A stretch of DNA of 64,000 nt from an uncultured Winogradskyella sp. GTDB taxonomy: Bacteria; Bacteroidota; Bacteroidia; Flavobacteriales; Flavobacteriaceae. The DNA is taken from NCBI GenBank assembly GCA_913055905.1, contig CAJXLB010000010.1:1-64000 (forward strand), given 5' to 3'. The notes beneath the pieces are model-generated. The model did no database searches. It was not told where the DNA came from and worked only from the letters and a program-made list of their open reading frames with translations. The position numbers were made by a program, and so were the translations under genes. Of the stretch, positions 1 through 64,000 are shown one piece after another (position 1 is the first letter of the stretch; every line of letters starts with the position of its first letter).

Positions 1-205
1 GAAGTCTTGCAACTACCTATAAAAACTGAAATCAGAATTAAAGTCAGGATTTTTTTCATAATTGTTTACAACGGTCTCGTGTATGAGCAGTAACGGATTT
101 TCAGCCACTAAAATTTCAGATAGCACCGACCTTTGATTTATAGATTTATGTTTCGAATTAGCAATTAACCCGTTATTGCTTATACACAATGTTGGCAAAC
201 GTTTT
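1..205 (-). repeat. Integron-like (attC-like) repeat element, probably incomplete at window edge
   Basis: Seen: an arm at 178-200 reads, on the minus strand, GTTTGCCAAC followed by ATTGTGTATAAGC. A matching arm in the opposite orientation lies at 698-720. A degenerate third arm (GTCTTGCAAC at 4-13, followed by TACCTATA) may close the element at the window start. The 61-codon open frame at 13-198 on the minus strand begins inside the arm and has no recognisable domain, so I read it as part of the repeat and not as a gene. That the two arms form a foldable recombination site is inference. Confidence 0.45.
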
Positions 206-223
206 TTAATTTATTAACTATTG

Positions 224-682
224 CTAGTCACAATGTTTATTAAGTGAACTATTCATTTGAATTATTTTCCAGCCACCATCCTTAAGCTCCCATATTCTTG
301 AACTGGTTTCTCTAACTGTATCCCCCACACTTTTTCTTAAGTACAATTGGCTTACATAGTCATAACCTAATTCTGATGACAATAACCTTTGTTCAGTTAC
401 TGTATTTATCACTTCTTTTTTTGGTAAATGAGGACAGAATTGAACTAATTGTTCATATGTCATAGTCATTTGTTGGGAAAATCTATTCTCGGACATCTTG
501 ACTTTTTTGTCAAATGCATGAATAATGGACTCACAATTTTCACTTCCTTCCATATAATTGGATTGAAATGTTTGTGTGATTTCCTTAAATTCCTTTTGTT
601 GCTCTTCTGTGGTTGTTCCCTGAGCATAAGAGTCCATAAAAATGCCCAACACCAAAGTCAGTAATAAATATATTTTCTTCAT
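224..682 (-). CDS. Small secreted protein of unknown function (cassette-like gene)
   Basis: A 152-residue protein that I do not recognise. The start at 682 is chosen because it opens a clear signal peptide (MKKIYLLLTLVLGIF, cleavage near SYAQG); the frame stays open 18 codons further upstream but those run through the repeat arm at 698-720. The mature part is polar, with three cysteines and the tail NKHCD, and carries no motif I can name. Size and mixed alpha/beta composition would fit a DUF4440/NTF2-like fold, but this is a guess. The gene sits alone between two inverted GTTTGCCAAC arms, downstream of and co-oriented with the tyrosine recombinase, which is how a gene cassette would look. Confidence 0.7.
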   Translation of the reverse strand: MKKIYLLLTLVLGIFMDSYAQGTTTEEQQKEFKEITQTFQSNYMEGSENCESIIHAFDKKVKMSENRFSQQMTMTYEQLVQFCPHLPKKEVINTVTEQRLLSSELGYDYVSQLYLRKSVGDTVRETSSRIWELKDGGWKIIQMNSSLNKHCD

Positions 683-697
683 AATTATTGTTTTAAT

Positions 698-720
698 GTT
701 TGCCAACTTGTTTATATGCG
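698..720. repeat. Cassette-boundary arm GTTTGCCAAC-TTGTTTATATGCG
   Basis: Seen: GTTTGCCAAC at 698-707 followed by TTGTTTATATGCG. It matches the arm at 178-200 read on the other strand (GTTTGCCAAC, then ATTGTGTATAAGC), so the 224-682 gene is enclosed by inverted copies of about 22 bases. The arm lies 15 bases upstream of the gene's start codon and about 110 bases beyond the recombinase stop codon. Confidence 0.55.
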
Positions 721-831
721 TTATTGAAAGTTCCATAAGATGAACAAACGGTGGGATAACGATGATCTTAAGCCATTTTTTTCATCCATATTAGTCGCTT
801 TAAATGTTTCGATTTTCAATATAGCCACTTT

Positions 832-1977
832 TTACAAATTATCGAAAGGATTTTTAATATCAGTTAAATTCGTAGACGATACATGGGTGTAGATCATCGT
901 GGTCTTTGGGCTCTTATGTCCCAACAATTCCTGTATGTACCTAATATCGGTCCCTGCCTCGAGCAAATGGGTGGCAAAACTGTGCCGTAGTGTGTGCAGC
1001 GTCACGTATTTTCTAATGCCAGTCTGCCTTAACGCCTTTCTTAGGACCTGCCTGGCACTCACCTGTGTGTAGGCCTCTCCCGCGCGGCCTTCGAAAAGGA
1101 AACGCTTTGGTCTGTAATGTTGCTTATAGGATTCCAACAAAGGCACAAGGCTAGGGGAGAGCAGGGTAAACCTGTCCTTCCGTCCCTTGGCCGACCTTAC
1201 CAAGATCAGTCCGCGAATGGGATCGATATCGTCAGGCCTAAGGCTCAAAGCTTCACCGATCCGTAAACCTGCTGAATAGACCACGCTCAATAAGGTCCGG
1301 TGCTTGAGATTTGTCGTAGCATCCAAAATGGCCTTAACCTCTTGTTTACTTAGTACACTGGGCAGTTTTTTGTCCTTGCTGGGTCTTTTGATGTCAAGTT
1401 CATCTATGGCGATCTGCTTATAATCGATAAACTGTTTTATGCCACTGATGCATTGGTTCTGGTAGGAAACGGACTTGTTGGCCTTGACTATAAAATCATA
1501 ATTGAACTGCTCTATGCTTCTAGCCGTAATGTCCCCAATCCCCTTAAGTTCCAGGTAACGCACAAAGAATTTTGTAACCTCCATATACGTCTGTACGGTA
1601 TTTGCACTAAAGCGCTTTTGTTGCAGCCATTTGCCGAATTTTGCGATGTCCCTGTGGCTCGCATCGCTCAACACGGGTAAGTCGCAAGAGTCTATGTTGG
1701 GCACGTCTTCTTTTTCTTCTTCCTTATAAATGAGGGCGCTCTGTTTAAAGGCCGAATAATCCACATACCAATTCTTTGCCCTAAAATAGGCAAAGAGCTC
1801 GTGCACAACAGTGTTGGTGTATGCCGTGTAAAAGGTCTTGTGGGTATTGCTGTATCGCATACCGTCATAGGCCTTAACATAGTCTTTAACGGTGTCATCG
1901 TAATCAAAGCGTACGGCAACCATCCGTTGGTTGTTGTGCCATAGTGGCCTAAGCGTTATTTGTACCCTGTTTTCCAT
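832..1977 (-). CDS. Tyrosine recombinase/integrase with an extra N-terminal domain
   Basis: A 381-residue phage-integrase-family recombinase. Residues 1-95 form an extra N-terminal region. Residues about 105-190 are a SAM-like core-binding domain. The catalytic domain has all expected residues: R239 (SAGLRIGEAL), a lysine near 264-267 (SAKGRKDR), H328 and R331 (HTLRHSF), H354 (LLGHKSPKT) and Y363 (MIYTHV). It lacks the insert that marks classical IntI between the two C-terminal motif blocks, so it is XerC/D-like and not a canonical integron integrase. Genomes of this family usually keep a separate XerD, and one is at 41234. The gene is divergent from a zinc-ribbon gene across a 25-bp inverted repeat. 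Repeat-flanked DNA follows its 3' end, suggesting a role in cassette movement. Confidence 0.9.
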   Translation of the reverse strand: MENRVQITLRPLWHNNQRMVAVRFDYDDTVKDYVKAYDGMRYSNTHKTFYTAYTNTVVHELFAYFRAKNWYVDYSAFKQSALIYKEEEKEDVPNIDSCDLPVLSDASHRDIAKFGKWLQQKRFSANTVQTYMEVTKFFVRYLELKGIGDITARSIEQFNYDFIVKANKSVSYQNQCISGIKQFIDYKQIAIDELDIKRPSKDKKLPSVLSKQEVKAILDATTNLKHRTLLSVVYSAGLRIGEALSLRPDDIDPIRGLILVRSAKGRKDRFTLLSPSLVPLLESYKQHYRPKRFLFEGRAGEAYTQVSARQVLRKALRQTGIRKYVTLHTLRHSFATHLLEAGTDIRYIQELLGHKSPKTTMIYTHVSSTNLTDIKNPFDNL

Positions 1978-1987
1978 GTTGAAATAA

Positions 1988-1995
1988 CAAAATTA
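1988..1995 (-). promoter_or_regulatory. Possible -7 element of the recombinase gene
   Basis: On the minus strand TAATTTTG matches the Bacteroidota -7 consensus TAnnTTTG. It would give a leader of only a few bases before the ATG at 1977. No good -33 TTG is at the usual distance; the inverted repeat at 2022-2046 lies just upstream. Confidence 0.35.
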
Positions 1996-2021
1996 GGGTA
2001 TCTAACAAATAAAAGCCGTAT

Positions 2022-2046
2022 CTTATACGCATAACTTGCGTATAAG
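2022..2046. promoter_or_regulatory. 25-bp inverted repeat: operator or recombinase core site
   Basis: Seen: perfect 9-base arms CTTATACGC (2022-2030) and GCGTATAAG (2038-2046) around a 7-base spacer ATAACTT. The geometry is that of a tyrosine-recombinase core site (two binding arms, 6-8 base spacer) and equally that of an operator in a divergent promoter. The outer half CTTATAC-RCA is also found in the repeat arm at 178-190. TAAGTTTC at 2043-2050 could serve as a -7 element for the zinc-ribbon gene, so protein bound here would affect that promoter. Confidence 0.6.
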
Positions 2047-2065
2047 TTTCACTTAAGTTAACGAG

Positions 2066-2449
2066 ATGAAAAGATTACAGGAACATTGCCTCAACTGCGG
2101 AAAGCAATTGAAAGGTAGAATCGATAAAAAATACTGTGACCCAAGATGTAAGAGTGCACACCAGTACAAGGTAGAGCGGGAACGACCGGAACGGTTCTAT
2201 AACAAGGTAGACAACCAATTACGGTTAAACCGAAGAATCCTAAAAGAGTACAACAAGGCGGGCAAGGCCGTGGTAAGACAATCGATATTAATGGCCGAAG
2301 GGTTTGACCCTAATTTCTTTACCCATTACTGGAAGAACCAAAAAGGCAATGTCTATCTCTTTGTTTATGAATATGGCTTTTTGAGCAAGAAGGAGAACGG
2401 TAACGATAAATACGTCCTCATAAAATGGCAGGACTATATGTCTAAATAA
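2066..2449 (+). CDS. Small zinc-ribbon protein paired with the recombinase
   Basis: A 127-residue basic protein. The N-terminus carries a four-cysteine zinc ribbon, C8-x2-C11 and C24-x3-C28 (HCLNCGKQL and YCDPRCKSA), of the DUF2116-like kind. The remainder is rich in Lys, Arg, Tyr and Asn, with a possible helix at about 45-75, and suggests nucleic-acid binding. It is divergent from the recombinase with 88 bases between the start codons, sharing the inverted repeat at 2022-2046, so regulation of the recombinase or an accessory recombination role is possible. Function is not known to me; the pairing is the main clue. Confidence 0.8.
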   Translation: MKRLQEHCLNCGKQLKGRIDKKYCDPRCKSAHQYKVERERPERFYNKVDNQLRLNRRILKEYNKAGKAVVRQSILMAEGFDPNFFTHYWKNQKGNVYLFVYEYGFLSKKENGNDKYVLIKWQDYMSK

Positions 2450-2586
2450 AGTTGAATCGCATCTGTACCATTTCTAAAAATCTCTAAAAGTGGAATAACG
2501 TACTTTATTTATTCGGAAATGAGGCTATGCCATGCTGTAGCTCCCTAATCCAAACCTTCTTACGTTAAGACCATAACAAACCTCCT

Positions 2587-2769
2587 TTAATAGCTGGATT
2601 CATCATCGTCATTGGCCTCTCTATACTCCTCAAAGATGTCTTCCTTACTCAATTCTGGGTAATGGTTCTTTTTCTGTCTTTTATGCGTTTTGTAAATAAT
2701 ATTGTAGAACAGAAAATACAGATAGAACGCAAATATCAGGGCTCCTATAAATAAAAATCCTTTGCTCAT
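2587..2769 (-). CDS. Small single-pass membrane protein
   Basis: 60 residues: a hydrophobic N-terminal segment (about residues 4-26, GFLFIGALIFAFYLYF), a basic stretch (KTHKRQKK), then an acidic C-terminus ending DDDESSY. The charge pattern predicts one membrane helix with a cytoplasmic tail. The start codon overlaps the stop of the upstream small gene as ATGA, indicating translational coupling. I do not recognise the family. Confidence 0.65.
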   Translation of the reverse strand: MSKGFLFIGALIFAFYLYFLFYNIIYKTHKRQKKNHYPELSKEDIFEEYREANDDDESSY

Positions 2770-2936
2770 GACGTTCGTCTTTGTCTTATGGCAATAGCAA
2801 ATAATAAAATGGTTGCTGGCCAGTGTGCGGAATAGTTGGCTTCTTCAGTCATCCCATACAATCCTAGCCCTACCGAATACAATAAACAGATAAAGGCTAG
2901 TATCACGGGATACCAGGTTAAAATAAATTTTTTCAT
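2766..2936 (-). CDS. Very small two-helix membrane protein, coupled to the next gene
   Basis: A 56-codon gene below common length cut-offs. Reading the minus strand from ATG at 2936 gives MKKFILTWYPVILAF, a first hydrophobic segment up to about residue 28, a short loop GMTEEANYSAHW, a second segment PATILLFAIAI and a basic end RQRRTS. Its TGA stop at 2766-2768 overlaps the ATG of the 60-codon gene (ATGA), so the two are likely translated together. It is divergent from the TSUP gene at 3200 across a 263-base gap. Function unknown; the organised topology and overlap support it being real. Confidence 0.65.
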   Translation of the reverse strand: MKKFILTWYPVILAFICLLYSVGLGLYGMTEEANYSAHWPATILLFAIAIRQRRTS

Positions 2937-3133
2937 GCTTTTTTTGTTTTTCTTTAATATAATCAGTTTTGAATAATTATTAAAAAATTAGGGATTTAAA
3001 AGCATTATTTTAACAATAGTTTAATGTAATTGACATTTTATTAATAAATATTCATAATACAGCTTAATGTTGAATACCGTTATTAAAACTAAGAACCAAA
3101 AGTTATCCTTAATTTTACTAGAGCTATCACCGA

Positions 3134-3147
3134 GTAACAATTGTTAC
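3134..3147. promoter_or_regulatory. Operator GTAACAATTGTTAC upstream of the TSUP exporter
   Basis: A perfect 14-base palindrome with Crp/Fnr-type geometry (5-base half sites, 4-base spacer). It ends 22 bases before a -7-like element TAGCTTTA (3170-3177). The same arrangement recurs before the genes at 4074 and 6056. Confidence 0.7.
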
Positions 3148-3165
3148 GTATTGCCAAGGGACTTT

Positions 3166-3181
3166 GGGTTAGCTTTAACCC
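3166..3181. promoter_or_regulatory. Inverted repeat GGGTTA-GCTT-TAACCC overlapping the -7 element
   Basis: A 6+4+6 palindrome that contains TAGCTTTA (3170-3177), a TAnnTTTA version of the -7 hexamer. It may be a second operator, or merely the promoter placed in a symmetrical context. It is specific to the TSUP gene and is not present at the other two operator sites. Confidence 0.4.
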
Positions 3182-3199
3182 CTAACTAATCAATACAAT

Positions 3200-4000
3200 A
3201 TGGATATAAATCAAATTTTAGGATATGCTGGCGCCTTGCTTATTGGCGTGGTTTTGGGATTGATCGGTGGAGGTGGTTCCATACTTACCGTTCCTATATT
3301 AGTCTATTTGCTATTTATTAACCCAGTTACGGCTACGGCCTATTCCTTATTTGTGGTTGGTGTCTCTTCATTAGTTGGGGCTTTGCGTAACATTCAAAAG
3401 GGATTGGTGGATTTTAGAACAGCTATTGTTTTTGCCATTCCGGCTTTCATCGCTGTTTACATAGCTCGAAAATATTTAGTCCCAGCTATTCCAGAGGTTA
3501 TTTTTAGCGTTGGCGATTTTGACCTTACCAACAATATTGCCATTATGTTGTTTTTTGCATTGGTGATGCTTGTGGCATCAGTTTCCATGATAAGGAATAA
3601 ACGGGAAGATAATGGCGAAGAAACTGAAGTATCCTATAACTATCCCTTGATTATAGTTGAAGGTGTTTTGGTTGGTCTTATTACTGGTATCGTAGGTGCA
3701 GGAGGAGGGTTTTTGATTATTCCCGCTCTCGTCTTGCTGGCCAAGCTACCCATGAAGAAAGCTGTGGCGACCTCACTTTTGATAATCGCCATTAAATCGC
3801 TCATCGGATTTTTAGGGGATGTTCAAAATTTGGATATCGATTGGACATTTTTATTGATCTTCACTGGATTATCGGTTGTAGGGATTTTTATCGGGATTTA
3901 TTTGTCTAACTTTATTGAGGGCAAGAAACTGAAAAAAGGCTTTGGATGGTTTGTACTCGTTATGGGTATTTACATCATTTACAAAGAATTGACTATGTAA
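3200..4000 (+). CDS. TSUP (TauE/SafE) family sulfite/sulfur-anion exporter
   Basis: A 266-residue inner-membrane protein with about eight hydrophobic segments in two homologous halves. Each half carries the family's glycine-rich turn near a helix start: GLIGGGGSILTVP near residue 20 and GAGGGFLIIPAL near 175. TSUP proteins move small sulfur anions such as sulfite, thiosulfate or sulfoacetate across the membrane. Here the neighbours oxidise sulfide and persulfide, so export of sulfite or thiosulfate formed by the dioxygenase is the likely job. It has its own operator and promoter, and its stop codon overlaps the operator of the next gene. Confidence 0.85.
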   Translation: MDINQILGYAGALLIGVVLGLIGGGGSILTVPILVYLLFINPVTATAYSLFVVGVSSLVGALRNIQKGLVDFRTAIVFAIPAFIAVYIARKYLVPAIPEVIFSVGDFDLTNNIAIMLFFALVMLVASVSMIRNKREDNGEETEVSYNYPLIIVEGVLVGLITGIVGAGGGFLIIPALVLLAKLPMKKAVATSLLIIAIKSLIGFLGDVQNLDIDWTFLLIFTGLSVVGIFIGIYLSNFIEGKKLKKGFGWFVLVMGIYIIYKELTM

Positions 4001-4010
4001 CCAATGTTAC
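3997..4010. promoter_or_regulatory. Operator GTAACCAATGTTAC upstream of the persulfide dioxygenase
   Basis: Half sites GTAAC and GTTAC separated by CAAT; with one more base each side it reads TGTAAC-N4-GTTACA. It overlaps the stop codon of the TSUP gene. It ends 22 bases before TATATTCA (4033-4040), a probable -7 element, and 63 bases before the start codon. Confidence 0.7.
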
Positions 4011-4073
4011 AACCGTTTTCGGCAACACGCCTTATATTCAAATTGCATTAAACTAATATTAATTACTATAACA

Positions 4074-5489
4074 ATGAAAATCGAACAAATTTATACTGGA
4101 TGCTTGGCCCATGCGGCCTACTATCTGGAAAGTAATGGCGAAGCCGCAATTTTTGATCCGCTTCGCGAAGTCCAGCCTTATATAGACAGAGCTAAAAAGG
4201 ATAACGCAAAAATCAAATATATTTTTGAAACTCACTTCCATGCCGATTTTGTCTCAGGACATTTGGATCTAAAGGAAAAAACCGGAGCACAAATTGTATT
4301 CGGTCCAACGGCAAAGCCTAATTATGAAGCTATCGTAGCTGAGGATGGTCAAATTTTTGAAGTTGGAGATTACAAGGTTAAAGTCATCCATACTCCAGGG
4401 CATACCATGGAAAGTACAACCTATTTACTTATCGATGAAAATGGCAAGGAGCATGGTATCATTACTGGAGACACCTTATTTATTGGCGATGTTGGTAGAC
4501 CAGATTTAGCACAAAAAGTCGTGGCAGAGCTCACCCAAGAAAAGTTGGCATCCCACCTTTACGATTCATTACGAAATAAGATCATGCCATTGAGTGACGA
4601 TTTAATCGTGTACCCAAACCATGGCGCTGGGTCAGCTTGCGGAAAAAATATGAGCAAGGAGACTACGGACACACTAGGTAATCAGAAAAAAACCAATTAT
4701 GCCCTTCGTGAAGATATGACCAAAGAAGAATTTATTGAGGCTGTATTGGAAGGATTAACAGAACCACCTGGGTATTTCCCTCAAAATGTTATGATGAATA
4801 TCAAGGGTTATGAAAGTTTTGATAAAGTTTTGAGTAAAGCCCATAATGCCTTGTCGCCTAAGGCCTTTGAAGCTGCTGCGAACGAAACTGAAGCTGTAGT
4901 ATTAGATGTAAGAAAGGAGTCAGAATTTGTAAAAGGGCACATTCCGAGATCTATATTTATAGGTATCGACGGTAATTTTGCGCCTTGGGTTGGAGCTTTG
5001 ATTGTAGATGTGACGCAACCCATATTATTGGTGGCGCCAGAAGGCCGTGAAGAAGAAGTGGTAACAAGACTGTCTCGCGTAGGTTTCGATAATGTTATTG
5101 GCTATCTCGATGGTGGCTTTAAGGCTTGGAAGGACGCAGGAATGGAGATAGACACGCTCAAGTCCATATCTGCTGAAGAATTTTCAAAACTTTATGAAGC
5201 CAATAAAGATTATGTTTTTGATGTTAGAAGAGAAGGAGAATTTACGGCAGAACATGTCGATGGTGCGAAAAACACACAACTCGATTACCTTAACAGGTAT
5301 CTTAGCGAGTTTCCAGAAGACAAAACGTTTTACCTTCATTGTGCAGGTGGTTACCGCTCTGTCATCGCAGCTTCCATACTTAAAAGTAGAGGCATACATA
5401 ATTTGGTGGATGTCGCTGGAGGCTACAAGGCTATAAAACAAACGGATATACCTCGGACAGATTACGTTTGTCCATCAACATTAAAGTAA
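4074..5489 (+). CDS. Persulfide dioxygenase-rhodanese fusion (CstB/PRF type)
   Basis: 471 residues in three domains. Residues 1-240 are a metallo-beta-lactamase fold of the ETHE1 type with metal ligands H54, H56, D58, H63 (THFHADFVSGH), H110 (HTPGH), D133 (TGDTLF) and H183 (PNHGAGS). Residues about 265-355 are a rhodanese-like domain with no active-site cysteine (the loop reads VAPEGREE). Residues about 365-465 are a second rhodanese with C423 (HCAGGYRS). The order matches staphylococcal CstB, which oxidises low-molecular-weight persulfides to sulfite and passes sulfur to make thiosulfate. Cytoplasmic by absence of a signal peptide. A hairpin terminator follows at 5511. Confidence 0.9.
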   Translation: MKIEQIYTGCLAHAAYYLESNGEAAIFDPLREVQPYIDRAKKDNAKIKYIFETHFHADFVSGHLDLKEKTGAQIVFGPTAKPNYEAIVAEDGQIFEVGDYKVKVIHTPGHTMESTTYLLIDENGKEHGIITGDTLFIGDVGRPDLAQKVVAELTQEKLASHLYDSLRNKIMPLSDDLIVYPNHGAGSACGKNMSKETTDTLGNQKKTNYALREDMTKEEFIEAVLEGLTEPPGYFPQNVMMNIKGYESFDKVLSKAHNALSPKAFEAAANETEAVVLDVRKESEFVKGHIPRSIFIGIDGNFAPWVGALIVDVTQPILLVAPEGREEEVVTRLSRVGFDNVIGYLDGGFKAWKDAGMEIDTLKSISAEEFSKLYEANKDYVFDVRREGEFTAEHVDGAKNTQLDYLNRYLSEFPEDKTFYLHCAGGYRSVIAASILKSRGIHNLVDVAGGYKAIKQTDIPRTDYVCPSTLK

Positions 5490-5510
5490 GGTATTGGTTT
5501 AATGGGAAAG

Positions 5511-5546
5511 AGCATGTATTACATTCGTTGTGATGCATGCTTTTTT
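5511..5546 (+). terminator. Intrinsic terminator after the persulfide dioxygenase
   Basis: Left arm AGCATGTATTACA (5511-5523), loop TTCGT, right arm TGTGATGCATGCT (5529-5541), paired throughout with two G-T wobbles, then a run of T. It separates the dioxygenase transcript from the rhodanese gene. Confidence 0.75.
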
Positions 5547-5603
5547 ACACCTTGCCCATAAGTACCGATCAAAGCATAACAAGAACAACTAATTTTAATT
5601 ATT

Positions 5604-5945
5604 ATGTCAATTTTTTCATTCCTATTTGGCTCTAAACAATCAAAAGATTCAGCAATAAAACGCATATCAGCTTCAGAATTCAAAGAAAAAATCAACCAGA
5701 AGAACGTTCAGCTTATCGATGTAAGAACACCATCTGAATATAAAAGTGGACGCATCGGTAAAGCCAAGAACATAGATTTTTATTCAGGTAAATTCAATGT
5801 TGAATTTAACAAGCTCAATAAAAATGAACCAATCTACCTGTACTGCAGAAGTGGCAATCGTAGCAGGCAGACGGCAAAGAAGCTAGAAGCCATGGGCTTT
5901 AAAGAGATATACGACTTAAAGGGCGGCATAATGAGTTACCGCTAA
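5604..5945 (+). CDS. Single-domain rhodanese (sulfurtransferase)
   Basis: 113 residues. After a short N-terminal stretch (MSIFSFLFGSKQ) the rhodanese domain covers about 20-113, with the usual LIDVRTPSEYKSG element and the active loop C81-RSGNRS. Such proteins carry persulfide sulfur on the cysteine and hand it between sulfide:quinone oxidoreductase and dioxygenase. The gene lies between those two enzymes but after a terminator, and no GTAAC-type operator was seen in front of it, so it may have its own weaker promoter. The start could be a few codons later; the first ATG is used. Confidence 0.85.
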   Translation: MSIFSFLFGSKQSKDSAIKRISASEFKEKINQKNVQLIDVRTPSEYKSGRIGKAKNIDFYSGKFNVEFNKLNKNEPIYLYCRSGNRSRQTAKKLEAMGFKEIYDLKGGIMSYR

Positions 5946-5978
5946 CAGGTATTTAAATCCCTTTTGCAATGCCTCAAT

Positions 5979-5992
5979 GTAACATTTGTTAC
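5979..5992. promoter_or_regulatory. Operator GTAACATTTGTTAC upstream of sulfide:quinone oxidoreductase
   Basis: Third copy of the GTAAC-N4-GTTAC palindrome. It ends 21 bases before TAACTTAT (6014-6021), a -7-like element, and 63 bases before the ATG, the same distance as in front of the dioxygenase gene. Confidence 0.7.
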
Positions 5993-6055
5993 GCCGAATG
6001 AATTTACCGTCCGTAACTTATAACAGATAAATTCTAACTAACAATCTAATCACGT

Positions 6056-7318
6056 ATGAAATCACATTATCAAATTTTAGTTATCGGCGGAGGGTCAGGT
6101 GGCATTATGACGGCTGCTAATCTTTTAGACAAGGATAAGACCTTGGACATTGCCATCATAGAGCCAGCCGATTGGCATTACTATCAACCTGCTTGGACTT
6201 TAGTCGGTGCAGGAACTTACGATTTTGAAAAAACCAAAAAGCCAATGGCTTCTGTGATGCCTAAAGAAGTAGACTGGATAAAAGATTACGCCACGGGTTT
6301 TGACCCAGAAGCGAATGCTGTAGCCACTAAGGAGAGCGGGAACATCACTTACGATTATCTCATTGTATCGCCTGGTTTGGTCATGGATACCTCGTTAATA
6401 GAAGGACTTACAGAGTCACTAGGCAAAGGTGTGGTTTGCAGTAATTACACGGATCCCAAACATACGTGGGAAGTCCTAAGAAATTTTAAGGGTGGTAACG
6501 CTGTGTTCACGCAACCAACCACACCAATTAAATGTGGTGGCGCACCCCAAAAAATCGCCTATCTAGCTGCAGACTATTTTAAAAAGCATGGTCTTAAAGA
6601 CAAGACCAATATAGTTTTTGCGACGCCAGGCTCCGTTATTTTTGGTGTTAAGGAAATTCGCGAAAGTTTAATGCAAGTAGTCAGTAGGTATGGCATTCAC
6701 TTCAAACCCTTTTATGCACCCATTAAAATTGATGCCGAAAACCAAATCGTAACTTTTAAAGGTGTTGGTACAGGTGAGAATAAATGTGTTATCAACGAAG
6801 ATAACGAATTGCGTGAGGTGATGTCTGGTGAATCCATTATAGAAATGCCTTTTGATATGCTGCACCTTGCACCGCCTCAAACCGCTCCCAAGTTTGTAAA
6901 GGAATCGGTTTTGGTTAATGAAGCCGGATGGTTAGATGTAGATAAACATACCCTACAACACAATAAGTATCCCAATATCTTTGGTCTGGGCGATGTTGCA
7001 GCGCTGCCAACCGCTAAAACGGGAGCAGCTATACGCAAACAGGTTCCTGTGGTTTCAGATAATATCTTGCAGCTCATAGCTCATGGTAAAAAAGGCAATA
7101 AATCTTATAACGGCTATTCTTCCTGTCCTTTAGTCACAGCTTATGGCAAAATGATTTTAGCCGAATTTGACTATGAGAATAATTTTATCCCAGACCCAAA
7201 ACTTAAACAGATGTTGGTCTTCAATAGTGAAAAGGAACACTGGCGCTTGTGGATGTTAAAGAAATATGGCTTGCCTTATCTCTATTGGAATAAAATGATG
7301 AAAGGCAAGGAAGTTTAA
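6056..7318 (+). CDS. sqr: Sulfide:quinone oxidoreductase
   Basis: 420 residues. N-terminal FAD-binding motif GGGSGG (11-16), a second nucleotide-binding-type region near 185-200, and the FAD-contacting LGDVAALP near 311. Cysteines C128, C160 (IKCGGAPQK) and C357 (YSSCPLVT) are placed like those of SQOR-type enzymes, where two form the sulfide-reactive disulfide. It oxidises sulfide to persulfide and passes electrons to the quinone pool at the inner face of the membrane. With the dioxygenase, rhodanese and TSUP exporter it completes a sulfide-detoxification route. The family includes other FAD oxidoreductases, but the KCGGAPQK context and neighbourhood favour SQR. Confidence 0.88.
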   Translation: MKSHYQILVIGGGSGGIMTAANLLDKDKTLDIAIIEPADWHYYQPAWTLVGAGTYDFEKTKKPMASVMPKEVDWIKDYATGFDPEANAVATKESGNITYDYLIVSPGLVMDTSLIEGLTESLGKGVVCSNYTDPKHTWEVLRNFKGGNAVFTQPTTPIKCGGAPQKIAYLAADYFKKHGLKDKTNIVFATPGSVIFGVKEIRESLMQVVSRYGIHFKPFYAPIKIDAENQIVTFKGVGTGENKCVINEDNELREVMSGESIIEMPFDMLHLAPPQTAPKFVKESVLVNEAGWLDVDKHTLQHNKYPNIFGLGDVAALPTAKTGAAIRKQVPVVSDNILQLIAHGKKGNKSYNGYSSCPLVTAYGKMILAEFDYENNFIPDPKLKQMLVFNSEKEHWRLWMLKKYGLPYLYWNKMMKGKEV

Positions 7319-7403
7319 GGCAAACGGCTTAGGTTTGAAAACACACCTATTTTAAAAAATCATTAAGATTTTAAGCAGATTATTGAATAGTTAGGAAAAA
7401 AAA

Positions 7404-7433
7404 TTGTTTTGTTTAATAAAAAGTTAATTTTAC
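7404..7433 (+). promoter_or_regulatory. Possible promoter of the 7452 gene
   Basis: TTG at 7404-7406, an 18-base spacer and TAATTTTA at 7425-7432, close to TTG-N17-20-TAnnTTTG. The start codon follows about 20 bases later. Confidence 0.4.
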
Positions 7434-7451
7434 ATAGACAAAACTTACAAA

Positions 7452-7748
7452 ATGAAAACCCTAACCGCTATTCCATTCTGTTTGTTCATGCTTTTTTCAT
7501 TCTGGGTGACGGCCCAGGAAGAGAACATCCTGAACCCAAAAGACACCATTCATGCCTTTGAAATTGATGGCGATTGCGAGAGTAATCCAGCAGAAAATGC
7601 TTTAGTTACGGTATGGGCAAGATCTGATGCGCACGAACGGGCTAATGACTACGGGACAACGAAACTTTGCGAATGTGCTGATGAACCCAACACGCCAGCT
7701 GTGAGAGGTAAAAAAATTCAATGTCAATTGACCAAATTGAAGTTTTAA
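7452..7748 (+). CDS. Small secreted cysteine-containing protein, unknown
   Basis: 98 residues with a signal peptide (MKTLTAIPFCLFMLFSFWVTAQ). The mature part of about 76 residues carries four cysteines (GDCES, LCECAD, IQCQL), which could form two disulfides in the periplasm or outside the cell. No family recognised. It stands alone between sqr and the dehydrogenase gene, with its own likely promoter at 7404-7433, so a link to sulfide metabolism is not shown. Confidence 0.7.
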   Translation: MKTLTAIPFCLFMLFSFWVTAQEENILNPKDTIHAFEIDGDCESNPAENALVTVWARSDAHERANDYGTTKLCECADEPNTPAVRGKKIQCQLTKLKF

Positions 7749-7822
7749 AAGCTATTTTTAATATAGAATTCTCAGATAGGGAAAGCCTGTTTTAAAGGCA
7801 TACATTTTAAAAATTAAATAGA

Positions 7823-8599
7823 GTGAATATATCTAATCATTTCGATTTAAAAGGGAAGACTGCTATTGTTACGGGTGGAGGAAATGGGATAGGAAAGGCC
7901 TGCTGCAAAATTTTGGGTGCTTATGGTGCCAATATTGTTGTTTCAGATTTAACCTTGGAATATGCTGAATCCGTAGCTAACGAAATTCGGTCTGACGGTG
8001 GGAAGGCTATCGCGGTAGCTTGTAATGTTACTAAGGATGAAGATTTGGTAAACGTTGTAACAGTTGCCAAGGAAACTTATGGCGGCATCGAAATTCTTGT
8101 AAATAACGCTGGTGGTGGTGGCGGTGGTCGAGAAAACCCTTTTAAAATTGATGTTGATCGATTTAAGTGGGTGTTTGAGCTTAACTTGTTTAGTGCATGG
8201 CGCCTTACGCAACTTTGTGCTCCAGAAATGCAAAAAAGTGGCTATGGTTCAGTTATCAATATAACTTCCATGGGCTCAATTAACAAGAGTCCTAACATGA
8301 GTGCTTATGCCAGTTCCAAGGCGGCACTTAACCATATGACGGCTAATTTAGCCTTTGATTATGGAGAATTTGGCATTCGCTTAAATTGTGTAGGTCCTGG
8401 AGCAACGCGCACCAAGGCATTAGCTAGTGTCCTTACGCCAGAAATTGAGCAACGAATCCTTAAAAATACGCCCATTAAGAGACTTGGTGAGGTTGAGGAT
8501 ATTTCTGGTGCCGTTTTATACTTTGCTGCTCCTATCTCGGAGTGGGTGAGCGGTCAGGTCTTATTTGTCAACGGAGGCGGCGTTCAAACGTTGGATTAA
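7823..8599 (+). CDS. Short-chain dehydrogenase/reductase
   Basis: 258 residues, classical SDR length. NAD(P)-binding motif TGGGNGIG near residue 17, NNAG near 93, catalytic serine in ITSMGS, and YASSK supplying Tyr and Lys near 160-165. The C-terminal GQVLFVNGGG is typical. The sequence resembles 7-alpha-hydroxysteroid dehydrogenase (HdhA)-like SDRs, but substrate cannot be assigned from sequence. The start is GTG at 7823: no in-frame ATG precedes the Rossmann motif. It begins a run of co-oriented envelope genes, but a functional link is not evident. Confidence 0.85.
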   Translation: MNISNHFDLKGKTAIVTGGGNGIGKACCKILGAYGANIVVSDLTLEYAESVANEIRSDGGKAIAVACNVTKDEDLVNVVTVAKETYGGIEILVNNAGGGGGGRENPFKIDVDRFKWVFELNLFSAWRLTQLCAPEMQKSGYGSVINITSMGSINKSPNMSAYASSKAALNHMTANLAFDYGEFGIRLNCVGPGATRTKALASVLTPEIEQRILKNTPIKRLGEVEDISGAVLYFAAPISEWVSGQVLFVNGGGVQTLD

Positions 8600-8626
8600 C
8601 AATGCGTAAAAAAGCAGACTAAAAAA

Positions 8627-9343
8627 ATGAAAATGGTATTTAATTATTTAATAACTATTATAGTTATCCTGATAGGAATAAATGCTCAGGCACAAAATTC
8701 TGATGATAACAATGAAGATTATGGTATTAAAAAAGGGCGTTTTTATAGTGCTCTGACTTTTTCCTTAGATCAGCGGAAAGCCGAAAATGAAGACCAACTA
8801 TTAAGGCAGGTCGTTGATCAGGACCGTTTAAATTACAGAATTGTTGGAAATGGCGGTTATGCCATTAAAGATAACTTTACCTTGGGCTTTTCCATGGGTT
8901 ACGGTCAGCAAAGAGAAGAGATAACCTTTCTTGACGAAAATGATCAGGAAATCACGTCAAAGCGTTTACAGAGAGGGTTTTCCATTGCTCCAAACATGCG
9001 CCAGTACATCCCGATAGGAAAAGGAAAACTGCAAATCATTGTGCAGACAGAGTTGGGCTTAACTTTTGGGGAATCCTTGGAACGTATTTTTAGATCTGAC
9101 GATATCGACAAAATTAATGGTAACTTTTTTGAATTAAATTTGGGTGTGAGTCCCGGTGTGGCTTTGTTTTTTACTAGAAATTGGGCCTTTGAAACCACTG
9201 TCAATATTGCTGGATTAAAGACACGAGTTGAAGAGGAGGTTTTAAATAATAATGAGGCTAACAAACAACGTATAGAAACTACTAGTATAGATTTACAATT
9301 AAACCTATTAGCCTTAAACCTAGGAGTAGCCTATTATTTTTAA
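8627..9343 (+). CDS. Outer-membrane beta-barrel protein
   Basis: 238 residues. Signal peptide with cleavage near NAQAQN, then alternating amphipathic strands and a terminal aromatic (LGVAYYF), the usual signal for outer-membrane insertion. It resembles the PorT/OmpW-like small barrels common in flavobacteria. It follows the dehydrogenase by 27 bases and precedes a lipoprotein gene. No ligand or enzymatic motif is visible. Confidence 0.75.
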   Translation: MKMVFNYLITIIVILIGINAQAQNSDDNNEDYGIKKGRFYSALTFSLDQRKAENEDQLLRQVVDQDRLNYRIVGNGGYAIKDNFTLGFSMGYGQQREEITFLDENDQEITSKRLQRGFSIAPNMRQYIPIGKGKLQIIVQTELGLTFGESLERIFRSDDIDKINGNFFELNLGVSPGVALFFTRNWAFETTVNIAGLKTRVEEEVLNNNEANKQRIETTSIDLQLNLLALNLGVAYYF

Positions 9344-9391
9344 AAGACGATGGATTAATTGAAATATGAATCACGATAATCAAATAAAATT

Positions 9392-10456
9392 ATGACATGT
9401 AAAAAACTTCAACTTTTAGTCGTTCTAATTATCGTAGCAATAGGCTTCAACAGCTGTGTTTCTGATGATGAGTTTGGGTTGTCTAATTTTAAGGAAATAA
9501 AAGCATTTCAATTGCCAGGTCAAGCTGGCTTAACCGCAATTTCAAGTGAGGAACGAACCATTATCATTCCAATGAGCGAAGAAGCGGATCTCTCCAATTT
9601 AGTGCCATCTACTATTGAAATTTCAAATTTGGCACGTATTACTCCAGCTATAAATGAAGCTCAAAACTTTACAGAACCTGTTGTTTATACAGTTACTGCA
9701 GAAGATAATTCTACGGCAGAGTGGACCGTAACAGCCGTGGCGGCATTGCCTAATCCACAACTGCCAAATAGTAATTTTGACGATTGGTATCCAGTTAGCG
9801 ATTACCAACAACCTGGTTTGGATGCAGACAACACGGTTTGGGGCACAGCTAACAGAGCTTTGGCCATTGCTGGAGATGCCAATACCAATCCAGAAGATTT
9901 GGGAAATGGCGACTTTGCAGCACGTTTAACCAGTGTTGAAGCCCCTTTATTAGTGAGAATGGCAGCGGCTACGTTATTTACAGGTACCTTTACAGAAGGA
10001 TTTCCTAATCCTACCGATCCTCGTTCCAATATCAATTTTGGAACTCCTTTTAGTGGTAGGCCAAGTGCTTTTGCTGTAGAATATCTTTACACGCCAGGGC
10101 CATCTTATGAAGATGCTGATGGTAATCCCTTGCCAGGAGGTGACCAATGTGACATATACGTTTTATTGGAAAAAAGAGAAGGCGATATGGTTCAAAGAAT
10201 TGGTACAGGTTGGTTTAGGAGTGATGCCACAGTAAGCAATTTTACCGATCTTGAAGTAGATATTAAATATGGGGAATTGACACCTTCAGACCCGGAGTTT
10301 GAGTATGCAAATATCCGTGAAGGCGAAACCTGGGGAGACCCTCAAGACACGCCTACACACATTACGGTAGTTTTTTCTTCGAGCGCCTTAGGCGATTTTT
10401 TTACGGGAGCCATAGGAAGTGAACTTTGGGTGAATAATTTTGAATTGATATATTAA
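9392..10456 (+). CDS. Lipoprotein with PCMD (putative carbohydrate metabolism) domain
   Basis: 354 residues. Lipobox GFNSC puts the acylated cysteine near residue 22. Residues about 30-115 look like the DUF5018-type immunoglobulin-like domain (pattern ITPAINEAQNFTEPVVYTVTA near the end). Residues about 125-354 match the PCMD domain: it opens PNSNFDDWY and closes LWVNNFELIY. The family is found on surface lipoproteins of Bacteroidota and is thought to bind or handle polysaccharide. It follows a barrel protein, so a surface pair is plausible. Confidence 0.75.
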   Translation: MTCKKLQLLVVLIIVAIGFNSCVSDDEFGLSNFKEIKAFQLPGQAGLTAISSEERTIIIPMSEEADLSNLVPSTIEISNLARITPAINEAQNFTEPVVYTVTAEDNSTAEWTVTAVAALPNPQLPNSNFDDWYPVSDYQQPGLDADNTVWGTANRALAIAGDANTNPEDLGNGDFAARLTSVEAPLLVRMAAATLFTGTFTEGFPNPTDPRSNINFGTPFSGRPSAFAVEYLYTPGPSYEDADGNPLPGGDQCDIYVLLEKREGDMVQRIGTGWFRSDATVSNFTDLEVDIKYGELTPSDPEFEYANIREGETWGDPQDTPTHITVVFSSSALGDFFTGAIGSELWVNNFELIY

Positions 10457-10505
10457 AAAAAATAAAGTATGGGCTTATAAAGCCAATAGCAAAGTATTTA
10501 TAATT

Positions 10506-11690
10506 ATGAAACCGGCGCCAAAAATCCCTCTAGATAAAACATGGATTGATTCGTTAACCTTAAAACTACTTGTGGTGTCATTTTGGGTACTGGCATTCAC
10601 GTCCTGTTCTTTGGTAAAAGTTGAAAATGAACAAAAGCCGTTAGGCGTCAGGGAACTTAATACCAGGCTTCTCACTCAAAACTTTGCCCAAGCAGCTATG
10701 GACAACGTAGAAGTGGCTGCGGATAGTATCGCAAAATTAGCCCAGGGCAATAAGGATATCCAAGTCAATACGCTGTACTGGAAAATTCAAACTTCGGAGG
10801 AATTAGGTAAACTAAGTTTTCAAACGGAACCAAAAATAGCCTTGATGGATACGTGGTCTTATTTTTTGGAAGTAAAGCAGTCCTTTGAGAACCCAGAATT
10901 AAAAGCGGTTTTTGGTAAATATAACCCTATTGCTTTGGATGCAGTACAAAAGAATATAGATGGTATACAAAAGATTGCGGCTAGTGTGCTGCCAAAAGGG
11001 GAATTTGAAAAGATCAAGACCTTTGTAGAAAATTATGCCAAGGAGTCTCCTTTATTGCTGCAGCAGGAATTTAAGCATAAATCCATTAGGGAATCCTATA
11101 TGAAATTTAAGCAGATTCCAGACAGCACGGCCGTACAGACTGTAGGAACACTATCCGAAGTCGTTGCCGATGCCACTAATAGGTTTGGATATTACTCAGA
11201 TGCTTCAGGAAAACGTTTAAATTGGAAGGCTGAGATGATACTGCGAAAAAGAGGAATCGACTCCATGGATTTCGAAGCCAAAATGGCTGAAATCGACCGA
11301 CAATTTGAGCGATTGATTACGGTTGCTGAAAATTCACCTGAGACCATCAAGGAAGCCATCGTTGAATTTAGATACAACATTAGCCCCTTATTTGAAGGGC
11401 TTAATTACGAAATTGGTTCGGCCATGGAAAGTTTGTCTGCAGACCTTACCTCAGTGGATAGCATGCTTCTAAGAGAACGCGTTGCCTTGGATTCTATTAT
11501 AAAACGGGAGCGTGTAGCCTTAACACAAAAGGCGGAAACGCTGGTCGACGAATGGATTACAACTGTTTTTGATAGTGTTGGTGATATGCTTGGCAGTTTA
11601 ATACTGTATTTTATACTCTTATTTATTGTGGTATTGGGTCTGCCTTTTTATGTGGGTTATCTCATAGGGAGAAGAAAATCTAAAGCTTAA
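10506..11690 (+). CDS. Putative lipoprotein with C-terminal membrane helix, unknown
   Basis: 394 residues of no family I recognise. A hydrophobic segment around residues 20-35 ends in AFTSC, a possible lipobox after an unusually long polar N-terminus. Residues 45-350 are mostly helical with heptad-like patterns. A strong membrane helix follows (LGSLILYFILLFIVVLGLPF), then the basic tail GRRKSKA. A membrane-spanning C-terminus in a would-be lipoprotein is odd; a plain two-helix inner-membrane protein with a large periplasmic coiled domain is the alternative. The next gene starts 8 bases on, suggesting one transcript. Confidence 0.65.
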   Translation: MKPAPKIPLDKTWIDSLTLKLLVVSFWVLAFTSCSLVKVENEQKPLGVRELNTRLLTQNFAQAAMDNVEVAADSIAKLAQGNKDIQVNTLYWKIQTSEELGKLSFQTEPKIALMDTWSYFLEVKQSFENPELKAVFGKYNPIALDAVQKNIDGIQKIAASVLPKGEFEKIKTFVENYAKESPLLLQQEFKHKSIRESYMKFKQIPDSTAVQTVGTLSEVVADATNRFGYYSDASGKRLNWKAEMILRKRGIDSMDFEAKMAEIDRQFERLITVAENSPETIKEAIVEFRYNISPLFEGLNYEIGSAMESLSADLTSVDSMLLRERVALDSIIKRERVALTQKAETLVDEWITTVFDSVGDMLGSLILYFILLFIVVLGLPFYVGYLIGRRKSKA

Positions 11691-11698
11691 AATAAATC

Positions 11699-12718
11699 AT
11701 GAAAAAATTAAGTCTAATTATTCTAGTAGTCACAACCTTAGCATCTTGTTCATCCGAAAAACAAAAGACGAGCATCTTTTGGGTCAGTGGATTTAAAACC
11801 AATTGTGAAAGTGGTGCAGGGCCATCAAGCTGCCTTTTAATTTCTAAAGGGGAGGATTTGCAATATGCAGAATGGCAGAATTTCTACGCTGATATCGAAG
11901 GTTTTCAATTTGAAGACGGTATTCTAAAAAAAATCGAAGTCTTAGAAACTGAGCGTGAAGAGCCTGTTCCTGCAGACGCTTCTAGCATCATTTATAAAAT
12001 GACAAAAGAGTTAGAACAAAAACAAGATCCAAGAATAGCCTTGAATGGTGATTGGGAGGTAAATACTTTGGTAAACCAGCCTTTAAGTCAGGATACAATT
12101 GTACCTACGCTGTCTTTTAATTTATTAAACATGACCGTTAATGGCAATGGTGGTTGCAATAGTTATAAAGGGACCATAACAGCCTTAGGACTTGAAAATT
12201 TGACTTTTGGAGAGCTATTAAACACCTTAAGGATGTGCGAGCACCAAGCCATGGAGGATTCTTTTTTTAAAACCCTACGAGAAACAGCTGGATATACACT
12301 GGCAGATAACAAATTGTCATTATTAAATAAGAAGAAGGACGCGCAACTGGTTTTTAATAAAATAGATCAAACGAAAAACACAATACGGTTAAATGACATT
12401 TGGACTGCTGTGCGCATAAATGGTAATCCCATCAACAGAATGGTAAAGGTGCCTCAATTAGAGGTTAATGTTAGCGAAATGAAAATATTCGGTAGTGATG
12501 GATGTAATAATTATTTCGGAACCATAACGGAATTGACTGAAGAGACCATTGCTATAGATGGCATTGGGTCTACTAGAAAAATGTGCCCTGATATGGAGGT
12601 GCCAGAGCGCTACAATAGAGCGCTTTCAAAAGTTAATAGCTATAGTTTTGACGAGCGTCTTTTAGTGTTTACGGATAAAGATGGAAATGAGGTTTTAGCA
12701 TTTCTAAAGACAGATTAA
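11699..12718 (+). CDS. Lipoprotein with DUF4377 and two META (HslJ-like) domains
   Basis: 339 residues. Lipobox LASC near residue 17. Residues about 25-95 look like DUF4377 (FWVSGFKTNC, ECG-like loops, YADIEGFQFEDG). Two META domains follow, about 110-225 and 230-339, each with a GGCN or DGCN plus RMC/KMC pattern (NGNGGCNSY with LRMCEHQ; GSDGCNNY with RKMCPD). META domains occur in HslJ, linked to novobiocin resistance and heat-shock in E. coli, and in many exported proteins; their biochemical role is unclear. The duplicated domains diverge strongly, so the duplication is old. Confidence 0.8.
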   Translation: MKKLSLIILVVTTLASCSSEKQKTSIFWVSGFKTNCESGAGPSSCLLISKGEDLQYAEWQNFYADIEGFQFEDGILKKIEVLETEREEPVPADASSIIYKMTKELEQKQDPRIALNGDWEVNTLVNQPLSQDTIVPTLSFNLLNMTVNGNGGCNSYKGTITALGLENLTFGELLNTLRMCEHQAMEDSFFKTLRETAGYTLADNKLSLLNKKKDAQLVFNKIDQTKNTIRLNDIWTAVRINGNPINRMVKVPQLEVNVSEMKIFGSDGCNNYFGTITELTEETIAIDGIGSTRKMCPDMEVPERYNRALSKVNSYSFDERLLVFTDKDGNEVLAFLKTD

Positions 12719-12745
12719 AAACAAAATGAAAATGGCCAATAAAAA

Positions 12746-13624
12746 ATGACTGAAATTCTTGAATTCTTAAAAAGTAATTTAGGCAAGAGCATCATTTCCT
12801 TGCTCATAGCTATCATAATTATTGCCTTTATTTCTTTAATAATCAAAAGAGTAATCCCGAGACATATACCAGATGCAAGTTCGCGTTATAGAGCTAGAAA
12901 GTTTGTGAACATAATAGGTTATATCGCAGCCGTGACAGTAGCGCTGGTTGTATTTAGTAATCAACTATCGGCTTTGAGTGTGGTATTAGGTGTTGCAGGT
13001 GCCGGAGTAGCATTTGCATTTCAGGAAGTCATTGCAAGTTTTGCAGGTTATTTGGTGCTTCATACCTCAAACTTTTTTAAGGTGGGTGATCGCGTGCTAT
13101 TGGGTGGAATTAAAGGGGATGTCATTGATGTTGGCTTGTTGCGAACGTCACTAATGGAAACAGGCGACTGGATCAATGGCGATCGTTACAACGGACGTAT
13201 AACCAAAGTTGCTAACAGTTTTATTTTTAAGGCTCCGGTACATAATTATTCGGGCGATTTTCCTTTTTTATGGGATGAGATTAGAATTCCGATTAAAACC
13301 AATTGCGATTATGATTATGCCAATGAGAAATTTTTAGAGATTTTAATGGAAGTTCAAGGAGAGTTCAGTTCAGAAGCCAAGAAACACTGGCACAAAATGA
13401 CCGAAAAGTATATGGTTGAGGACGCTAGAGTAGATCCTTTTGTTTTAATGAAGTTTGATGAAAACTGGATAGATTTCACCTTAAGATATGTTGTAGATTA
13501 CAAGATGCGTGGAACAACAAAAGATAAAATTTACAAAAAAGTGCTTCAGGCCATAAATAATTCAGAAGGTAGGCTAGAAGTGGCTTCAGCGGCATTTGAA
13601 ATTACCGCATTCCCAAAACAGTAG
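12746..13624 (+). CDS. MscS-family mechanosensitive channel (short form)
   Basis: 292 residues. About three membrane segments: 15-35, 55-75 and the pore helix near 80-105 (VLGVAGAGVAFAFQEVIASFAGYLV, Gly/Ala-rich as in MscS). The cytosolic beta domain follows with FFKVGDRVLLGGIKGDVIDVGLLRT, the MscS signature. This class releases ions and small solutes under membrane tension. The gene ends the co-oriented block and faces a second, larger MscS gene tail to tail. The two are different subfamilies and not a recent duplication. Confidence 0.88.
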   Translation: MTEILEFLKSNLGKSIISLLIAIIIIAFISLIIKRVIPRHIPDASSRYRARKFVNIIGYIAAVTVALVVFSNQLSALSVVLGVAGAGVAFAFQEVIASFAGYLVLHTSNFFKVGDRVLLGGIKGDVIDVGLLRTSLMETGDWINGDRYNGRITKVANSFIFKAPVHNYSGDFPFLWDEIRIPIKTNCDYDYANEKFLEILMEVQGEFSSEAKKHWHKMTEKYMVEDARVDPFVLMKFDENWIDFTLRYVVDYKMRGTTKDKIYKKVLQAINNSEGRLEVASAAFEITAFPKQ

Positions 13625-13648
13625 TCTATTCTTTACTCTATAAGTAAA

Positions 13649-13747
13649 TCAACTTTTTTCAGAATTAGGAGGATAGGTTAAGGTGTTTCTAAGCGATTCA
13701 ATAGTTTGGCTATCAAAGTTAGGAATTTGGAGTTCGTTGTTCTCGAT
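13649..13747 (-). other. In-frame continuation of the downstream-truncated MscS gene
   Basis: Directly after the TGA stop at 13748-13750 the same frame stays open for 32 codons (IENNELQIPNFDSQ near the start, TLTYPPNSEKS at the end) to a second TGA at 13649-13651. The composition is protein-like. If the first TGA were TGG, the protein would read KEWIENNELQ, a form like the C-termini of related flavobacterial MscS proteins as I remember them. Confidence 0.6.
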
Positions 13748-15406
13748 TCATTCTTTAACCTTGGCTTCCGCTTCCGCTTTTTTGGTTTCGGACAGGCCTT
13801 GATCTTGAGAAATATATACGGTTTGAGATGGGAATGCAAAACCACTACCGCTATTTTCAATAACCTCGGCTATTCTAAAATTAATATCCTCCTGTATACC
13901 TAAGTATTCATTCCAATCAGCGGCATGAACGTAGGCCATGATTTCTACTTTTAAGGCATCACTCCCATAACCCAAAAATCGCACACGGGCAGGTTCTGGG
14001 TCAACTTTAGGATGCGCATAAAGAATTTTCCTTAATTCTACCAATATATATCGCATTTGGTGAGAGGAGGTTTCATAGCGAAGCCCAAGAGTTGTATGGA
14101 ACAAAAACATGTCGCGCTTAGCGTAATTCTCTATAAGCTGGGAGGAAAAGTCGGCATTTGGGATGGTAACTAGTGTTCGTCCTAAGGTGCGAATTCTAGT
14201 AGAACGCATTCCAATTTTTTCCACCGTACCAACTGTATCTCCAAATTTACAGAAATCACCCACTGCAACAGGCTGATCAAATATAACCGATAGTCCACCT
14301 ACGATATTTTCAACTGTTTTCTGGGCACCTAAAGCCAAGGCAATACCACCAACTCCTAGTGCGGCGATACCAGCCGTAACATTAAAACCAAGTGTTTCGA
14401 AAATGATTAAAACTGCAATGGCAATAAGTGTGAATTTGGCACTGTTCTTTAAAAAGGAAATGGCAGATAGACCACTGAAAATGTTGCGTTCTCGTAAACG
14501 TTCTTCACCTATGGCAGAAAAGGTATCAATTAGTAGCCATATGAAAATGAACAAAGCTGTCCACATAGCGATTATATTCACATAACTAAAGGCTTGTCTT
14601 ACTATAATGGAAAGTCCAATAAGTTGTGTCGTACTTACCAAAATAGCAACGGCAATAATTAAGCGTAATGGTATTAGTAAGGCTCTTAGGAAGTTACTGT
14701 ATTTACTGGCTTTAGAACCTGTCCATATAGCGCGCACAAATAGTTTAATAAGAATGGTAATGAACCATGCCGCCATGTATGAGGCAATGGCAAGAACAAT
14801 TATAGCAATCCAATCAAATATCGGAGCACCTTTCCATTTACCTCTTAATATGTCCTGGGGAATTGGACTTTGGAGATTAGACAAGTCTGTAGAATCAATA
14901 TAATCCAGTAGGTTTTTCGTGGTTTGACCAGAAACAAGCCAGATAGGATTGCTACCATCCTTAGTGACTCGTTCAAGGAAGACGGAGATAGCGTTATCTT
15001 TAGTTGTTATAGAGCCTATATGTTCAAGGTTGAGGTCTAAACCATCATTTAAATTACCTTCTGGTGTATTGTTTATAATGCTAATGGGAAGCATATTCCC
15101 ATACCTATTAAGTAAGGCTTCTATAGTTTTAATCTTTGGAATGAATGAAGAATCAATAGCTGCAGCATTAGTCTGTGAGAAATCAAGGTATTCAGCCGCC
15201 TTTAAAAAATTATCCTGTGCTAAGGAATTGAGAAAACCTTCTACCGCGCCTTTTGGGTTTGAACGGCCAAGAGGGTCTTTATTATCCTTTTTTTGCACTG
15301 TTTTGGTACTATCAACTTGAGGACTTTGCAAAAGTTGAAATGCCGTAGCACTATAGAAATTAAGAACGCAAATAATCAGAGTAATTAGGGTTAGTCTGTT
15401 ATTCAT
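13748..15406 (-). CDS. MscS-family channel with N-terminal periplasmic domain; probably shortened C-terminus
   Basis: 552 residues. Signal peptide-like N-terminus, a periplasmic region to about residue 180, then several membrane segments (about 200-225, 240-330) and the MscS core. The pore region reads AALGVGGIALALGAQKT; the beta domain reads DFCKFGDTVGTVEKIGMRSTRIRTL, cut here, with VTIPNADF. It gates under membrane tension and probably protects against osmotic downshock. The frame ends at a TGA followed by a further 32 in-frame codons that look coding, so the C-terminus may have been lost through a TGG to TGA change. Loss of this exposed tail may be tolerated. Confidence 0.88.
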   Translation of the reverse strand: MNNRLTLITLIICVLNFYSATAFQLLQSPQVDSTKTVQKKDNKDPLGRSNPKGAVEGFLNSLAQDNFLKAAEYLDFSQTNAAAIDSSFIPKIKTIEALLNRYGNMLPISIINNTPEGNLNDGLDLNLEHIGSITTKDNAISVFLERVTKDGSNPIWLVSGQTTKNLLDYIDSTDLSNLQSPIPQDILRGKWKGAPIFDWIAIIVLAIASYMAAWFITILIKLFVRAIWTGSKASKYSNFLRALLIPLRLIIAVAILVSTTQLIGLSIIVRQAFSYVNIIAMWTALFIFIWLLIDTFSAIGEERLRERNIFSGLSAISFLKNSAKFTLIAIAVLIIFETLGFNVTAGIAALGVGGIALALGAQKTVENIVGGLSVIFDQPVAVGDFCKFGDTVGTVEKIGMRSTRIRTLGRTLVTIPNADFSSQLIENYAKRDMFLFHTTLGLRYETSSHQMRYILVELRKILYAHPKVDPEPARVRFLGYGSDALKVEIMAYVHAADWNEYLGIQEDINFRIAEVIENSGSGFAFPSQTVYISQDQGLSETKKAEAEAKVKE

Positions 15407-15703
15407 GGGAAATCGCGTATTTTAGGTTGATTACTTCAACTAAATATAGTGAAATTGTAGGTAATGGAATTGTTGTCAATTCTGAGCATCAGAGAAATTA
15501 AAACGAGTTTGCTCCATAGTAACCATTAAACTCACAGATGGCTATCTGCGAGCAGACCTGAAATGGAGTGTCAATCTTGGTGCATGAGAGGGCTCTTTTT
15601 GTAGAATGAGCCATTAATAGCTAAAATATTTACTTGAGGTGACATTTATCATATTTATTTCATCTCAGTTCGGGTACTTTTATGCTTCAATAAACTGAAT
15701 ATT
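15407..15703. other. Intergenic gap, no gene seen
   Basis: 297 bases between the divergent MscS gene and a 46-codon gene. It holds short inverted repeats (CAGAT-GGCT-ATCTG near 15535, GGCTC and GAGCC near 15592-15617) but no open frame and no convincing RNA. It must contain promoters for both sides. Confidence 0.5.
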
Positions 15704-15844
15704 ATGCTTAATTTATTAACAGCTCTCCTTTACGACTGGAGCAATGGAGTTATTATGATAGGAGTCTTTGTTCTAGTGGTAATTATACTTATTGGAGTCT
15801 TAATTAATTTTATGCTCAGTGGTAAGGGAAAGGGAGAGAACTAG
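15704..15844 (+). CDS. 46-residue single-pass membrane protein
   Basis: A short frame that opens at ATG 15704 and stops with TAG at 15842-15844. It reads MLNLLTALLYDWSNGVIM, then a strongly hydrophobic helix (IGVFVLVVIILIGVLINFM), then a basic tail GKGKGEN. A perfect terminator hairpin follows 22 bases later, which supports a discrete transcribed gene. Family unknown. Too short for most automatic gene finders. Confidence 0.6.
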   Translation: MLNLLTALLYDWSNGVIMIGVFVLVVIILIGVLINFMLSGKGKGEN

Positions 15845-15865
15845 ATTTTCTTTTCAATCGTTTTT

Positions 15866-15894
15866 AAAGAGCACAATTTTTGTGCTCTTTTTTT
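15866..15894 (+). terminator. Perfect intrinsic terminator after the 46-residue gene
   Basis: 11-base arms AAAGAGCACAA (15866-15876) and TTGTGCTCTTT (15880-15890) with a TTT loop, followed by more T. It lies inside the apparent upstream extension of the next gene and so rules out that longer start. Confidence 0.9.
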
Positions 15895-15942
15895 GTAACA
15901 TTTTTGTTCTTATGTCGTCTTATTAGTGTAATACTGTTAGAA

Positions 15943-16305
15943 ATGGAATCAAATTATCATACGCTTAAGCGCACGGACAATCAATTGATTGTTATTACGC
16001 ATTTGTCACAACTCTTAACTTATATCACTGGTTTTGGCGGTTTAATTGTTCCGTTGGTTATATGGGCAAGCCAAAAGGATAATGTTGAGGGGATGGATGA
16101 ACACGGAAAGCGAATCCTTAACTTTCAGTTAAGCGTTTTAATATATTACATTATTAGTATTCCTTTGATCTTTGTGTTTGGATTGGGCATTTTAACCATA
16201 ATTCTAATTAGTATTATTGCCTTTGTTATGCCAATCATAAACGGAATAAAAGCTAGTAATGGCGAATTGCCAAGCTACCCCTTATCTCTTAATTTTGTTA
16301 GTTAG
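15943..16305 (+). CDS. DUF4870 domain membrane protein
   Basis: 120 residues. Start at 15943 (MESNYHTL) because the longer frame from 15880 runs through a terminator. Residues about 10-120 match DUF4870/Tic20-like small membrane proteins: a first helix (LTYITGFGGLIVPLVIW), the conserved acidic/polar loop EHGKRILNFQLS, then two further helices. The family is widespread with no firm function. It is transcribed towards dnaN, with a shared bidirectional terminator between them. Confidence 0.8.
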   Translation: MESNYHTLKRTDNQLIVITHLSQLLTYITGFGGLIVPLVIWASQKDNVEGMDEHGKRILNFQLSVLIYYIISIPLIFVFGLGILTIILISIIAFVMPIINGIKASNGELPSYPLSLNFVS

Positions 16306-16352
16306 TAAATTATACTGACGTTAAAATAGTCAGTTTCCTATAAGAGATAAAG

Positions 16353-16382
16353 AAAAAGGCACGATGTTAATCGTGCCTTTTT
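16353..16382. terminator. Bidirectional terminator between DUF4870 gene and dnaN
   Basis: Arms AAAAAGGCACGAT (16353-16365) and ATCGTGCCTTTTT (16370-16382) with loop GTTA. A-rich on one side and T-rich on the other, so it can serve both converging genes. Confidence 0.9.
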
Positions 16383-16409
16383 ATTATATGATATATGGTT
16401 TTCTTCTAT

Positions 16410-17528
16410 TTAATTGTTGAGCATGACGGGCATCACTAACATGGTAATATGCTCACCCTCATCCAATCCATCAACAGGCGTTAAAATACCAGCTCTATTA
16501 GGCAGGCTCATTTCTAATTGCACATTGTCAGAGTTAAGGTTATTTATCATTTCCGTTAAGAATCGTGAATTAAACCCTATCTGCATATCATCACCTTGGT
16601 AATCACAAGACAAGCGCTCTTCTGCTTTATTGCTGTAATCAATATCCTCAGCAGATATGTTTAATTCGGCACCTGCAATTTTAAGCCTAATTTGATGTGT
16701 TGTTTTATTGGAGAAAATACTCACCCGACGAACGGAATTAAGGAATTGCGTTCTGTCAATAACCAGTTTGTTAGGATTTTCCTTCGGAATAACCGCTTCG
16801 TAATTTGGATATTTGCCATCGATTAATCGGCATATAAGTACCGAATTATCAAAAGTAAACTTGGCATTGGATTCATTGTATTCTACAAGTACATCATCTT
16901 CACTGCCTGCTAAAATGCCCTTTAATAGATTAAGCGGTTTCTTAGGCATTATGAACTCAGCAGATTCTGTGGCGCTGACGTCGTTTCGCGTGTATTTTAC
17001 CAATTTATGGGCATCGGTGGCCACAAATGTTAAGCTGTCTTGGGCAAATTGAAAAAACACACCGCTCATAACCGGTCTCAAGTCATCGTTACCAGCAGCA
17101 AAGATGGTCTTGCTTATAGCAGTGGCCAAAATATCACCCATTATGGTTGTTGTACTGGCATCTTCAACACTTACGGCATTAGGGAACTCCTCACCATCAG
17201 CATACGCCAAGGCATACTTACCGTGGCTTGAGCTGATCTCAACGGTGTTATTGTCTTCAACAACGAAAGTTAAGGGCTGCTCAGGAAAAGTTTTTAAGGT
17301 GTCCAACAGTAATCTGGCAGGTAAGGCAATGCTCCCTTCAGATTCACTTTCTACATCTATAGTAGATGACATCGTGGTTTCTAAATCGCTCGCTGAAATC
17401 GTCAATTTTGACTGATTTAATTCGAACAGAAAATTATCAAGAATAGGTAAGGTGTTACTATTGTTTATAACGCCTCCGAGCGTCTGAAGCTGTTTTAATA
17501 AATAAGTGCTTGAAACTATAAATTTCAT
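16410..17528 (-). CDS. dnaN: DNA polymerase III beta subunit (sliding clamp)
   Basis: 372 residues, the standard clamp length, in three repeated clamp domains. It opens MKFIVSSTYLLKQL, has ARLLLDTLKTFP in domain 1 and LRPVMSGVFF in domain 2, and ends with the MLVMPVMLNN strand typical of the C-terminal clamp (MPM/MPV motif). The homodimer encircles DNA and tethers DNA polymerases, mismatch repair proteins and others. It lies downstream of gldG in the same direction but has a -7-like element of its own in the gap. Confidence 0.97.
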   Translation of the reverse strand: MKFIVSSTYLLKQLQTLGGVINNSNTLPILDNFLFELNQSKLTISASDLETTMSSTIDVESESEGSIALPARLLLDTLKTFPEQPLTFVVEDNNTVEISSSHGKYALAYADGEEFPNAVSVEDASTTTIMGDILATAISKTIFAAGNDDLRPVMSGVFFQFAQDSLTFVATDAHKLVKYTRNDVSATESAEFIMPKKPLNLLKGILAGSEDDVLVEYNESNAKFTFDNSVLICRLIDGKYPNYEAVIPKENPNKLVIDRTQFLNSVRRVSIFSNKTTHQIRLKIAGAELNISAEDIDYSNKAEERLSCDYQGDDMQIGFNSRFLTEMINNLNSDNVQLEMSLPNRAGILTPVDGLDEGEHITMLVMPVMLNN

Positions 17529-17565
17529 ATTTATTTTTCCTGTGTTATACTTTAGGTTTATCCTA

Positions 17566-17573
17566 CAAATATA
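17566..17573 (-). promoter_or_regulatory. dnaN: Possible -7 element for dnaN
   Basis: Minus-strand TATATTTG fits TAnnTTTG exactly and lies 37 bases before the dnaN ATG. No TTG is at the ideal -33 spacing, so strength is uncertain. Confidence 0.4.
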
Positions 17574-17615
17574 TCTTAATACAAGGGTTTTCTAAAAGAA
17601 ACTTATTAACAAAAT

Positions 17616-19289
17616 CTAGGTGTTGGCGCGTCTTCTCAAATAATTAAATACCATCCCAAAAACGGTCAATATAACCAGTGGAAGTACAATGTTTAAAAGC
17701 TGCCAACTTACCTTTTTGGTTTTGATTTTTTCTGGGTCGAGATAGGCAATATCAATTTCCTTACCTCTGATGTTTATAAGTCCGCTATCGTCTAGCATAT
17801 AATTGACGGCATTTAGCAAAAATTCTTTGTTGGCAAACGTCTCTCCTGAAATAGGGTCGAAACCCAGCTCCTGAGGTCTGTTTTTTAAAACATCATTTTT
17901 AATGACATCGCCATCTGAAATTAGGACGATTTTACTGGATTTCCCTTTGGTTTTAAACTCTGGAAGTTTATAGGGCAAAATCCTGTTTTCATAGACCGAA
18001 GTAAAAGTTCCTTCTAGAAGTACACCCAAGACCTGGCTTCCGGCATTAAAACTACTCTCATCCAATTCTTCAGTTATTGAGGATAAGGCAATAGTCTTTG
18101 GAACACCTTCAATTTTGGATTGCTCGGAGCTTTGCAGTAAAATCGTTTTACTGATATTATTTTTCAGCGTGTCTATCGGACTGGCAAAATCGCACCTTAC
18201 AAAACCCAAATTTTTTGTTATGGGATGGGACGCATTGGTGGCAGCTAATGGCGAATATTGCCATCTTACAGGTTGCAATTGTGCCGAGCTTCCTTCTCCA
18301 AAGGCAAGCATTATCGGAGCGGAGTAGAGGTCTTTAACCAAAGCCGGGTTTATCCGTGCGCCATATTTGAAGAAAAAATCATTAAGGTTTAGGTCCTTAA
18401 TGGTGGCGACGGTACTACCTTTATCATTGTAAAGGCTATCCTTATCCATAAAAACGGCCTCGGTAAGCCATAGACTCTTACCGCCATTTATGGTAAACTG
18501 GTCTAGTACAAGCTTTTCTTTCTCTGAAAACGGTTCCGTTGGTTTAGCGTTGATTATTAGGTCAAAGGCGCTTAAACGTTTTAAGGTACCCTCAAGATTG
18601 GTATCAACACTATCTAGTGTAAACGGTGCAATGTTATAGTAGGGTCTAAGCGTTTTTAATACATCGGTTAAGTAAACATCTTGTAGCTGACCATTTCCTC
18701 TTAGTACGGCTATGGATTTGGATTTTGGTTTTATTAAGGTGTTGAAGCCATCCGCGAAAGCATATTCCAAGACTTCAATAGAATTGTCTATTTGTTCTGC
18801 AAGCGGTTTAGTTATACTGCGCTTGAGCAATGGAATCTTAACAGTTTTGTCGTTATAGCTTGCAAAAGCCCAGGGAAAGATGAGATTTTGGGTTATTTTG
18901 CCATCGGAATTATCCGTATTGATATAGGGTTTTAGTCCAGCGCCAGTAAGCTGGTTTATGTTTCTTTCTCTCGTGTCTTCATCTTCAATGGGGTCTATGT
19001 AGTTTACCGAAATCTTATTGGATACAGATTGAAACTCTTCGATAAAATCCTTGGTTTGGGCTTGTAACAGTTTAAACTCTTTGGGTAGGTCGCCCTCCAA
19101 AAAAACATCGATAATTAAAGGAGCCTCTAAGTCAGCTACCAAAGCTTTTGAAGTGTCAGACAGTGTATACCGTTTGTCCTTGGTAAGGTCCCATCTACTA
19201 TGGAAAATACTCGAGAGGTAATTCACTAGAATTAGCGCAATCAAAATTCCAAATATGTATAGGATGCTCTTATTCTTCAGAGGAGTCAT
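17616..19289 (-). CDS. gldG: Gliding motility ABC-type protein GldG
   Basis: 557 residues. N-terminal membrane helix (YIFGILIALILVNYL), a large extracytoplasmic region with the ABC-type uncharacterised transport domain (about 35-330; VLRGNGQLQDVYL near 195), and a C-terminal helix (LLNIVLPLVILTVFGMVF) before RRRANT. GldG works with the permease GldF and ATPase GldA in gliding of Flavobacterium. The ATPase gene is not in this window. The start codon lies inside the end of the preceding small gene (20-base overlap), suggesting coupling. Confidence 0.93.
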   Translation of the reverse strand: MTPLKNKSILYIFGILIALILVNYLSSIFHSRWDLTKDKRYTLSDTSKALVADLEAPLIIDVFLEGDLPKEFKLLQAQTKDFIEEFQSVSNKISVNYIDPIEDEDTRERNINQLTGAGLKPYINTDNSDGKITQNLIFPWAFASYNDKTVKIPLLKRSITKPLAEQIDNSIEVLEYAFADGFNTLIKPKSKSIAVLRGNGQLQDVYLTDVLKTLRPYYNIAPFTLDSVDTNLEGTLKRLSAFDLIINAKPTEPFSEKEKLVLDQFTINGGKSLWLTEAVFMDKDSLYNDKGSTVATIKDLNLNDFFFKYGARINPALVKDLYSAPIMLAFGEGSSAQLQPVRWQYSPLAATNASHPITKNLGFVRCDFASPIDTLKNNISKTILLQSSEQSKIEGVPKTIALSSITEELDESSFNAGSQVLGVLLEGTFTSVYENRILPYKLPEFKTKGKSSKIVLISDGDVIKNDVLKNRPQELGFDPISGETFANKEFLLNAVNYMLDDSGLINIRGKEIDIAYLDPEKIKTKKVSWQLLNIVLPLVILTVFGMVFNYLRRRANT

Positions 19290-19767
19290 AGCTTATTTTT
19301 TGTTGATATGGTGCCAGTTTTACCACCGAATCATTTTTAAATATAATCTCTAAAGCTTCCTTGTTTTTATTGAAAGCTCCAGGCTCAATGCCAAGACCAT
19401 AATTCCACCGCGAGCTATCGTGTTTTTTCATTGATTCATCCCAAGTGAGCCATTCAAAACGTCCTAAACGTTCTTCTATGGCACTTTTGGAGAGCCCGAT
19501 TAGGGTGTCCGTTGCTATCATATCATCTATCATTTCATAGCGTAAAGCAGGCTTTTCGTTCCAAGCACTCGCGTCGAAATACTTTTGGTGATGAAAATTG
19601 CTGATGATATTCAAAAAAGGATAAAAGACATAAAAATAGACTATTGGTGTAAACACCATACTCACAAGAAAGGTGAGCCACTTTCGCCTGTCAATGGTAT
19701 TGAAAAACAAGAATAGCACTATAAATACTATTACCATAAAAACTACAAGCAATGGTGTTATGATCAT
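19270..19767 (-). CDS. Membrane-anchored protein encoded between gldF and gldG
   Basis: 165 residues. Two hydrophobic segments near the N-terminus (about 4-22 and 31-55), then a soluble region with ATDTLIGLSKSAIEERLGRFEW, recalling the small BamE/SmpA-type fold (threshold helix then paired strands). ATG overlaps the gldF stop as ATGA; the 3' end overlaps the gldG start. So it is translated with the gliding transporter genes. Membership of the complex is inference. I do not know a name for it. Confidence 0.75.
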   Translation of the reverse strand: MIITPLLVVFMVIVFIVLFLFFNTIDRRKWLTFLVSMVFTPIVYFYVFYPFLNIISNFHHQKYFDASAWNEKPALRYEMIDDMIATDTLIGLSKSAIEERLGRFEWLTWDESMKKHDSSRWNYGLGIEPGAFNKNKEALEIIFKNDSVVKLAPYQQKISYDSSEE

Positions 19768-20492
19768 GACTTACTCGTTTTAATTCTTAATATGGTAAAT
19801 AGAATAAAAGCTGTGGTAATACTTAAAAAATAGATAATGTCCCTGGAGTCTAAAACGCCTCTAGACATACTATTGTAATGATCAGACATACCCAAGCTTT
19901 CAACATTGATAAGACCTCCTAGAGCATCGTAACCTGAAAGGCCTTCAAAGCCATAGTAGAGCACAAAACAGATGAATACGGCCACTATAAACGCTACGAT
20001 TTGATTTCCTGTAAGTGCCGACGCAAATACGCCAATAGCAACATAAGAGGCAATTAAGAAAATGAGCCCCAGATAAGAGCCAAGAATACTGCCATAGTCC
20101 AGTGATGAGCCGTCTAAAGCAAAGGCTCGTAAGGCATAAACGTAAGTAATCGTTGGGATAAGGGCGATTAAAACCAAACAAAAAGACCCAAGGAATTTAC
20201 CTAAAACGATTTGGGCGTAAGATAAAGGTTTGGTGAGTAAGACCTCTAGGGTACCTTGTTTTTTTTCGTCACTGAAGCTCCGCATGGTAACCGCTGGTGC
20301 TAGAAACAATAATATCCATGGTGCAAGGACAAAATAGTTCTGAAGACTTGCCACACCAGAATTTAAAATGTTGAAGTCACCGTCAAACACCCAGAGGAAT
20401 AGACCATTGAGCACTAAAAAGACACCAATAACCAAATAGCCTATAGGTGAATTAAAAAAGGTATGTATTTCTTTTTTTAAAAGTGCTAACAT
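19764..20492 (-). CDS. gldF: Gliding motility ABC transporter permease GldF
   Basis: 242 residues with six hydrophobic segments. It opens MLALLKKEIHTFFNSPIGYLV and has the family's TMRSFSDEKKQGTLEVLLTKP loop near 67, typical of ABC-2 type permeases. GldF forms a transporter with GldA and GldG needed for gliding in F. johnsoniae, although some gliding flavobacteria lack it. Next gene overlaps by four bases. Confidence 0.93.
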   Translation of the reverse strand: MLALLKKEIHTFFNSPIGYLVIGVFLVLNGLFLWVFDGDFNILNSGVASLQNYFVLAPWILLFLAPAVTMRSFSDEKKQGTLEVLLTKPLSYAQIVLGKFLGSFCLVLIALIPTITYVYALRAFALDGSSLDYGSILGSYLGLIFLIASYVAIGVFASALTGNQIVAFIVAVFICFVLYYGFEGLSGYDALGGLINVESLGMSDHYNSMSRGVLDSRDIIYFLSITTAFILFTILRIKTSKS

Positions 20493-20521
20493 CTCATGAG
20501 CTTCTTTTACAACGGCTAAAT

Positions 20522-20818
20522 TTAGTGCAAGGATACAACTTTATCAACACTCCACGCCTCAGGTTTGGCAGCAAATAGAGGTTTCGTCTTTGCCCATACC
20601 GATTTAAACAAATCTGAATGTCTGTAGGATTCAAGGGCAGCTTCGGATTCCCAATAGCTGTAGGTGAAAAAAATAGTGGTGTTGTGCTTGTCTCTGTAGA
20701 GCTCCAGGAACTGGCACCCTTGAAACTGCCTTATGGCCTCCTTATTGCGATTGAAATTTTCTTTAAACGCTGCAATAGCGTCAGGTTTGAAGGTCATTTT
20801 AACAATTCGGACTAACAC
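20522..20818 (-). CDS. Antibiotic-biosynthesis-monooxygenase-type (ABM) small protein
   Basis: 98 residues, one ABM/dimeric alpha-beta-barrel domain: MLVRIVKMTFKPD at the start, FKENFNRNKEAIRQFQGC, then LELYRDKHNTTIFFTYSYW with ESEAALESYRHSDLF. This family includes quinol monooxygenases such as YgiN and heme-degrading enzymes; catalytic assignment needs more than sequence. It starts four bases after the SAM hydrolase stop and precedes gldF by 29 bases, so it sits in one transcript with both. Confidence 0.8.
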   Translation of the reverse strand: MLVRIVKMTFKPDAIAAFKENFNRNKEAIRQFQGCQFLELYRDKHNTTIFFTYSYWESEAALESYRHSDLFKSVWAKTKPLFAAKPEAWSVDKVVSLH

Positions 20819-20822
20819 AGTT

Positions 20823-21659
20823 TTAAGGTTTTAAAAAATTTACGGTTACCGTATCCATGGTTTTTAAACCCATCAATGTTGAAGCGCTTCCTACCGTATC
20901 GCAATTACTTTTATAAACGGCAATTTCTAAATAGCCTGAAGAATTAAAAACAACCAGACCCTTTCCTTCATCGTTTCGTTTTGATTCGTCTTGGCTGAAA
21001 TCTACAATATCACTGTATTTCTTATAAATTTTATAGAACTTGTGATTTCTTGCCGAAATCTCGAAAGGTCTTGTTTTTTGAACAGTCTCAAAAAATCTTT
21101 TCTTAATGTTGGTCACTACATTACCGTAATTGTCAATATAGATAACCGTTCCAATTATTTGATTTTTTTCGTCATTGACAAAGGGTTCTAAATTCTTTAT
21201 GGGTTTAATACTGTTAATAACTTTACCAATGATTTCTAGTGTACCACCTCGAGCGATATGGCAGGCCACCTTCACAAAAACATCGAGAACCGAAAAACTT
21301 GTTTCAATTTTATCGTGAATGTTGATTTCCACAATCTTTTCTGGTGCAATTTCAGCACAAATCATACTCATAATACCGTTGTTGGCACATATAAAGTAAT
21401 GATCATCTAGCTTCATCGCAATATGCTTATTTTCAGGGTTTAACTCTGAGTCAATACCTATGATGTGGATGGTGCCTTTGGGGAAACTACTGTAAGCATT
21501 TAAAATAATGTACGCTGCTTCCAAAATATTGAAAGGTGATACCGAATGCGATATATCAACAATCCTAACCTCCGATAACTGGCTGTAAATAGCTCCTTTT
21601 ATGGCGCCGGCAAAATGGTCCTTTTCACCAAAATCAGTCGTTAAAGTGATTATTGCCAT
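20823..21659 (-). CDS. SAM hydroxide adenosyltransferase (S-adenosylmethionine hydrolase, DUF62)
   Basis: 278 residues, usual length. N-terminal TLTTDFGEKDHFAGAIKG is the DUF62 signature. The conserved Asp (TDFG) and the later GTVIYIDNYGNVVTNI element are present. Enzymes of this family split SAM with water into adenosine and methionine. Their physiological purpose is unclear. It heads the gldF-gldG-dnaN-directed cluster and is divergent from phoH, a pairing familiar from many flavobacteria as I recall. Confidence 0.88.
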   Translation of the reverse strand: MAIITLTTDFGEKDHFAGAIKGAIYSQLSEVRIVDISHSVSPFNILEAAYIILNAYSSFPKGTIHIIGIDSELNPENKHIAMKLDDHYFICANNGIMSMICAEIAPEKIVEINIHDKIETSFSVLDVFVKVACHIARGGTLEIIGKVINSIKPIKNLEPFVNDEKNQIIGTVIYIDNYGNVVTNIKKRFFETVQKTRPFEISARNHKFYKIYKKYSDIVDFSQDESKRNDEGKGLVVFNSSGYLEIAVYKSNCDTVGSASTLMGLKTMDTVTVNFLKP

Positions 21660-21768
21660 ATGTTTAATTGTTGATAATTTTTTCTAGAATCCTCGTTGTA
21701 AAATTGTTAGATTTGATTCACAAAACTAAGAAAAGAAAACAGATTAACACACTAAATCAAACAGCCTT

Positions 21769-22722
21769 TTGAATGAACTTATTTTAGAGCTAGAGGAAAT
21801 TTCACCCAAAGAATTCTTCGGGGCTCAAAACGCTAATATCGAACTACTTAAAAAATACTTTCCCAAACTAAAAATTGTAGCTAGAGGTAATAAAATTAAG
21901 GCGTATGGAGATGAAGATCTCTTAGAAGAGTTTGACACACGAATGATGATGCTCATGCAACATTTTGGTCGCTACAACAAATTGGACGAAAATGTCATTG
22001 AGCGGGTTTTAACAAGTAACAGTAGCGAGGATTATACCACCTCTGCAAAAAGTGGAGACGTTCTTGTTCATGGTGTTGGCGGTAGGCTCATTAAAGCACA
22101 GACGGTTAATCAAAGAAAATTGGTAGAAGCCATCCGTAAAAATGATATGGTCTTTGCCATAGGACCTGCCGGAACGGGTAAAACCTATACAGGAGTTGCA
22201 CTTGCCGTAGAAGCCCTAAAGAAAAAAGAGGTTAAGCGTATTATCTTAACACGACCAGCGGTGGAAGCTGGTGAAAACTTGGGCTTTTTACCAGGTGACC
22301 TCAAAGAGAAGTTGGATCCTTACATGCAACCACTCTATGATGCGCTACGGGATATGATTCCTCATGAGAAACTCGATAATTATATTGAAAAAGGCATCAT
22401 ACAGATTGCACCTTTAGCGTTTATGCGTGGCCGCACCTTGGATAATGCCTTTGTTATTTTAGATGAAGGGCAAAACACCACGCACGCACAGATGAAAATG
22501 TTCTTAACAAGGATGGGAAAGAATGCCAAGTTCTTGTTAACAGGCGATCCTGGTCAGGTAGATTTACCGCGCCGAACCATATCTGGCTTAAAGGAAGCGT
22601 TGTTGGTGCTTAAGGATATTAACGGTATAGGCATCGTATATTTGGATGATAAAGATGTTATTAGGCATAAACTTGTTAAGAAAGTGATTGCCGCTTACAA
22701 GAGTATTGAAAATAGAGATTAA
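21769..22722 (+). CDS. phoH: PhoH family ATPase
   Basis: 317 residues. N-terminal KH-like part (about 1-90), then a PhoH P-loop ATPase with Walker A GPAGTGKT (near 137), RPAVEAGENLGFLPGDL, Walker B with ILDEGQNTT, and sensor FLLTGDPGQVDLP. Many PhoH proteins act in RNA metabolism, with YbeZ cooperating with the ribonuclease YbeY; no ybeY is adjacent here. Start ATG at 21769 is preceded by no earlier methionine in a family-consistent position. Followed by purC after 24 bases, probably cotranscribed. Confidence 0.93.
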   Translation: MNELILELEEISPKEFFGAQNANIELLKKYFPKLKIVARGNKIKAYGDEDLLEEFDTRMMMLMQHFGRYNKLDENVIERVLTSNSSEDYTTSAKSGDVLVHGVGGRLIKAQTVNQRKLVEAIRKNDMVFAIGPAGTGKTYTGVALAVEALKKKEVKRIILTRPAVEAGENLGFLPGDLKEKLDPYMQPLYDALRDMIPHEKLDNYIEKGIIQIAPLAFMRGRTLDNAFVILDEGQNTTHAQMKMFLTRMGKNAKFLLTGDPGQVDLPRRTISGLKEALLVLKDINGIGIVYLDDKDVIRHKLVKKVIAAYKSIENRD

Positions 22723-22746
22723 TCCATAGGCCATAAATAGTTACCA

Positions 22747-23700
22747 ATGAATACGATTATAGATACCAATTTTCAGTTTCCTAATCAGGTTAGGGTTTAC
22801 AAAGGAAAGGTTAGGGAGGTTTATTACATGGGTAATGACCTTTTGGTTATGGTGGCAACCGATAGGCTTAGCGCTTTTGATGTGGTAATGCCAAAGGGTA
22901 TCCCTTATAAAGGACAAATCCTAAATCAGATTGCCACCAAAATGATGAAGGCTACTGAAGACCTAGTACCTAACTGGTTAGTGGCCACGCCTGACCCTAA
23001 TGTTGCCGTTGGTCATCTATGTGAACCATTTAAGGTAGAGATGGTGATACGTGGGTATCTTTCTGGTCATGCCGCTCGCGAATATAAAGCAGGTAAACGT
23101 ATGTTGTGCGGTGTTACTATGCCAGAAGGAATGAAGGAAAACGACAAATTCCCACAACCAATTATTACTCCAGCAACAAAAGCCGAAAAAGGAGATCACG
23201 ATGAAGATATCTCTAGGGAAGATATTTTAAAAAGAGGCATTGTTTCTGAAGAGGATTATCACGTTTTAGAAGACTACACCAGAAAACTCTTTGAACGAGG
23301 AACCGAGATTGCTGCCGAGCGTGGTTTGATTTTAGTGGATACCAAATACGAGTTTGGCAAAACTAAAGATGGCAGAATAGTGCTCATAGATGAAATTCAT
23401 ACGCCAGACTCCTCGCGCTATTTTTATGCAGATGGTTATGAAGACCGACAAGCTAAAGGTGAACCGCAAAAACAGTTATCTAAGGAGTTTGTAAGGCAAT
23501 GGCTTATTGCCAACGGATTTCAAGGCTTGGAAGGTCAATCGGTGCCTTATATGAGTGACGACTATATTTCTACCGTAAGCGACCGCTACATTGAGCTGTA
23601 TGAGAATATTACTGGTGAAACCTTTGTTAAAGCAGATGTTTCAAATATTGAAGACAGGATTTATAAGAATGTCTTGGACTACTTAAAGTCTGTATCCTAA
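22747..23700 (+). CDS. purC: Phosphoribosylaminoimidazole-succinocarboxamide synthase
   Basis: 317 residues, the longer SAICAR synthase form. Characteristic [10 protein letters not shown] near residue 20, [32 protein letters not shown] and [14 protein letters not shown]. It joins CAIR with aspartate in step eight of purine synthesis using ATP; cytoplasmic. It sits apart from other pur genes. Its stop codon overlaps by four bases the stop region of the convergent DinB gene. Confidence 0.96.
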
Positions 23701-24227
23701 CTACCGTAATGATTTTTTAAGGTCCCCAAATGGTGCTCTACATGGTAGGCCGACAACATGATGATTTCACGAACAGGCATTTTCCCCATAAGAGGATGTG
23801 GAAGGACTAAAGTGTCAAGATTTTTGTCGGATATCCTTACAGTCTTGTATTGCAGTTTCTTACTCTCGGTTTGTAGCCGATTCATAAGATAATGTTTGTC
23901 GGCTAAATTGGGAACTTTCATGTTTTGTGAGGGCTTAAACGTTTTTCCTTTAGCTTCGGCTAAACGCTCGTTGTAACGTTTTATAATAGTATCATAGTCG
24001 CGCACTGGTCTGTTCGTCTTTCCATACTTATAGCGCACAAAAAACCTTGGAAGACTTAAGGCCGTATTGAGCGGTGTAATGCTTTGCAATAAGTGCAGAA
24101 CGTGTTGTCCCGTAGTCCATTTACCCTCAGGACCAACGATCCATAAATCATCTGGATGCTGTTCTAACCAAGTAATGAGCTCGGTATATTTAGCATCGAT
24201 TAGACGGGCTATAGCTTCTTTGTCCAT
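23697..24227 (-). CDS. DinB-like / DUF1569-type protein
   Basis: 176 residues, four-helix bundle of the DinB superfamily. Three metal-binding histidines expected of the fold are visible: H in GQHVLHLLQ (near 48) and the pair in [10 protein letters not shown] (near 160-165). The family is a candidate for thiol-dependent transferases (bacillithiol or mycothiol use) but specific activity is unknown. The gene converges on purC with a four-base overlap. The start ATG at 24227 is the first in frame. Confidence 0.8.
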
Positions 24228-24305
24228 AGGAATATGTTTCTTATAGAAAAGATACTCAAATATTGAATAGCTTCAACCTAGAAAAACGTAAAAATTTACT
24301 TGAAC

Positions 24306-25061
24306 TTAATTTTCGCTTTCAATCTCTTGAACGACAACTTTATCCTTTTTAAAGATAGGAATAAGGTAAGACAGATTAAACCCAAATCCAGAGCCAAAAC
24401 TCCCGCTATCATAGGTTCTATTGAAGCCTGGGATGTAAAGGTTTTCATAATTATCTGGAGCTGTCTCTGTCACTAGGAATTTGAGTTGTGCATTTATACC
24501 AGCAAAGAAGTTGGTAAACAATTCAGCCTTAATCCCCACAATTAGTTCGCCCCAAATAGCTGTTAAGCCACTAAACTCTTGGGTATTATCGACAGAGAAC
24601 TGCTGGTTCCAATATTGATTGTTCACGTTGTAAATATCATAACTGTTCCGCGTTTGGCTAAAGGTACTGGCACCAACTCTAAAGCCAGCGTACAACATAT
24701 TCTGCATATCTAGCCAATTCCTGTAAAAATTAAGATCTATTCCGCCTTTAAAATAGCTGCCTTTAGTGGTATTGCTCAGTACCTCATTTTCAATGGTGCG
24801 TTCCTCGTTACCCAATTCACCTGCTAAGTAAATTCGTTTGGTTAAACGATAGTCGGCCATAATTTCTACACCTGTGTAATTGTCATCAATAAAGGACCTA
24901 ACCAACTTGCTGATATCCGCACCCAGGCGCAAGCCATATTTTTCCTTAAAAATGAGCGTATCCTTTACCATATCATTGTCTTGGGCAATCCCAATATTGG
25001 AGATAGCTAAGAAGACAAACAGTATTTTAATGAAATATCTGTACATGGATGGTGTTTTCAT
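24306..25061 (-). CDS. DUF6048 family outer-membrane protein
   Basis: 251 residues from the start at 25061 (MKTPSMYRYF); MYRYF at 25046 is an equal choice. The longer frame starts earlier inside the upstream gene and is unlikely. Signal peptide with cleavage near GIAQ, then beta-barrel-like strands. The family follows DUF6452 and rlmD in many flavobacteria, and the same order is seen here. The start overlaps the end of the DUF6452 gene by 20-35 bases, so both are likely made together. Function unknown. Confidence 0.75.
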   Translation of the reverse strand: MKTPSMYRYFIKILFVFLAISNIGIAQDNDMVKDTLIFKEKYGLRLGADISKLVRSFIDDNYTGVEIMADYRLTKRIYLAGELGNEERTIENEVLSNTTKGSYFKGGIDLNFYRNWLDMQNMLYAGFRVGASTFSQTRNSYDIYNVNNQYWNQQFSVDNTQEFSGLTAIWGELIVGIKAELFTNFFAGINAQLKFLVTETAPDNYENLYIPGFNRTYDSGSFGSGFGFNLSYLIPIFKKDKVVVQEIESEN

Positions 25062-25602
25062 TTTCAACGGTGCCGTTGATGTTTTCATTAATGACCACAT
25101 TAATAATCCAATTATCTGGATCCGATATGGGTACCACTTCTAACTCGGTAAAAACGCTTTTGTAGCCACAAGCACGGGACACGTAAACAAACTGTGGTTT
25201 ATATCTCAGTTCTAGGATATCTTCATTGGAAGAGGTGTTAGCATTGTCGTCAAGCCTAAAATTGGTAGACTGTTCTAGCACAAACCTCGTGACAACTTCA
25301 TCTCCTTCAGTACCCACCAATAGTGGCAAGGCCAGTTCGGTTGTATTGGTGTTAAAAACTAAGGTTGCAGCCGAATTTGTTACGGGTTGTGTAGGTTGTC
25401 CATTTTCGTCCAACACCAAGTCTTCGCCATAAGCTGTAAGTCTTGAGACAGGCTTGAATTCATCTTGATTGGCAATATCATAAAACCCTATGAGCACTCG
25501 AGGCGTTGTAGGTGTGCCCTCGGCACAAATATCGTCACGCTCACAAGCTATGGTGAGCAGCAAAAGGGCCAACATAGAAACTTTTCTCAGTACTTTTCGC
25601 AT
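25027..25602 (-). CDS. DUF6452 family lipoprotein
   Basis: 191 residues from MRKVLRKVSM at 25602, preferred over the ATG at 25623 because it gives a standard signal with lipobox LLTIAC (acylated cysteine near 20). After the lipobox come ERDDICAEGTPTTPRVLIGFYD and a beta-rich domain with ELRYKPQFVYVSRACGYKS. It is expected to sit in the outer membrane. Placed between the DUF6048 gene and rlmD; role unknown. Confidence 0.78.
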   Translation of the reverse strand: MRKVLRKVSMLALLLLTIACERDDICAEGTPTTPRVLIGFYDIANQDEFKPVSRLTAYGEDLVLDENGQPTQPVTNSAATLVFNTNTTELALPLLVGTEGDEVVTRFVLEQSTNFRLDDNANTSSNEDILELRYKPQFVYVSRACGYKSVFTELEVVPISDPDNWIINVVINENINGTVENENTIHVQIFH

Positions 25603-25728
25603 TTGTGGTAGCGTTACAAGCATTTCCGTTAGGCAAATAAATTAAAAAGATTAGACATAAGCTAAAGACTGTTGTTTAACTTTAAAAGGTTAAAAAAAAT
25701 AGAACAGGTCAATGTGTAATTCATATTT

Positions 25729-27180
25729 TTATTTTTCAAAAAGCGCCACGGTTTCAATATGTGAGGTATGCGGGAATTGGTCTACCAAACTTAGTTTCTT
25801 TAACGCATAACTAGAACCAATTAATTGCTCTGTGTCCCGTGCCTGAGTGGCAGGATTACAAGATACATAAACCAAACGGTCTGCATTTAAATTAATTATT
25901 TTTTTTAGGGTCTTTGGTGCAATACCAGCACGAGCGGGATCTAAGATTACCGTCCTGATCTTATTGGTATATTGCGGATGTTCGCTCAAGAATTTCCCGA
26001 CATCTGCGGTAAAGAACGTTACACCTTCAATTCCATTTCTTTGGGCATTGCGTCTGGCATCTACAATGGCCGACTCTACAATATCTACACCAACAATTTC
26101 TGCATTGTGGGATTTACTCGCCAGGATTTGGCCTATGGTTCCCGTACCGCAAAACAAATCTAGAACTATGGAATTGTCTATCGAAGCCTTATCCTGTAAA
26201 GCGTACTCTATCACTTTGGAATATAAGCGTTCTGCAGATTTGGGGTTGGTCTGAAAAAAACTTTTCATGCTTATTTCAAACTGAAGGCCCAATAGTTCCT
26301 CCACAATTTTGTCCTCGCCATAAACAAGTTTTATAGATCCCGAGGTGGCTATGGTTCTGTCGCCAATGTCGTCATTAATAGTATGCAAAAATCCAGCCAC
26401 ACGACTACCGAACAGCTTTACAAGATATTGGGCAAACGCCTCTAAATTAAATTTGGACAGGTCGTGGGAGGTGGTCACGAGGTTGAAGAGCAGCTTATTG
26501 GTCTTATAAGATTTTCGGACTACGAGATATCTAAAAAAACCTTCTTTTTTTGGTGCATGCCAAGCTTTTAAACCTGTAGCCTTACAATAGGCTCTTATGT
26601 CTTTAAGTTGGTTTTCAACTTGGTCGTCAAATAAACCAGAGTCTTTATCGAGATTTTCGCCACACCACCAGAGCCCTCTTCTTTTAAACCCTAAGGTAAA
26701 TTCATCAACATCGGTTTTAAGGTTTCGGTCATACCCAATGGCCGAAAAGCCATATTCCATCTTATTGCGATAGTGAAAGGTATGTGGAGATTCAATAAAC
26801 GCATCAAATTTAGTCTCTATATCAGCAATCTTTCCGATGCGCTTAAAAAGTTCCAGCGTACTTTGCTTTTTATATTGGTGTTGTAAATCTATGGGTAGGT
26901 TAATGTAGGGCGCACCAGGAATGTCTTGGTAGGGTAGGGCGATTTCATCTTCAGAAGGCTCAATAACCTCTAGCAGTTTACACTCGGCATAAGTTTTACT
27001 CGATTTTTTTACTTGGGCTTTAACCACTTGACCAGGAAGGCTGTTGGGCACAAAAACCACAAATTCGCCATGCTCGTTTCGTAGTCTCGCAATGCCTTTT
27101 CCGCCAAAAGCGTAGTCTTCAATAGTAAGATTTAGGATTTCTCCGCGTTTTACAAATTTATTTCGCTCTCGTCTCGGCAT
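25729..27180 (-). CDS. rlmD: 23S rRNA (uracil-1939)-C5-methyltransferase
   Basis: 483 residues. N-terminal TRAM domain (about 8-68), then the class I methyltransferase with motif LDLFCGTGTIG near residue 325, DPARAGI near 410 and the catalytic loop VSCNPATQARD near 435. It methylates a uracil of 23S rRNA using SAM. The iron-sulfur cysteine cluster of the E. coli enzyme is not seen (only one cysteine, WWCGEN, in the corresponding part), a common variant in the family. A paralogous RNA target cannot be excluded. Confidence 0.9.
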   Translation of the reverse strand: MPRRERNKFVKRGEILNLTIEDYAFGGKGIARLRNEHGEFVVFVPNSLPGQVVKAQVKKSSKTYAECKLLEVIEPSEDEIALPYQDIPGAPYINLPIDLQHQYKKQSTLELFKRIGKIADIETKFDAFIESPHTFHYRNKMEYGFSAIGYDRNLKTDVDEFTLGFKRRGLWWCGENLDKDSGLFDDQVENQLKDIRAYCKATGLKAWHAPKKEGFFRYLVVRKSYKTNKLLFNLVTTSHDLSKFNLEAFAQYLVKLFGSRVAGFLHTINDDIGDRTIATSGSIKLVYGEDKIVEELLGLQFEISMKSFFQTNPKSAERLYSKVIEYALQDKASIDNSIVLDLFCGTGTIGQILASKSHNAEIVGVDIVESAIVDARRNAQRNGIEGVTFFTADVGKFLSEHPQYTNKIRTVILDPARAGIAPKTLKKIINLNADRLVYVSCNPATQARDTEQLIGSSYALKKLSLVDQFPHTSHIETVALFEK

Positions 27181-27414
27181 CTACTCGGATTTTAGACTGC
27201 AAATATAGGAGCATTTCTTAGACCAAAGTGCTCAATTGTTCTTTAAAATGGCTATAAAATATTAAAGGATTTTACTACCTTGCCAAACATCTAGGGATGA
27301 TTTCTCTCCCACGCTGCTTTTTCATGGCCACACCATTACTACGCATGGAAACCCTTGGCTTTTGAAGGAATAAAGGTAGAGCAGAAATAGTTGTTTTTTA
27401 CTAATTAAAATTTT
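27181..27414. other. Promoter region upstream of rocD
   Basis: 234 bases between divergent rlmD and rocD. A 13-codon frame (27324-27365, MATPLLRMETLGF) lies in it and could be a leader, but there is nothing further to support it. No clear -33/-7 pair or riboswitch was seen. Confidence 0.4.
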
Positions 27415-28701
27415 ATGAAAATGGCTGTTTTAGACCACATTTCATCGCAAGAAGCGATGGCTTTAGAAAATAAGTATGGTGCGCAAAATTATCATCCGTT
27501 ACCAGTTGTTTTAAGTAAGGGAGAAGGTGTTTTTGTTTGGGATGTAGAAGGTAAAAAGTATTACGACTTCCTATCGGCATATTCGTCCTTAAACCAAGGT
27601 CATTGCCATCCAAAAATTGTGGATGCCATGACCCAGCAAGCAAAACGCTTAACCTTGACCTCAAGGGCATTTTATAATGATATGTTGGGGCGTTACGAAA
27701 AGTACGCGACCCAATATTTTAAGTTCGATAAAATGCTGCCTATGAATTCTGGAGCGGAAGCTGTTGAAACGGCTATAAAGCTTTGCAGGAAGTGGGCGTA
27801 TGAGGTTAAAGGCATTGATTTAAACAAGGCAGAGATTGTCGTTTGTAAAAATAATTTCCACGGAAGGACAACAACCATTGTATCATTTTCCAATGACCCT
27901 GTGGCACGAGAACATTTTGGGCCGTTTACTAGTGGTTTTATAAAGGTGGAGTACGATAATCTTACCGAGTTGGAAGCTGTTCTTAGTTCCAATCCAAATG
28001 TAGCAGGCTTCTTGGTAGAGCCTATTCAAGGTGAGGCTGGGGTTTATGTACCTAGTGAAAATTACTTAAAGGAAGCTAAGGCGCTCTGCGAAACATACAA
28101 TGTACTGTTTATAGCAGATGAAGTACAAACGGGAATTGCACGTACAGGACGTTTATTGGCGACGTGTGGTAATTGCACCTGTGAGAATAAGGATTGTTCT
28201 GGTACGCCAGATGTAAAACCAGATATTTTGGTCTTGGGGAAAGCGCTAAGTGGTGGTTTGTATCCGGTATCTGCGGTGATGTCCACTAATGAAATTATGA
28301 ATGTAATTCGTCCGGGTAATCATGGTAGTACCTTTGGTGGTAATCCAGTAGCAGCTGCGGTAGCTATTGCAGCTTTGGAAGTGGTTAAAGAAGAGAAATT
28401 AGCAGAAAATGCCGATTATCTTGGGAAAGTTTTCCGAGCCGAAATGAACAAGTATATCGAAACAAGTAATATTGTGTCTCTAGTAAGAGGAAAGGGCTTG
28501 TTAAATGCCATTGTTATTAATGACGATGAGGATAGTGACACGGCTTGGAATATTTGTTTAAGGCTGCGTGATAATGGTCTTTTGGCCAAGCCTACACATG
28601 GCAATATGATAAGATTTGCTCCACCTTTGGTAATGACAGAAGATCAGCTCTTGGAGTGTGTGTCCATAATAACAAAAACCTTAAAGGAGTTTGAAGTGTA
28701 A
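27415..28701 (+). CDS. rocD: Ornithine aminotransferase
   Basis: 428 residues. Class-III PLP aminotransferase: [17 protein letters not shown] near 112, [12 protein letters not shown] near 238, PLP lysine in [10 protein letters not shown] near 280, and [11 protein letters not shown] near 305. It converts ornithine and 2-oxoglutarate to glutamate semialdehyde and glutamate, linking arginine and proline metabolism. A cysteine-rich insert ([14 protein letters not shown]) sits between the cofactor Asp and Lys; it is common in this subgroup of flavobacterial enzymes as I recall. ATG at 27421 is an alternative start. A strong terminator follows. Confidence 0.93.
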
Positions 28702-28722
28702 TTCTCTAAGAGACTAAGGATA

Positions 28723-28755
28723 AAAAAAGCGATTTTCAATGAAAATCGCTTTTTT
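28723..28755. terminator. Bidirectional terminator after rocD
   Basis: 15-base arms AAAAAAGCGATTTTC (28723-28737) and GAAAATCGCTTTTTT (28741-28755) with loop AAT. It stands between rocD and the convergent CCC-motif gene. Confidence 0.92.
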
Positions 28756-28775
28756 ACGTTATAAGGGTTGAAGTC

Positions 28776-29114
28776 TTATTCCACTTCTATTCCCATTTGC
28801 TTGTATATTTCCATTTGTTGCTCCATGTAGGCATCCCAACCTCCAGCTGAAAAAATGGTATAAGCCGTCCATGCCATAGTGAGTACAGCTAAAACAAGAC
28901 CTATTATGGCAATGATTTTAGCGGTTTTAACCTGACTGAAATTACTGTAAAGTTCAGGTTGCTCGGCATACAGCTTTTCATCTTTATTAGCCAAGAAAAA
29001 GGCGATTCCAGATAGAATGAGCCCACCAATTCCAGCACTAAAACAGCAGCATATAAAGGATATGCTTCCTAAGATAATCGAGGTGGTTGCATTAGGTAAT
29101 TTTTGTTGTTCCAT
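28776..29114 (-). CDS. CCC-motif membrane protein
   Basis: 112 residues, with two or three membrane segments. Residues 22-24 are the CCC motif in a hydrophobic helix (ISFICCCFSAGIGGL); a second helix (KIIAIIGLVLAVLTMAWTAYTIF) follows a polar DEKLYAEQPELY loop. The name is the database one for a family known from Bacteroidota only by sequence. It lies five bases after a DUF2752 gene, and pairing of the two is common in flavobacteria. Confidence 0.85.
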   Translation of the reverse strand: MEQQKLPNATTSIILGSISFICCCFSAGIGGLILSGIAFFLANKDEKLYAEQPELYSNFSQVKTAKIIAIIGLVLAVLTMAWTAYTIFSAGGWDAYMEQQMEIYKQMGIEVE

Positions 29115-29119
29115 AATGA

Positions 29120-29410
29120 TTAATTGAGATATAGTTTAATTAAGTAGCTACTGATTATAACAGCGACGTTGATTATAGCCAAGATAGCAATAATTTTTCC
29201 GCCATATTTAAAATTTTTAAAACTATTAATAAGGATAAACCCAAATAACAGTATCAAGGTATAAATCGCAGGATACATAATAAAAGCGCCTGCCAAATCA
29301 CCCTTTAATAAGAGAAATGCCGAGCGTTGAAGTCCGCAGCCCATACACTCAAAGCCAAAGAACTTTTTGTTTACGCAAGGCAGCATGTAGTCTTCCAAAC
29401 TTTTTATCAT
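29120..29410 (-). CDS. DUF2752 domain membrane protein
   Basis: About 96 residues from MIKSLED; the ATG three codons earlier (29419) is possible. The conserved DUF2752 core is present: CVNKKFFGFECMGCGLQRS, with Cys residues in CMGC, then an ILLFGFILI helix and a final membrane segment. Function unknown. Divergent from the small membrane protein gene at 29516, with a good + strand promoter at 29461-29488 between them. Confidence 0.82.
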   Translation of the reverse strand: MIKSLEDYMLPCVNKKFFGFECMGCGLQRSAFLLLKGDLAGAFIMYPAIYTLILLFGFILINSFKNFKYGGKIIAILAIINVAVIISSYLIKLYLN

Positions 29411-29460
29411 ATTGTACATAAGGCTAAAATAATAAATTAGAATTTACCTTAGAAATCTTA

Positions 29461-29488
29461 TTGAAAACCTAACTTAACTGTATTTTTG
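29461..29488 (+). promoter_or_regulatory. Consensus flavobacterial promoter
   Basis: TTG at 29461-29463, 17-base spacer, TATTTTTG at 29481-29488: an exact -33/-7 pair. It sets transcription start near 29495, after the ATG at 29486, and so supports the later start at 29516 for the next gene. Confidence 0.75.
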
Positions 29489-29515
29489 TGGTATCTTATT
29501 AAAACCTTGTACGGA

Positions 29516-29734
29516 ATGAATCGCTCTAGAATTATAAGTATCATATGTCTAGTTGTTGGTGGGTGCGTAGCTATCTATGCTCAGGCCGAAGAACAGCAAA
29601 ACACCTATTTGCTTATTGGAGGCATTGTCCTACTTATGATTGGTGTCTACAGCATTTCCAGAAACATTCCTAGTAAGTACGACAAGGAAAAAACAGATTC
29701 TTTTGTAAAATCCGAATCAGAAGATGACAATTAA
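29516..29734 (+). CDS. Small two-helix membrane protein
   Basis: 72 residues from MNRSRIISII. The longer start at 29486 lies within the promoter and is rejected. Two helices (IISIICLVVGGCVAIYA and YLLIGGIVLLMIGVYSI) are linked by QAEEQQNT; the tail is polar (KYDKEKTDSF, ending EDDN). Family unknown. It overlaps the next gene by 11 bases, so both are translated together. Confidence 0.75.
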   Translation: MNRSRIISIICLVVGGCVAIYAQAEEQQNTYLLIGGIVLLMIGVYSISRNIPSKYDKEKTDSFVKSESEDDN

Positions 29735-30281
29735 AATTGGCGATAGGATAGAGGCTATTGATGAAGATTTCAAAGGCGTGGTAACAGCAATTACCGGTAA
29801 TACTTTACAAGTTGAGGATGCCGATGGCTTTATTATGGAATTTGAAACTAATGAGGTTATGTTACGGCAATCCGACTCTACCTTACAAGACGCTATATAC
29901 AATACAGATATTGAAGCTATAAAACGCCAAAAACAAGAGCGCAAACCAAGACCATCAACCAGAAAAAAACCAAAAGACCAACAGAAAGCCAAATTTATTG
30001 TGGATTTACATATCCATCATTTGACCGACTCTACAAAAGGCATGACCAATTTTGATATGCTGAATCTGCAGCTAGACACAGCACGCCAACAATTGGAGTT
30101 TGCCATACGTAAACGCATCCCTAAAATGGTATTTATCCACGGTGTAGGTGAAGGTGTTTTAAGACAGGAATTGGAAACACTACTTAGACGCTACAATAAT
30201 GTCGACTTTTATGATGCCGACTATAAAACCTACGGTCTAGGCGCAACCGAGGTCAAGATTTTTCAAAATGTACAACCTTAG
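29724..30281 (+). CDS. Smr-domain protein with N-terminal DUF2027-like region
   Basis: 185 residues. An N-terminal strand-rich region (about 1-60, KIGDRIEAIDEDFKGVVTAI) is followed by a basic linker (about 70-92, KRQKQERKPRP) and a C-terminal Smr domain (about 95-185) with VDLHIHHLTD and VFIHGVGEGVLRQEL. Smr domains are nicking or RNA-cleaving modules, found alone and in MutS2. It is overlapped by the small membrane gene before it and converges on the TSP3 lipoprotein gene with a four-base overlap. Confidence 0.85.
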   Translation: MTIKIGDRIEAIDEDFKGVVTAITGNTLQVEDADGFIMEFETNEVMLRQSDSTLQDAIYNTDIEAIKRQKQERKPRPSTRKKPKDQQKAKFIVDLHIHHLTDSTKGMTNFDMLNLQLDTARQQLEFAIRKRIPKMVFIHGVGEGVLRQELETLLRRYNNVDFYDADYKTYGLGATEVKIFQNVQP

Positions 30282-31213
30282 TCGTTAGATTGCGGAATAG
30301 GGTCACCAACGTAGTCTCCCAAATTATATTCGTCACCTCTAATGATGTCAAGATCGAATCCTTTCACTAAAAAACTGGTAGTCACTATACGTACATAATC
30401 GCGCCAGTTTGGGCCAGGATTAGCACCAGGATTACCAAAATCATTGGGTTCACCAGCATTGAGATAAAACGCCAGGTTAGGATTCTCTGCATTTGGGTTA
30501 ACATCGTCTCTAGGGTCTTGGTTGCCATCCTCATCTTCCGAAATTGTGTTTACACCGTCGCCATCATCATCTGGATCTAAGTAATCAGGTGTGCCATCAC
30601 CATCGGTATCTAAGGGATTCGTATTTGGGTCCGTGTCGGTATCATCATCATTAAGCTCGTCACGCGTCGGGACATTGTCACCATCATCATCTCTGTCAAG
30701 ATAATCGGGTATACCATCACCATCAGTGTCTTGGGCGTTTGGGTAATTACCGTTTTCGTCCGGTTCGCCGCGACCTTCAAAAATCGTAGGCACGCCATCT
30801 TGGTCATCATCTTCAACGGTAACGGTCACCTCTATGCTGCCTGTTTCTGCTTCATAATCTTCAAGTATAACCAAGTCTGAAGCCTGAATCAAACCACACA
30901 GTTCTTGGTTGTCTACGCTTCTATTATAGGTTCTGTAGATAAAACGTGCCGTGGTGCCATTAATGGGAATAATGACAGGCTCATTTGGTGGTGTTGGATT
31001 CTGAAAGAGTAGGGCATTATCGGCATTTCGTGGAAATATGACACCTATGGATTCACTGGGATCGTCCCTTAGGTCGAAAACATAATAGGATTCGGCATTG
31101 TTATCGCAACGGTTTAATTCCTTGTCGAAATCTAAATTCACCGTAATGATATCGCCATCATCACAAGCACATAAAACCAATAGCGCACAAATTCCTAATA
31201 AGCGTTTCATCAT
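30278..31213 (-). CDS. Lipoprotein with thrombospondin type-3 calcium-binding repeats
   Basis: 311 residues. Lipobox LLVLCAC near residue 15. Residues about 130-260 hold several DxDxDG repeats (DTDGDGIPDYLDRDDDGD, DTDGDGTPDYLDPDDDGD), each a calcium-binding loop of the TSP type 3 kind. Repeats of this family are common in surface proteins of flavobacteria and may stiffen a stalk when calcium is bound. The C-terminal 50 residues are non-repetitive. Convergent with the Smr gene and divergent from the cysteine desulfurase. Confidence 0.85.
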   Translation of the reverse strand: MMKRLLGICALLVLCACDDGDIITVNLDFDKELNRCDNNAESYYVFDLRDDPSESIGVIFPRNADNALLFQNPTPPNEPVIIPINGTTARFIYRTYNRSVDNQELCGLIQASDLVILEDYEAETGSIEVTVTVEDDDQDGVPTIFEGRGEPDENGNYPNAQDTDGDGIPDYLDRDDDGDNVPTRDELNDDDTDTDPNTNPLDTDGDGTPDYLDPDDDGDGVNTISEDEDGNQDPRDDVNPNAENPNLAFYLNAGEPNDFGNPGANPGPNWRDYVRIVTTSFLVKGFDLDIIRGDEYNLGDYVGDPIPQSND

Positions 31214-31300
31214 ATCAAAGGATTTAGAGCAAAAATAGCCGATTTACAAATTAATAACGCTTGATTATTTAAATAATTTTATTTGCAATATTTTTACGGC

Positions 31301-32446
31301 ATGAAAGCAGTTTACCTTGATAATGCCGCAACTACAGCACTACGGCCTGAAGTGATTGCACGTATGGCAGAAGTGCTAAGTAATAACTATGGAAATGCAT
31401 CCTCTACCCATAGTTTTGGGCGTGCATCTAAAGCGCTTTTAGAGCAATGCCGAAAGAATATAGCGGCTCATTTTAAGGTGAGTGCTGGAGAGATCGTTTT
31501 TACCTCTGGAGGAACCGAAGCCGATAATCTCGCCTTACGCAGTGCGGTTAGGGATTTAGGTGTTACCGATATCATCACCTCTAGAATTGAGCATCATGCG
31601 GTACTGCATACAGCAGAGCAGTTGCAACATGAGTACAATATCGATCTTCATTTTGTGGATATCGATGAAACGGCACAGGTAGATTTTAAGAACCTTGAAC
31701 AATTGCTCGAACAAAGTGACAAGGCCTTGGTGAGCCTTATGCATATCAATAATGAAGTAGGTACCATTTTAGACCTAAAGCGTGTTGGCGACTTATGCCG
31801 AACGTATGGAGCCCTATTTCATTCGGATACCGTGCAATCCGTTGGACATTTCAATTTAGATTTAAGCCAACTCCATGTCGATTTCCTTGCGGCCAGTGCG
31901 CATAAATTCCATGGTCCTAAGGGTGTGGGCTTTTGTTTTGTGAGGAAAGGAACCGGATTAAAACCTTTGATTTTTGGAGGCGAGCAGGAGCGTGGCTTTA
32001 GAGCTGGAACCGAATCCCTTCATAATATCGTTGGTATGGACGAAGCGCTTAACATAGCTTATAAGAATCTAGAAACGGAGAAAGCTTACGTCTCCGAGCT
32101 TAAATCCTATTTTGTTGAAACGCTGAAAGCCAAAATCCCAGACGTATATTTTAATGCCAAGAGTGATGACCTAGACCATGCCACCTATACCTTGGTCAAT
32201 GTAGGCTTGCCCATTGCTCCCGAAAAAGCAGCTTTATTGCAATTTCAGTTGGACTTAAAAGGTGTGGCCTGCTCCAAGGGAAGCGCCTGCCAGAGTGGAA
32301 GCGCCCAACAATCCCATGTGCTCACAGCCATTTTAGATGATGAGCACCTTCAACGGCCCTCGGTACGCTTTTCCTTTAGTCAATTTAATACTAAAGACGA
32401 GTTGACTTATGTGGTTGAGGTGTTGGAGGAGTTTGTTAATTCTTAA
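31301..32446 (+). CDS. Cysteine desulfurase (NifS/IscS type)
   Basis: 381 residues from MKAVYLDNAATT at 31301; an earlier ATG at 31283 would add only MQYFYG and is unlikely. TSGGTEADNLAL, SAHKFHGPKGVGF (PLP lysine) and the mobile loop SKGSACQSGSA with the catalytic cysteine are present. It removes sulfur from cysteine for iron-sulfur clusters and thio-modified tRNA. The loop length is that of group I enzymes. It ends in an 11-base overlap with the convergent secreted-protein gene. Confidence 0.93.
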   Translation: MKAVYLDNAATTALRPEVIARMAEVLSNNYGNASSTHSFGRASKALLEQCRKNIAAHFKVSAGEIVFTSGGTEADNLALRSAVRDLGVTDIITSRIEHHAVLHTAEQLQHEYNIDLHFVDIDETAQVDFKNLEQLLEQSDKALVSLMHINNEVGTILDLKRVGDLCRTYGALFHSDTVQSVGHFNLDLSQLHVDFLAASAHKFHGPKGVGFCFVRKGTGLKPLIFGGEQERGFRAGTESLHNIVGMDEALNIAYKNLETEKAYVSELKSYFVETLKAKIPDVYFNAKSDDLDHATYTLVNVGLPIAPEKAALLQFQLDLKGVACSKGSACQSGSAQQSHVLTAILDDEHLQRPSVRFSFSQFNTKDELTYVVEVLEEFVNS

Positions 32447-34268
32447 CAATAACTTTTTCAGATTTTACCGCATCTGAGCTTGTGCTTACGGTGGCGATAT
32501 ACACACCATCACTAAGGTCTTGCGTTGAAATTTTATATTGCGTCTTAACGCTTCCTGCAGCAGTGCGAATGACACTACGGCCAGACACATCAAAAAGTTC
32601 AATGGTTGAGATATCCAAGCCATTTGGATTAAACACCTGCACCTCGTGAACGCGATTGTTCTGTTTGATTGATAAACGCTCCAAAGCTACCTCTTCTGCA
32701 CTTAAGGCATTATCTGTTGTAAACACAATTTCGAAACGGTTGGGATAGTGCCCTGGCTCAATATTAAGCTCATAATCGATTTCTCTAAGATTTATATAAG
32801 TCTCATTTAGTGCATCGTAAACGTAGATGCCTTGCGAATCCTCAAAATTCTGGATATCAAAGATTCTAAAACGCAGAGGTTGTTGTTCTTCTATGTCGAT
32901 TATCAATGGAATTCTTAAATCTTGATTAAAAGGATAGGCTTGTGCGCCATAATCATCGCCATCCAATTCAAAATAAGCATCAGAGTCGTAAGCTTGAGCA
33001 CGTTTTAGTTCCATTCCTCTATCATGTCCAAATGTTGCTGTATCGTGAAAGTTGAGAACCAATTGTCTGGTGTATTGACTTTCGCCCACCGTAAAATCAA
33101 CATTAACTCTAAAACGCCTATAATCATCAGGGACAATGGACAGCCCATTATCTTGGTATTGAATGCTATTGCTCTCAGAACTAACGTCGTTTGTTGCTTC
33201 AGCACTCCTAAAAAAGATGCTATTAGTACCATCTTCTTTTACGAATTCTCGCATTGAATTATTCACGGTTACAATACCATTAGGACCACCCAAACCTTCA
33301 ACCATAAAGCCTTGACCAATTGGGATAAAACGTCTTGCAACTTTACTACCAACTGCAGGAGGGCCAGGTGGTAAAGGTAGGGCATTGTCTTGTTCGTCGT
33401 AGGTAAAAAAGACAGCTGGAGCGAAAGTTTCTGTTACGCCGGAGAAATCAATTGTGTATGTGGCATAACCTCCAACATATTGCTGTAAAACATGTGATGG
33501 AATATTTCCGTATTGTTCCCAATAAAATAGAGTGCCATCTATTTCACTCACATTAGCAGGATCATGTATCAAGTCCAGAGCATCCAAAGCACTTGGATAT
33601 GGGTTACCAATTAATGTGAATTGTCCCAGTGCTACTGTATTAGTTATAGTACCGTTATTCGGTTTTCCCCTGAAGTCATAAGTTGTGTTTCCAGTTAATC
33701 CAGTTCCATTCCCTTTCATGGTAAAGCCCAGCCCAGGAGCTAAGGGTCCAGCAGAGCCTAAATAAACCCACTCCGCATACTGGTCAGAAGCCACAAACGA
33801 AAATAACCACCGATCTGAAATAACTAAAGGGTCAGCCGTTCCGTTTAAGGCACCAGTGAATCCACTGTTGTTGCTGTCAATAGGGTCAGCTGTTCCGAGT
33901 AAGGGATCGTCTATCTGGTTTACCCTAAAAGGATTATTAATGTTAATTCCACCAACTCCACCGACAGGTGAGCACCAATAATTATAAGACCATTGGTTTA
34001 CATTGCCTTCTTGATAAACACTTAGTTCACCTTGACCAGAGTTACCAACATCACTGTCTTGAAGTAATTGCGCCTCATTGCGTAAATAGATATAACTACT
34101 ATTAGTAGCTAAGTTAATGTCATTAGTAACAAACAAGGGTGCCACATTAGGGCCAGGCGTAAACCCATCGCCATCTACATAGATAAAACTATTAGGGCCA
34201 ACATGTAAATCTTGGGCAAAGGCTAAACTACAAGAGAGTAGAAGGCATAGTGTGAGGGAACGTGTCAT
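32436..34268 (-). CDS. Large secreted protein with type IX (T9SS) type A sorting domain
   Basis: 610 residues. Signal peptide to AQDLHV. A long beta-rich region with no catalytic motif that I recognise. The C-terminal about 75 residues are the T9SS type A sorting domain (IELFDVSGRSV near 540 and DLSDGVYIATVST near 585, ending EKVIVKN), so export across the outer membrane by the type IX system is expected. The internal repeats suggest an adhesin or surface structural protein. No T9SS core gene is in the window. It overlaps the desulfurase gene tail by 11 bases. Confidence 0.85.
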   Translation of the reverse strand: MTRSLTLCLLLSCSLAFAQDLHVGPNSFIYVDGDGFTPGPNVAPLFVTNDINLATNSSYIYLRNEAQLLQDSDVGNSGQGELSVYQEGNVNQWSYNYWCSPVGGVGGININNPFRVNQIDDPLLGTADPIDSNNSGFTGALNGTADPLVISDRWLFSFVASDQYAEWVYLGSAGPLAPGLGFTMKGNGTGLTGNTTYDFRGKPNNGTITNTVALGQFTLIGNPYPSALDALDLIHDPANVSEIDGTLFYWEQYGNIPSHVLQQYVGGYATYTIDFSGVTETFAPAVFFTYDEQDNALPLPPGPPAVGSKVARRFIPIGQGFMVEGLGGPNGIVTVNNSMREFVKEDGTNSIFFRSAEATNDVSSESNSIQYQDNGLSIVPDDYRRFRVNVDFTVGESQYTRQLVLNFHDTATFGHDRGMELKRAQAYDSDAYFELDGDDYGAQAYPFNQDLRIPLIIDIEEQQPLRFRIFDIQNFEDSQGIYVYDALNETYINLREIDYELNIEPGHYPNRFEIVFTTDNALSAEEVALERLSIKQNNRVHEVQVFNPNGLDISTIELFDVSGRSVIRTAAGSVKTQYKISTQDLSDGVYIATVSTSSDAVKSEKVIVKN

Positions 34269-34416
34269 GCGTTATAAGTTTTTTACTATAGCTTAGTAGG
34301 GTAACCTAAAGTGTATTAGTAAGTTACAAATCTAAATAAATATTATTGTTAAGACAAGTCGCTTAGCGTTGATTTAGGTCATTGCACTAAAAAATCGGTG
34401 AACTTCACTAAAAATT

Positions 34417-36882
34417 CTAGAATCGTGCCGATAATCTTAAATTAAAGACTCTAGGCGTCAGGAAATTAGGAATGGCAAATTGACGTTTGGTATACACATC
34501 GCGTACCCAAGTATTGGTAATACTGTTCTGGTTATTGAACATGTTGTAGATTTCAAAACCTATGGATAAATCCTTGAAGGCTCGTTTCCATTTAGCGTTG
34601 TACTGTTTTTCAGGGTCAACCAATACATAGGAGATGCCCAAGTCGGCACGTCGGTAGTCTCGTAAACGCAATTGAAAGTCATAAGGGTCGGCATAGCTTG
34701 GTGAGCCGCCTGGAACGCCAGTATTATAGACCAAATTGAGGTACATCTTTAAATCTGGAATATTGGGTACATAATCCTGAAATAAAATTCCAAATTTTAA
34801 TCGCTGGTCCGTAGGCCTTGAAATAAAACCGCGATTATCGATATTCTCTTCGGTCTTTAAATACCCAAAGCTAAACCAGGATTCGGTTCCCGGCACAAAT
34901 TCACCATTTAAGCGCATATCCAGGCCATAGGCATAGGCTTCGGCATTATTCCGGGCGCGATAGCGGATGCGCACATTTTCTATGGTGTAAGGATTGACAT
35001 CGCTTAAGCCTTTGTAATAGGCTTCCGTTACCAATTTAAAGGGACGTTCCCACATCTCGAAACTGTATTCGTTGCCCAGTACAATGTGAAAGGATTTTTG
35101 CGCCTTAACACTGGGTTGAACAATTCCTGAAGAGTCCCTGAGCTCTCGATATAATGGCGGCTGGTAGTAGAGACCACCAGCAATTCTGAAGAGCACGTCG
35201 TTTTCCCAATTCGGCTTAATGCTAAACTGGGCTCTCGGACTTATAACGGTTTGATTTGTAGACGTTATACCTTCTCCAGAAACCGTCCAATTGTGCAAAC
35301 GTGCACCAATATTGTAAAATACCTCATTGTCGCCCCAGGTTGTGGTTTTACTTAGTTGGGCAAAGGCTTGTATTCTATTGATTTGCGTGCGGTTTAGGGC
35401 ACGGATATTTTGAAAGGCGGTTAGTGGACCTTCAAAGGGCTCATACGGCTGAAGGTTTGGTTCGCTAAAATTAGGAGGTCTTATAGAAAAACCTGCGGAA
35501 TCTATAACTTCCCACTCTACAAGGCGGTCCCTAATATCTTCATGGGTATATTTTACGGACCATTCCACATTGGTTTCGTCATCGACATCATAATCGCCAC
35601 GATGTTCCAAATTCACAAAGAAGGCGTCTAAATCATTACGTGCATGGGTGAGTTGGGAGCCTATGCCTTCGCTAAATTCAACTTCCCCTAGGTCCTCATC
35701 GCCAATATTGGTGTTAACTTCGCCAAGTCTGTATTGTGCAAAAATGTCGAAATACTCCTGCTCCAAAGCATGGTAGGCCGAACCAATTAGCTTAAGGGTT
35801 AAATCGTCATTGACGTAATAATTGGCTTTAAACGCGCCGAAATAGGTTTGGTATTCGGTTTGTTCCCGACCATCATAAAAAACCAAGAGCGCCACAGGTT
35901 CCTGTAAAGTACCAAAATTGGTTTGACGGTTCTGTGGTTCAAAATTATATTGGTTGATGGAGATATTTCCCAAGACATTGAGGTGGAATTTATCCGTGAA
36001 TTTATAGGTCAGAAATGTTTGGGCATCTGCAAAGACCGGTTCTACATTACCTTCGGTTTCAAGGTTATTTAAAATAAGACTGTTGTCTCTGTAGCGCACA
36101 CTAGCAATACCTGAGAATTTACCGTTCTTGGAAATGGTCTCACCTGTAAAACTTCCGCCAAGAAAACTCAAATCGGTCCGAAACTGCGTGTTTATAGGTG
36201 TTCTGTAGGTAATGTCCAGCACTGAGGAAAGCTTATCGCCAAAGCGTGATTGAAAGCCACCTGCTGAGAAGTCTACATTCTGAACCATGTCCGTATTCAC
36301 AAAGCTGAGACCTTCTTGATTTCCAGAGCGGATTAAAAACGGTCGGTACACTTCAATTTCATTCACATATACCAGGTTTTCATCAAAATTACCACCACGC
36401 ACCGAATACTGGGTACTTAACTCATTGGAGATGTTGACACCTGGTAAGGTCTTTAAAATATTTTCAACACCAGGTTGCGCACCCTTTATTTTTCTTATGA
36501 CTTCGGGAGCTATGGACGTTACACCATCTACCGATTGTCTTGTATTGGTCTTTATGACAACCTCTGCTATTTGCTCTACTGAAACCTTAAGAACTGGATT
36601 GAACTCTATTTCCTGCCCGTTTTCCAAATTAAAAGGCACTTCCACACGTTTATGGCCAAGATGGGTAAAAACAATTATGACTTTTTGATCGGAAGGTATG
36701 CGGATTTCATAGAAACCATTATCATTGGAGGAGGTACCCTCGCCAGTATTGGCCTTAATATTTACTTGACCGATGGGTTCATTAAATTCGTCCAGTATAA
36801 CACCTCTGATTACTGCACTTTGCGAAAAGGACAAAAAGGATAGGAAACACCCAAGAAGGGCAATACAAAACTTTGGTTTCAA
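34417..36882 (-). CDS. TonB-dependent receptor with N-terminal carboxypeptidase-regulatory-like domain
   Basis: 821 residues. Signal peptide to FSQSAV. Residues about 23-105 form the carboxypeptidase-regulatory-like beta sandwich (GVILDEFNEPIGQVNIKA). The plug spans about 115-230 (VSVRGGNFDENLVYVNEI type motif) and the rest is the barrel ending NLRLSARF. Such receptors import large substrates across the outer membrane. No SusD-like partner is adjacent; an M23 peptidase is 11 bases upstream, as found in flavobacteria. Substrate unknown. Confidence 0.9.
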   Translation of the reverse strand: MKPKFCIALLGCFLSFLSFSQSAVIRGVILDEFNEPIGQVNIKANTGEGTSSNDNGFYEIRIPSDQKVIIVFTHLGHKRVEVPFNLENGQEIEFNPVLKVSVEQIAEVVIKTNTRQSVDGVTSIAPEVIRKIKGAQPGVENILKTLPGVNISNELSTQYSVRGGNFDENLVYVNEIEVYRPFLIRSGNQEGLSFVNTDMVQNVDFSAGGFQSRFGDKLSSVLDITYRTPINTQFRTDLSFLGGSFTGETISKNGKFSGIASVRYRDNSLILNNLETEGNVEPVFADAQTFLTYKFTDKFHLNVLGNISINQYNFEPQNRQTNFGTLQEPVALLVFYDGREQTEYQTYFGAFKANYYVNDDLTLKLIGSAYHALEQEYFDIFAQYRLGEVNTNIGDEDLGEVEFSEGIGSQLTHARNDLDAFFVNLEHRGDYDVDDETNVEWSVKYTHEDIRDRLVEWEVIDSAGFSIRPPNFSEPNLQPYEPFEGPLTAFQNIRALNRTQINRIQAFAQLSKTTTWGDNEVFYNIGARLHNWTVSGEGITSTNQTVISPRAQFSIKPNWENDVLFRIAGGLYYQPPLYRELRDSSGIVQPSVKAQKSFHIVLGNEYSFEMWERPFKLVTEAYYKGLSDVNPYTIENVRIRYRARNNAEAYAYGLDMRLNGEFVPGTESWFSFGYLKTEENIDNRGFISRPTDQRLKFGILFQDYVPNIPDLKMYLNLVYNTGVPGGSPSYADPYDFQLRLRDYRRADLGISYVLVDPEKQYNAKWKRAFKDLSIGFEIYNMFNNQNSITNTWVRDVYTKRQFAIPNFLTPRVFNLRLSARF

Positions 36883-36893
36883 ATAGTAAGGTT

Positions 36894-38582
36894 TTATTTT
36901 CTGTAAAACGTTGCTTCAAATGTAGAACTATTTCCAACATTATCCGTAACTATTATTTTCAAATTATTTTTGGTGTCGGTCACCACGTTATCGTTAAAAT
37001 CGTGCACGAGCATATCAGTTTTATAGTCGTACTCCATAAGAATCCACTTGCCATTGACCGTTGCCCTATACTTACTTATGCCAGATAACTTGTCTTGAAT
37101 TTTCACTTTTAAATAGCGGTACTTGCTCAACCATTTTTTATCCTGAAAGTTTACTGGAGTAATTTCAGGGCCTTCGGTATCCATGGCCAATGCGTAAGTT
37201 CCAAAGACATTGGTTCCGGCGCTAAGCGTGTCGCCTTTACGTGTGGCGCCTATGTAATATGGTTTTTTGTAATAACCATATAATCTGGCGATGTACAACT
37301 TGTTCTTATCCTCAGGCTTGTAGTGGCTTATATCGTAATTGATATAAAAGTTTTTTTGCAGCGGAATAACATCCTCATGTAAAAACAAGGTGTCGCAATT
37401 CACTCTAAAATCAACAAATTTATTATCGTACAAAGTGTTTTTATAGATGTTGACGCTAACATTACCAGACTCCAAAATCGTGGTCTCATCGGCTTTTAAC
37501 AAGGCTTTCTCAAACTGAGCCTTGTAAGGTTCTTTTTCTAAGGTTGATTTTTTGCCAGTAATAGGAATATTGACCCACGACTCATTGCCTTGAAAATCCA
37601 AAATACGCATACGGTAAACCGAAGCCGTGCTATCTTCAACCCTAACATAACCGTTGTCGTAAGTGTCTTTGTATAGGCTCAACGGATTGTTTTTCTCAAT
37701 AAATAGTTTTTGGATGCGTGATCGTTTCGTCTTGTAATATTCGTAATCAACGAGGCGCTTGATGTGCTTGGTCTCTTCAAAGCTAAATCGTTTAAAATCG
37801 AGTTCTAGGCTCTTGTTCCCATTAAAAAACGTCTGGATTTTACTTACACCATTTTTATTTGGGGCATAGTCTTGCCGATCGTAAGTGACCACACCAAACC
37901 CAATAGTACCAAAGGCTTCTATGCTTTCTACATCGTAACTGCCCCTAGCTTTGGGAATAAGCCGGAGAGGTATGCGTCCCTGTTTGCCATTTACAGAAGC
38001 TTCGTCATCAGTCGTGTAAGCAAAGACATTTAAGACCAGTGGTGCTTTGGTGTCCTTTGCACTGATACCAAAAAGCATGGGATTAATGGGACGTTCTTGG
38101 TTGTCCCTGATTTCAAAATGAAGATGCGGTCCGCCAGAACCACCTGTGTTGCCAGAATACGCAATGACTTCATCTGATTCTATTGGCAATTCTGAAGGAT
38201 TTGGAAACACCTCTACCTCAAAACTCTCTTTATCATATTGGCATTCTTTGATGTAAGCTTCCAAGCGTTTGGAAAATTTTTGAAGATGCCCATAAACCGA
38301 AGTGTAACCGTTAGGGTGTGTGATGTATATGGCTTTACCATAGCCAAAATGGGAAATTTTAATTCGGCTCACGTAGCCTGGGCCAGTGGCATAAACTTTA
38401 AGGCCTTCGCGTTGTTGGGTTTTAATATCCAAACCAGCATGAAAGTGACTCGACCGTAATTCGCCAAAAGTACCCGACAGCACAATAGGTATATCTAAAG
38501 GCGGCCTGAAATAATCTTGAGGGTATTCAGATTGTGCAAAAGATGAAAAACTAAGGAAAAAAAGTAAAAAGGCATATCTCAT
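36894..38582 (-). CDS. M23 family metallopeptidase
   Basis: 562 residues. Signal peptide to FAQSE. The M23 fold follows: SSHFHAGLDIKT near 45-56 gives a metal-binding His and Asp, and GPHLHFEIRD near 155 the H-x-H. Residues about 200-562 are beta-rich with no motif I can name. Typical activity is on peptidoglycan cross-links, but the wide active-site context here could also be inactive or regulatory. Its close neighbour is the TonB receptor gene, read on after 11 bases. Confidence 0.88.
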   Translation of the reverse strand: MRYAFLLFFLSFSSFAQSEYPQDYFRPPLDIPIVLSGTFGELRSSHFHAGLDIKTQQREGLKVYATGPGYVSRIKISHFGYGKAIYITHPNGYTSVYGHLQKFSKRLEAYIKECQYDKESFEVEVFPNPSELPIESDEVIAYSGNTGGSGGPHLHFEIRDNQERPINPMLFGISAKDTKAPLVLNVFAYTTDDEASVNGKQGRIPLRLIPKARGSYDVESIEAFGTIGFGVVTYDRQDYAPNKNGVSKIQTFFNGNKSLELDFKRFSFEETKHIKRLVDYEYYKTKRSRIQKLFIEKNNPLSLYKDTYDNGYVRVEDSTASVYRMRILDFQGNESWVNIPITGKKSTLEKEPYKAQFEKALLKADETTILESGNVSVNIYKNTLYDNKFVDFRVNCDTLFLHEDVIPLQKNFYINYDISHYKPEDKNKLYIARLYGYYKKPYYIGATRKGDTLSAGTNVFGTYALAMDTEGPEITPVNFQDKKWLSKYRYLKVKIQDKLSGISKYRATVNGKWILMEYDYKTDMLVHDFNDNVVTDTKNNLKIIVTDNVGNSSTFEATFYRK

Positions 38583-38708
38583 TTTACCATTATCTTTTGA
38601 GCTAAAATATTAATTTGCTTGGCATTTTCAAGAATTGGAAGTCATTTATTTGTAATAACGTGGCAGTGAGCGTATTCTTACATCCATTAAAAAAATACTG
38701 AAAAACAA

Positions 38709-38739
38709 TTGTTATTTCTCCACAGGAATACTAAATTTG
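38709..38739 (+). promoter_or_regulatory. Consensus promoter of the coiled-coil/zapA operon
   Basis: TTG at 38709-38711, 20-base spacer, TAAATTTG at 38732-38739, exact to the Bacteroidota consensus. Transcription should start near 38746, about 18 bases before the ATG. Confidence 0.8.
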
Positions 38740-38763
38740 TTTACATAGTATTGAATTGCTTTA

Positions 38764-39054
38764 ATGAGTAAGATAGAAGAAATTGTTGACGCTTTAGAAA
38801 ACAAAATAAGCAAGGTTTTACATAAGCAAGAAGTGTTGAAGCAAACTAATGCAAAACTTTCGCAACAACTTCGAGAGCACGAGCAAAAACTTCTAGAGCA
38901 GCAAGATGAAATAGCATCTTGGGCAGAAAAGTATGAAACACTCAAGATTGCAAATACAATGCTTGGTAGTGACGATAATAAACGAGAAACGAAGCTAAAG
39001 ATAAACGCACTTATAAGGGAAATTGACCATTGTATTAGTCAGCTTTCAGAGTAA
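38764..39054 (+). CDS. Coiled-coil protein upstream of zapA (ZapB-like position)
   Basis: 96 residues, nearly all heptad-rich coiled coil (KISKVLHKQEVLKQTNAKLSQQL, given here in part, residues 14-70). No signal peptide or membrane part. By position it resembles the small coiled-coil partner often found before zapA in Bacteroidota. A ZapB-like role in Z-ring organisation is inference: the length fits but sequence similarity cannot be judged. The zapA start lies 16 bases after its stop codon, so both are in one transcript. Confidence 0.75.
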   Translation: MSKIEEIVDALENKISKVLHKQEVLKQTNAKLSQQLREHEQKLLEQQDEIASWAEKYETLKIANTMLGSDDNKRETKLKINALIREIDHCISQLSE

Positions 39055-39070
39055 GTGTAAGCGACATTGG

Positions 39071-39358
39071 ATGCCAGAACAATTAAAAATTAAGTTATCT
39101 ATTGCCAACAGGGTTTACCCTTTGACCATAAACCCCAAGCAAGAAGAGGGCTTAAGAAAGGCCGCAAAAAAGATTGAGGCCATGATTGGGCAATTTGAGC
39201 AAAATTATTCCGTTAGGGATAAGCAAGATGTTTTGGCCATGTGTGCCTTACAATTTGCGGCTCAGGTGGAGCAAAAATCTATTGACAAGGAATATGTGAA
39301 CGAGGAAGTTCAGGAGAAGTTGATAACCTTAAATGAGCTCTTAAGCAAACATATTTAA
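39071..39358 (+). CDS. zapA: Cell division protein ZapA
   Basis: 95 residues from MPEQLKIKL at 39071; the longer frame from 39023 lies in the previous gene and is rejected. The ZapA pattern is visible: IANRVYPLTI strand, then EEGLRKAAKKIEAMIGQF and a long C-terminal helix (QDVLAMCALQFAAQVEQ). ZapA tetramers bundle FtsZ filaments. The gene is followed by the 6S-like RNA, the same neighbourhood as ssrS after zapA in E. coli. Confidence 0.9.
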   Translation: MPEQLKIKLSIANRVYPLTINPKQEEGLRKAAKKIEAMIGQFEQNYSVRDKQDVLAMCALQFAAQVEQKSIDKEYVNEEVQEKLITLNELLSKHI

Positions 39359-39411
39359 CTCGTACGTTCTTTAAAATATAAAAAGGTTACTGCCTACATT
39401 AGTTATATTTT

Positions 39412-39580
39412 TTGATAAACTCAACGCTAATTCTTTAAAAAGGGTGAGTTTAAATTGTAAAATCGTGCTGCCAGTGCTGAGCTAGACTCAGTATCTCGGG
39501 CAGATTTTTGATCAGTTTGTTAGCCCTAAACTTGTTTTTAAGGAGTTTATACAAAATCAGAGCTGATGTAGGCTTTTTTT
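39412..39580 (+). ncRNA. Probable 6S RNA (6S-Flavo type)
   Basis: 241 bases with no open frame between zapA and rny. A closing stem pairs ATAAACTC (39415-39422) with GAGTTTAT (39543-39550). Inner helices pair CTTTAAAAA with TTTTTAAG and CTGCC (39468-39472) with GGGCAG (39498-39503 region), the latter capped by CTGAG/CTCAG. The result is a long rod with open bulges, as in 6S RNA, ending in a weak hairpin and a T run at 39574-39582. 6S-Flavo is the known flavobacterial family, and zapA-6S adjacency matches enterobacteria. It would bind housekeeping RNA polymerase in stationary phase. Exact ends are uncertain. Confidence 0.7.
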
Positions 39581-39599
39581 TAATATCTAAATAAACACT

Positions 39600-41177
39600 A
39601 TGGATACAAATACAATCCTATATATCATAGGAGGCGTTGTTTTAGGAGTGGTAGTTGGTTACCTTATTGCGAGTATGATGCAAAAAGGGACGGCCTCAAA
39701 AATTATCAGGGAGGCGCAAAACGAATCTAAAGCAATTTTAAAGCAGGCCAAAGCAGATGGAGAGGCCATTAAAAAAGATAAAATACTCCAAGCCAAAGAG
39801 AAGTTTATTGAACTTAAGGCGGAACACGAAAAGGTAATCCTCTCTAGGGATAAAAAAATGGCACAGGCCGAGAAACGCATTAGGGATAAGGAATCCCAAA
39901 TCTCCAATGAGCTGTCCAAAGCGAAAAAGGCAACACAGTCTTTAGAGGATAAGATGAAAGACTATGACTTTAGGCTCGAGTTTTTGGAGAAAAAGCGTAT
40001 TGAGGCCGAAAAGGCTCACAAGAGTCAGATTAAACAGTTAGAAGTCATTTCCCAGTTATCGGCTGAGGAAGCAAAAGAACAGCTTATAGAAAGCCTCAAG
40101 GAGGAAGCCAAGACAGACGCCATGGCTTTTGTGCAGGATAGAATAGAGGAGGCCAAACTAACGGCACAGCAAGAAGCCAAGAAAATTATTATCAATACCA
40201 TTCAGCGTATTGGAACGGAAGAAGCCATAGATAATTGCGTGTCGGTTTTCAATATAGAATCCGATGACGTTAAGGGTAGAATCATAGGACGCGAAGGTCG
40301 TAACATTAGAGCCATTGAAGCAGCTACTGGAGTAGAAATTATCGTAGACGATACACCAGAGGCTATTATTTTGTCGTGTTTTGACTCTGTGAGACGTGAA
40401 ATTGCGCGTCTTTCGCTTCATAAGTTGGTAACCGATGGTCGTATTCACCCAGCACGAATTGAAGAAGTAGTTCGTAAAACAGAAAAGCAAATAGAGCAGG
40501 AAATCATAGAGGTAGGGAAACGTACGGTTATCGATCTTGGGATTCATGGTCTTAACCCTGAACTAATTAAAATGGTAGGGCGTATGAAATACCGTTCGTC
40601 TTATGGTCAAAACCTCTTACAACACTCTAGGGAAGTGGCTAAGCTTTGCGGTGTTATGGCAGCAGAATTAGGCTTAAACCCAAAACTAGCCAAGCGCGCT
40701 GGTTTGTTACACGATATTGGTAAAGTTCCTTCATCTGAGGCGGATATTGAAACGCCTCATGCCATTTTGGGTATGCAGTGGGCCGAAAAATATGGGGAAA
40801 AACCAGAGGTTTGCAATGCCATTGGAGCACACCATGATGAAATTGAAATGACCACTTTATTATCGCCAATAATTCAGGTTTGTGATGCTATTTCCGGTGC
40901 AAGACCAGGTGCGAGACGACAAGTTCTGGATTCGTACATTCAGCGCTTAAAGGATTTGGAAGATGTAGCCTTCGGATTCACTGGTGTAAAGAAAGCGTAT
41001 GCCATCCAAGCAGGACGCGAATTGCGCGTGATTGTTGAAAGTGAAAAGGTGTCTGATGATAAAGCTGCAAGCCTATCTTTTGAAATTTCACAAAAAATAC
41101 AAACAGACATGACCTATCCAGGTCAGGTAAAAGTTACGGTTATCAGAGAAACACGAGCCGTAAATATTGCCAAATAA
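39600..41177 (+). CDS. rny: Ribonuclease Y
   Basis: 525 residues. One N-terminal membrane helix ([18 protein letters not shown]), a long basic-acidic coiled coil (about 30-200), a KH domain near 215-275 ([19 protein letters not shown], part shown) and an HD domain with LLHDIGKVP near 370. RNase Y starts mRNA decay at the membrane. ATG at 39600 follows the 6S-like RNA by 20 bases, so a separate promoter is not evident. It ends before a bidirectional terminator at 41200. Confidence 0.96.
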
Positions 41178-41199
41178 GAGACAACTAACTCAAATGAGT

Positions 41200-41234
41200 G
41201 AAAAGGGTGCTGCACATTGTTCAGTGCCCTTTTC
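41200..41234. terminator. Bidirectional terminator between rny and xerD
   Basis: Arms GAAAAGGGTGCTG (41200-41212) and CAGTGCCCTTTTC (41222-41234) with one wobble, loop CACATTGTT. It touches the xerD stop codon. Confidence 0.85.
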
Positions 41235-42142
41235 TATGTTCTGGGGTGATACTTTTTTAAAACCTCGCTGAGGTGGGAGCGGTCAACGTGCATGTAAATT
41301 TCAGTAGTGGTGATGCTTTCGTGGCCCAACATCATCTGTATGGAGCGAAGATCGGCACCATTCTCCAAGAGGTGTGTCGCAAACGAATGCCTAAAGGTAT
41401 GGGGTGACACATTTTTTTGAAGTCCTGATTTTTTAACCAATTGTTTAATAATGGTAAACACCATAGCTCGTGTCATCTGCTGGCCCTTATAATTTAGAAA
41501 AACAATATCCTTAGAGTTTGGTGCGACTTCGATATGATTTCTTATGTCCAACCAAATGGTAATATACTTTTGCGTTGAGTCTCCAATGGGAACGAAACGT
41601 TGCTTGTTTCCCTTTCCGGTAATTTTCAGAAACCCCTCATCAAAGAAAAGATCAGATATCTTTAGGTCTATAAGTTCGCTTACTCTGAGTCCGCAACTGT
41701 AGAGCGTTTCTAAAATAGCTCTATTGCGCTCACCCAAGTTAACGCCATTGTAGGTATAACTCAAATCAATAGAGGCAATAAGCTTGTCTATGTCCTGTAC
41801 CGAGAGCGTATCTGGAAGTTTTCTCCCAATTTTGGGCGACTCAATTAAATCTAAGGGATTGGTGGTTCGGTATTTTTCAAAAATGAGGTAATCAAAAAAA
41901 TTTCTGAGTCCGGAAATCAAGCGTGCCTGAGACCTTGGATTGATGCTTTTAGATACCTCGTAGATAAAAACCTTAAGTATTTCATTATTTATACTTACGG
42001 GCGATGCCTTAATATCATGTGCCTCAAGGTGGGCCATGAGCTTTTTAATGTCGTAGCTATAATTTTGAATGGAATTCTTAGAAAGCCCACGTTCTATACG
42101 GAGATAGTGCTGATAATCGGTAAGGGCTGTTTCCCACTTCAT
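41234..42142 (-). CDS. xerD: Tyrosine recombinase XerD
   Basis: 302 residues, the standard XerC/D length. SAM-like N-terminal domain about 8-95, catalytic residues in SCGLRVSEL (Arg), GKGNKQRF (Lys), HTFRHSF, LGHESITTT and EIYMHV (Tyr). It works with XerC at dif to resolve chromosome dimers. It is a housekeeping gene and lacks the N-terminal extension of the recombinase at 832-1977, so the two are not duplicates. Confidence 0.93.
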   Translation of the reverse strand: MKWETALTDYQHYLRIERGLSKNSIQNYSYDIKKLMAHLEAHDIKASPVSINNEILKVFIYEVSKSINPRSQARLISGLRNFFDYLIFEKYRTTNPLDLIESPKIGRKLPDTLSVQDIDKLIASIDLSYTYNGVNLGERNRAILETLYSCGLRVSELIDLKISDLFFDEGFLKITGKGNKQRFVPIGDSTQKYITIWLDIRNHIEVAPNSKDIVFLNYKGQQMTRAMVFTIIKQLVKKSGLQKNVSPHTFRHSFATHLLENGADLRSIQMMLGHESITTTEIYMHVDRSHLSEVLKKYHPRT

Positions 42143-42354
42143 GGTTTAAAGATAGCCATATAATGTAGGATTTAAACATACGCAATTCATCGTATTTTGC
42201 ACAAAAATTGTTAATAACGAAAAAATTAAAGCACTTAAAATCAGATAAGTATATTTTTTTGTTCATTAAATTGTTAATAACTCACCTAAATTTCTTTAAT
42301 ATTTGGAAAAAATAGTGTTCATTTGTACTAATCAATTTTAAAAACTTAATAACT

Positions 42355-42834
42355 ATGAAACGAATTTTACTTTCTGCATTAGCTGTATTTGCTTTTGCAA
42401 CTATCAGTGCTCAGGATTTTAATGCTGGGTTAAATGTTGGTCTTCCTATTGGAGATGCCGGAGATGCTTACACCTTTAATATTACTCTAGATGTGAGTGC
42501 ACTATGGGAAGTGTCCGAAAGTTTCGATGCTGGTGTTGCTACAGGTCTATCTTATAATTTAGGTGACGAGATTGCAGGCTTTAGCATTGATGATGCCATA
42601 TTTCTACCAATCGCTGCTGCAGGACGATTTGCAGTTTCCGAGGATTTCACTCTTGGTGCTGATTTAGGTTACGCACTTGGTTTGGCTCCTGATGGTAATG
42701 ATGGAGGATTCTATTACGCACCTAGAGTACAATATGGTGTAAGTGATGCACTTGACATCGTATTATCTTATAGAGGAGTGTCAGATGATGGCTCTTTTGA
42801 CGTAATCAACCTTGGTGTTGAATTCGGATTTTAA
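42355..42834 (+). CDS. Small outer-membrane beta-barrel protein
   Basis: 159 residues: signal peptide ending ATISAQ, then about eight amphipathic strands ending with a phenylalanine (LGVEFGF). Acidic and glycine-rich loops (GDAGDAY, PDGNDGG). It is a small barrel of the porin/OmpA-like kind; ligand unknown. A terminator hairpin nearly identical to that of the second barrel gene follows 25 bases on. Confidence 0.8.
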   Translation: MKRILLSALAVFAFATISAQDFNAGLNVGLPIGDAGDAYTFNITLDVSALWEVSESFDAGVATGLSYNLGDEIAGFSIDDAIFLPIAAAGRFAVSEDFTLGADLGYALGLAPDGNDGGFYYAPRVQYGVSDALDIVLSYRGVSDDGSFDVINLGVEFGF

Positions 42835-42858
42835 GACAATTTTTATTTATAAAAAATT

Positions 42859-42887
42859 AAACCGAGGCCATAGGTCTCGGTTTTTTT
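42859..42887 (+). terminator. Terminator with AAACCGAGGCC hairpin (copy 1)
   Basis: Arms AAACCGAGGCC and GGTCTCGGTTT around ATA, followed by T. The same hairpin with one base change recurs at 43602-43629. Confidence 0.9.
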
Positions 42888-42964
42888 ATGCAAAATGATT
42901 ACGGTCATTGTAAAGCTAAGGCGAATCGTTTTCTTTTACAGCTGTAATTTTAAAACATTGTGTT

Positions 42965-43573
42965 ATGAAACGATTGTTATTAGTAATTTTTGCCGTTTTG
43001 GCCTTTACATCCCTAAGCGCACAAAGCTTTCGTTTAGGTGTTAAGGCAGGACCAAATTTCGCCTCAGTTAATGGCGATGATACGGAAGACGTCGATGGAA
43101 GAACATCCATACATTTTGGAGCCGTCGCTGAGTTTGGTATCAGTGAGGCTTTTTCCGTGCAACCAGAATTGCTCTACAATTCTGTTGGAGCGACCTCCAG
43201 CTATACAGATACCTTTAGCGGAATGACATTCAATGTACACGAAACCCTTAAGCTCAATTATTTAAGTTTGCCAATTATGGCAAAATATAAAGTGGCTAAA
43301 GGTCTGAGTTTAGAGGCAGGCCCCCAAATTAGTTTCTTGTTATCTGCAGATGAAGAAGTTGAAGTGGATTCTGAAAGTGTAGAGGTAGATGTCAGTGATT
43401 TTGTTAAATCCGTTGATTTTGGACTAGGTTTTGGGGCTTCTTATGAATTGGATATGGGATTGTTCTTTACCGCACGCTATATGCTTGGTTTATCTAATAT
43501 CAATGATTTTGAAGGCGATTTTACAAATCGCAATAATGTGTTACAGCTATCCGTAGGGTATTTTTTCCTATAA
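42965..43573 (+). CDS. PorT-family outer-membrane beta-barrel protein
   Basis: 202 residues. Signal peptide to SLSAQ. GVKAGPNFASVNGDD near the start and PELLYNSVGA, LSLPIMAKYKV, GPQISFLLSAD are typical of the porin-family barrel (outer membrane protein beta-barrel, PF13568). A short acidic insert near 120-140. The family is common in Bacteroidota; substrate unknown. It lies after the first barrel gene with a separate terminator, and the two share only fold, not close sequence. Confidence 0.85.
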   Translation: MKRLLLVIFAVLAFTSLSAQSFRLGVKAGPNFASVNGDDTEDVDGRTSIHFGAVAEFGISEAFSVQPELLYNSVGATSSYTDTFSGMTFNVHETLKLNYLSLPIMAKYKVAKGLSLEAGPQISFLLSADEEVEVDSESVEVDVSDFVKSVDFGLGFGASYELDMGLFFTARYMLGLSNINDFEGDFTNRNNVLQLSVGYFFL

Positions 43574-43601
43574 GTAATAGTTTAACAAATAAACACCTCG
43601 A

Positions 43602-43629
43602 AAACCGAGGCCATAGGTTTCGGTTTTTT
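43602..43629 (+). terminator. Terminator with AAACCGAGGCC hairpin (copy 2)
   Basis: Arms AAACCGAGGCC (43602-43612) and GGTTTCGGTTT (43616-43626) around ATA, then T. One base differs from copy 1 at 42859. Confidence 0.9.
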
Positions 43630-43656
43630 ATGCGCTGTATTTAGTATCTTTATCAC

Positions 43657-44082
43657 ATGACAAAGATTGCAATCATTAATGGCCCAAATCTCAATTTACT
43701 GGGCAAACGTGAGCCTGAGGTTTATGGCCATCAATCCTTTGAGGATTATTTAAAGGTCTTGGCATCCAAATACAGTCACATAACGTTCACTTATTTTCAA
43801 TCCAACATAGAAGGGGAGCTTATCGATAAATTACAAGAGCTAGGTTTTAGTTATGATGGCATTATCTTAAATGCTGGTGCCTATACGCATACGTCCGTAG
43901 GTATTAGCGATGCTGTAAAGGCCATAACAACGCCTGTTGTAGAAGTTCATATCTCCAACACCTTTTCCAGGGAAAGCTTTAGGCATCAGTCCTACATTTC
44001 ACCAAATGCTAAAGGAGTGATCATTGGTTTTGGGTTGCTGTCCTATGACTTGGCCGTACAAAGTTTAATAGAAGGCCAGTGA
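43657..44082 (+). CDS. aroQ: Type II 3-dehydroquinate dehydratase
   Basis: 141 residues, typical of the type II class. IINGPNLNLLGKREP near residue 7, the catalytic tyrosine in EVYGHQSF, the FTYFQSNIEGELID element, LNAGAYTHTSV and EVHISNTFSRESFRHQS are all present. It dehydrates 3-dehydroquinate in the shikimate route. The stop overlaps the GTG start of the next gene (GTGA), so an unrelated barrel gene is translationally coupled to it. Confidence 0.95.
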   Translation: MTKIAIINGPNLNLLGKREPEVYGHQSFEDYLKVLASKYSHITFTYFQSNIEGELIDKLQELGFSYDGIILNAGAYTHTSVGISDAVKAITTPVVEVHISNTFSRESFRHQSYISPNAKGVIIGFGLLSYDLAVQSLIEGQ

Positions 44083-44561
44083 AAAATTTAAGAACATATT
44101 TAGCGTTACTTGTCTTCATTTTTGGCATAATCCTTTCCAGTTCACAAACCGAATTTGGACTTAAGGGTGGTGTTAACCTTACATTTTTTGATCTTATAGA
44201 AGGTAACTTTGGTCCCAATGCTGAAGTCGATGTTGGCTATTACGGTGGTGTTTTTGTTGACTTTAGGGTTAATGAGGGCTTTCATTTTCAGCCAGAGCTC
44301 TTGTATATCAATATAGACGAGTTTAGGTTTCTTAATGCGCCGTTGTATCTTAAGTACGACATCAACAATAACTTTCATATCCTAGTTGGACCAAGTCTCA
44401 ACTGCTTTTTTGACTTTTTTACCAACAAATTTAAGGTTAGGGCAGATGTTGCCCTGGCTTACGATTTAAGTAAACGTCTAGGTCTGCATATGAAATATAC
44501 TTTAGGTTTTGAAGAGTTGGCACCTAATGTTATTTTCCTTGGCCTGAGTTTTCGTCCATAA
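44079..44561 (+). CDS. Small outer-membrane beta-barrel, coupled to aroQ
   Basis: 160 residues. The start is GTG at 44079, overlapping the aroQ stop; no ATG comes before the signal peptide (KNLRTYLALLVFIFGIILSSSQ). GLKGGVNLTFFD near the start and FHFQPELLYINI are PorT-like, and the frame ends LGLSFRP. A shortened version of the barrel family, ending in a shared terminator. Function unknown. Confidence 0.78.
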   Translation: MKNLRTYLALLVFIFGIILSSSQTEFGLKGGVNLTFFDLIEGNFGPNAEVDVGYYGGVFVDFRVNEGFHFQPELLYINIDEFRFLNAPLYLKYDINNNFHILVGPSLNCFFDFFTNKFKVRADVALAYDLSKRLGLHMKYTLGFEELAPNVIFLGLSFRP

Positions 44562-44562
44562 A

Positions 44563-44593
44563 AAAAGGACAAAACCACTGGGCTTGTCCTTTT
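44563..44593. terminator. Bidirectional terminator between barrel gene and lpdA
   Basis: Arms AAAAGGACAA (44563-44572) and TTGTCCTTTT (44584-44593) around an 11-base loop. Confidence 0.85.
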
Positions 44594-44613
44594 AATTTAT
44601 GTGTTTAATTTTA

Positions 44614-45990
44614 TTAGAGGTGTATAACCTCATCATAGGCATCTGCCACGGCTTCCATAACGGCTTCACTCATCGTTGGGTGAGGGTGAACCGCTTTAAG
44701 GACTTCATGGCCTGTTGTTTCCAGTTTTCTGCCTAGTACTGCTTCTGCAATCATATCCGTAACACCAGCACCAATCATATGGCAACCTAACCATTCGCCA
44801 TATTTAGCGTCAAAAATAACCTTGACAAAACCTTCCTTATTGCCACCTGCGCTCGCTTTACCTGAAGCGGAGAACGGGAATTTTCCAACCTTAATATCGT
44901 AACCTTGTTCTTTGGCCTGCGCTTCGGTTAAACCTACGCTTGCCACCTCTGGCGAACAATACGTACAACCTGGCACATTGCCATAATCCAATGGCTCAAC
45001 ATGATGACCGGCTATTTTTTCAACACACAAAATACCTTCAGCAGAAGCTACGTGCGCTAAGGCCTGGCCTGGTGTAACATCACCAATGGCATAGTAACCT
45101 GGTATATTGGTTTGGTAATAATCGTTAACCAAGATTTTATCCCTGTCCACAGCTATACCAACATCTTCTAAACCTATATTCTCAATATTGGATTTTATAC
45201 CTACAGCAGATAAAACAATGTCAGCCTCCAAGACTTCTTCGCCCTTTTTCGTTTTAACGGTAGCCTTAACACCTTTACCAGAAGTATCTACAGAAGTCAC
45301 TTCGGCAGAGGTCATTATTTTGATACCAGATTTTTTAAAGCTACGCTCCAATTGTTTGGAGACTTCATCATCTTCTACAGGTACTATTTTTGGCATGTAC
45401 TCTACGATAGTGACTTCAGTACCCATGGAGTTATAGAAATAGGCGAATTCAACACCTATAGCTCCAGAGCCAACAACGATCATCTTTTTTGGTTGCTTTT
45501 CTAAAGTCATAGCTTTTCTGTAGCCAATAACCTTTTTGCCGTCTTGAGGTAAACTTGGCAGCTCCCTAGATCGTGCTCCAGTAGCGATGATCACATGGTC
45601 CGCTTCATATTCCTTACCATCTACTTCGACTTTCTTACCAGGTTTCAATTTTCCAAAGCCTTCGATAACGTCAATCTTATTCTTTTTCATTAAAAATTTA
45701 ACGCCGTTGCTCATACCATCTGCAACACCACGGCTTCGTTTTACCACAGCATCAAAGTCATGTTCGGCATCTTTTACCTTTAGACCATAGTCTTCGGCAT
45801 GTTTTAAATATTCAAAAACTTGAGCAGATTTTAGGAGGGCTTTTGTAGGTATGCAACCCCAATTTAAACAGACACCACCAAGGCTCTCTTTTTCTACTAT
45901 GGCTGTTTTAAAGCCTAATTGGGAAGCTCTTATGGCAGTAACATAACCTCCAGGTCCACTTCCTAAAACGATAATATCATATTTGCTCAT
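44614..45990 (-). CDS. lpdA: Dihydrolipoyl dehydrogenase
   Basis: 458 residues. FAD motif GSGPGG near residue 10, redox cysteines in GGVCLNWGCIPTK (C41, C46 region), NAD motif GSGAIGVEFA near 172, FAD-contact YYAIGDVTPG near 300, and the His-Glu pair HPHPTMSE at the C-terminus. It is the E3 subunit of pyruvate, 2-oxoglutarate or branched-chain dehydrogenase complexes and of glycine cleavage. The E1 and E2 genes are not here, as is common when lpd is separate. Confidence 0.95.
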   Translation of the reverse strand: MSKYDIIVLGSGPGGYVTAIRASQLGFKTAIVEKESLGGVCLNWGCIPTKALLKSAQVFEYLKHAEDYGLKVKDAEHDFDAVVKRSRGVADGMSNGVKFLMKKNKIDVIEGFGKLKPGKKVEVDGKEYEADHVIIATGARSRELPSLPQDGKKVIGYRKAMTLEKQPKKMIVVGSGAIGVEFAYFYNSMGTEVTIVEYMPKIVPVEDDEVSKQLERSFKKSGIKIMTSAEVTSVDTSGKGVKATVKTKKGEEVLEADIVLSAVGIKSNIENIGLEDVGIAVDRDKILVNDYYQTNIPGYYAIGDVTPGQALAHVASAEGILCVEKIAGHHVEPLDYGNVPGCTYCSPEVASVGLTEAQAKEQGYDIKVGKFPFSASGKASAGGNKEGFVKVIFDAKYGEWLGCHMIGAGVTDMIAEAVLGRKLETTGHEVLKAVHPHPTMSEAVMEAVADAYDEVIHL

Positions 45991-46151
45991 ATGTGCGTTT
46001 GTTTAATGAAAATTGAGATGCAAAAATAAGGAATTATGCAGATAAACCTCAAATATGTAAATTCAATTTACAATCTTTTGACCTTCTGTTGAATATGATT
46101 ACAGGATGAATCCTTAGTGTAATACTCTAGGTAAATAATGAACAATTGACA

Positions 46152-46631
46152 TTAGTCCTTTTCGGGTACAAATTTAAGAGCCACACCATTAATGCAATGT
46201 CGTTTTCCTGTGGTAGCCTTAGGACCATCGTTGAAGACATGACCTAAGTGACCGCCACAATTGGCGCAGTGCTCCTCTGTTCGGGCATAACCTAATTTAT
46301 AATCGGTAGAAAAGGCGACGTTTCCTTCGATTTCGCGATCAAAACTTGGCCACCCTGAACCCGAATCAAATTTGTGCTCACTTTTAAATAATGGTGCATC
46401 GCAGGCTGCACAGTGATAGACACCAGGTTCATAGTTTTTGTTCAAGGGGCTAGAAAATGCACGTTCGGTACCTTCTTGCCGTAATACGTAAAATTGTTTT
46501 GGTGTAAGTTCCTCTTTCCATTCCTGTTCGGTTTTCTGTACTGGAAATTCTTCAGCCTTTTTCGTTTTCTGTGCAGTGCCTTGGCAATTAAAGCCAAGCA
46601 GCACGAGTAAAAGTCCTATAAATTTTTTCAT
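46152..46631 (-). CDS. msrB: Peptide-methionine (R)-S-oxide reductase MsrB, lipoprotein form
   Basis: 159 residues. The signal has a lipobox-like LLGFNC (cysteine near 16), so the enzyme may be anchored in the envelope. The MsrB domain spans about 38-155: zinc ligands in YHCAACD and HCANCGGH, GSGWPSF, and the catalytic cysteine in KRHCINGVAL. It reduces methionine-R-sulfoxide in proteins; exported forms repair oxidised envelope proteins. A free cytosolic form is the alternative if the signal is not used. Confidence 0.93.
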   Translation of the reverse strand: MKKFIGLLLVLLGFNCQGTAQKTKKAEEFPVQKTEQEWKEELTPKQFYVLRQEGTERAFSSPLNKNYEPGVYHCAACDAPLFKSEHKFDSGSGWPSFDREIEGNVAFSTDYKLGYARTEEHCANCGGHLGHVFNDGPKATTGKRHCINGVALKFVPEKD

Positions 46632-46791
46632 AGTTTGAATTTTTTATAAAGGTAAATGTCGTTAATTACAAATAATAAAGGTTTAACCTAAAATTAAAGG
46701 TTTTTCAATCGAAATTAGTTTATTTTTATAGGGCTGATGGAAGGTATTTTTTTAAGACACTTCTGCAATAAATGGTAAGACTAAAAAACGT

Positions 46792-48006
46792 ATGAAGGTA
46801 TTATTTTTAACGCGTGAATTCCCACCATATGTCTATGGTGGTGCTGGCGTACATGTAGAATATTTGGCTAAAGAACTTTCGGAATTAATGAAGGTTGATG
46901 TCCGCGCCTTTGGCGATCAAGATGTCGTTACCAATAATTTATCAGTTAAGGGTTTTTCTTGGGACGATACCAACTTTGATGCTGCGGACGAGAAGCTTAA
47001 GATGCTCTTCAAGACCTTAAAAGTAGGCTTGGACATGAATATAGCGCCCACCGATGCCAATGTGGTGCATTGCCATACGTGGTATTCCCATTTTGCCGGA
47101 ATTTTGGCGAAACTTTGTTATGGTCTTCCATTGGTAGTGACAACGCACTCCCTGGAACCCTTGCGTCCATGGAAACGAGAGCAGTTGGGAAGAGGTTACG
47201 ATGCGTCATCATGGGTGGAAAAAACGGCTATTGAAATGGCAGATGCCATTATTGCCGTTTCTGAAGAGACAAAAGCAGATGTTCTAAATTACTTTGATGT
47301 TGATGAAAAAAAAATAGAGGTCATTTACAATGGTATAGACCTTAAGGAGTATGCTGCGACATCAGAGACTTCGGTTTTAGAAAGTTATGGTATAGACCAA
47401 ACTAAGCCCTTTGTCTTATTTGTAGGTCGGATAACACGACAAAAAGGGATTATTCATTTGGTTAACGCCATAAAATTTATAGATAAGGATACCCAAATTG
47501 TACTCTGTGCAGGTGCCCCAGATACTGAGGACATTGCCAAGGAAATGGAAGACGCTGTGGCAAAGGCATCGGCAGACAGGGATAATATCTTTTGGATTGA
47601 TAAAATGCTTGATAAAAAGGATGTTATTCAGCTTTATTCCCATGCTACCGTATTTTGCTGTCCTTCCATTTACGAGCCCTTTGGAATTATAAACATAGAA
47701 GCCATGGCTTGTGAAACAGCTGTCGTGGCCAGTGCTGTAGGCGGCATTAAGGAAGTTGTTGTTCCTGGGGAAACCGGACTATTGGTTCCGCTAGAGCAGC
47801 AAAAAGAGGCGCCCTTTGAGCCTGTTGATCCAGATCAATTTTCTAAAGACCTTGCTGAAGGTATAAATACGGTTGTTGCCGATAAGGACCTTCAAAAAAA
47901 TATGGCCAAAGCTGGGCGAAAGCGCGTGGAAGACCATTTTGATTGGAAAGCCATCGCTAAACAAACAAAATCACTTTATAAATCTTTAATTGACTCTAAT
48001 GTATAA
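46792..48006 (+). CDS. glgM: GT4 glycosyltransferase: maltose-1-phosphate / glycogen synthase (GlgM or actinobacterial-type GlgA)
   Basis: 404 residues, shorter than the GT5 GlgA of E. coli (about 477). It opens MKVLFLTREFPPYVYGGAGVH, the N-terminus of the Corynebacterium/Mycobacterium family (TIGR02149, GlgM in M. tuberculosis). The EX7E-type site is seen in YEPFGIINIEAMACE near 305. GlgM makes maltose-1-phosphate from ADP-glucose and glucose-1-phosphate. The following glgC and glgE fit that role. Whether it is GlgM or a true glycogen synthase needs activity data. Stop overlaps glgC. Confidence 0.85.
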   Translation: MKVLFLTREFPPYVYGGAGVHVEYLAKELSELMKVDVRAFGDQDVVTNNLSVKGFSWDDTNFDAADEKLKMLFKTLKVGLDMNIAPTDANVVHCHTWYSHFAGILAKLCYGLPLVVTTHSLEPLRPWKREQLGRGYDASSWVEKTAIEMADAIIAVSEETKADVLNYFDVDEKKIEVIYNGIDLKEYAATSETSVLESYGIDQTKPFVLFVGRITRQKGIIHLVNAIKFIDKDTQIVLCAGAPDTEDIAKEMEDAVAKASADRDNIFWIDKMLDKKDVIQLYSHATVFCCPSIYEPFGIINIEAMACETAVVASAVGGIKEVVVPGETGLLVPLEQQKEAPFEPVDPDQFSKDLAEGINTVVADKDLQKNMAKAGRKRVEDHFDWKAIAKQTKSLYKSLIDSNV

Positions 48007-49264
48007 TCAAAAAGTACTTAGCATCATTTTAGGAGGCGGACAAGGATCTCGCCTTTATCCACTTACAGAAACACGATCTAAACCAGCGGTGCCGATCGCT
48101 GGAAAATACAGGTTGGTGGATATTCCTATTTCCAATTGTATCAATTCTGAAATTAAGCGCATGTATGTGTTAACGCAATTTAATTCGGCATCGCTTAATC
48201 AACATATAAAAAACACCTATCACTTTAGTTTTTTTAGCTCGGCTTTTGTTGACGTTCTGGCTGCAGAACAAACCATACATAGTGGTGATTGGTTTCAAGG
48301 TACTGCAGATGCTGTAAGACAAAGCATGCATCACTTTATGCAACATGAGTTTGAGTATGCTCTGATTCTTTCTGGTGACCAGCTCTACCAAATGGATTAT
48401 AACGAAATGATAAATGCCCATGAAGCATCAGGTGCAGATATCAGTGTGGGTACATATCCTGTCAATGCCAAGGATGCCACGTCATTTGGTATTTTAAAAA
48501 CTGATGCAGATAATAATATTACCTCGTTCATAGAAAAGCCTTCTTCAGACTTATTGAAGGATTGGAAGTCGGAAGTTAGTGATGAAATGCTAGCACAGGG
48601 AAGAGAGTATCTTGGGTCAACCGGAATCTACATTTTTAATAGAGACTTATTGGTAGAATTAATGAATGATACATCTACCGTTGATTTCGGTAAAGAAATC
48701 ATACCACAATCCATAGGAAAACACAAGGTCGTAAGCTTTCCTTTTGAAGGATATTGGACAGATATTGGTAACATAGATAGTTTTTTTGAAGCTAATCTTG
48801 GCTTAACGGACGATATACCTAAGTTCAATCTCTATGATATGAATCAAAGGGTATTTACCCATGCTCGTATTTTACCTACGTCTAAAATATCAGGAACTAC
48901 CCTAAATAAAGCCGTTATTGCCGAAGGCTGTATTATTCAAGCTGCGATGATCGAGAAATCGGTTATTGGTATTCGCTCTCGTATAGGGAAGGAATCAACG
49001 ATAATAAATACCTATATGATGGGTTCTGACCTTTATGAATCTTTAGAAGAGATAGAAACCAAGCACATTAACATCTTAATGGGCATTGGTGAGCGATGTT
49101 TTATTAAAAATGCCATAATCGATAAGAACTGTAGAATTGGTGATGACGTTCGCATTAATGGCGGTAAGCATTTAAAGGATGCCGAAACAGATACTTACCT
49201 GATAAAGGATGGTATTGTGGTGATTAAAAAAGGTGCTGTAATCCCTAAAGGAACGGTTATTTAA
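47999..49264 (+). CDS. glgC: Glucose-1-phosphate adenylyltransferase
   Basis: 421 residues from the ATG at 47999 (MYNQKVLSIILGGGQGSRL, part shown); the longer frame uses TTG three codons earlier and is rejected. Motif GGGQGSRLYPLT binds the nucleotide, and SGDQLYQMDY and GYWTDIGNIDSFFEAN are ADP-glucose pyrophosphorylase signatures; a left-handed beta-helix follows from about 300. It makes ADP-glucose from glucose-1-phosphate and ATP. It overlaps the synthase gene by eight bases, as in M. tuberculosis where glgC and glgM are neighbours. Confidence 0.95.
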   Translation: MYNQKVLSIILGGGQGSRLYPLTETRSKPAVPIAGKYRLVDIPISNCINSEIKRMYVLTQFNSASLNQHIKNTYHFSFFSSAFVDVLAAEQTIHSGDWFQGTADAVRQSMHHFMQHEFEYALILSGDQLYQMDYNEMINAHEASGADISVGTYPVNAKDATSFGILKTDADNNITSFIEKPSSDLLKDWKSEVSDEMLAQGREYLGSTGIYIFNRDLLVELMNDTSTVDFGKEIIPQSIGKHKVVSFPFEGYWTDIGNIDSFFEANLGLTDDIPKFNLYDMNQRVFTHARILPTSKISGTTLNKAVIAEGCIIQAAMIEKSVIGIRSRIGKESTIINTYMMGSDLYESLEEIETKHINILMGIGERCFIKNAIIDKNCRIGDDVRINGGKHLKDAETDTYLIKDGIVVIKKGAVIPKGTVI

Positions 49265-49395
49265 AACTACTTTTCAACACAAACAGTAATTCAAACGTTG
49301 TAGTTTGTCATTATTTTAGAATAATGAAATTCATACCCATTTTTATTTGCGTTTTTTATTAAATTCGGCATTGAAATAGCTAATTTTTTATAGAA

Positions 49396-51333
49396 ATGCA
49401 AAATCAAAAGCGTGTAGTCATCGATTATGTGGCTCCCCAAATAAACGGTGGTGAGTTCTTTATAAAACGTGTTGTAGATGAATTTGTAAATGTTGATGCC
49501 CATGTACTTGTCGATGGTCATGATGTCATTGGCGCTTCGGTTTTGTACAAACACGAAAAAGAGCGTAAATGGAGTGAATCTAGAATGCATCTTGTTGTGA
49601 ATGATGAATGGAAATCGTCCTTTCAGGTTCAGAAACAAGGGTTTTATAGTTATAAGGTTCAAGGTTGGGTAGACTACGCTTTAAATTGGCAGCATGGTAT
49701 AGAGCGAAAAATTGATGATGGGCAACATGTAAAGTCAGAATTGCTGGAAGGAATAACTTTGCTCAAACCACTTCTAAAAAAAGCATCAAGGGAGGAGCAA
49801 GATTACCTCAATTACTGTATAGCCTGTTTTGATGACCCTGAACAGTACGATTCGGCCATAAAGGAAGCCAAAAGCAGCGAGCTCCATGATATTTTTATGA
49901 AATATCCCGAAAAGCATCTTGCAAACGAATCTAAAGAGCTACAGGTTTATGTAGACCGTAAAAAAGCGAGATTTAGTACGTGGTACGAGTTTTTTCCAAG
50001 GTCTGCATCAGAGCAAGAAGGGCAGCACGGCACCTTTAAGGATTGCGAACGTCTGTTGCCGCGCATCGCTCAAATGGGCTTTGATACTTTGTATTTTCCG
50101 CCAATCCATCCGATTGGTTATGTTAACCGTAAAGGAAAAAACAACACCACCGAAGCACAGCCAGGAGATGTGGGCTCGGCTTGGGGCATCGGGTCTCCAG
50201 AAGGTGGACATAAAGCCATCCATCCTAAATTAGGAAGTTTGGAGGACTTTAAAGAGCTTATTAATAAGGCTAAAGCACAAGGAATAGAAATAGCTATGGA
50301 CTATGCCTTACAGGCCGCTCCAGACCATCCATGGGTAAAAGATCATCCCGAATGGTTTAAATGGCGACCAGACGGAACCGTGCAGTATGCAGAGAATCCA
50401 CCCAAAAAGTACCAGGATATTTTGCCGATTTATTGGGAGTCTAAAGACTACAAGAATCTGTGGAATGAATGTCTGGATATTTTGATGTACTGGATTGATT
50501 GTGGTATAACCATATTTAGGGTAGATAATCCGCACACCAAGCCATATTACTTCTGGGAGTGGATTATCGCAGAGGTTAAGAAAAAGCATCCGGATATCAT
50601 TTTTTTGGCAGAAGCTTTTACCAAACCTAAGGTGATGCAGCAATTGGCAAAGCGTGGCTATACGCAATCGTATACCTATTTTACATGGCGAAATTCAAAA
50701 CATGAATTAACCGAGTACCTCACTGAGCTTACCCAAACAGACCAGCGTGAGTATATGCGCCCTAATTTTTGGCCCAATACACCAGATATTAATCCTTACC
50801 ACTTACAAGGGTCTAACGAATCTAAATACATGCAGCGTTACGTCCTTGCAGCTACCTTGAGTTCTAACATAGGTATTTATGGGCCAGTTTATGAACAAAT
50901 GATAGATGAGGCCGTACCAGGAAAGGAAGAGTATTTTATGTCTGAGAAATTTGAGGTAAAACATTACGATTGGTTTAAGCAAAATAAATTGACCACCGTA
51001 ATTTCTAGGATAAATCAAATTCGTCATGAGCATGAAGCCTTGCAGCAAACCAATAATATTAAATTCTGTCATGTAGACAACGATAACCTCATGGCTTATT
51101 ATAAATGGAATGACAGTAAATCCGATGAACTTTTAATCGTGGTCAGCTTAGAGCATCATTACTCTCAGCAAGGAACGGTACAGTTGCCATTATCTGATTT
51201 GGGTGTTTATCCCGGACACCATATCAATGTGAGTGATTTAATTACAGGAAGTAATTACAATTGGTATAACGAATGGAATTTTGTAGAGTTGCATCCCACT
51301 CTACCGTTTCATATCTTTAAAATAAATAAATAG
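49396..51333 (+). CDS. glgE: Alpha-1,4-glucan:maltose-1-phosphate maltosyltransferase (GlgE)
   Basis: 645 residues. An N-terminal GlgE domain (about 1-190, VVIDYVAPQINGGEF), then the GH13 barrel with the nucleophile D377 in FRVDNPHTKP and acid/base E406 in LAEAFTKPKVM. The maltose-1-phosphate binding region includes GSAWGIGSPEGGH. GlgE extends glucan by adding maltosyl units from maltose-1-phosphate. It follows glgC after 131 bases and precedes the maltokinase by three, forming a cluster. The pathway is best known in actinobacteria. Confidence 0.92.
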   Translation: MQNQKRVVIDYVAPQINGGEFFIKRVVDEFVNVDAHVLVDGHDVIGASVLYKHEKERKWSESRMHLVVNDEWKSSFQVQKQGFYSYKVQGWVDYALNWQHGIERKIDDGQHVKSELLEGITLLKPLLKKASREEQDYLNYCIACFDDPEQYDSAIKEAKSSELHDIFMKYPEKHLANESKELQVYVDRKKARFSTWYEFFPRSASEQEGQHGTFKDCERLLPRIAQMGFDTLYFPPIHPIGYVNRKGKNNTTEAQPGDVGSAWGIGSPEGGHKAIHPKLGSLEDFKELINKAKAQGIEIAMDYALQAAPDHPWVKDHPEWFKWRPDGTVQYAENPPKKYQDILPIYWESKDYKNLWNECLDILMYWIDCGITIFRVDNPHTKPYYFWEWIIAEVKKKHPDIIFLAEAFTKPKVMQQLAKRGYTQSYTYFTWRNSKHELTEYLTELTQTDQREYMRPNFWPNTPDINPYHLQGSNESKYMQRYVLAATLSSNIGIYGPVYEQMIDEAVPGKEEYFMSEKFEVKHYDWFKQNKLTTVISRINQIRHEHEALQQTNNIKFCHVDNDNLMAYYKWNDSKSDELLIVVSLEHHYSQQGTVQLPLSDLGVYPGHHINVSDLITGSNYNWYNEWNFVELHPTLPFHIFKINK

Positions 51334-51336
51334 GTT

Positions 51337-52968
51337 ATGACCAAAAAGAAATCTTCGGCCACAAATCTTCAGCTACCGTACAATTTTGATGTACGCTGGG
51401 AAGAGCTTATGGAAAATAAAGATTTCGTAAAGATATTTCTATCAGATGTTCTCGAGAATTACATTGTTAAACAGCGTTGGTACGGTGGAAAATCGAGTAA
51501 ACTTAAATATATAGAGCTCGCGCAATATTTCAGAATTCAAAAAAATGAAGAGGTCTATTATGGCCTCATTTTGGAGGTTAACTTCGAGGAAGCCTTTTAC
51601 CAACATTACTTTATTCCCATAGCCTTTGTGTCTGATGAAAGCTTTGCCAAAGACGACCGTATTTTACCCATAAGCATTCAGAACCAAGAAGGTTATATCA
51701 TAGATGCCATAAATCTCGAAGCCTTTAGGAAAGTAGTCTTTGAGCGCATTCTTACCGCGGCACCTATAGACAAAACTCCAGTGCAGTACCATAAAAGTAC
51801 CATATTTAAGGATTGCGAATATGAATCCTCTCGGTTTATGGGAATGGAGCAAAGTAACACCTCCATTGTTTACAATGAGAAATACGTTTTAAAATTTTTT
51901 AGACGTATTTATGCCGATAGAAATCCCGACTATGAAATGAGCCGATTTTTATCGGAAACCAAGGATTTTAAAAACACTCCAGCTTATTTGGGAAGTGTGC
52001 AAATTAAAGACCACGAAAACGTAAACATCACCATAGCTCTTATGCAAGAAATGGTGCCCAATCAAGGTGATGCATGGGATTACATGCTCAAGGAGTTACA
52101 TAAGGTCTTCAGTAATTTAGAGTATAAAGGAATAAATATAGACGCCCTCCCGCAAACGCAACAATTTGAAAGATTAGATATTAGGGACATTCCTCCCCAA
52201 ATCATCGATTGGGCTGGACTCAATATCTTTACTAAAATTCAAAAATTGGCCCAACGAACGGCCGAAATGCACATCGCCTTAGGTTCGGAATTTGAAGATA
52301 CGGCCTTTACGCCAACGCGATTTAATGGAGATTATACGGTTTGGTTAAAGAATAGGTTGCTCTACCAATTTCAAAACAGGTTGAATTCCGTAGAGAATAA
52401 CATGCACAAACTAGAGGGATTGGCACTAGAATTGGCTCAAGAATTTTTGGAAAAGAAAAACGAGATAAGAAAGCGTTTTGTCAATTTTGACTGGACCAAA
52501 CTCAAAGGAGAACGGTTACGCGTGCATGGCGACTATCACTTGGGGCAAATTTTGGTAAAGGATGATGATTTTTATATTCTGGACTTTGAAGGAGAGCCAG
52601 AGAGCACCATTAGGGATAGAAAAGTGAAGCAGCCACCTTTGAAAGATGTGGCCGGATTGTTTCGTTCGTTTCATTACGCGATTTACGCTACCATATTCAA
52701 TAATTTAGATAAATACCAACATGACCAAGAGCAGCTGTTTAAGGCAGGCGAAATCTTATACCAGTATCTTATAGGTTTATTTTTAGGGACTTACGTTGTG
52801 GTCATTCAAGATGCAAATATTAATATTGGCTATCAGCAAGAGCGTGTTTTCCTTTTAAAATATTGTCTGTTAGAGAAAGCAGTTTACGAATTGGGTTACG
52901 AACTTAACTCTAGGCCACGATGGGCCGTCATTCCATTAAAGGGAATTTCAAATATTATCAACCACTAG
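51337..52968 (+). CDS. Maltokinase (Mak/Pep2)
   Basis: 543 residues. Aminoglycoside-phosphotransferase-type kinase fold. N-terminal cap (about 50-185, VKQRWYGGKSSKLKY), catalytic loop RVHGDYHLGQIL near 398, and metal-binding ILDFEGEPES near 420. It phosphorylates maltose to maltose-1-phosphate, the GlgE donor, with ATP. In mycobacteria it acts with trehalose synthase TreS; no treS is in this window. It is not fused to TreS here. Followed directly by glgB, whose best start lies five bases after the kinase stop. Confidence 0.88.
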   Translation: MTKKKSSATNLQLPYNFDVRWEELMENKDFVKIFLSDVLENYIVKQRWYGGKSSKLKYIELAQYFRIQKNEEVYYGLILEVNFEEAFYQHYFIPIAFVSDESFAKDDRILPISIQNQEGYIIDAINLEAFRKVVFERILTAAPIDKTPVQYHKSTIFKDCEYESSRFMGMEQSNTSIVYNEKYVLKFFRRIYADRNPDYEMSRFLSETKDFKNTPAYLGSVQIKDHENVNITIALMQEMVPNQGDAWDYMLKELHKVFSNLEYKGINIDALPQTQQFERLDIRDIPPQIIDWAGLNIFTKIQKLAQRTAEMHIALGSEFEDTAFTPTRFNGDYTVWLKNRLLYQFQNRLNSVENNMHKLEGLALELAQEFLEKKNEIRKRFVNFDWTKLKGERLRVHGDYHLGQILVKDDDFYILDFEGEPESTIRDRKVKQPPLKDVAGLFRSFHYAIYATIFNNLDKYQHDQEQLFKAGEILYQYLIGLFLGTYVVVIQDANINIGYQQERVFLLKYCLLEKAVYELGYELNSRPRWAVIPLKGISNIINH

Positions 52969-52973
52969 AATTT

Positions 52974-54884
52974 ATGTCAGAAGTTATTGCACACAGTTTA
53001 TTTACGGATTTTGATATTGATTTATTTAAATCTGGAAAACATTACCGTCTTTACGAAAAATTCGGTTCCCACATTATTACCGTCAATGGTGTAGAAGGAA
53101 CATATTTTGCGGTTTGGGCTCCGAGCGCCAAAGCCGTATCAGTAATAGGAGATTTTAATTACTGGTTGGAAGGCGACCACAAACTCAATGTGCGCTGGGA
53201 TGAGAGTGGTATTTGGGAGGGCTTTATCCCAGGAGTAGGTAAAGGAAATATCTATAAATATAAAATTCAAAGTCATCATAACGATATAAAGACAGAAAAG
53301 GCCGATCCTTATGCGCGACGTAATGAGCACCCACCGAAAACAGCTTCTGTGGTTTGGGAAGACAATTACAAGTGGAAAGACTCCAAATGGATGAAATCCC
53401 GTAAAGAGAACAATGCGCTGGATGCACCGTTTTCCGTTTACGAAGTTCATTTAGGCTCTTGGCGAAAAAAGATGGAGGAGAATAGGTCCTTATCCTATGC
53501 CGAACTTGCCGAGGATTTGGTAGCCTACGTTAAGGACATGAATTTTACGCATGTAGAACTCATGCCCATTATGGAATATCCTTACGATCCATCTTGGGGT
53601 TATCAGCTTACGGGCTATTTTGCACCAACGGCACGCTTTGGTTATCCTGATGAATTCAAACTATTGGTAGATAAATTGCATCAAAACGGCATCGGTATTA
53701 TTTTGGATTGGGTACCGTCACATTTCCCTGAAGACGCTCATGGTCTTGGGTTTTTCGATAATTCTCATCTGTACGAACATCCAGACAGAAGAAAGGGCTA
53801 TCACCCAGACTGGAAGAGTTTGATTTTTAATTACGGACGCAATGAGGTAAAATCTTTCCTTATAAGTAATGCGCTTTTTTGGTTAGACCAATATCATGCC
53901 GATGGGTTGCGTGTAGACGCTGTGGCATCCATGCTGTTCCTCGATTATAGTAGGGAAGAGGGCGAATGGGAGCCAAATATGTTTGGCGGACGCGAAAATC
54001 TTGAAGCCATAGCTTTTATGAGAGAAATGAATGAAGCGGTTTATAGTGCTTTTCCGGACATACAAACCATTGCTGAGGAATCTACTTCGTTTCCCATGGT
54101 GTCCAAGCCAACCTATATCGGAGGTTTAGGTTTTGGTATGAAATGGATGATGGGTTGGATGCATGATACGCTACAATATTTTGCAAAAGAACCTGTGTAC
54201 CGTAAGCACCATCAAAACGATTTAACCTTTTCAATGACTTATGCTTTTACTGAGAACTTTATGCTACCGCTAAGTCATGACGAAGTCGTTTACGGAAAAC
54301 GTTCCATCTTGGGCCGAATGCCTGGTGACGAATGGCAGCGCTTTGCCAATTTGAGATTGCTTTATGGTTATATGTTTACACACCCAGGGACTAAGCTATT
54401 GTTTCAAGGGGCAGAATTTGGACAAAGTGAGGAATGGAATTTTCAACAAAGCTTAGATTGGCATTTGTTACAATATGAACCGCATAAGGGCGTACAAGCC
54501 TTAATTAAGGACCTTAATACATTCTACAAAAAGGAACCTGCACTGTTTGAGAAACAATTTTCTGGAGAAGGATTTGAATGGATAGATTATAATGATGCCG
54601 AAAATTCTGTATTGGTCTATATGCGAAAAGGAAATGACCCTAAAGATGATCTCATAATAGCCTGTAATATGACACCAGTTCCAAGAGAAAACTACCGCAT
54701 GGGCATACCTAGAAAGGGCAAGCTTAAAGAGGTATTTAATAGCGACTTAAAAAAATATTTTGGAAGTGGTAACTACAAGAACAAAATGAAAACGTCTAAA
54801 GCCGAGCCATGGCAATTCAGGGATAATTCTGTAGAAATCAATATTCCACCTTTAGGAATGTTAGTATTTAAATATGCCAAGTAA
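52974..54884 (+). CDS. glgB: 1,4-alpha-glucan branching enzyme GlgB
   Basis: 636 residues from MSEVIAHSLF at 52974; the frame opens earlier at 52920 but that overlaps the maltokinase gene. CBM48 module about 40-130 (YFAVWAPSAKAVSVIGDFN), GH13 barrel with DGLRVDAVASML (nucleophile Asp), TIAEEST (acid/base Glu) and LSHDEVVYGK. It moves glucan segments to alpha-1,6 branches. The family is shorter than E. coli GlgB (about 728) by an N-terminal module. It acts on the linear chains made by GlgE. Confidence 0.95.
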   Translation: MSEVIAHSLFTDFDIDLFKSGKHYRLYEKFGSHIITVNGVEGTYFAVWAPSAKAVSVIGDFNYWLEGDHKLNVRWDESGIWEGFIPGVGKGNIYKYKIQSHHNDIKTEKADPYARRNEHPPKTASVVWEDNYKWKDSKWMKSRKENNALDAPFSVYEVHLGSWRKKMEENRSLSYAELAEDLVAYVKDMNFTHVELMPIMEYPYDPSWGYQLTGYFAPTARFGYPDEFKLLVDKLHQNGIGIILDWVPSHFPEDAHGLGFFDNSHLYEHPDRRKGYHPDWKSLIFNYGRNEVKSFLISNALFWLDQYHADGLRVDAVASMLFLDYSREEGEWEPNMFGGRENLEAIAFMREMNEAVYSAFPDIQTIAEESTSFPMVSKPTYIGGLGFGMKWMMGWMHDTLQYFAKEPVYRKHHQNDLTFSMTYAFTENFMLPLSHDEVVYGKRSILGRMPGDEWQRFANLRLLYGYMFTHPGTKLLFQGAEFGQSEEWNFQQSLDWHLLQYEPHKGVQALIKDLNTFYKKEPALFEKQFSGEGFEWIDYNDAENSVLVYMRKGNDPKDDLIIACNMTPVPRENYRMGIPRKGKLKEVFNSDLKKYFGSGNYKNKMKTSKAEPWQFRDNSVEINIPPLGMLVFKYAK

Positions 54885-55023
54885 ATGGCATGGAAAAAAG
54901 GCTTTATGGGAACCATACAATAACTAAAACGTTATAGTTAGTAACTCATCGAAAATACAATCCTGTAGTCTTTTAGAAGTTCAATTTTTTCCGTTTTTTT
55001 ACACGATTTTATAAAATCGTGCT

Positions 55024-57429
55024 ATGATAGTAAACACAGAACTAGAGAACAAGGGAAATCAGTTTCCTTCCAAAATTATAGATTTTAAAAAGGATGTAGA
55101 TAAGCTCTATTTTTCTACAAGCAATGATGTTATTCTAGAGCTCACGGTAGTTAGGGATAGTGTCCTAAGGTTCAGATATACTACCGTTGGTAATTTTGAC
55201 AATGACTTTTCTTATGCCATTACAAAATATGCCAGTATTGGTTTCAATAAATTGGAAATTGAGGAAAAAACAGATTGTTTTGAAATTGAAACCTCAAAAT
55301 TGCGTTGTGAAATCTCCAAGGAAAGTCTTCGGGTTTCTATTTATGATGTAAAGGATAATTTTCTCATCAACCAAGATGAAATAGGTTTTCATTGGGAAGA
55401 GAGCTATGAATATGGTGGTAACATCGTAAAGATGAGCAAAATATCCAATGATGGTGAGAGCTATTATGGCCTTGGTGATAAACCAAATCATTCTAATTTA
55501 AAAGGTAAGCGTTATAAGAACTGGGTAACGGATTCTTATGCTTATGGCAGAGATACCGATCCTATTTACAAGGCTATTCCGTTTTATACCGGCTTACATC
55601 ATAATAAGGCCTATGGTATTTTCTTTGACAATACCTTTATGTCGTCTTTTGACTTTGCGCATGAAAGACGAAATGTAACAAGTTTCTGGGCTCAAGGTGG
55701 AGAAATGAATTATTACTTTATCTATGGTCCAAAAATGAACGATGTTGTTGAAAGTTACACGGATCTAACAGGAAAACCCCATCAACTACCTCCACTTTGG
55801 GCTTTAGGCTTTCATCAATGTAAATGGAGCTATTATCCTGAAAGTAAGGTAAAGGAAATCACGTCAACGTTTAGAAAATTACAGATTCCCTGTGATGCCA
55901 TTTACTTGGATATCGATTATATGGATGGTTTTAGATGTTTTACTTGGAACAAGGAGTATTTTCCAGATCCTAAGCGAATGGTAAAGGAATTGGCGGAAGA
56001 TGGTTTTAAAACAGTGGCCATTATAGATCCGGGAATCAAGATTGATAAGGACTATGAGGTTTTTAAAGAAGGTCTGGAGCAAGATTTTTATTGCAAACGA
56101 GCCGATGGTGCCTATATGAAAGGAAAAGTCTGGCCAGGGGAATGTTATTTCCCTGATTTTACCAATCCTGAAGTTAGGGATTGGTGGTCTGGTTTGTTTA
56201 AAGAACTCATTGAAGACATTGGCATAAAAGGTGTTTGGAACGATATGAATGAACCTGCTGTTATGGAGGTGCCGAATAAAACATTTCCAGATGATGTAAG
56301 ACACGACTATGATGGTAATCCTTGCAGCCATAGAAAGGCTCATAATATTTATGGCATGCAAATGGCAAGAGCGACCTACCAAGGACTAAAAAAATACAGC
56401 TATCCTAAGCGTCCTTTCGTAATTACGAGAGCAGCCTACTCAGGGACACAACGGTATACGTCTACATGGACTGGTGATAACGTTGCTACTTGGGAGCATT
56501 TGTGGATTGCCAACATCCAAGCTCAGCGCATGGCCATGTCTGGTTTTGGGTTTGTAGGTAGTGATATTGGTGGTTTTGCAGAGCAGCCTTCAGGAGAATT
56601 ATTTGCGCGGTGGGTGCAGCTTGGAGCCTTCCACCCGTTCTTTAGAGTTCATTCTTCAGGTGATCATGGTGATCAAGAACCTTGGGCTTTTGACGAGGAC
56701 GTTACCGATATTGTTAGAAAATTTATTGAGCTGCGCTACCAGTTATTACCTTATTTGTACACTGCTTTTTGGAATTATGCGGATCATGGTACGCCACTTT
56801 TAAAGTCTTTGGTGTTGTACGACCAAGAAGATGTGCAAACCCATTACAGAACGGATGAATTTATTTTTGGAGAGCAAATACTGGTTTGCCCTATTCAGGA
56901 GCCCAATGCTAAAGGTCGTAGAATGTATGTGCCTCGAGGTAATTGGTACAATTTTTGGACAGATGAAGTGATTAAAGGAGGAAAAGAAATGTGGGTAGAT
57001 GCTGATATAGATAGCATGCCTTTATTTGTTAAGGAGGGAGCTATAATTCCTAAGTTTCCTGTTCAGCAATATGTAGGTGAAAAAGAAATAACCGAGATAA
57101 CATTAGACGTCTATTACAAAGAAGGTAAGGAAAAAAGTGAATTATACAGCGATGCTAATGATGGCTACGATTATACCAAAGGACGTTATAGCCTAAGAAC
57201 ATTCAGTCTCACTGGACGTAAGGACGAGCTGATTATTAATCAGCATAAAGAAGGGAAGTTCATGACGACTTACGAAACGTTTAAAATCAACATTCATGGT
57301 TTACCTTTTGACATTGGAGAGATTCAACTCGATAATGAGGAAGTGTCCTTAGATGCTCTATCGGCCAATGGTATTCAAACTTTTGTAGTTGATAAGAACT
57401 TTTCAGAATTACACTTTATTTCTAAATAA
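55024..57429 (+). CDS. GH31 alpha-glucosidase
   Basis: 801 residues. N-terminal DUF4968/galactose mutarotase-like beta domain to about 240, then the GH31 barrel with the nucleophile motif KGVWNDMNEPAVM near 400, the acid/base in TGDNVATWEHLW near 485 and HPFFRVHSSGD; a C-terminal beta region from about 620. No signal peptide, so it is cytoplasmic or exported by another way. It releases glucose from non-reducing ends of glucans. It closes the glucan cluster, separated from glgB by 139 bases, and may recycle chains or take part in maltose use. Confidence 0.93.
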   Translation: MIVNTELENKGNQFPSKIIDFKKDVDKLYFSTSNDVILELTVVRDSVLRFRYTTVGNFDNDFSYAITKYASIGFNKLEIEEKTDCFEIETSKLRCEISKESLRVSIYDVKDNFLINQDEIGFHWEESYEYGGNIVKMSKISNDGESYYGLGDKPNHSNLKGKRYKNWVTDSYAYGRDTDPIYKAIPFYTGLHHNKAYGIFFDNTFMSSFDFAHERRNVTSFWAQGGEMNYYFIYGPKMNDVVESYTDLTGKPHQLPPLWALGFHQCKWSYYPESKVKEITSTFRKLQIPCDAIYLDIDYMDGFRCFTWNKEYFPDPKRMVKELAEDGFKTVAIIDPGIKIDKDYEVFKEGLEQDFYCKRADGAYMKGKVWPGECYFPDFTNPEVRDWWSGLFKELIEDIGIKGVWNDMNEPAVMEVPNKTFPDDVRHDYDGNPCSHRKAHNIYGMQMARATYQGLKKYSYPKRPFVITRAAYSGTQRYTSTWTGDNVATWEHLWIANIQAQRMAMSGFGFVGSDIGGFAEQPSGELFARWVQLGAFHPFFRVHSSGDHGDQEPWAFDEDVTDIVRKFIELRYQLLPYLYTAFWNYADHGTPLLKSLVLYDQEDVQTHYRTDEFIFGEQILVCPIQEPNAKGRRMYVPRGNWYNFWTDEVIKGGKEMWVDADIDSMPLFVKEGAIIPKFPVQQYVGEKEITEITLDVYYKEGKEKSELYSDANDGYDYTKGRYSLRTFSLTGRKDELIINQHKEGKFMTTYETFKINIHGLPFDIGEIQLDNEEVSLDALSANGIQTFVVDKNFSELHFISK

Positions 57430-57507
57430 ATTCAGTTGATTTTGTTTAGAGCTACTTGATTGATATGGAACGAATTTTGTATTTTTCAAAATCAAAAAAA
57501 AAAGATT

Positions 57508-58335
57508 ATGGATATAAAAAAGAACCTGCTAGCCTTTGGATTGTTGACTATGGTCCTAGCTTGCGCAACAAATCCTTTCACGGGCAAGAAAACCATGGCC
57601 TTTGTGTCTAACGATCAATTATTTCCAGCGGCATTTGCTCAATACAATCAGGTACTTACTGAAAATAAAGTCATTACTGGCACAGCCGATGCTGAAATGA
57701 TTACTCGGGTAGGAGAGCGCATCGCAGTTGCAGCGGAACGTTGGTTAAGTGCAAACGGTTATCAAGGTTATCTAGATGATTATAAATGGGAATACAAACT
57801 TATAGAATCTGAGCAGGTTAATGCTTGGTGTATGCCTGGGGGAAAAATAGCGTTCTACACAGGAATCTTACCAATAGCTGAAAATGAAACAGGAATAGCA
57901 GCTATTATGGGACACGAGGTAGCTCACGCTCTTGCAAACCACGGTCAGCAGCGTATGAGTGCCGCTTACATTCAGCAAGGATTGGCGGTGGCTGGTAATA
58001 TTGCCTTGGCAAATGACCAACAGGCCTTAAATATTTTTAACCAATCTTATGGAGTTGTATCCAACGTTGGTGGTATGCTGCCCTTTAGTAGAAGCCACGA
58101 AACCGAAGCAGACAAGATCGGAGTCTATTTAATGGCAATTGCAGGCTATAATCCGGATGAGGCTGCGAATTTATGGGAGCGTATGAAGGCGAAAAGTGGA
58201 GGTCAAGCACCTCCAGAGTTTATGAGTACACACCCAAGTAATGACTCTAGAATCCAAAACTTGAAAGCTCTTGCCCCTAAGGCCAAAGAGGAAGCCAAAA
58301 AGTTTGGGATCAATTCATTTAGACCGATAAATTAA
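57508..58335 (+). CDS. M48 family metallopeptidase, lipoprotein
   Basis: 275 residues from MDIKKNLLAF at 57508; the ATG at 57460 would place 16 extra residues before the signal and is rejected. Lipobox TMVLAC near residue 18. M48 zinc site GHEVAHALANHG near 140, and the third ligand region SRSHETEADKIG near 205. M48 exported peptidases such as BepA act in outer-membrane protein quality control; this shorter form lacks the TPR tail of BepA. Monocistronic, closed by the terminator at 58361. Confidence 0.9.
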   Translation: MDIKKNLLAFGLLTMVLACATNPFTGKKTMAFVSNDQLFPAAFAQYNQVLTENKVITGTADAEMITRVGERIAVAAERWLSANGYQGYLDDYKWEYKLIESEQVNAWCMPGGKIAFYTGILPIAENETGIAAIMGHEVAHALANHGQQRMSAAYIQQGLAVAGNIALANDQQALNIFNQSYGVVSNVGGMLPFSRSHETEADKIGVYLMAIAGYNPDEAANLWERMKAKSGGQAPPEFMSTHPSNDSRIQNLKALAPKAKEEAKKFGINSFRPIN

Positions 58336-58360
58336 TACAAATAATTATTCAGTATTTTAG

Positions 58361-58387
58361 AAGCTGTTCTCAGGAACAGCTTTTTTT
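58361..58387 (+). terminator. Terminator just before the MFS gene
   Basis: Arms AAGCTGTTC (58361-58369) and GAACAGCTT (58374-58382) with loop TCAG, then T to 58387. It ends 10 bases before the ATG of the next gene, leaving no room for a promoter after it. Confidence 0.88.
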
Positions 58388-58396
58388 ACTTAACAC

Positions 58397-59698
58397 ATGA
58401 ACGATATTAAAAAAGGAAGTCCTAAACTTCTTAATGCTTGGGCGTTTTATGATTGGGCAAATTCGGTATACACCTTAACCATTGCGTCTTCAATTTTCCC
58501 AATATTTTATTCGGCACTGTTTATAACGGAAATAAAGAAAATTACTGCTTTTGGATACGAATTTAAAAGTACCGCCTTAATTACCTTCGTTACAGCTTTT
58601 ACATTTATGGTTGTGGCAGTTCTATCTCCAATATTATCAGGAATAGCGGATTATGTAGGTAACAAAAAGAATTTTATGAAGTTTTTTTGCTACCTGGGTT
58701 CAATAGGCTGTGTTGGTCTTTATTGGTTTAGCTTAGAGCGTATACATTTAAGTCTCTTGTTTTATTTCATGGGATTAATTGGCTATTGGGGAAGTTTGGT
58801 TTTCTATAACTCTTATTTACCTGATATTGCTTTTGAAGAACAACAGGATAAAGTAAGTGCAAAGGGATTTGCCATGGGATATATTGGCAGTGTCTTGCTC
58901 CTTATTTTAAATTTAGCCATGGTTATGAGCCAAGATGAAGGCGCCGAAAAAATGCAAATGATGCGTTACTCCTTCGTAACGGTAGGTATTTGGTGGGCCT
59001 TATTTAGCCAGTACACCTTTAAGGTTTTGCCAAAAGGTGTTTCTTCTGGGCATAAGGTGACCAAGGAGATTTTGTTTCATGGGTTTAAGGAATTAAAAGG
59101 GGTTTGGAAACAACTAAAGGAAGACTTAAGGCTGAAGCGCTATTTATATGCCTTTTTTGTTTTTAGTATGGCCGTACAGACTATAATGCTGGTAGCTGTA
59201 TATTTTGGTGAAGAGGAAATTAATTGGGGCAGTACCGAAGCTAAAACCACTGGGCTCATAGTGAGTATATTGGTTATTCAGCTCGTGGCTATCGTGGGCG
59301 CTATTTTAACGTCAAGGGCATCTTCTAAATTTGGAAATATCAAAACATTGATTATCACAAATTTTATTTGGATGTCTTTATGTGTTTATGCCTATTTCAT
59401 GAAGAGTCCAGTGCAATTTTACATTGCAGCTGGTTTAGTTGGTTTGGTTATGGGCGGCATTCAGTCCTTAGCACGTTCTACCTATTCTAAATTTTTACCG
59501 CAAACCGAAGATACCACATCCTTCTTTAGCTTTTATGATGTCGCCGAAAAAATAGGAATCGTTATAGGCATGCTCATTTACGGATTTATAGACCAGATAA
59601 CGGGAAGCATGCGAAACTCCATCTTATTCCTGGTTTTGATTTTTTTGTTTGGGATTATTTTGTTGTTTAGGGTTCCAAAACACAGAATAAAGGACTAA
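58397..59698 (+). CDS. MFS transporter, UMF1 / Atg22-like
   Basis: 433 residues with about 12 membrane helices. N-terminal NAWAFYDWANSVYTL and later GGIQSLARSTYSKFLP are typical of the UMF1 (vacuole effluxer Atg22-like) group of the major facilitator superfamily. Substrate unknown in bacteria. The only credible start is ATG 58397, 10 bases after a strong terminator hairpin, so transcription must come from before the hairpin or the hairpin attenuates expression. Closed by the hairpin at 59701. Confidence 0.88.
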   Translation: MNDIKKGSPKLLNAWAFYDWANSVYTLTIASSIFPIFYSALFITEIKKITAFGYEFKSTALITFVTAFTFMVVAVLSPILSGIADYVGNKKNFMKFFCYLGSIGCVGLYWFSLERIHLSLLFYFMGLIGYWGSLVFYNSYLPDIAFEEQQDKVSAKGFAMGYIGSVLLLILNLAMVMSQDEGAEKMQMMRYSFVTVGIWWALFSQYTFKVLPKGVSSGHKVTKEILFHGFKELKGVWKQLKEDLRLKRYLYAFFVFSMAVQTIMLVAVYFGEEEINWGSTEAKTTGLIVSILVIQLVAIVGAILTSRASSKFGNIKTLIITNFIWMSLCVYAYFMKSPVQFYIAAGLVGLVMGGIQSLARSTYSKFLPQTEDTTSFFSFYDVAEKIGIVIGMLIYGFIDQITGSMRNSILFLVLIFLFGIILLFRVPKHRIKD

Positions 59699-59700
59699 AA

Positions 59701-59725
59701 AAAGCCGCTGATTAGCGGCCTTTTT
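59701..59725. terminator. Terminator between MFS gene and GIN-domain gene
   Basis: Arms GCCGCT (59704-59709) and AGCGGC (59714-59719) with loop GATT, preceded by A and followed by T, so it can serve both converging genes. Confidence 0.85.
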
Positions 59726-59743
59726 ATGACATGGATTTGTTAT

Positions 59744-60469
59744 CTAGGATTTAATACTGCCTGAACCAGATATGGTGGTATTTTTGGTTTTAGGATTTCC
59801 AGAATATATAATATCGCCAGAACCCGAAATACGACCGTTTAAATGACCTGAACAAAAGACTTTGGCCGTACCAGAGCCAGAGATAGTGGCATCAACATCT
59901 TCACCACGCAGGTTTTCGCCATCAAAGTCTCCAGAACCAGCAATGACAACATTTAAATTGGTAGAAGTACCACTAATTTTAATGTCTCCAGAGCCTGCAA
60001 TTTTTACGTGAGTCTTGGAGGCAGAAATAGCCAATTCAATATCGCCAGAACCGGCAAGTGCAACCTCTAAATCATCCGAACTTAGGGCTCCGGAGCTAGT
60101 AATATCACCCGAGCCCGCAAGTGCTACAAGGTTGAGTTGCTCGTAAGGCACCGTAATGACCAATCTGCGTGTTGGCTTTAGATTGTATCCATCCTTTACC
60201 TTGATGATGAGGTTGTCTTCAGAAATTTTAGTTTCAATATATTCCAAAAGGTTAGACTCACCTTCTAAGGTAATGGTTCCTTCTGAGCCCTCAATAAGTC
60301 TCACATCCATTGATCCAGCAACCTTGACGCCTTCATAATCAGCTACAGATCTTGTTGTTGAACTCATATTGCCATTGCCTCTTACTTTTTCTCCACTTCC
60401 CCATTGGGCGCAGGATAGGGCAGAGCACATTATTGAAATAGCCAAGGACCAAAGTTTTAAATTTTTCAT
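59744..60469 (-). CDS. GIN (DUF2807) domain secreted protein
   Basis: 241 residues. Signal with possible lipobox MCSALSC near 20. The DUF2807 head GIN domain spans about 35-230: a repeated pattern of GSGDI (at least six: AGSGDI, SGSGTA, SGSGDI, SGSGSI) gives a parallel beta-helix-like ladder. The family is a putative autotransporter or adhesin-like surface protein. It is the last gene of the ECF sigma operon, 21 bases after the preceding gene. Confidence 0.88.
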   Translation of the reverse strand: MKNLKLWSLAISIMCSALSCAQWGSGEKVRGNGNMSSTTRSVADYEGVKVAGSMDVRLIEGSEGTITLEGESNLLEYIETKISEDNLIIKVKDGYNLKPTRRLVITVPYEQLNLVALAGSGDITSSGALSSDDLEVALAGSGDIELAISASKTHVKIAGSGDIKISGTSTNLNVVIAGSGDFDGENLRGEDVDATISGSGTAKVFCSGHLNGRISGSGDIIYSGNPKTKNTTISGSGSIKS

Positions 60470-60490
60470 AGTTTTTGTTTTAAATATTGA

Positions 60491-61576
60491 TTAATTAGTT
60501 TTAAATGTTACGCTTCCGTATTCGGAATCGATTTTCACAACGTTTCCAGAATTTGAATTGACATGGTAACCCTTATATGTTTTGTCACTATTGTCCTTTT
60601 CCTTTACGGTAAAGGTAAACGATTCAGGATGGTTAAGGGACGCATACTCAAGATTGATATCAAAATCGAAATTGTAGTTTTGGTCAATGCCTATTGTAAT
60701 TCCCGTAAATTCTGTATTTAAATTTAGATTGCCTGCATTGGAGGCCATTCGCTCGATTTTAATAGAACCATAATCAGCCTTAATTTGAATGTTTTTGTAC
60801 ACAGTACCCAAACGCAAGGTTAAATAATCGCCAACACCTTCAAGATTGTTAATGTTGTCTATTTTAAGCGAACCGTAATCACATTGGTAGGTTATGTTTT
60901 CGCTGTTTTCAATTATAGACTTGGTATAATCTGCTTTAAGGTCAATAGACTTTGCGTTTTCTATAGTAAACGCGCTATAATCGGCACTAATTTTTCCCTT
61001 ATTGATATATTCAAAATAACAGTTATTGCTGTAGTCAAAACTTATGTTGGAATTGCCCAGAAGCTCTTGTGTGGTTATTTTTCCGTAATCACAGCTAATT
61101 GATGCGTTACCTTCGAGTTTGCTCAGATTAATAGCACCATAATCATTACTGAGATCAACATTATTGGAAAGTGGCATCTTGACTCTGTAGTTAACTTCGA
61201 TTTTAAGATTTCTTCGATTGCTCCAATTCCACCACGAGTTTTTTCGTTTTCCAAAACGTGTTGTAGCCGATATTACGTTACCAGAATCATTAAAATCTAC
61301 AGTGATGTCGTCTAGACGCTCTTCAACCTTATCCGAGTTTCCTCCCGTAACTTTAATCGTAATGTCAAATTCAATCCGATTTTGGTCCCACGTGACAATA
61401 TCAAGATTACCGTAACTGTTGTTTATCTTAAGGGTAGCGTTAGACGATACATCATAAGATTTGGTAATCTTTTTTTCCTTGGTGCTTTTTGCCAATACAT
61501 CAGTATTCTCCGCTGATGCTACGAATGGAAGTAGTAGCAAAAAGGCAAGTACTTTAAATGGTATTTGTAGTTTCAT
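60491..61576 (-). CDS. Secreted repeat protein with DUF4097-like beta-helix pattern
   Basis: 361 residues. Signal peptide to VASAEN. A repeated unit around DYGxI/L (SYGNLDI, NDYGAINL, CDYGKIT, CDYGSLKI, ADYGSIKI, SEYGSVTF) spaced about 20 residues, typical of DUF4097/adhesin-like beta-solenoids. Similar in architecture to the GIN-domain protein beside it. Placed between the membrane regulator and the GIN gene; start overlaps the end of the regulator by 23 bases. Its task may be surface sensing or adhesion; function is not known. Confidence 0.8.
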   Translation of the reverse strand: MKLQIPFKVLAFLLLLPFVASAENTDVLAKSTKEKKITKSYDVSSNATLKINNSYGNLDIVTWDQNRIEFDITIKVTGGNSDKVEERLDDITVDFNDSGNVISATTRFGKRKNSWWNWSNRRNLKIEVNYRVKMPLSNNVDLSNDYGAINLSKLEGNASISCDYGKITTQELLGNSNISFDYSNNCYFEYINKGKISADYSAFTIENAKSIDLKADYTKSIIENSENITYQCDYGSLKIDNINNLEGVGDYLTLRLGTVYKNIQIKADYGSIKIERMASNAGNLNLNTEFTGITIGIDQNYNFDFDINLEYASLNHPESFTFTVKEKDNSDKTYKGYHVNSNSGNVVKIDSEYGSVTFKTN

Positions 61577-62123
61577 TGGTGTTGTTTTTTAATTGTTTAA
61601 TCGTTTCAATTTGTTCTAAAACCATATTTAGGATGTCTATTCTATTCTGAAAATTTGATATCATCGCATAAATAACCCGTTGGTCCTTTCCGCTTTCTGT
61701 CAAGTCTGATTTTAATTTTTGATAGTCTTGTTCTAAGATTTCAATTTGCTCCAGGGCATCGTTGATTATTTCTTCAGTCAGTGGTGAACGCTCCTGATTG
61801 AGTTTTTTCAGTTCCGTTTCTAAGGTTACCGTGAAAAAATCCTGAGTTTCGGAAAGTTCTGGAGATACACTTGCCAGATCTAATACTTCTGGCTCATTTG
61901 GCACTAACATAAGTAGGCTGAAACCGAGCACTATGGTAGCGGCAATCGCTAGATATTTTTGCCAAGGTGTTGATTTTTGCCCTATTGAACTACCTTGGTT
62001 TTTACTGTTATTCAAGCGTTCTAAGAATCGTGCTTCGTGCCCTTTGGATGGCTCGGAAACATCGAATTTACCTTCGAGCTGCTCAAATAGCTGTTCTATT
62101 GTTTCATTTTGTTTCATGCTCAT
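61554..62123 (-). CDS. Single-pass membrane protein, probable anti-sigma factor
   Basis: 189 residues. A cytoplasmic N-terminus of about 70 residues (SMKQNETIEQLFEQLEG), one helix (YLAIAATIVLGFSLLMLV), then an extracytoplasmic region of about 100 residues with coiled-coil heptads. This is the usual layout of an anti-sigma factor next to an ECF gene. No ZAS zinc motif (His/Cys) is seen in the N-terminus, so the sigma-binding type is unclear. It is one base after the sigma factor stop. Identity as an anti-sigma factor is inferred from position and topology. Confidence 0.7.
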   Translation of the reverse strand: MSMKQNETIEQLFEQLEGKFDVSEPSKGHEARFLERLNNSKNQGSSIGQKSTPWQKYLAIAATIVLGFSLLMLVPNEPEVLDLASVSPELSETQDFFTVTLETELKKLNQERSPLTEEIINDALEQIEILEQDYQKLKSDLTESGKDQRVIYAMISNFQNRIDILNMVLEQIETIKQLKNNTNETTNTI

Positions 62124-62124
62124 A

Positions 62125-62679
62125 TTAATTTAAAATGGACACCAGCTTTTTTCTTAAACTTTCCTTTGCCCTGGAAATCATTGTTCGGCAATTACCGTAA
62201 GACAGATTCATTATTTCACATATCTCCTCATAATCATAACCTTCGATAAGGTGCAGTGTAAGACCTAATTGATAATTTGGTTTAAGGGTTTTCATGGTCT
62301 TTAAAATATACTGCACGCTTTCATCAGTCTGCTCATCCTCGTTAATACCGTTGTCATCTTCTACCTTATACATAATTGGATCCAGAGGGACTTCATTCAT
62401 TTTTACGGTTTTGCGGTATTCAACAATACTGTTGTTAATTACAATACGCTTTAGCCATGCACCGAACATTTTAAAATCCTCTAATGAATCTAGTTTTGAA
62501 AAAGCCGACAAAAATGACTCTTGCATAATGTCTTCAGCTTTAAAGGAATCCTTTACAATCCTTAAGGCTGTATTGTACATTGCTTTGTGGTACCTATTGT
62601 AAACTTCCAACTGCGCCTTTTGGTTGTCTTTGGTACAAAGCAATAGTAACTGTTCTATATTTTGATTGGTTGATGTCAA
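62125..62679 (-). CDS. ECF-type RNA polymerase sigma factor
   Basis: 184 residues. Sigma region 2 near 25-95 (ALRIVKDSFKAEDIMQESF), linker, region 4 near 125-180 (YQLGLTLHLIEGYDYEEICEIM, part shown, then SYGNCRTMISRAKESLRKKL). This is a group 4 sigma factor of the common Bacteroidota type. It heads an operon with a membrane regulator and two secreted beta-solenoid proteins, which are its likely targets. Divergent from lon across 228 bases. Confidence 0.92.
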   Translation of the reverse strand: MTSTNQNIEQLLLLCTKDNQKAQLEVYNRYHKAMYNTALRIVKDSFKAEDIMQESFLSAFSKLDSLEDFKMFGAWLKRIVINNSIVEYRKTVKMNEVPLDPIMYKVEDDNGINEDEQTDESVQYILKTMKTLKPNYQLGLTLHLIEGYDYEEICEIMNLSYGNCRTMISRAKESLRKKLVSILN

Positions 62680-62825
62680 AAAAACAATTGCTTTATTCTA
62701 AAGATAGGTTTCATTTTAATTTGTTACACTTTATTTATAAAGATTTTGTTATTTCATAAAATAACTGGCATAACTATTGACCCCTTATAGGTGTTGATAA
62801 TCAATAAATATTTATAAATAATTGA

Positions 62826-62858
62826 TTGTCAATAGTATAAAATTAAGTAGTACATTTA
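62826..62858 (+). promoter_or_regulatory. lon: Possible promoter of lon
   Basis: TTG at 62826-62828, 22-base spacer and TACATTTA at 62851-62858, one base off TAnnTTTG. The ATG is 49 bases further on. Confidence 0.35.
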
Positions 62859-62907
62859 AACAAACGCTAGTTGTCCTTATGGGATGACATAATGGCTTAA
62901 AAATATT

Positions 62908-64000
62908 ATGAAGAAATCCAATTTCATGAGACTTGACAGTTTGTCATTACAGGACTTTGATGAAAATTCAGAATTAATCCCTTTAATGACACCTGAAGAT
63001 GAAGAGCTTATTAACAACGAAACACTACCGGAATCTTTACCTATTTTACCCTTAAGGAACACCGTGCTGTTCCCAGGTGTTGTGATTCCTATAACGGCAG
63101 GGCGAGACACGTCCATCAAGCTTATAAATGATGCCAATAGCGGTAGTAAGGTTATTGGCGTTGTGGCTCAAAAGGATGAGGCCGTAGAGAATCCGCAGGC
63201 TCAGGATATTTATAAAACAGGAACAGTAGCAAGGATATTGAAGGTTCTTAAAATGCCAGATGGTAACACAACGGTTATTATTCAAGGGAAAAAACGTTTT
63301 TTGGTGAATGAAATTATTGCCGAAAAACCCTATCTGCAAGCCACAATATCGGATTTACCTGAGCAAAAGCCAGAGAAGGATAACCAAGAATTCAATGCTA
63401 TTATAGAATCCATAAAGGATTTGTCATTGGATATTATTAAACAGAGCCCTAATATTCCAACTGAGGCTACTTTTGCCATTAAGAATATAGAAAGCAGTTC
63501 GTTCTTGGTCAATTTTGTGTCTTCCAATATGAATCTTAAAGTAGAGGAGAAGCAAGAACTTCTAAAAATCAATGACCTCAAGGAACGTGCCCTGCAAACC
63601 TTAAAATATATGAATCTCGAATATCAAAAGCTTGAGCTTAGAAATGATATTCAGAGTAAGGTTCAAAGTGATATGAACCAGCAGCAGCGTGAGTATTTCT
63701 TACACCAGCAGCTTAAGACTATACAAGAAGAGCTTGGTGGCGGCGTAGCCTATGGCGAAGAGGTTGAAGAAATGCGCAAACGTGCCAAGGATAAAAAATG
63801 GGACGATAAGGTTAAGGACCATTTTGAAAAAGAATTGGCCAAGATGCAAAGGATGAATCCGCAAGTTGCAGAGTATTCTATCCAAAGAAATTATTTAGAC
63901 CTATTTCTAGATTTACCTTGGAACGAATACAGCGAAGACCGATTTGATTTAAAACGTGCCAAAAAAATATTAGACCGTGATCATTTTGGTTTAGATGATG
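62908..64000 (+). CDS. lon: ATP-dependent protease Lon (N-terminal part, cut by window edge)
   Basis: An open frame from ATG 62908 to the window end, at least 364 codons. It opens MKKSNFMRLDSLSLQDFDEN, with an acidic leader, then the Lon N-terminal substrate domain (LPILPLRNTVLFPGVVIPI near 45, TVARILKVLKMPDGNTT near 108) and the coiled region NQQQREYFLHQQLKTIQEEL near 255-275. The AAA and protease domains lie beyond the window. Lon degrades misfolded proteins. The later ATG at 62926 is an alternative start. Confidence 0.94.
   Translation, partial: MKKSNFMRLDSLSLQDFDENSELIPLMTPEDEELINNETLPESLPILPLRNTVLFPGVVIPITAGRDTSIKLINDANSGSKVIGVVAQKDEAVENPQAQDIYKTGTVARILKVLKMPDGNTTVIIQGKKRFLVNEIIAEKPYLQATISDLPEQKPEKDNQEFNAIIESIKDLSLDIIKQSPNIPTEATFAIKNIESSSFLVNFVSSNMNLKVEEKQELLKINDLKERALQTLKYMNLEYQKLELRNDIQSKVQSDMNQQQREYFLHQQLKTIQEELGGGVAYGEEVEEMRKRAKDKKWDDKVKDHFEKELAKMQRMNPQVAEYSIQRNYLDLFLDLPWNEYSEDRFDLKRAKKILDRDHFGLDD

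What the first reader, a model, noticed from the sequence alone, without database searches (positions are those of the whole stretch)
1..2046. Recombinase beside repeat-bracketed gene: candidate integron-like system in a flavobacterium
Seen: a tyrosine recombinase with an intact catalytic set lies next to a small secreted-protein gene enclosed by inverted arms of GTTTGCCAAC plus TTGTKTATA (178-200 and 698-720). A third, degenerate arm may be at 4-21. Established: integron attC sites are paired inverted arms at gene ends, moved by a Xer-like integrase. The differences are that this recombinase lacks the IntI-specific insert, and the array lies beyond its 3' end, not beside its start. A separate cassette system using a XerC/D-like enzyme is the inference.
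Basis: partly seen in the sequence, partly recalled or inferred. Interest (0 to 1): 0.72.

Follow-up and report, generated by a model that had tools for sequence, protein, structure and literature searches.

The report
Integron-like gene cassettes without IntI
The repeats beside this recombinase mark the start of an array of swappable single-gene cassettes, a gene-capture system that works like integrons but has a different enzyme beside it, occurs widely in flavobacteria and relatives, and appears to have carried antibiotic-resistance genes between bacteria of this phylum.

Summary
Window position 1 is a contig end. Beside it lie cassette 1 (707 to 73, minus strand), an attI-like site and the recombinase. 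Relatives of the recombinase head arrays of cassettes, each starting GTTR+6 nt, ending with its own reverse complement, then a folded hairpin. Exact 10-nt arms with A and C at position 11 occur 108 times in 281 kb downstream of 61 recombinases, 0 times in 514 kb upstream. In 16 of 21 pairs of near-identical cassettes, identity runs through the hairpin and stops at the next GTT. The stem covaries and favours bottom-strand folding. The recombinase lacks the IntI insert (32-33 versus 74 residues) and lies outside the IntI clade. aadS, tet(X2) and ere(D) sit in such cassettes on Bacteroidota plasmids. A 2026 paper reports homology-free uptake in Riemerella, mechanism unexplained, of a unit whose reported ends fall in the predicted GTTs. 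It works like an integron but fails the IntI membership test. Recombinase activity is not shown.

The parts
832..1977 (-). tyrosine recombinase of the cassette system, 381 aa: N-terminal part (about 1-105), SAM-like core-binding domain, catalytic domain; no IntI insert
708..760 (-). attI-like site (far end approximate); core CGCATATAAACAA at 708-720 next to GTT at 705-707, 124 bp after the recombinase stop
   Evidence: motif found by regex in 46 of 62 loci, one of them (L032) at a wrong spot although it has the site at 127 bp
698..707 (-). start arm (R') of cassette 1, GTTGGCAAAC; exchange point in GTT (705-707); mismatched A at 697
224..682 (-). cassette 1 gene: 152-aa protein with a signal-peptide-like start (by eye); no Pfam or NCBIfam match (scanned from 679)
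191..200 (-). end arm (R'') of cassette 1, GTTTGCCAAC, complementary to its own start arm; mismatched C at 201
73..190 (-). attC-like hairpin of cassette 1: stem 170-187 with 79-96 (18 positions, top-strand A·C at stem positions 7 and 12, G·T on the bottom strand), variable loop region
   Evidence: R1 match 69-194, 102.6 bits; this site is among the 33 used to build R1
73..707 (-). cassette 1 as a predicted mobile unit (gene, arms and hairpin, GTT to GTT), 635 bp
   Evidence: boundary rule
1..72 (-). start of cassette 2 (GTTGTAAACAATT) with a lipoprotein-like gene from 59, cut by the contig end

Best explanation
This is the head of a chromosomal gene-cassette array that works like an integron. 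The recombinase at 832-1977 is inferred to join circular single-gene cassettes to an attI-like site (ATATAAACAA|GTTR) beside its gene. Each cassette carries at its 3' end a hairpin site. In the circle the cassette's end arm (NNNNNNYAAC) pairs with its own start arm (GTTRNNNNNN), giving an attC-like fold: R stem, unpaired spacer, L stem, variable loop. Exchange happens at GTT. Conserved A·C mismatches on the top strand become G·T pairs on the bottom strand, so the bottom strand folds better and is the likely substrate. Shown by sequence: cassette units, boundaries, movement of gene plus hairpin, folding bias, linkage to the recombinase. Inferred: that this recombinase is the enzyme, that a circle is the intermediate, and that single-stranded bottom DNA is the substrate.
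For: Arms: 108 exact pairs with A and C at position 11 in 280,896 bp downstream of 61 recombinases, 0 in 513,914 bp upstream; 217 on the array strand and 0 on the other in 372,976 bp of 20 regions from six same-genus genomes. In 66 cassettes chosen on 8 nt, positions 12-14 pair 83-94% (own) against 44-69% (other loci) and position 11 in 0 of 66; arms of the next cassette match at 11-57% at positions 5-10. Movement: of 21 pairs of >=99% identical cassettes, identity runs through the hairpin and stops within 17 nt after the start of the next GTT in 16; 4 (one copy, L155) have an indel in the hairpin (gapped identity 0.97); 1 diverges in the hairpin near a locus end. The same 850-bp cassette is in five genomes at 88-94%, with both arms changed together in L036. 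Three platforms about 99% identical in three genera carry different first cassettes, breaking at GTT. Stem covariation: 15 of 22 pairs with changes on both sides, score 0.434 against 0.101 shuffled. Bottom strand more stable in 41 of 47 cores and 30 of 30 modelled circles; control 0.49 of 160. Linkage: contig ends within 2 kb downstream in 28 of 61, upstream in 3; recombinase and sites co-occur in 247 Bacteroidia genomes (both 100, sites only 42, recombinase only 28, neither 77; Fisher p 1e-11). Outside experiment: a unit with 27 bp 5' and 140 bp 3' integrated without homology in R. anatipestifer (PMC13148043, passages); on pRCAD0416RA-1 those distances fall inside the two predicted GTTs.
Against: No recombination by this enzyme has been shown. 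Energy folding of the window site as it stands in the array is not better than shuffles (z 0.18 and -0.38 top strand, -1.40 bottom strand); the case rests on position-specific stems and covariation. Sites for A1 and R1 were chosen by a stem rule, which inflates pairing in the outer six pairs. The circle being more stable than the array form is partly by construction. Position 11 is not always A·C (end side C in 58 of 66). 42 of 142 genomes with sites had no recombinase at the threshold, 28 had the recombinase without sites; kinship is not corrected for. 0 of 11 parsed paralogous recombinases had the window-type attI motif (18 of 29 were not parsed, one had no DNA left); by eye most have other sequence before a GTTR. 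Between species the hairpin often differs while the gene is conserved. Cassette 1's protein was not found in 59 other same-genus genomes. The IntI search of 21 genomes rang in no control genome and did not list the window enzyme itself, so it tests only for full IntI.
Confidence: 0.9

Rival explanations
1. The cassettes are real, but another enzyme (XerC/XerD, or an IntI elsewhere) moves them and the neighbouring recombinase is incidental.
For: 42 of 142 site-bearing Bacteroidia genomes lack the recombinase at E<=1e-70. The own genome has four other tyrosine recombinases, two grouping with E. coli XerD in the tree. The published R. anatipestifer uptake names no recombinase in the passages seen. 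PMC9892861 reports that IntI1 recombined one Polaribacter phage attC site.
Against: attI-like site beside the recombinase in 46 of 62 loci by regex; arrays start there; contig breaks beside it; no full IntI at E<=1e-40 in 21 genomes, own included (a weak negative); co-occurrence.
Confidence: 0.08
2. The hairpins are RNA elements (terminators or mRNA stabilisers) and arm pairing acts in the transcript.
For: Hairpins follow genes; stems covary.
Against: The conserved mismatches are A·C on the gene-sense strand and G·U/G·T only on the other strand, the wrong strand for mRNA; arms pair across a whole gene and mark recombination breakpoints; Rfam gave one hit in L032, L036 and L071, a Flavo-1 RNA upstream of the recombinase, none at the sites.
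Confidence: 0.02
3. Chance or decayed inverted repeats beside an unrelated integrase, with no cassette system.
For: The 10-mer alone is at chance frequency in the window; two arms in one window prove little.
Against: 0 in 514 kb upstream against 108 in 281 kb downstream; moving units.
Confidence: 0.01

Closest known systems
Integrons (IntI, attI, attC cassettes; sedentary chromosomal integrons)
   Same: Mostly single-gene cassettes in arrays, attI-like site at the platform, core starting GTTR with exchange at GTT, R and L stems with unpaired spacer and variable loop, bottom-strand folding bias, hairpin carried at the cassette's 3' end, own arms complementary in the modelled circle, tens of sites per genome, resistance genes among the cassettes.
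   Different: Recombinase lacks the IntI insert and is outside the IntI clade. Core is GTTR but not GTTRRRY (position 5 is T 39, G 20, C 7 of 66). The L stem has A·C / G·T positions instead of bulged extrahelical bases. Own arms are 10 nt plus a mismatch plus about 3 nt. Array often on the recombinase's 3' side.
CALINs (attC clusters without integrase), for example Polaribacter phage P12002L in PMC9892861
   Same: L174 (P12002L) carries R1-type sites and cassette arms of this kind; the paper reports one of its two tested sites recombined by IntI1, bottom strand only (section 13 read).
   Different: The paper treats them as integron sites; site coordinates are not in the text read, so identity with the sites found here is not shown.
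attC-like 3' region of aph(3')-IVb in Riemerella anatipestifer (PMC13148043, 2026)
   Same: 27 bp 5' and 140 bp 3' co-integrate without homology; on the RCAD0416 plasmid copy these ends fall in the predicted GTTs.
   Different: The passages seen name no recombinase, no cassette-specific arms, no attI and no family-wide system.
xerD (tpnF) beside tet(X3) in Acinetobacter (PMC9784759, PMC7722449; passages)
   Same: The recombinase piece in L181 is 47.8% identical to the window enzyme over residues 196-381; the tet(X3) unit starts GTTATGTGCCATTT as the tet(X2) cassettes do.
   Different: Mobility there is ascribed to ISCR2/ISVsa3; the 3' arm in L181 does not match its start arm exactly; the piece was not placed in the tree.
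Integron-like subgroup of simple tyrosine recombinases (PMC8138268, passages)
   Same: That subgroup's insert is said there to be not fully conserved; this family may fall in or near it.
   Different: No cassette array or site is described for insert-less members in the passages seen.

Membership tests
Integron | IntI-type integrase with the additional IntI domain (used as inclusion criterion in PMC2426708, passages) | tested here: not met
   32-33 residues in all 99 family rows, 74 in all 24 full-length IntI rows; TIGR02249 192.1 bits, cut-off 265
Integron | integrase inside the IntI clade | tested here: not met
   IntI is one clade (SH-aLRT 100); 98 of 99 family rows group apart (83), one (L102) unresolved; IntI and family together against XerA/Xer at 98 (few outgroups, quick method)
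Integron | attI site beside the integrase gene where cassettes join | tested here: met
   (sequence evidence only)
Integron | cassettes with a folded R/L site, unpaired spacer and variable loop at the gene's 3' end | tested here: met
Integron | extrahelical (bulged) bases in the L stem giving strand choice (PMC2727003, passages) | tested here: not met
   symmetric stem; A·C on top and G·T on bottom at stem positions 7 and 12 instead
Integron | core GTTRRRY | tested here: not met
   GTTR met; RRRY not
Integron | recombination of the bottom strand by the neighbouring enzyme | not testable with these tools
   needs bench work; only folding bias tested
Integron | Pc promoter and SOS control | not tested
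   not examined
NCBIfam XerA_Arch (NF040815) | score over the curated cut-off | tested here: not met
   198.8 bits, cut-off 220
pdif modules moved by XerC/XerD (recalled) | 28-bp dif-like sites at module ends | not tested
   no dif search was run; module ends here are cassette-specific arms plus a 116-207 bp hairpin, unlike dif as recalled

The most novel reading that the evidence does not exclude
A second lineage of integron-like cassette systems, run by an IntI-sister recombinase family without the IntI insert, is the main gene-capture platform of Bacteroidia and has been the mobiliser of resistance genes such as aadS, ere(D) and tet(X) in Bacteroidota, including the xerD-tet(X3) unit later carried into Acinetobacter, and of the unexplained homology-free cassette uptake in Riemerella. 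It is largely missed by integron finders because they look for IntI.
Probability: 0.6. Interest if true: 0.96.

Novelty: new variant of a known kind. Interest (0 to 1): 0.9.

Why it matters
It would be a second cassette-capture system beside classical integrons, suggesting that folded attC-like sites can be used by a recombinase without the insert that is called essential for IntI (PMC8138268, passages). It makes two open questions directly testable: how tet(X), aadS and similar genes became mobile in Bacteroidota, and what integrates resistance genes without homology in Riemerella. It would also explain why a survey with IntegronFinder reported no integrons in Chryseobacterium isolates, most of which carry tetX and aadS (PMC12382657, passages).

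Tried and rejected
Shared-repeat idea: exact GTTTGCCAAC occurred once (L056) downstream of 61 relatives' recombinases, which first looked like refutation; the reason is that arms are specific to each cassette. First k-mer repeat counts were uninformative for the same reason. A true IntI was sought and not found at E<=1e-40 in 21 genomes, own included; that search rang in no control genome and did not list the window enzyme, so it is weak; the phylum search (85 of 296 with a match, 84 over the cut-off) shows the model can find IntI. Minimum-energy folding of the window site alone was not significant. Whether contigs C7 and C10 join could not be settled: C7 starts inside a hairpin. The transcript-hairpin idea was dropped because the conserved mismatches are on the sense strand. 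The strict stem search also gave 21 matches on the reverse complement (sites are near-palindromes) and 4 in reversed sequence, against 49 forward. The 325-cassette list allows one mismatch and holds a few on the wrong strand, probably chance. In one search only part of the listed places was typed in for the distance check: 21 recombinases had a listed site within 100 kb on their contig; 16 had sites on the 3' side in the expected orientation (one, G526, also one far on the other side) and 5 had only 5'-side sites in the opposite orientation. appear to have drawn the same 247 genomes. One search scored 14 candidates per genome, so its site counts are floors; single weak R1 matches may be chance palindromes. 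For protein families 84 cassette proteins were scanned: of 173 candidates every second was listed (87), 4 were left out (three repeats of other cassettes, one very long) and the window gene was added.
Full report
What is there. The window is bases 1-64000 of contig C10 of a 2.95-Mb, 13-contig genome, so position 1 is an assembly break. Reading leftwards on the minus strand: a 381-aa tyrosine recombinase (1977..832), 124 bp of spacer ending in CGCATATAAACAA, then GTT, then a 152-aa gene with a signal-peptide-like start, then a 118-bp hairpin, then a second GTT (72..70) and the start of a lipoprotein-like gene cut by the contig end. The nearest named relative by recombinase is Winogradskyella alexanderae (79%); that the window belongs to that genus is an inference.

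Array downstream of the orthologue. In W. alexanderae (L032) the same recombinase and attI-like site are followed by successive genes, each flanked by its own inverted arms: GTTGTGCATA/TATGCACAAC, GTTGTGGTG/CACCACAAC, GTTGGCAAC/GTTGCCAAC and so on. Script searches found 66 cassettes in 26 loci, window included, then 325 under a looser rule (one mismatch) when 20 regions from six same-genus genomes and own-genome regions were added. Median length arm to arm is 683 bp; the longest ORF lies on the array strand in 258 of 325, on the other strand in 45, and none of 50 aa in 22; it fills a median 90% of the cassette.

Statistics of the arms. Requiring exact 10-nt arms GTTR...YAAC on the array strand, 200-2600 nt apart, with A and C at position 11: 0 in 513,914 bp upstream of 61 recombinases, 108 in 280,896 bp downstream; 217 on the array strand and 0 on the other in L154-L173; 1 in the 64-kb window. 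In the 66-cassette set, chosen on 8 nt and context, positions 9 and 10 pair in 97% and 67% (other loci 29% and 34%), position 11 in 0 of 66, and 12-14 in 83-94% (44-69%). The end arm of a cassette matches the start arm of the next at 11-57% at positions 5-10 (28 adjacent pairs), so the pairing is across the gene, as in a circle.

The hairpin. Gap lengths in the 28 adjacent pairs are 116-121 or 165-207 bp. A strict stem rule found 42 sites downstream (282 kb) and 2 upstream (590 kb); 36 and 38 of 42 have A·C at stem positions 7 and 12. On 33 aligned bottom strands, those positions are G·U in 28 and 32 of 33, 15 of 22 pairs change on both sides, covariation 0.434 against 0.101 in shuffles. The sites were chosen by pairing, so the outer six pairs are biased; the kind of mismatch is not. 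The bottom strand is more stable in 41 of 47 cores (mean -3.1 kcal/mol) and in 30 of 30 modelled circles; random fragments give 0.49 of 160. Circles are more stable than the array form in 30 of 30, partly by construction. Against: the window site as it stands in the array does not fold better than shuffles.

Movement. Among 21 pairs of cassettes at least 99% identical within a genome, 16 stay identical through the hairpin and diverge within 17 nt after the start of the next GTT; four, all with one copy (L155:1655), have an indel in the hairpin (gapped identity 0.97); one diverges within the hairpin near a locus end. Next cassettes, where measurable, are at 0.43-0.67 identity; unrelated DNA gave 0.59. 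One 822-bp cassette occurs five times in G011. Breakpoints such as ...cacGTT|GCC against ...cacGTT|AGC put the exchange in GTT and show GTTA as well as GTTG starts. Between species, an 850-bp cassette is 88-94% conserved and in L036 both arms have changed together; its hairpin often differs, so hairpins can be replaced over longer times.

The recombinase. All 99 family rows have 32-33 residues where all 24 full-length IntI rows have 74. In a quick tree of 120 rows IntI is one clade (100); 98 of the 99 family rows group beside it (83), one (L102) is unresolved; family and IntI together stand apart from XerA and XerC/D (98), with very few outgroups. Nearest solved structures by sequence are archaeal Xer enzymes, then the Vibrio IntI (2a3v), aligned in two pieces around its insert. 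IntI over its cut-off occurs in 84 of 296 phylum-wide genomes, one of them listed as 'same class' (the number of same-class genomes drawn is not shown in full).

Platform. An ATATAAACAA|GTTR-type site follows the stop codon in 46 of 62 loci by regex, one of them (L032) caught at a wrong spot though its site is at 127 bp; of the 16 misses, 5 had under 140 bp left. In paralogues of the window's genus the sequence before GTTR differs (0 of 11 parsed with this motif). Contigs end within 2 kb downstream in 28 of 61, upstream in 3, as expected for repeat arrays. In 247 Bacteroidia genomes, 128 have the recombinase family, 142 have sites, 100 both (odds ratio 6.5, p 1e-11, not corrected for kinship). 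Sites at E<=1e-4 were found in 44 of 60 genomes, own and all 36 other same-genus genomes included. The own genome has 20 sites at E<=0.1, mostly in clusters on C1, C2 and C7. In some members the array lies on the 5' side as in classical integrons, so the layout is not diagnostic.

Resistance genes (description only). Sphingobacterium sp. CZ-2, Empedobacter brevis and a Parapedobacter share a platform about 99% identical with three different first cassettes, diverging at GTT. In CZ-2 the first cassette is aadS (NF033387 over cut-off). Of seven plasmid records matching that stretch, six hold the aadS cassette, all starting at the GTT; five end at the next GTT (to one base) and one at the end arm; the seventh, S. 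faecium pWB1, holds the attI stretch with tet(X2) as first cassette. tet(X2) and ere(D) have the same kind of arms on a Bacteroides plasmid. The tyrosine recombinase beside tet(X3) in Acinetobacter resembles this family; 50 of 68 plasmid records matching the CZ-2 enzyme at E<=1e-40 are Acinetobacter. 84 cassette proteins, all but the window's own from the window's genus or own genome, matched 57 Pfam families; each of the 25 listed is matched by one or two members, among them methyltransferases, a ParE toxin, an antidote and SUKH-type proteins; two members match methyltransferases in PADLOC's listed families.

Link to published work. PMC13148043 (passages) reports that aph(3')-IVb entered R. 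anatipestifer ATCC 11845 without flanking homology, always with 27 bp 5' and 140 bp 3', the latter folding like attC, by a mechanism not fully elucidated. On pRCAD0416RA-1 (the paper calls this gene plasmid-borne in RCAD0416) the annotated APH(3') gene (16558-17346) has arms at 16529 and 17365, and the published distances end inside the GTTs at 16529-16531 and 17485-17487. [quoted passage not shown] PMC7722449 (passages) ascribes tet(X) mobilisation from Flavobacteriaceae to ISCR2. In the listings of ten literature searches I saw no paper describing this recombinase-attI-cassette system; preprints are not held and most subscription papers are missing from that library.

Verdict. It works like an integron; it is not an integron by the IntI criterion. 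Enzyme identity, circle and strand use are inference.

Noticed in passing
L096 8775-9806; L176, L177, L178, L179, L180, L182: aadS, tet(X2) and ere(D) on Bacteroidota plasmids are bounded by the same kind of cassette arms; the aadS and tet(X2) cassettes recur in different contexts with ends at GTT.
   Followed up: partly
L096 9804-11070, L097 9804-11071, L098 1399-2690: A recombinase platform about 99% identical in three genera ends at a tRNA-like repeat of about 81 bp on its far side (tRNA by eye); it may itself be a mobile island.
   Followed up: partly
L112 11122-18704: A Chryseobacterium plasmid has a relative of the recombinase and three 14-nt inverted pairs GTTGGGAAAAATCG spaced by multi-gene units; a different use of the same attI-like motif.
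   Followed up: partly
L174 (Polaribacter phage P12002L) 14502-14625, 38035-38090, 39122-39245 and others: A lytic phage carries several R1-type sites and cassette-like genes, some with very short hairpins (56-59 nt).
   Followed up: partly
G000 contigs C1 560-562 kb, C2 278-296 kb, C7 0.4-10.7 kb: Further cassette sites in the window's own genome away from the recombinase; C7 begins inside a hairpin.
   Followed up: partly
window 2066-2449: A divergent 127-aa gene with two Cys pairs (zinc-ribbon-like by eye) starts 88 bp from the recombinase start; no Pfam or NCBIfam match; neighbourhood conservation not checked.
   Followed up: no
Classical IntI is common in other classes of the phylum but had only one match listed in the window's class; the two systems may replace each other.
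   Followed up: no
window 3200-7318: A run that looks like sulfur-metabolism genes (permease, metallo-beta-lactamase-rhodanese, rhodanese, quinone reductase-like); ordinary, named from the translations only.
   Followed up: no
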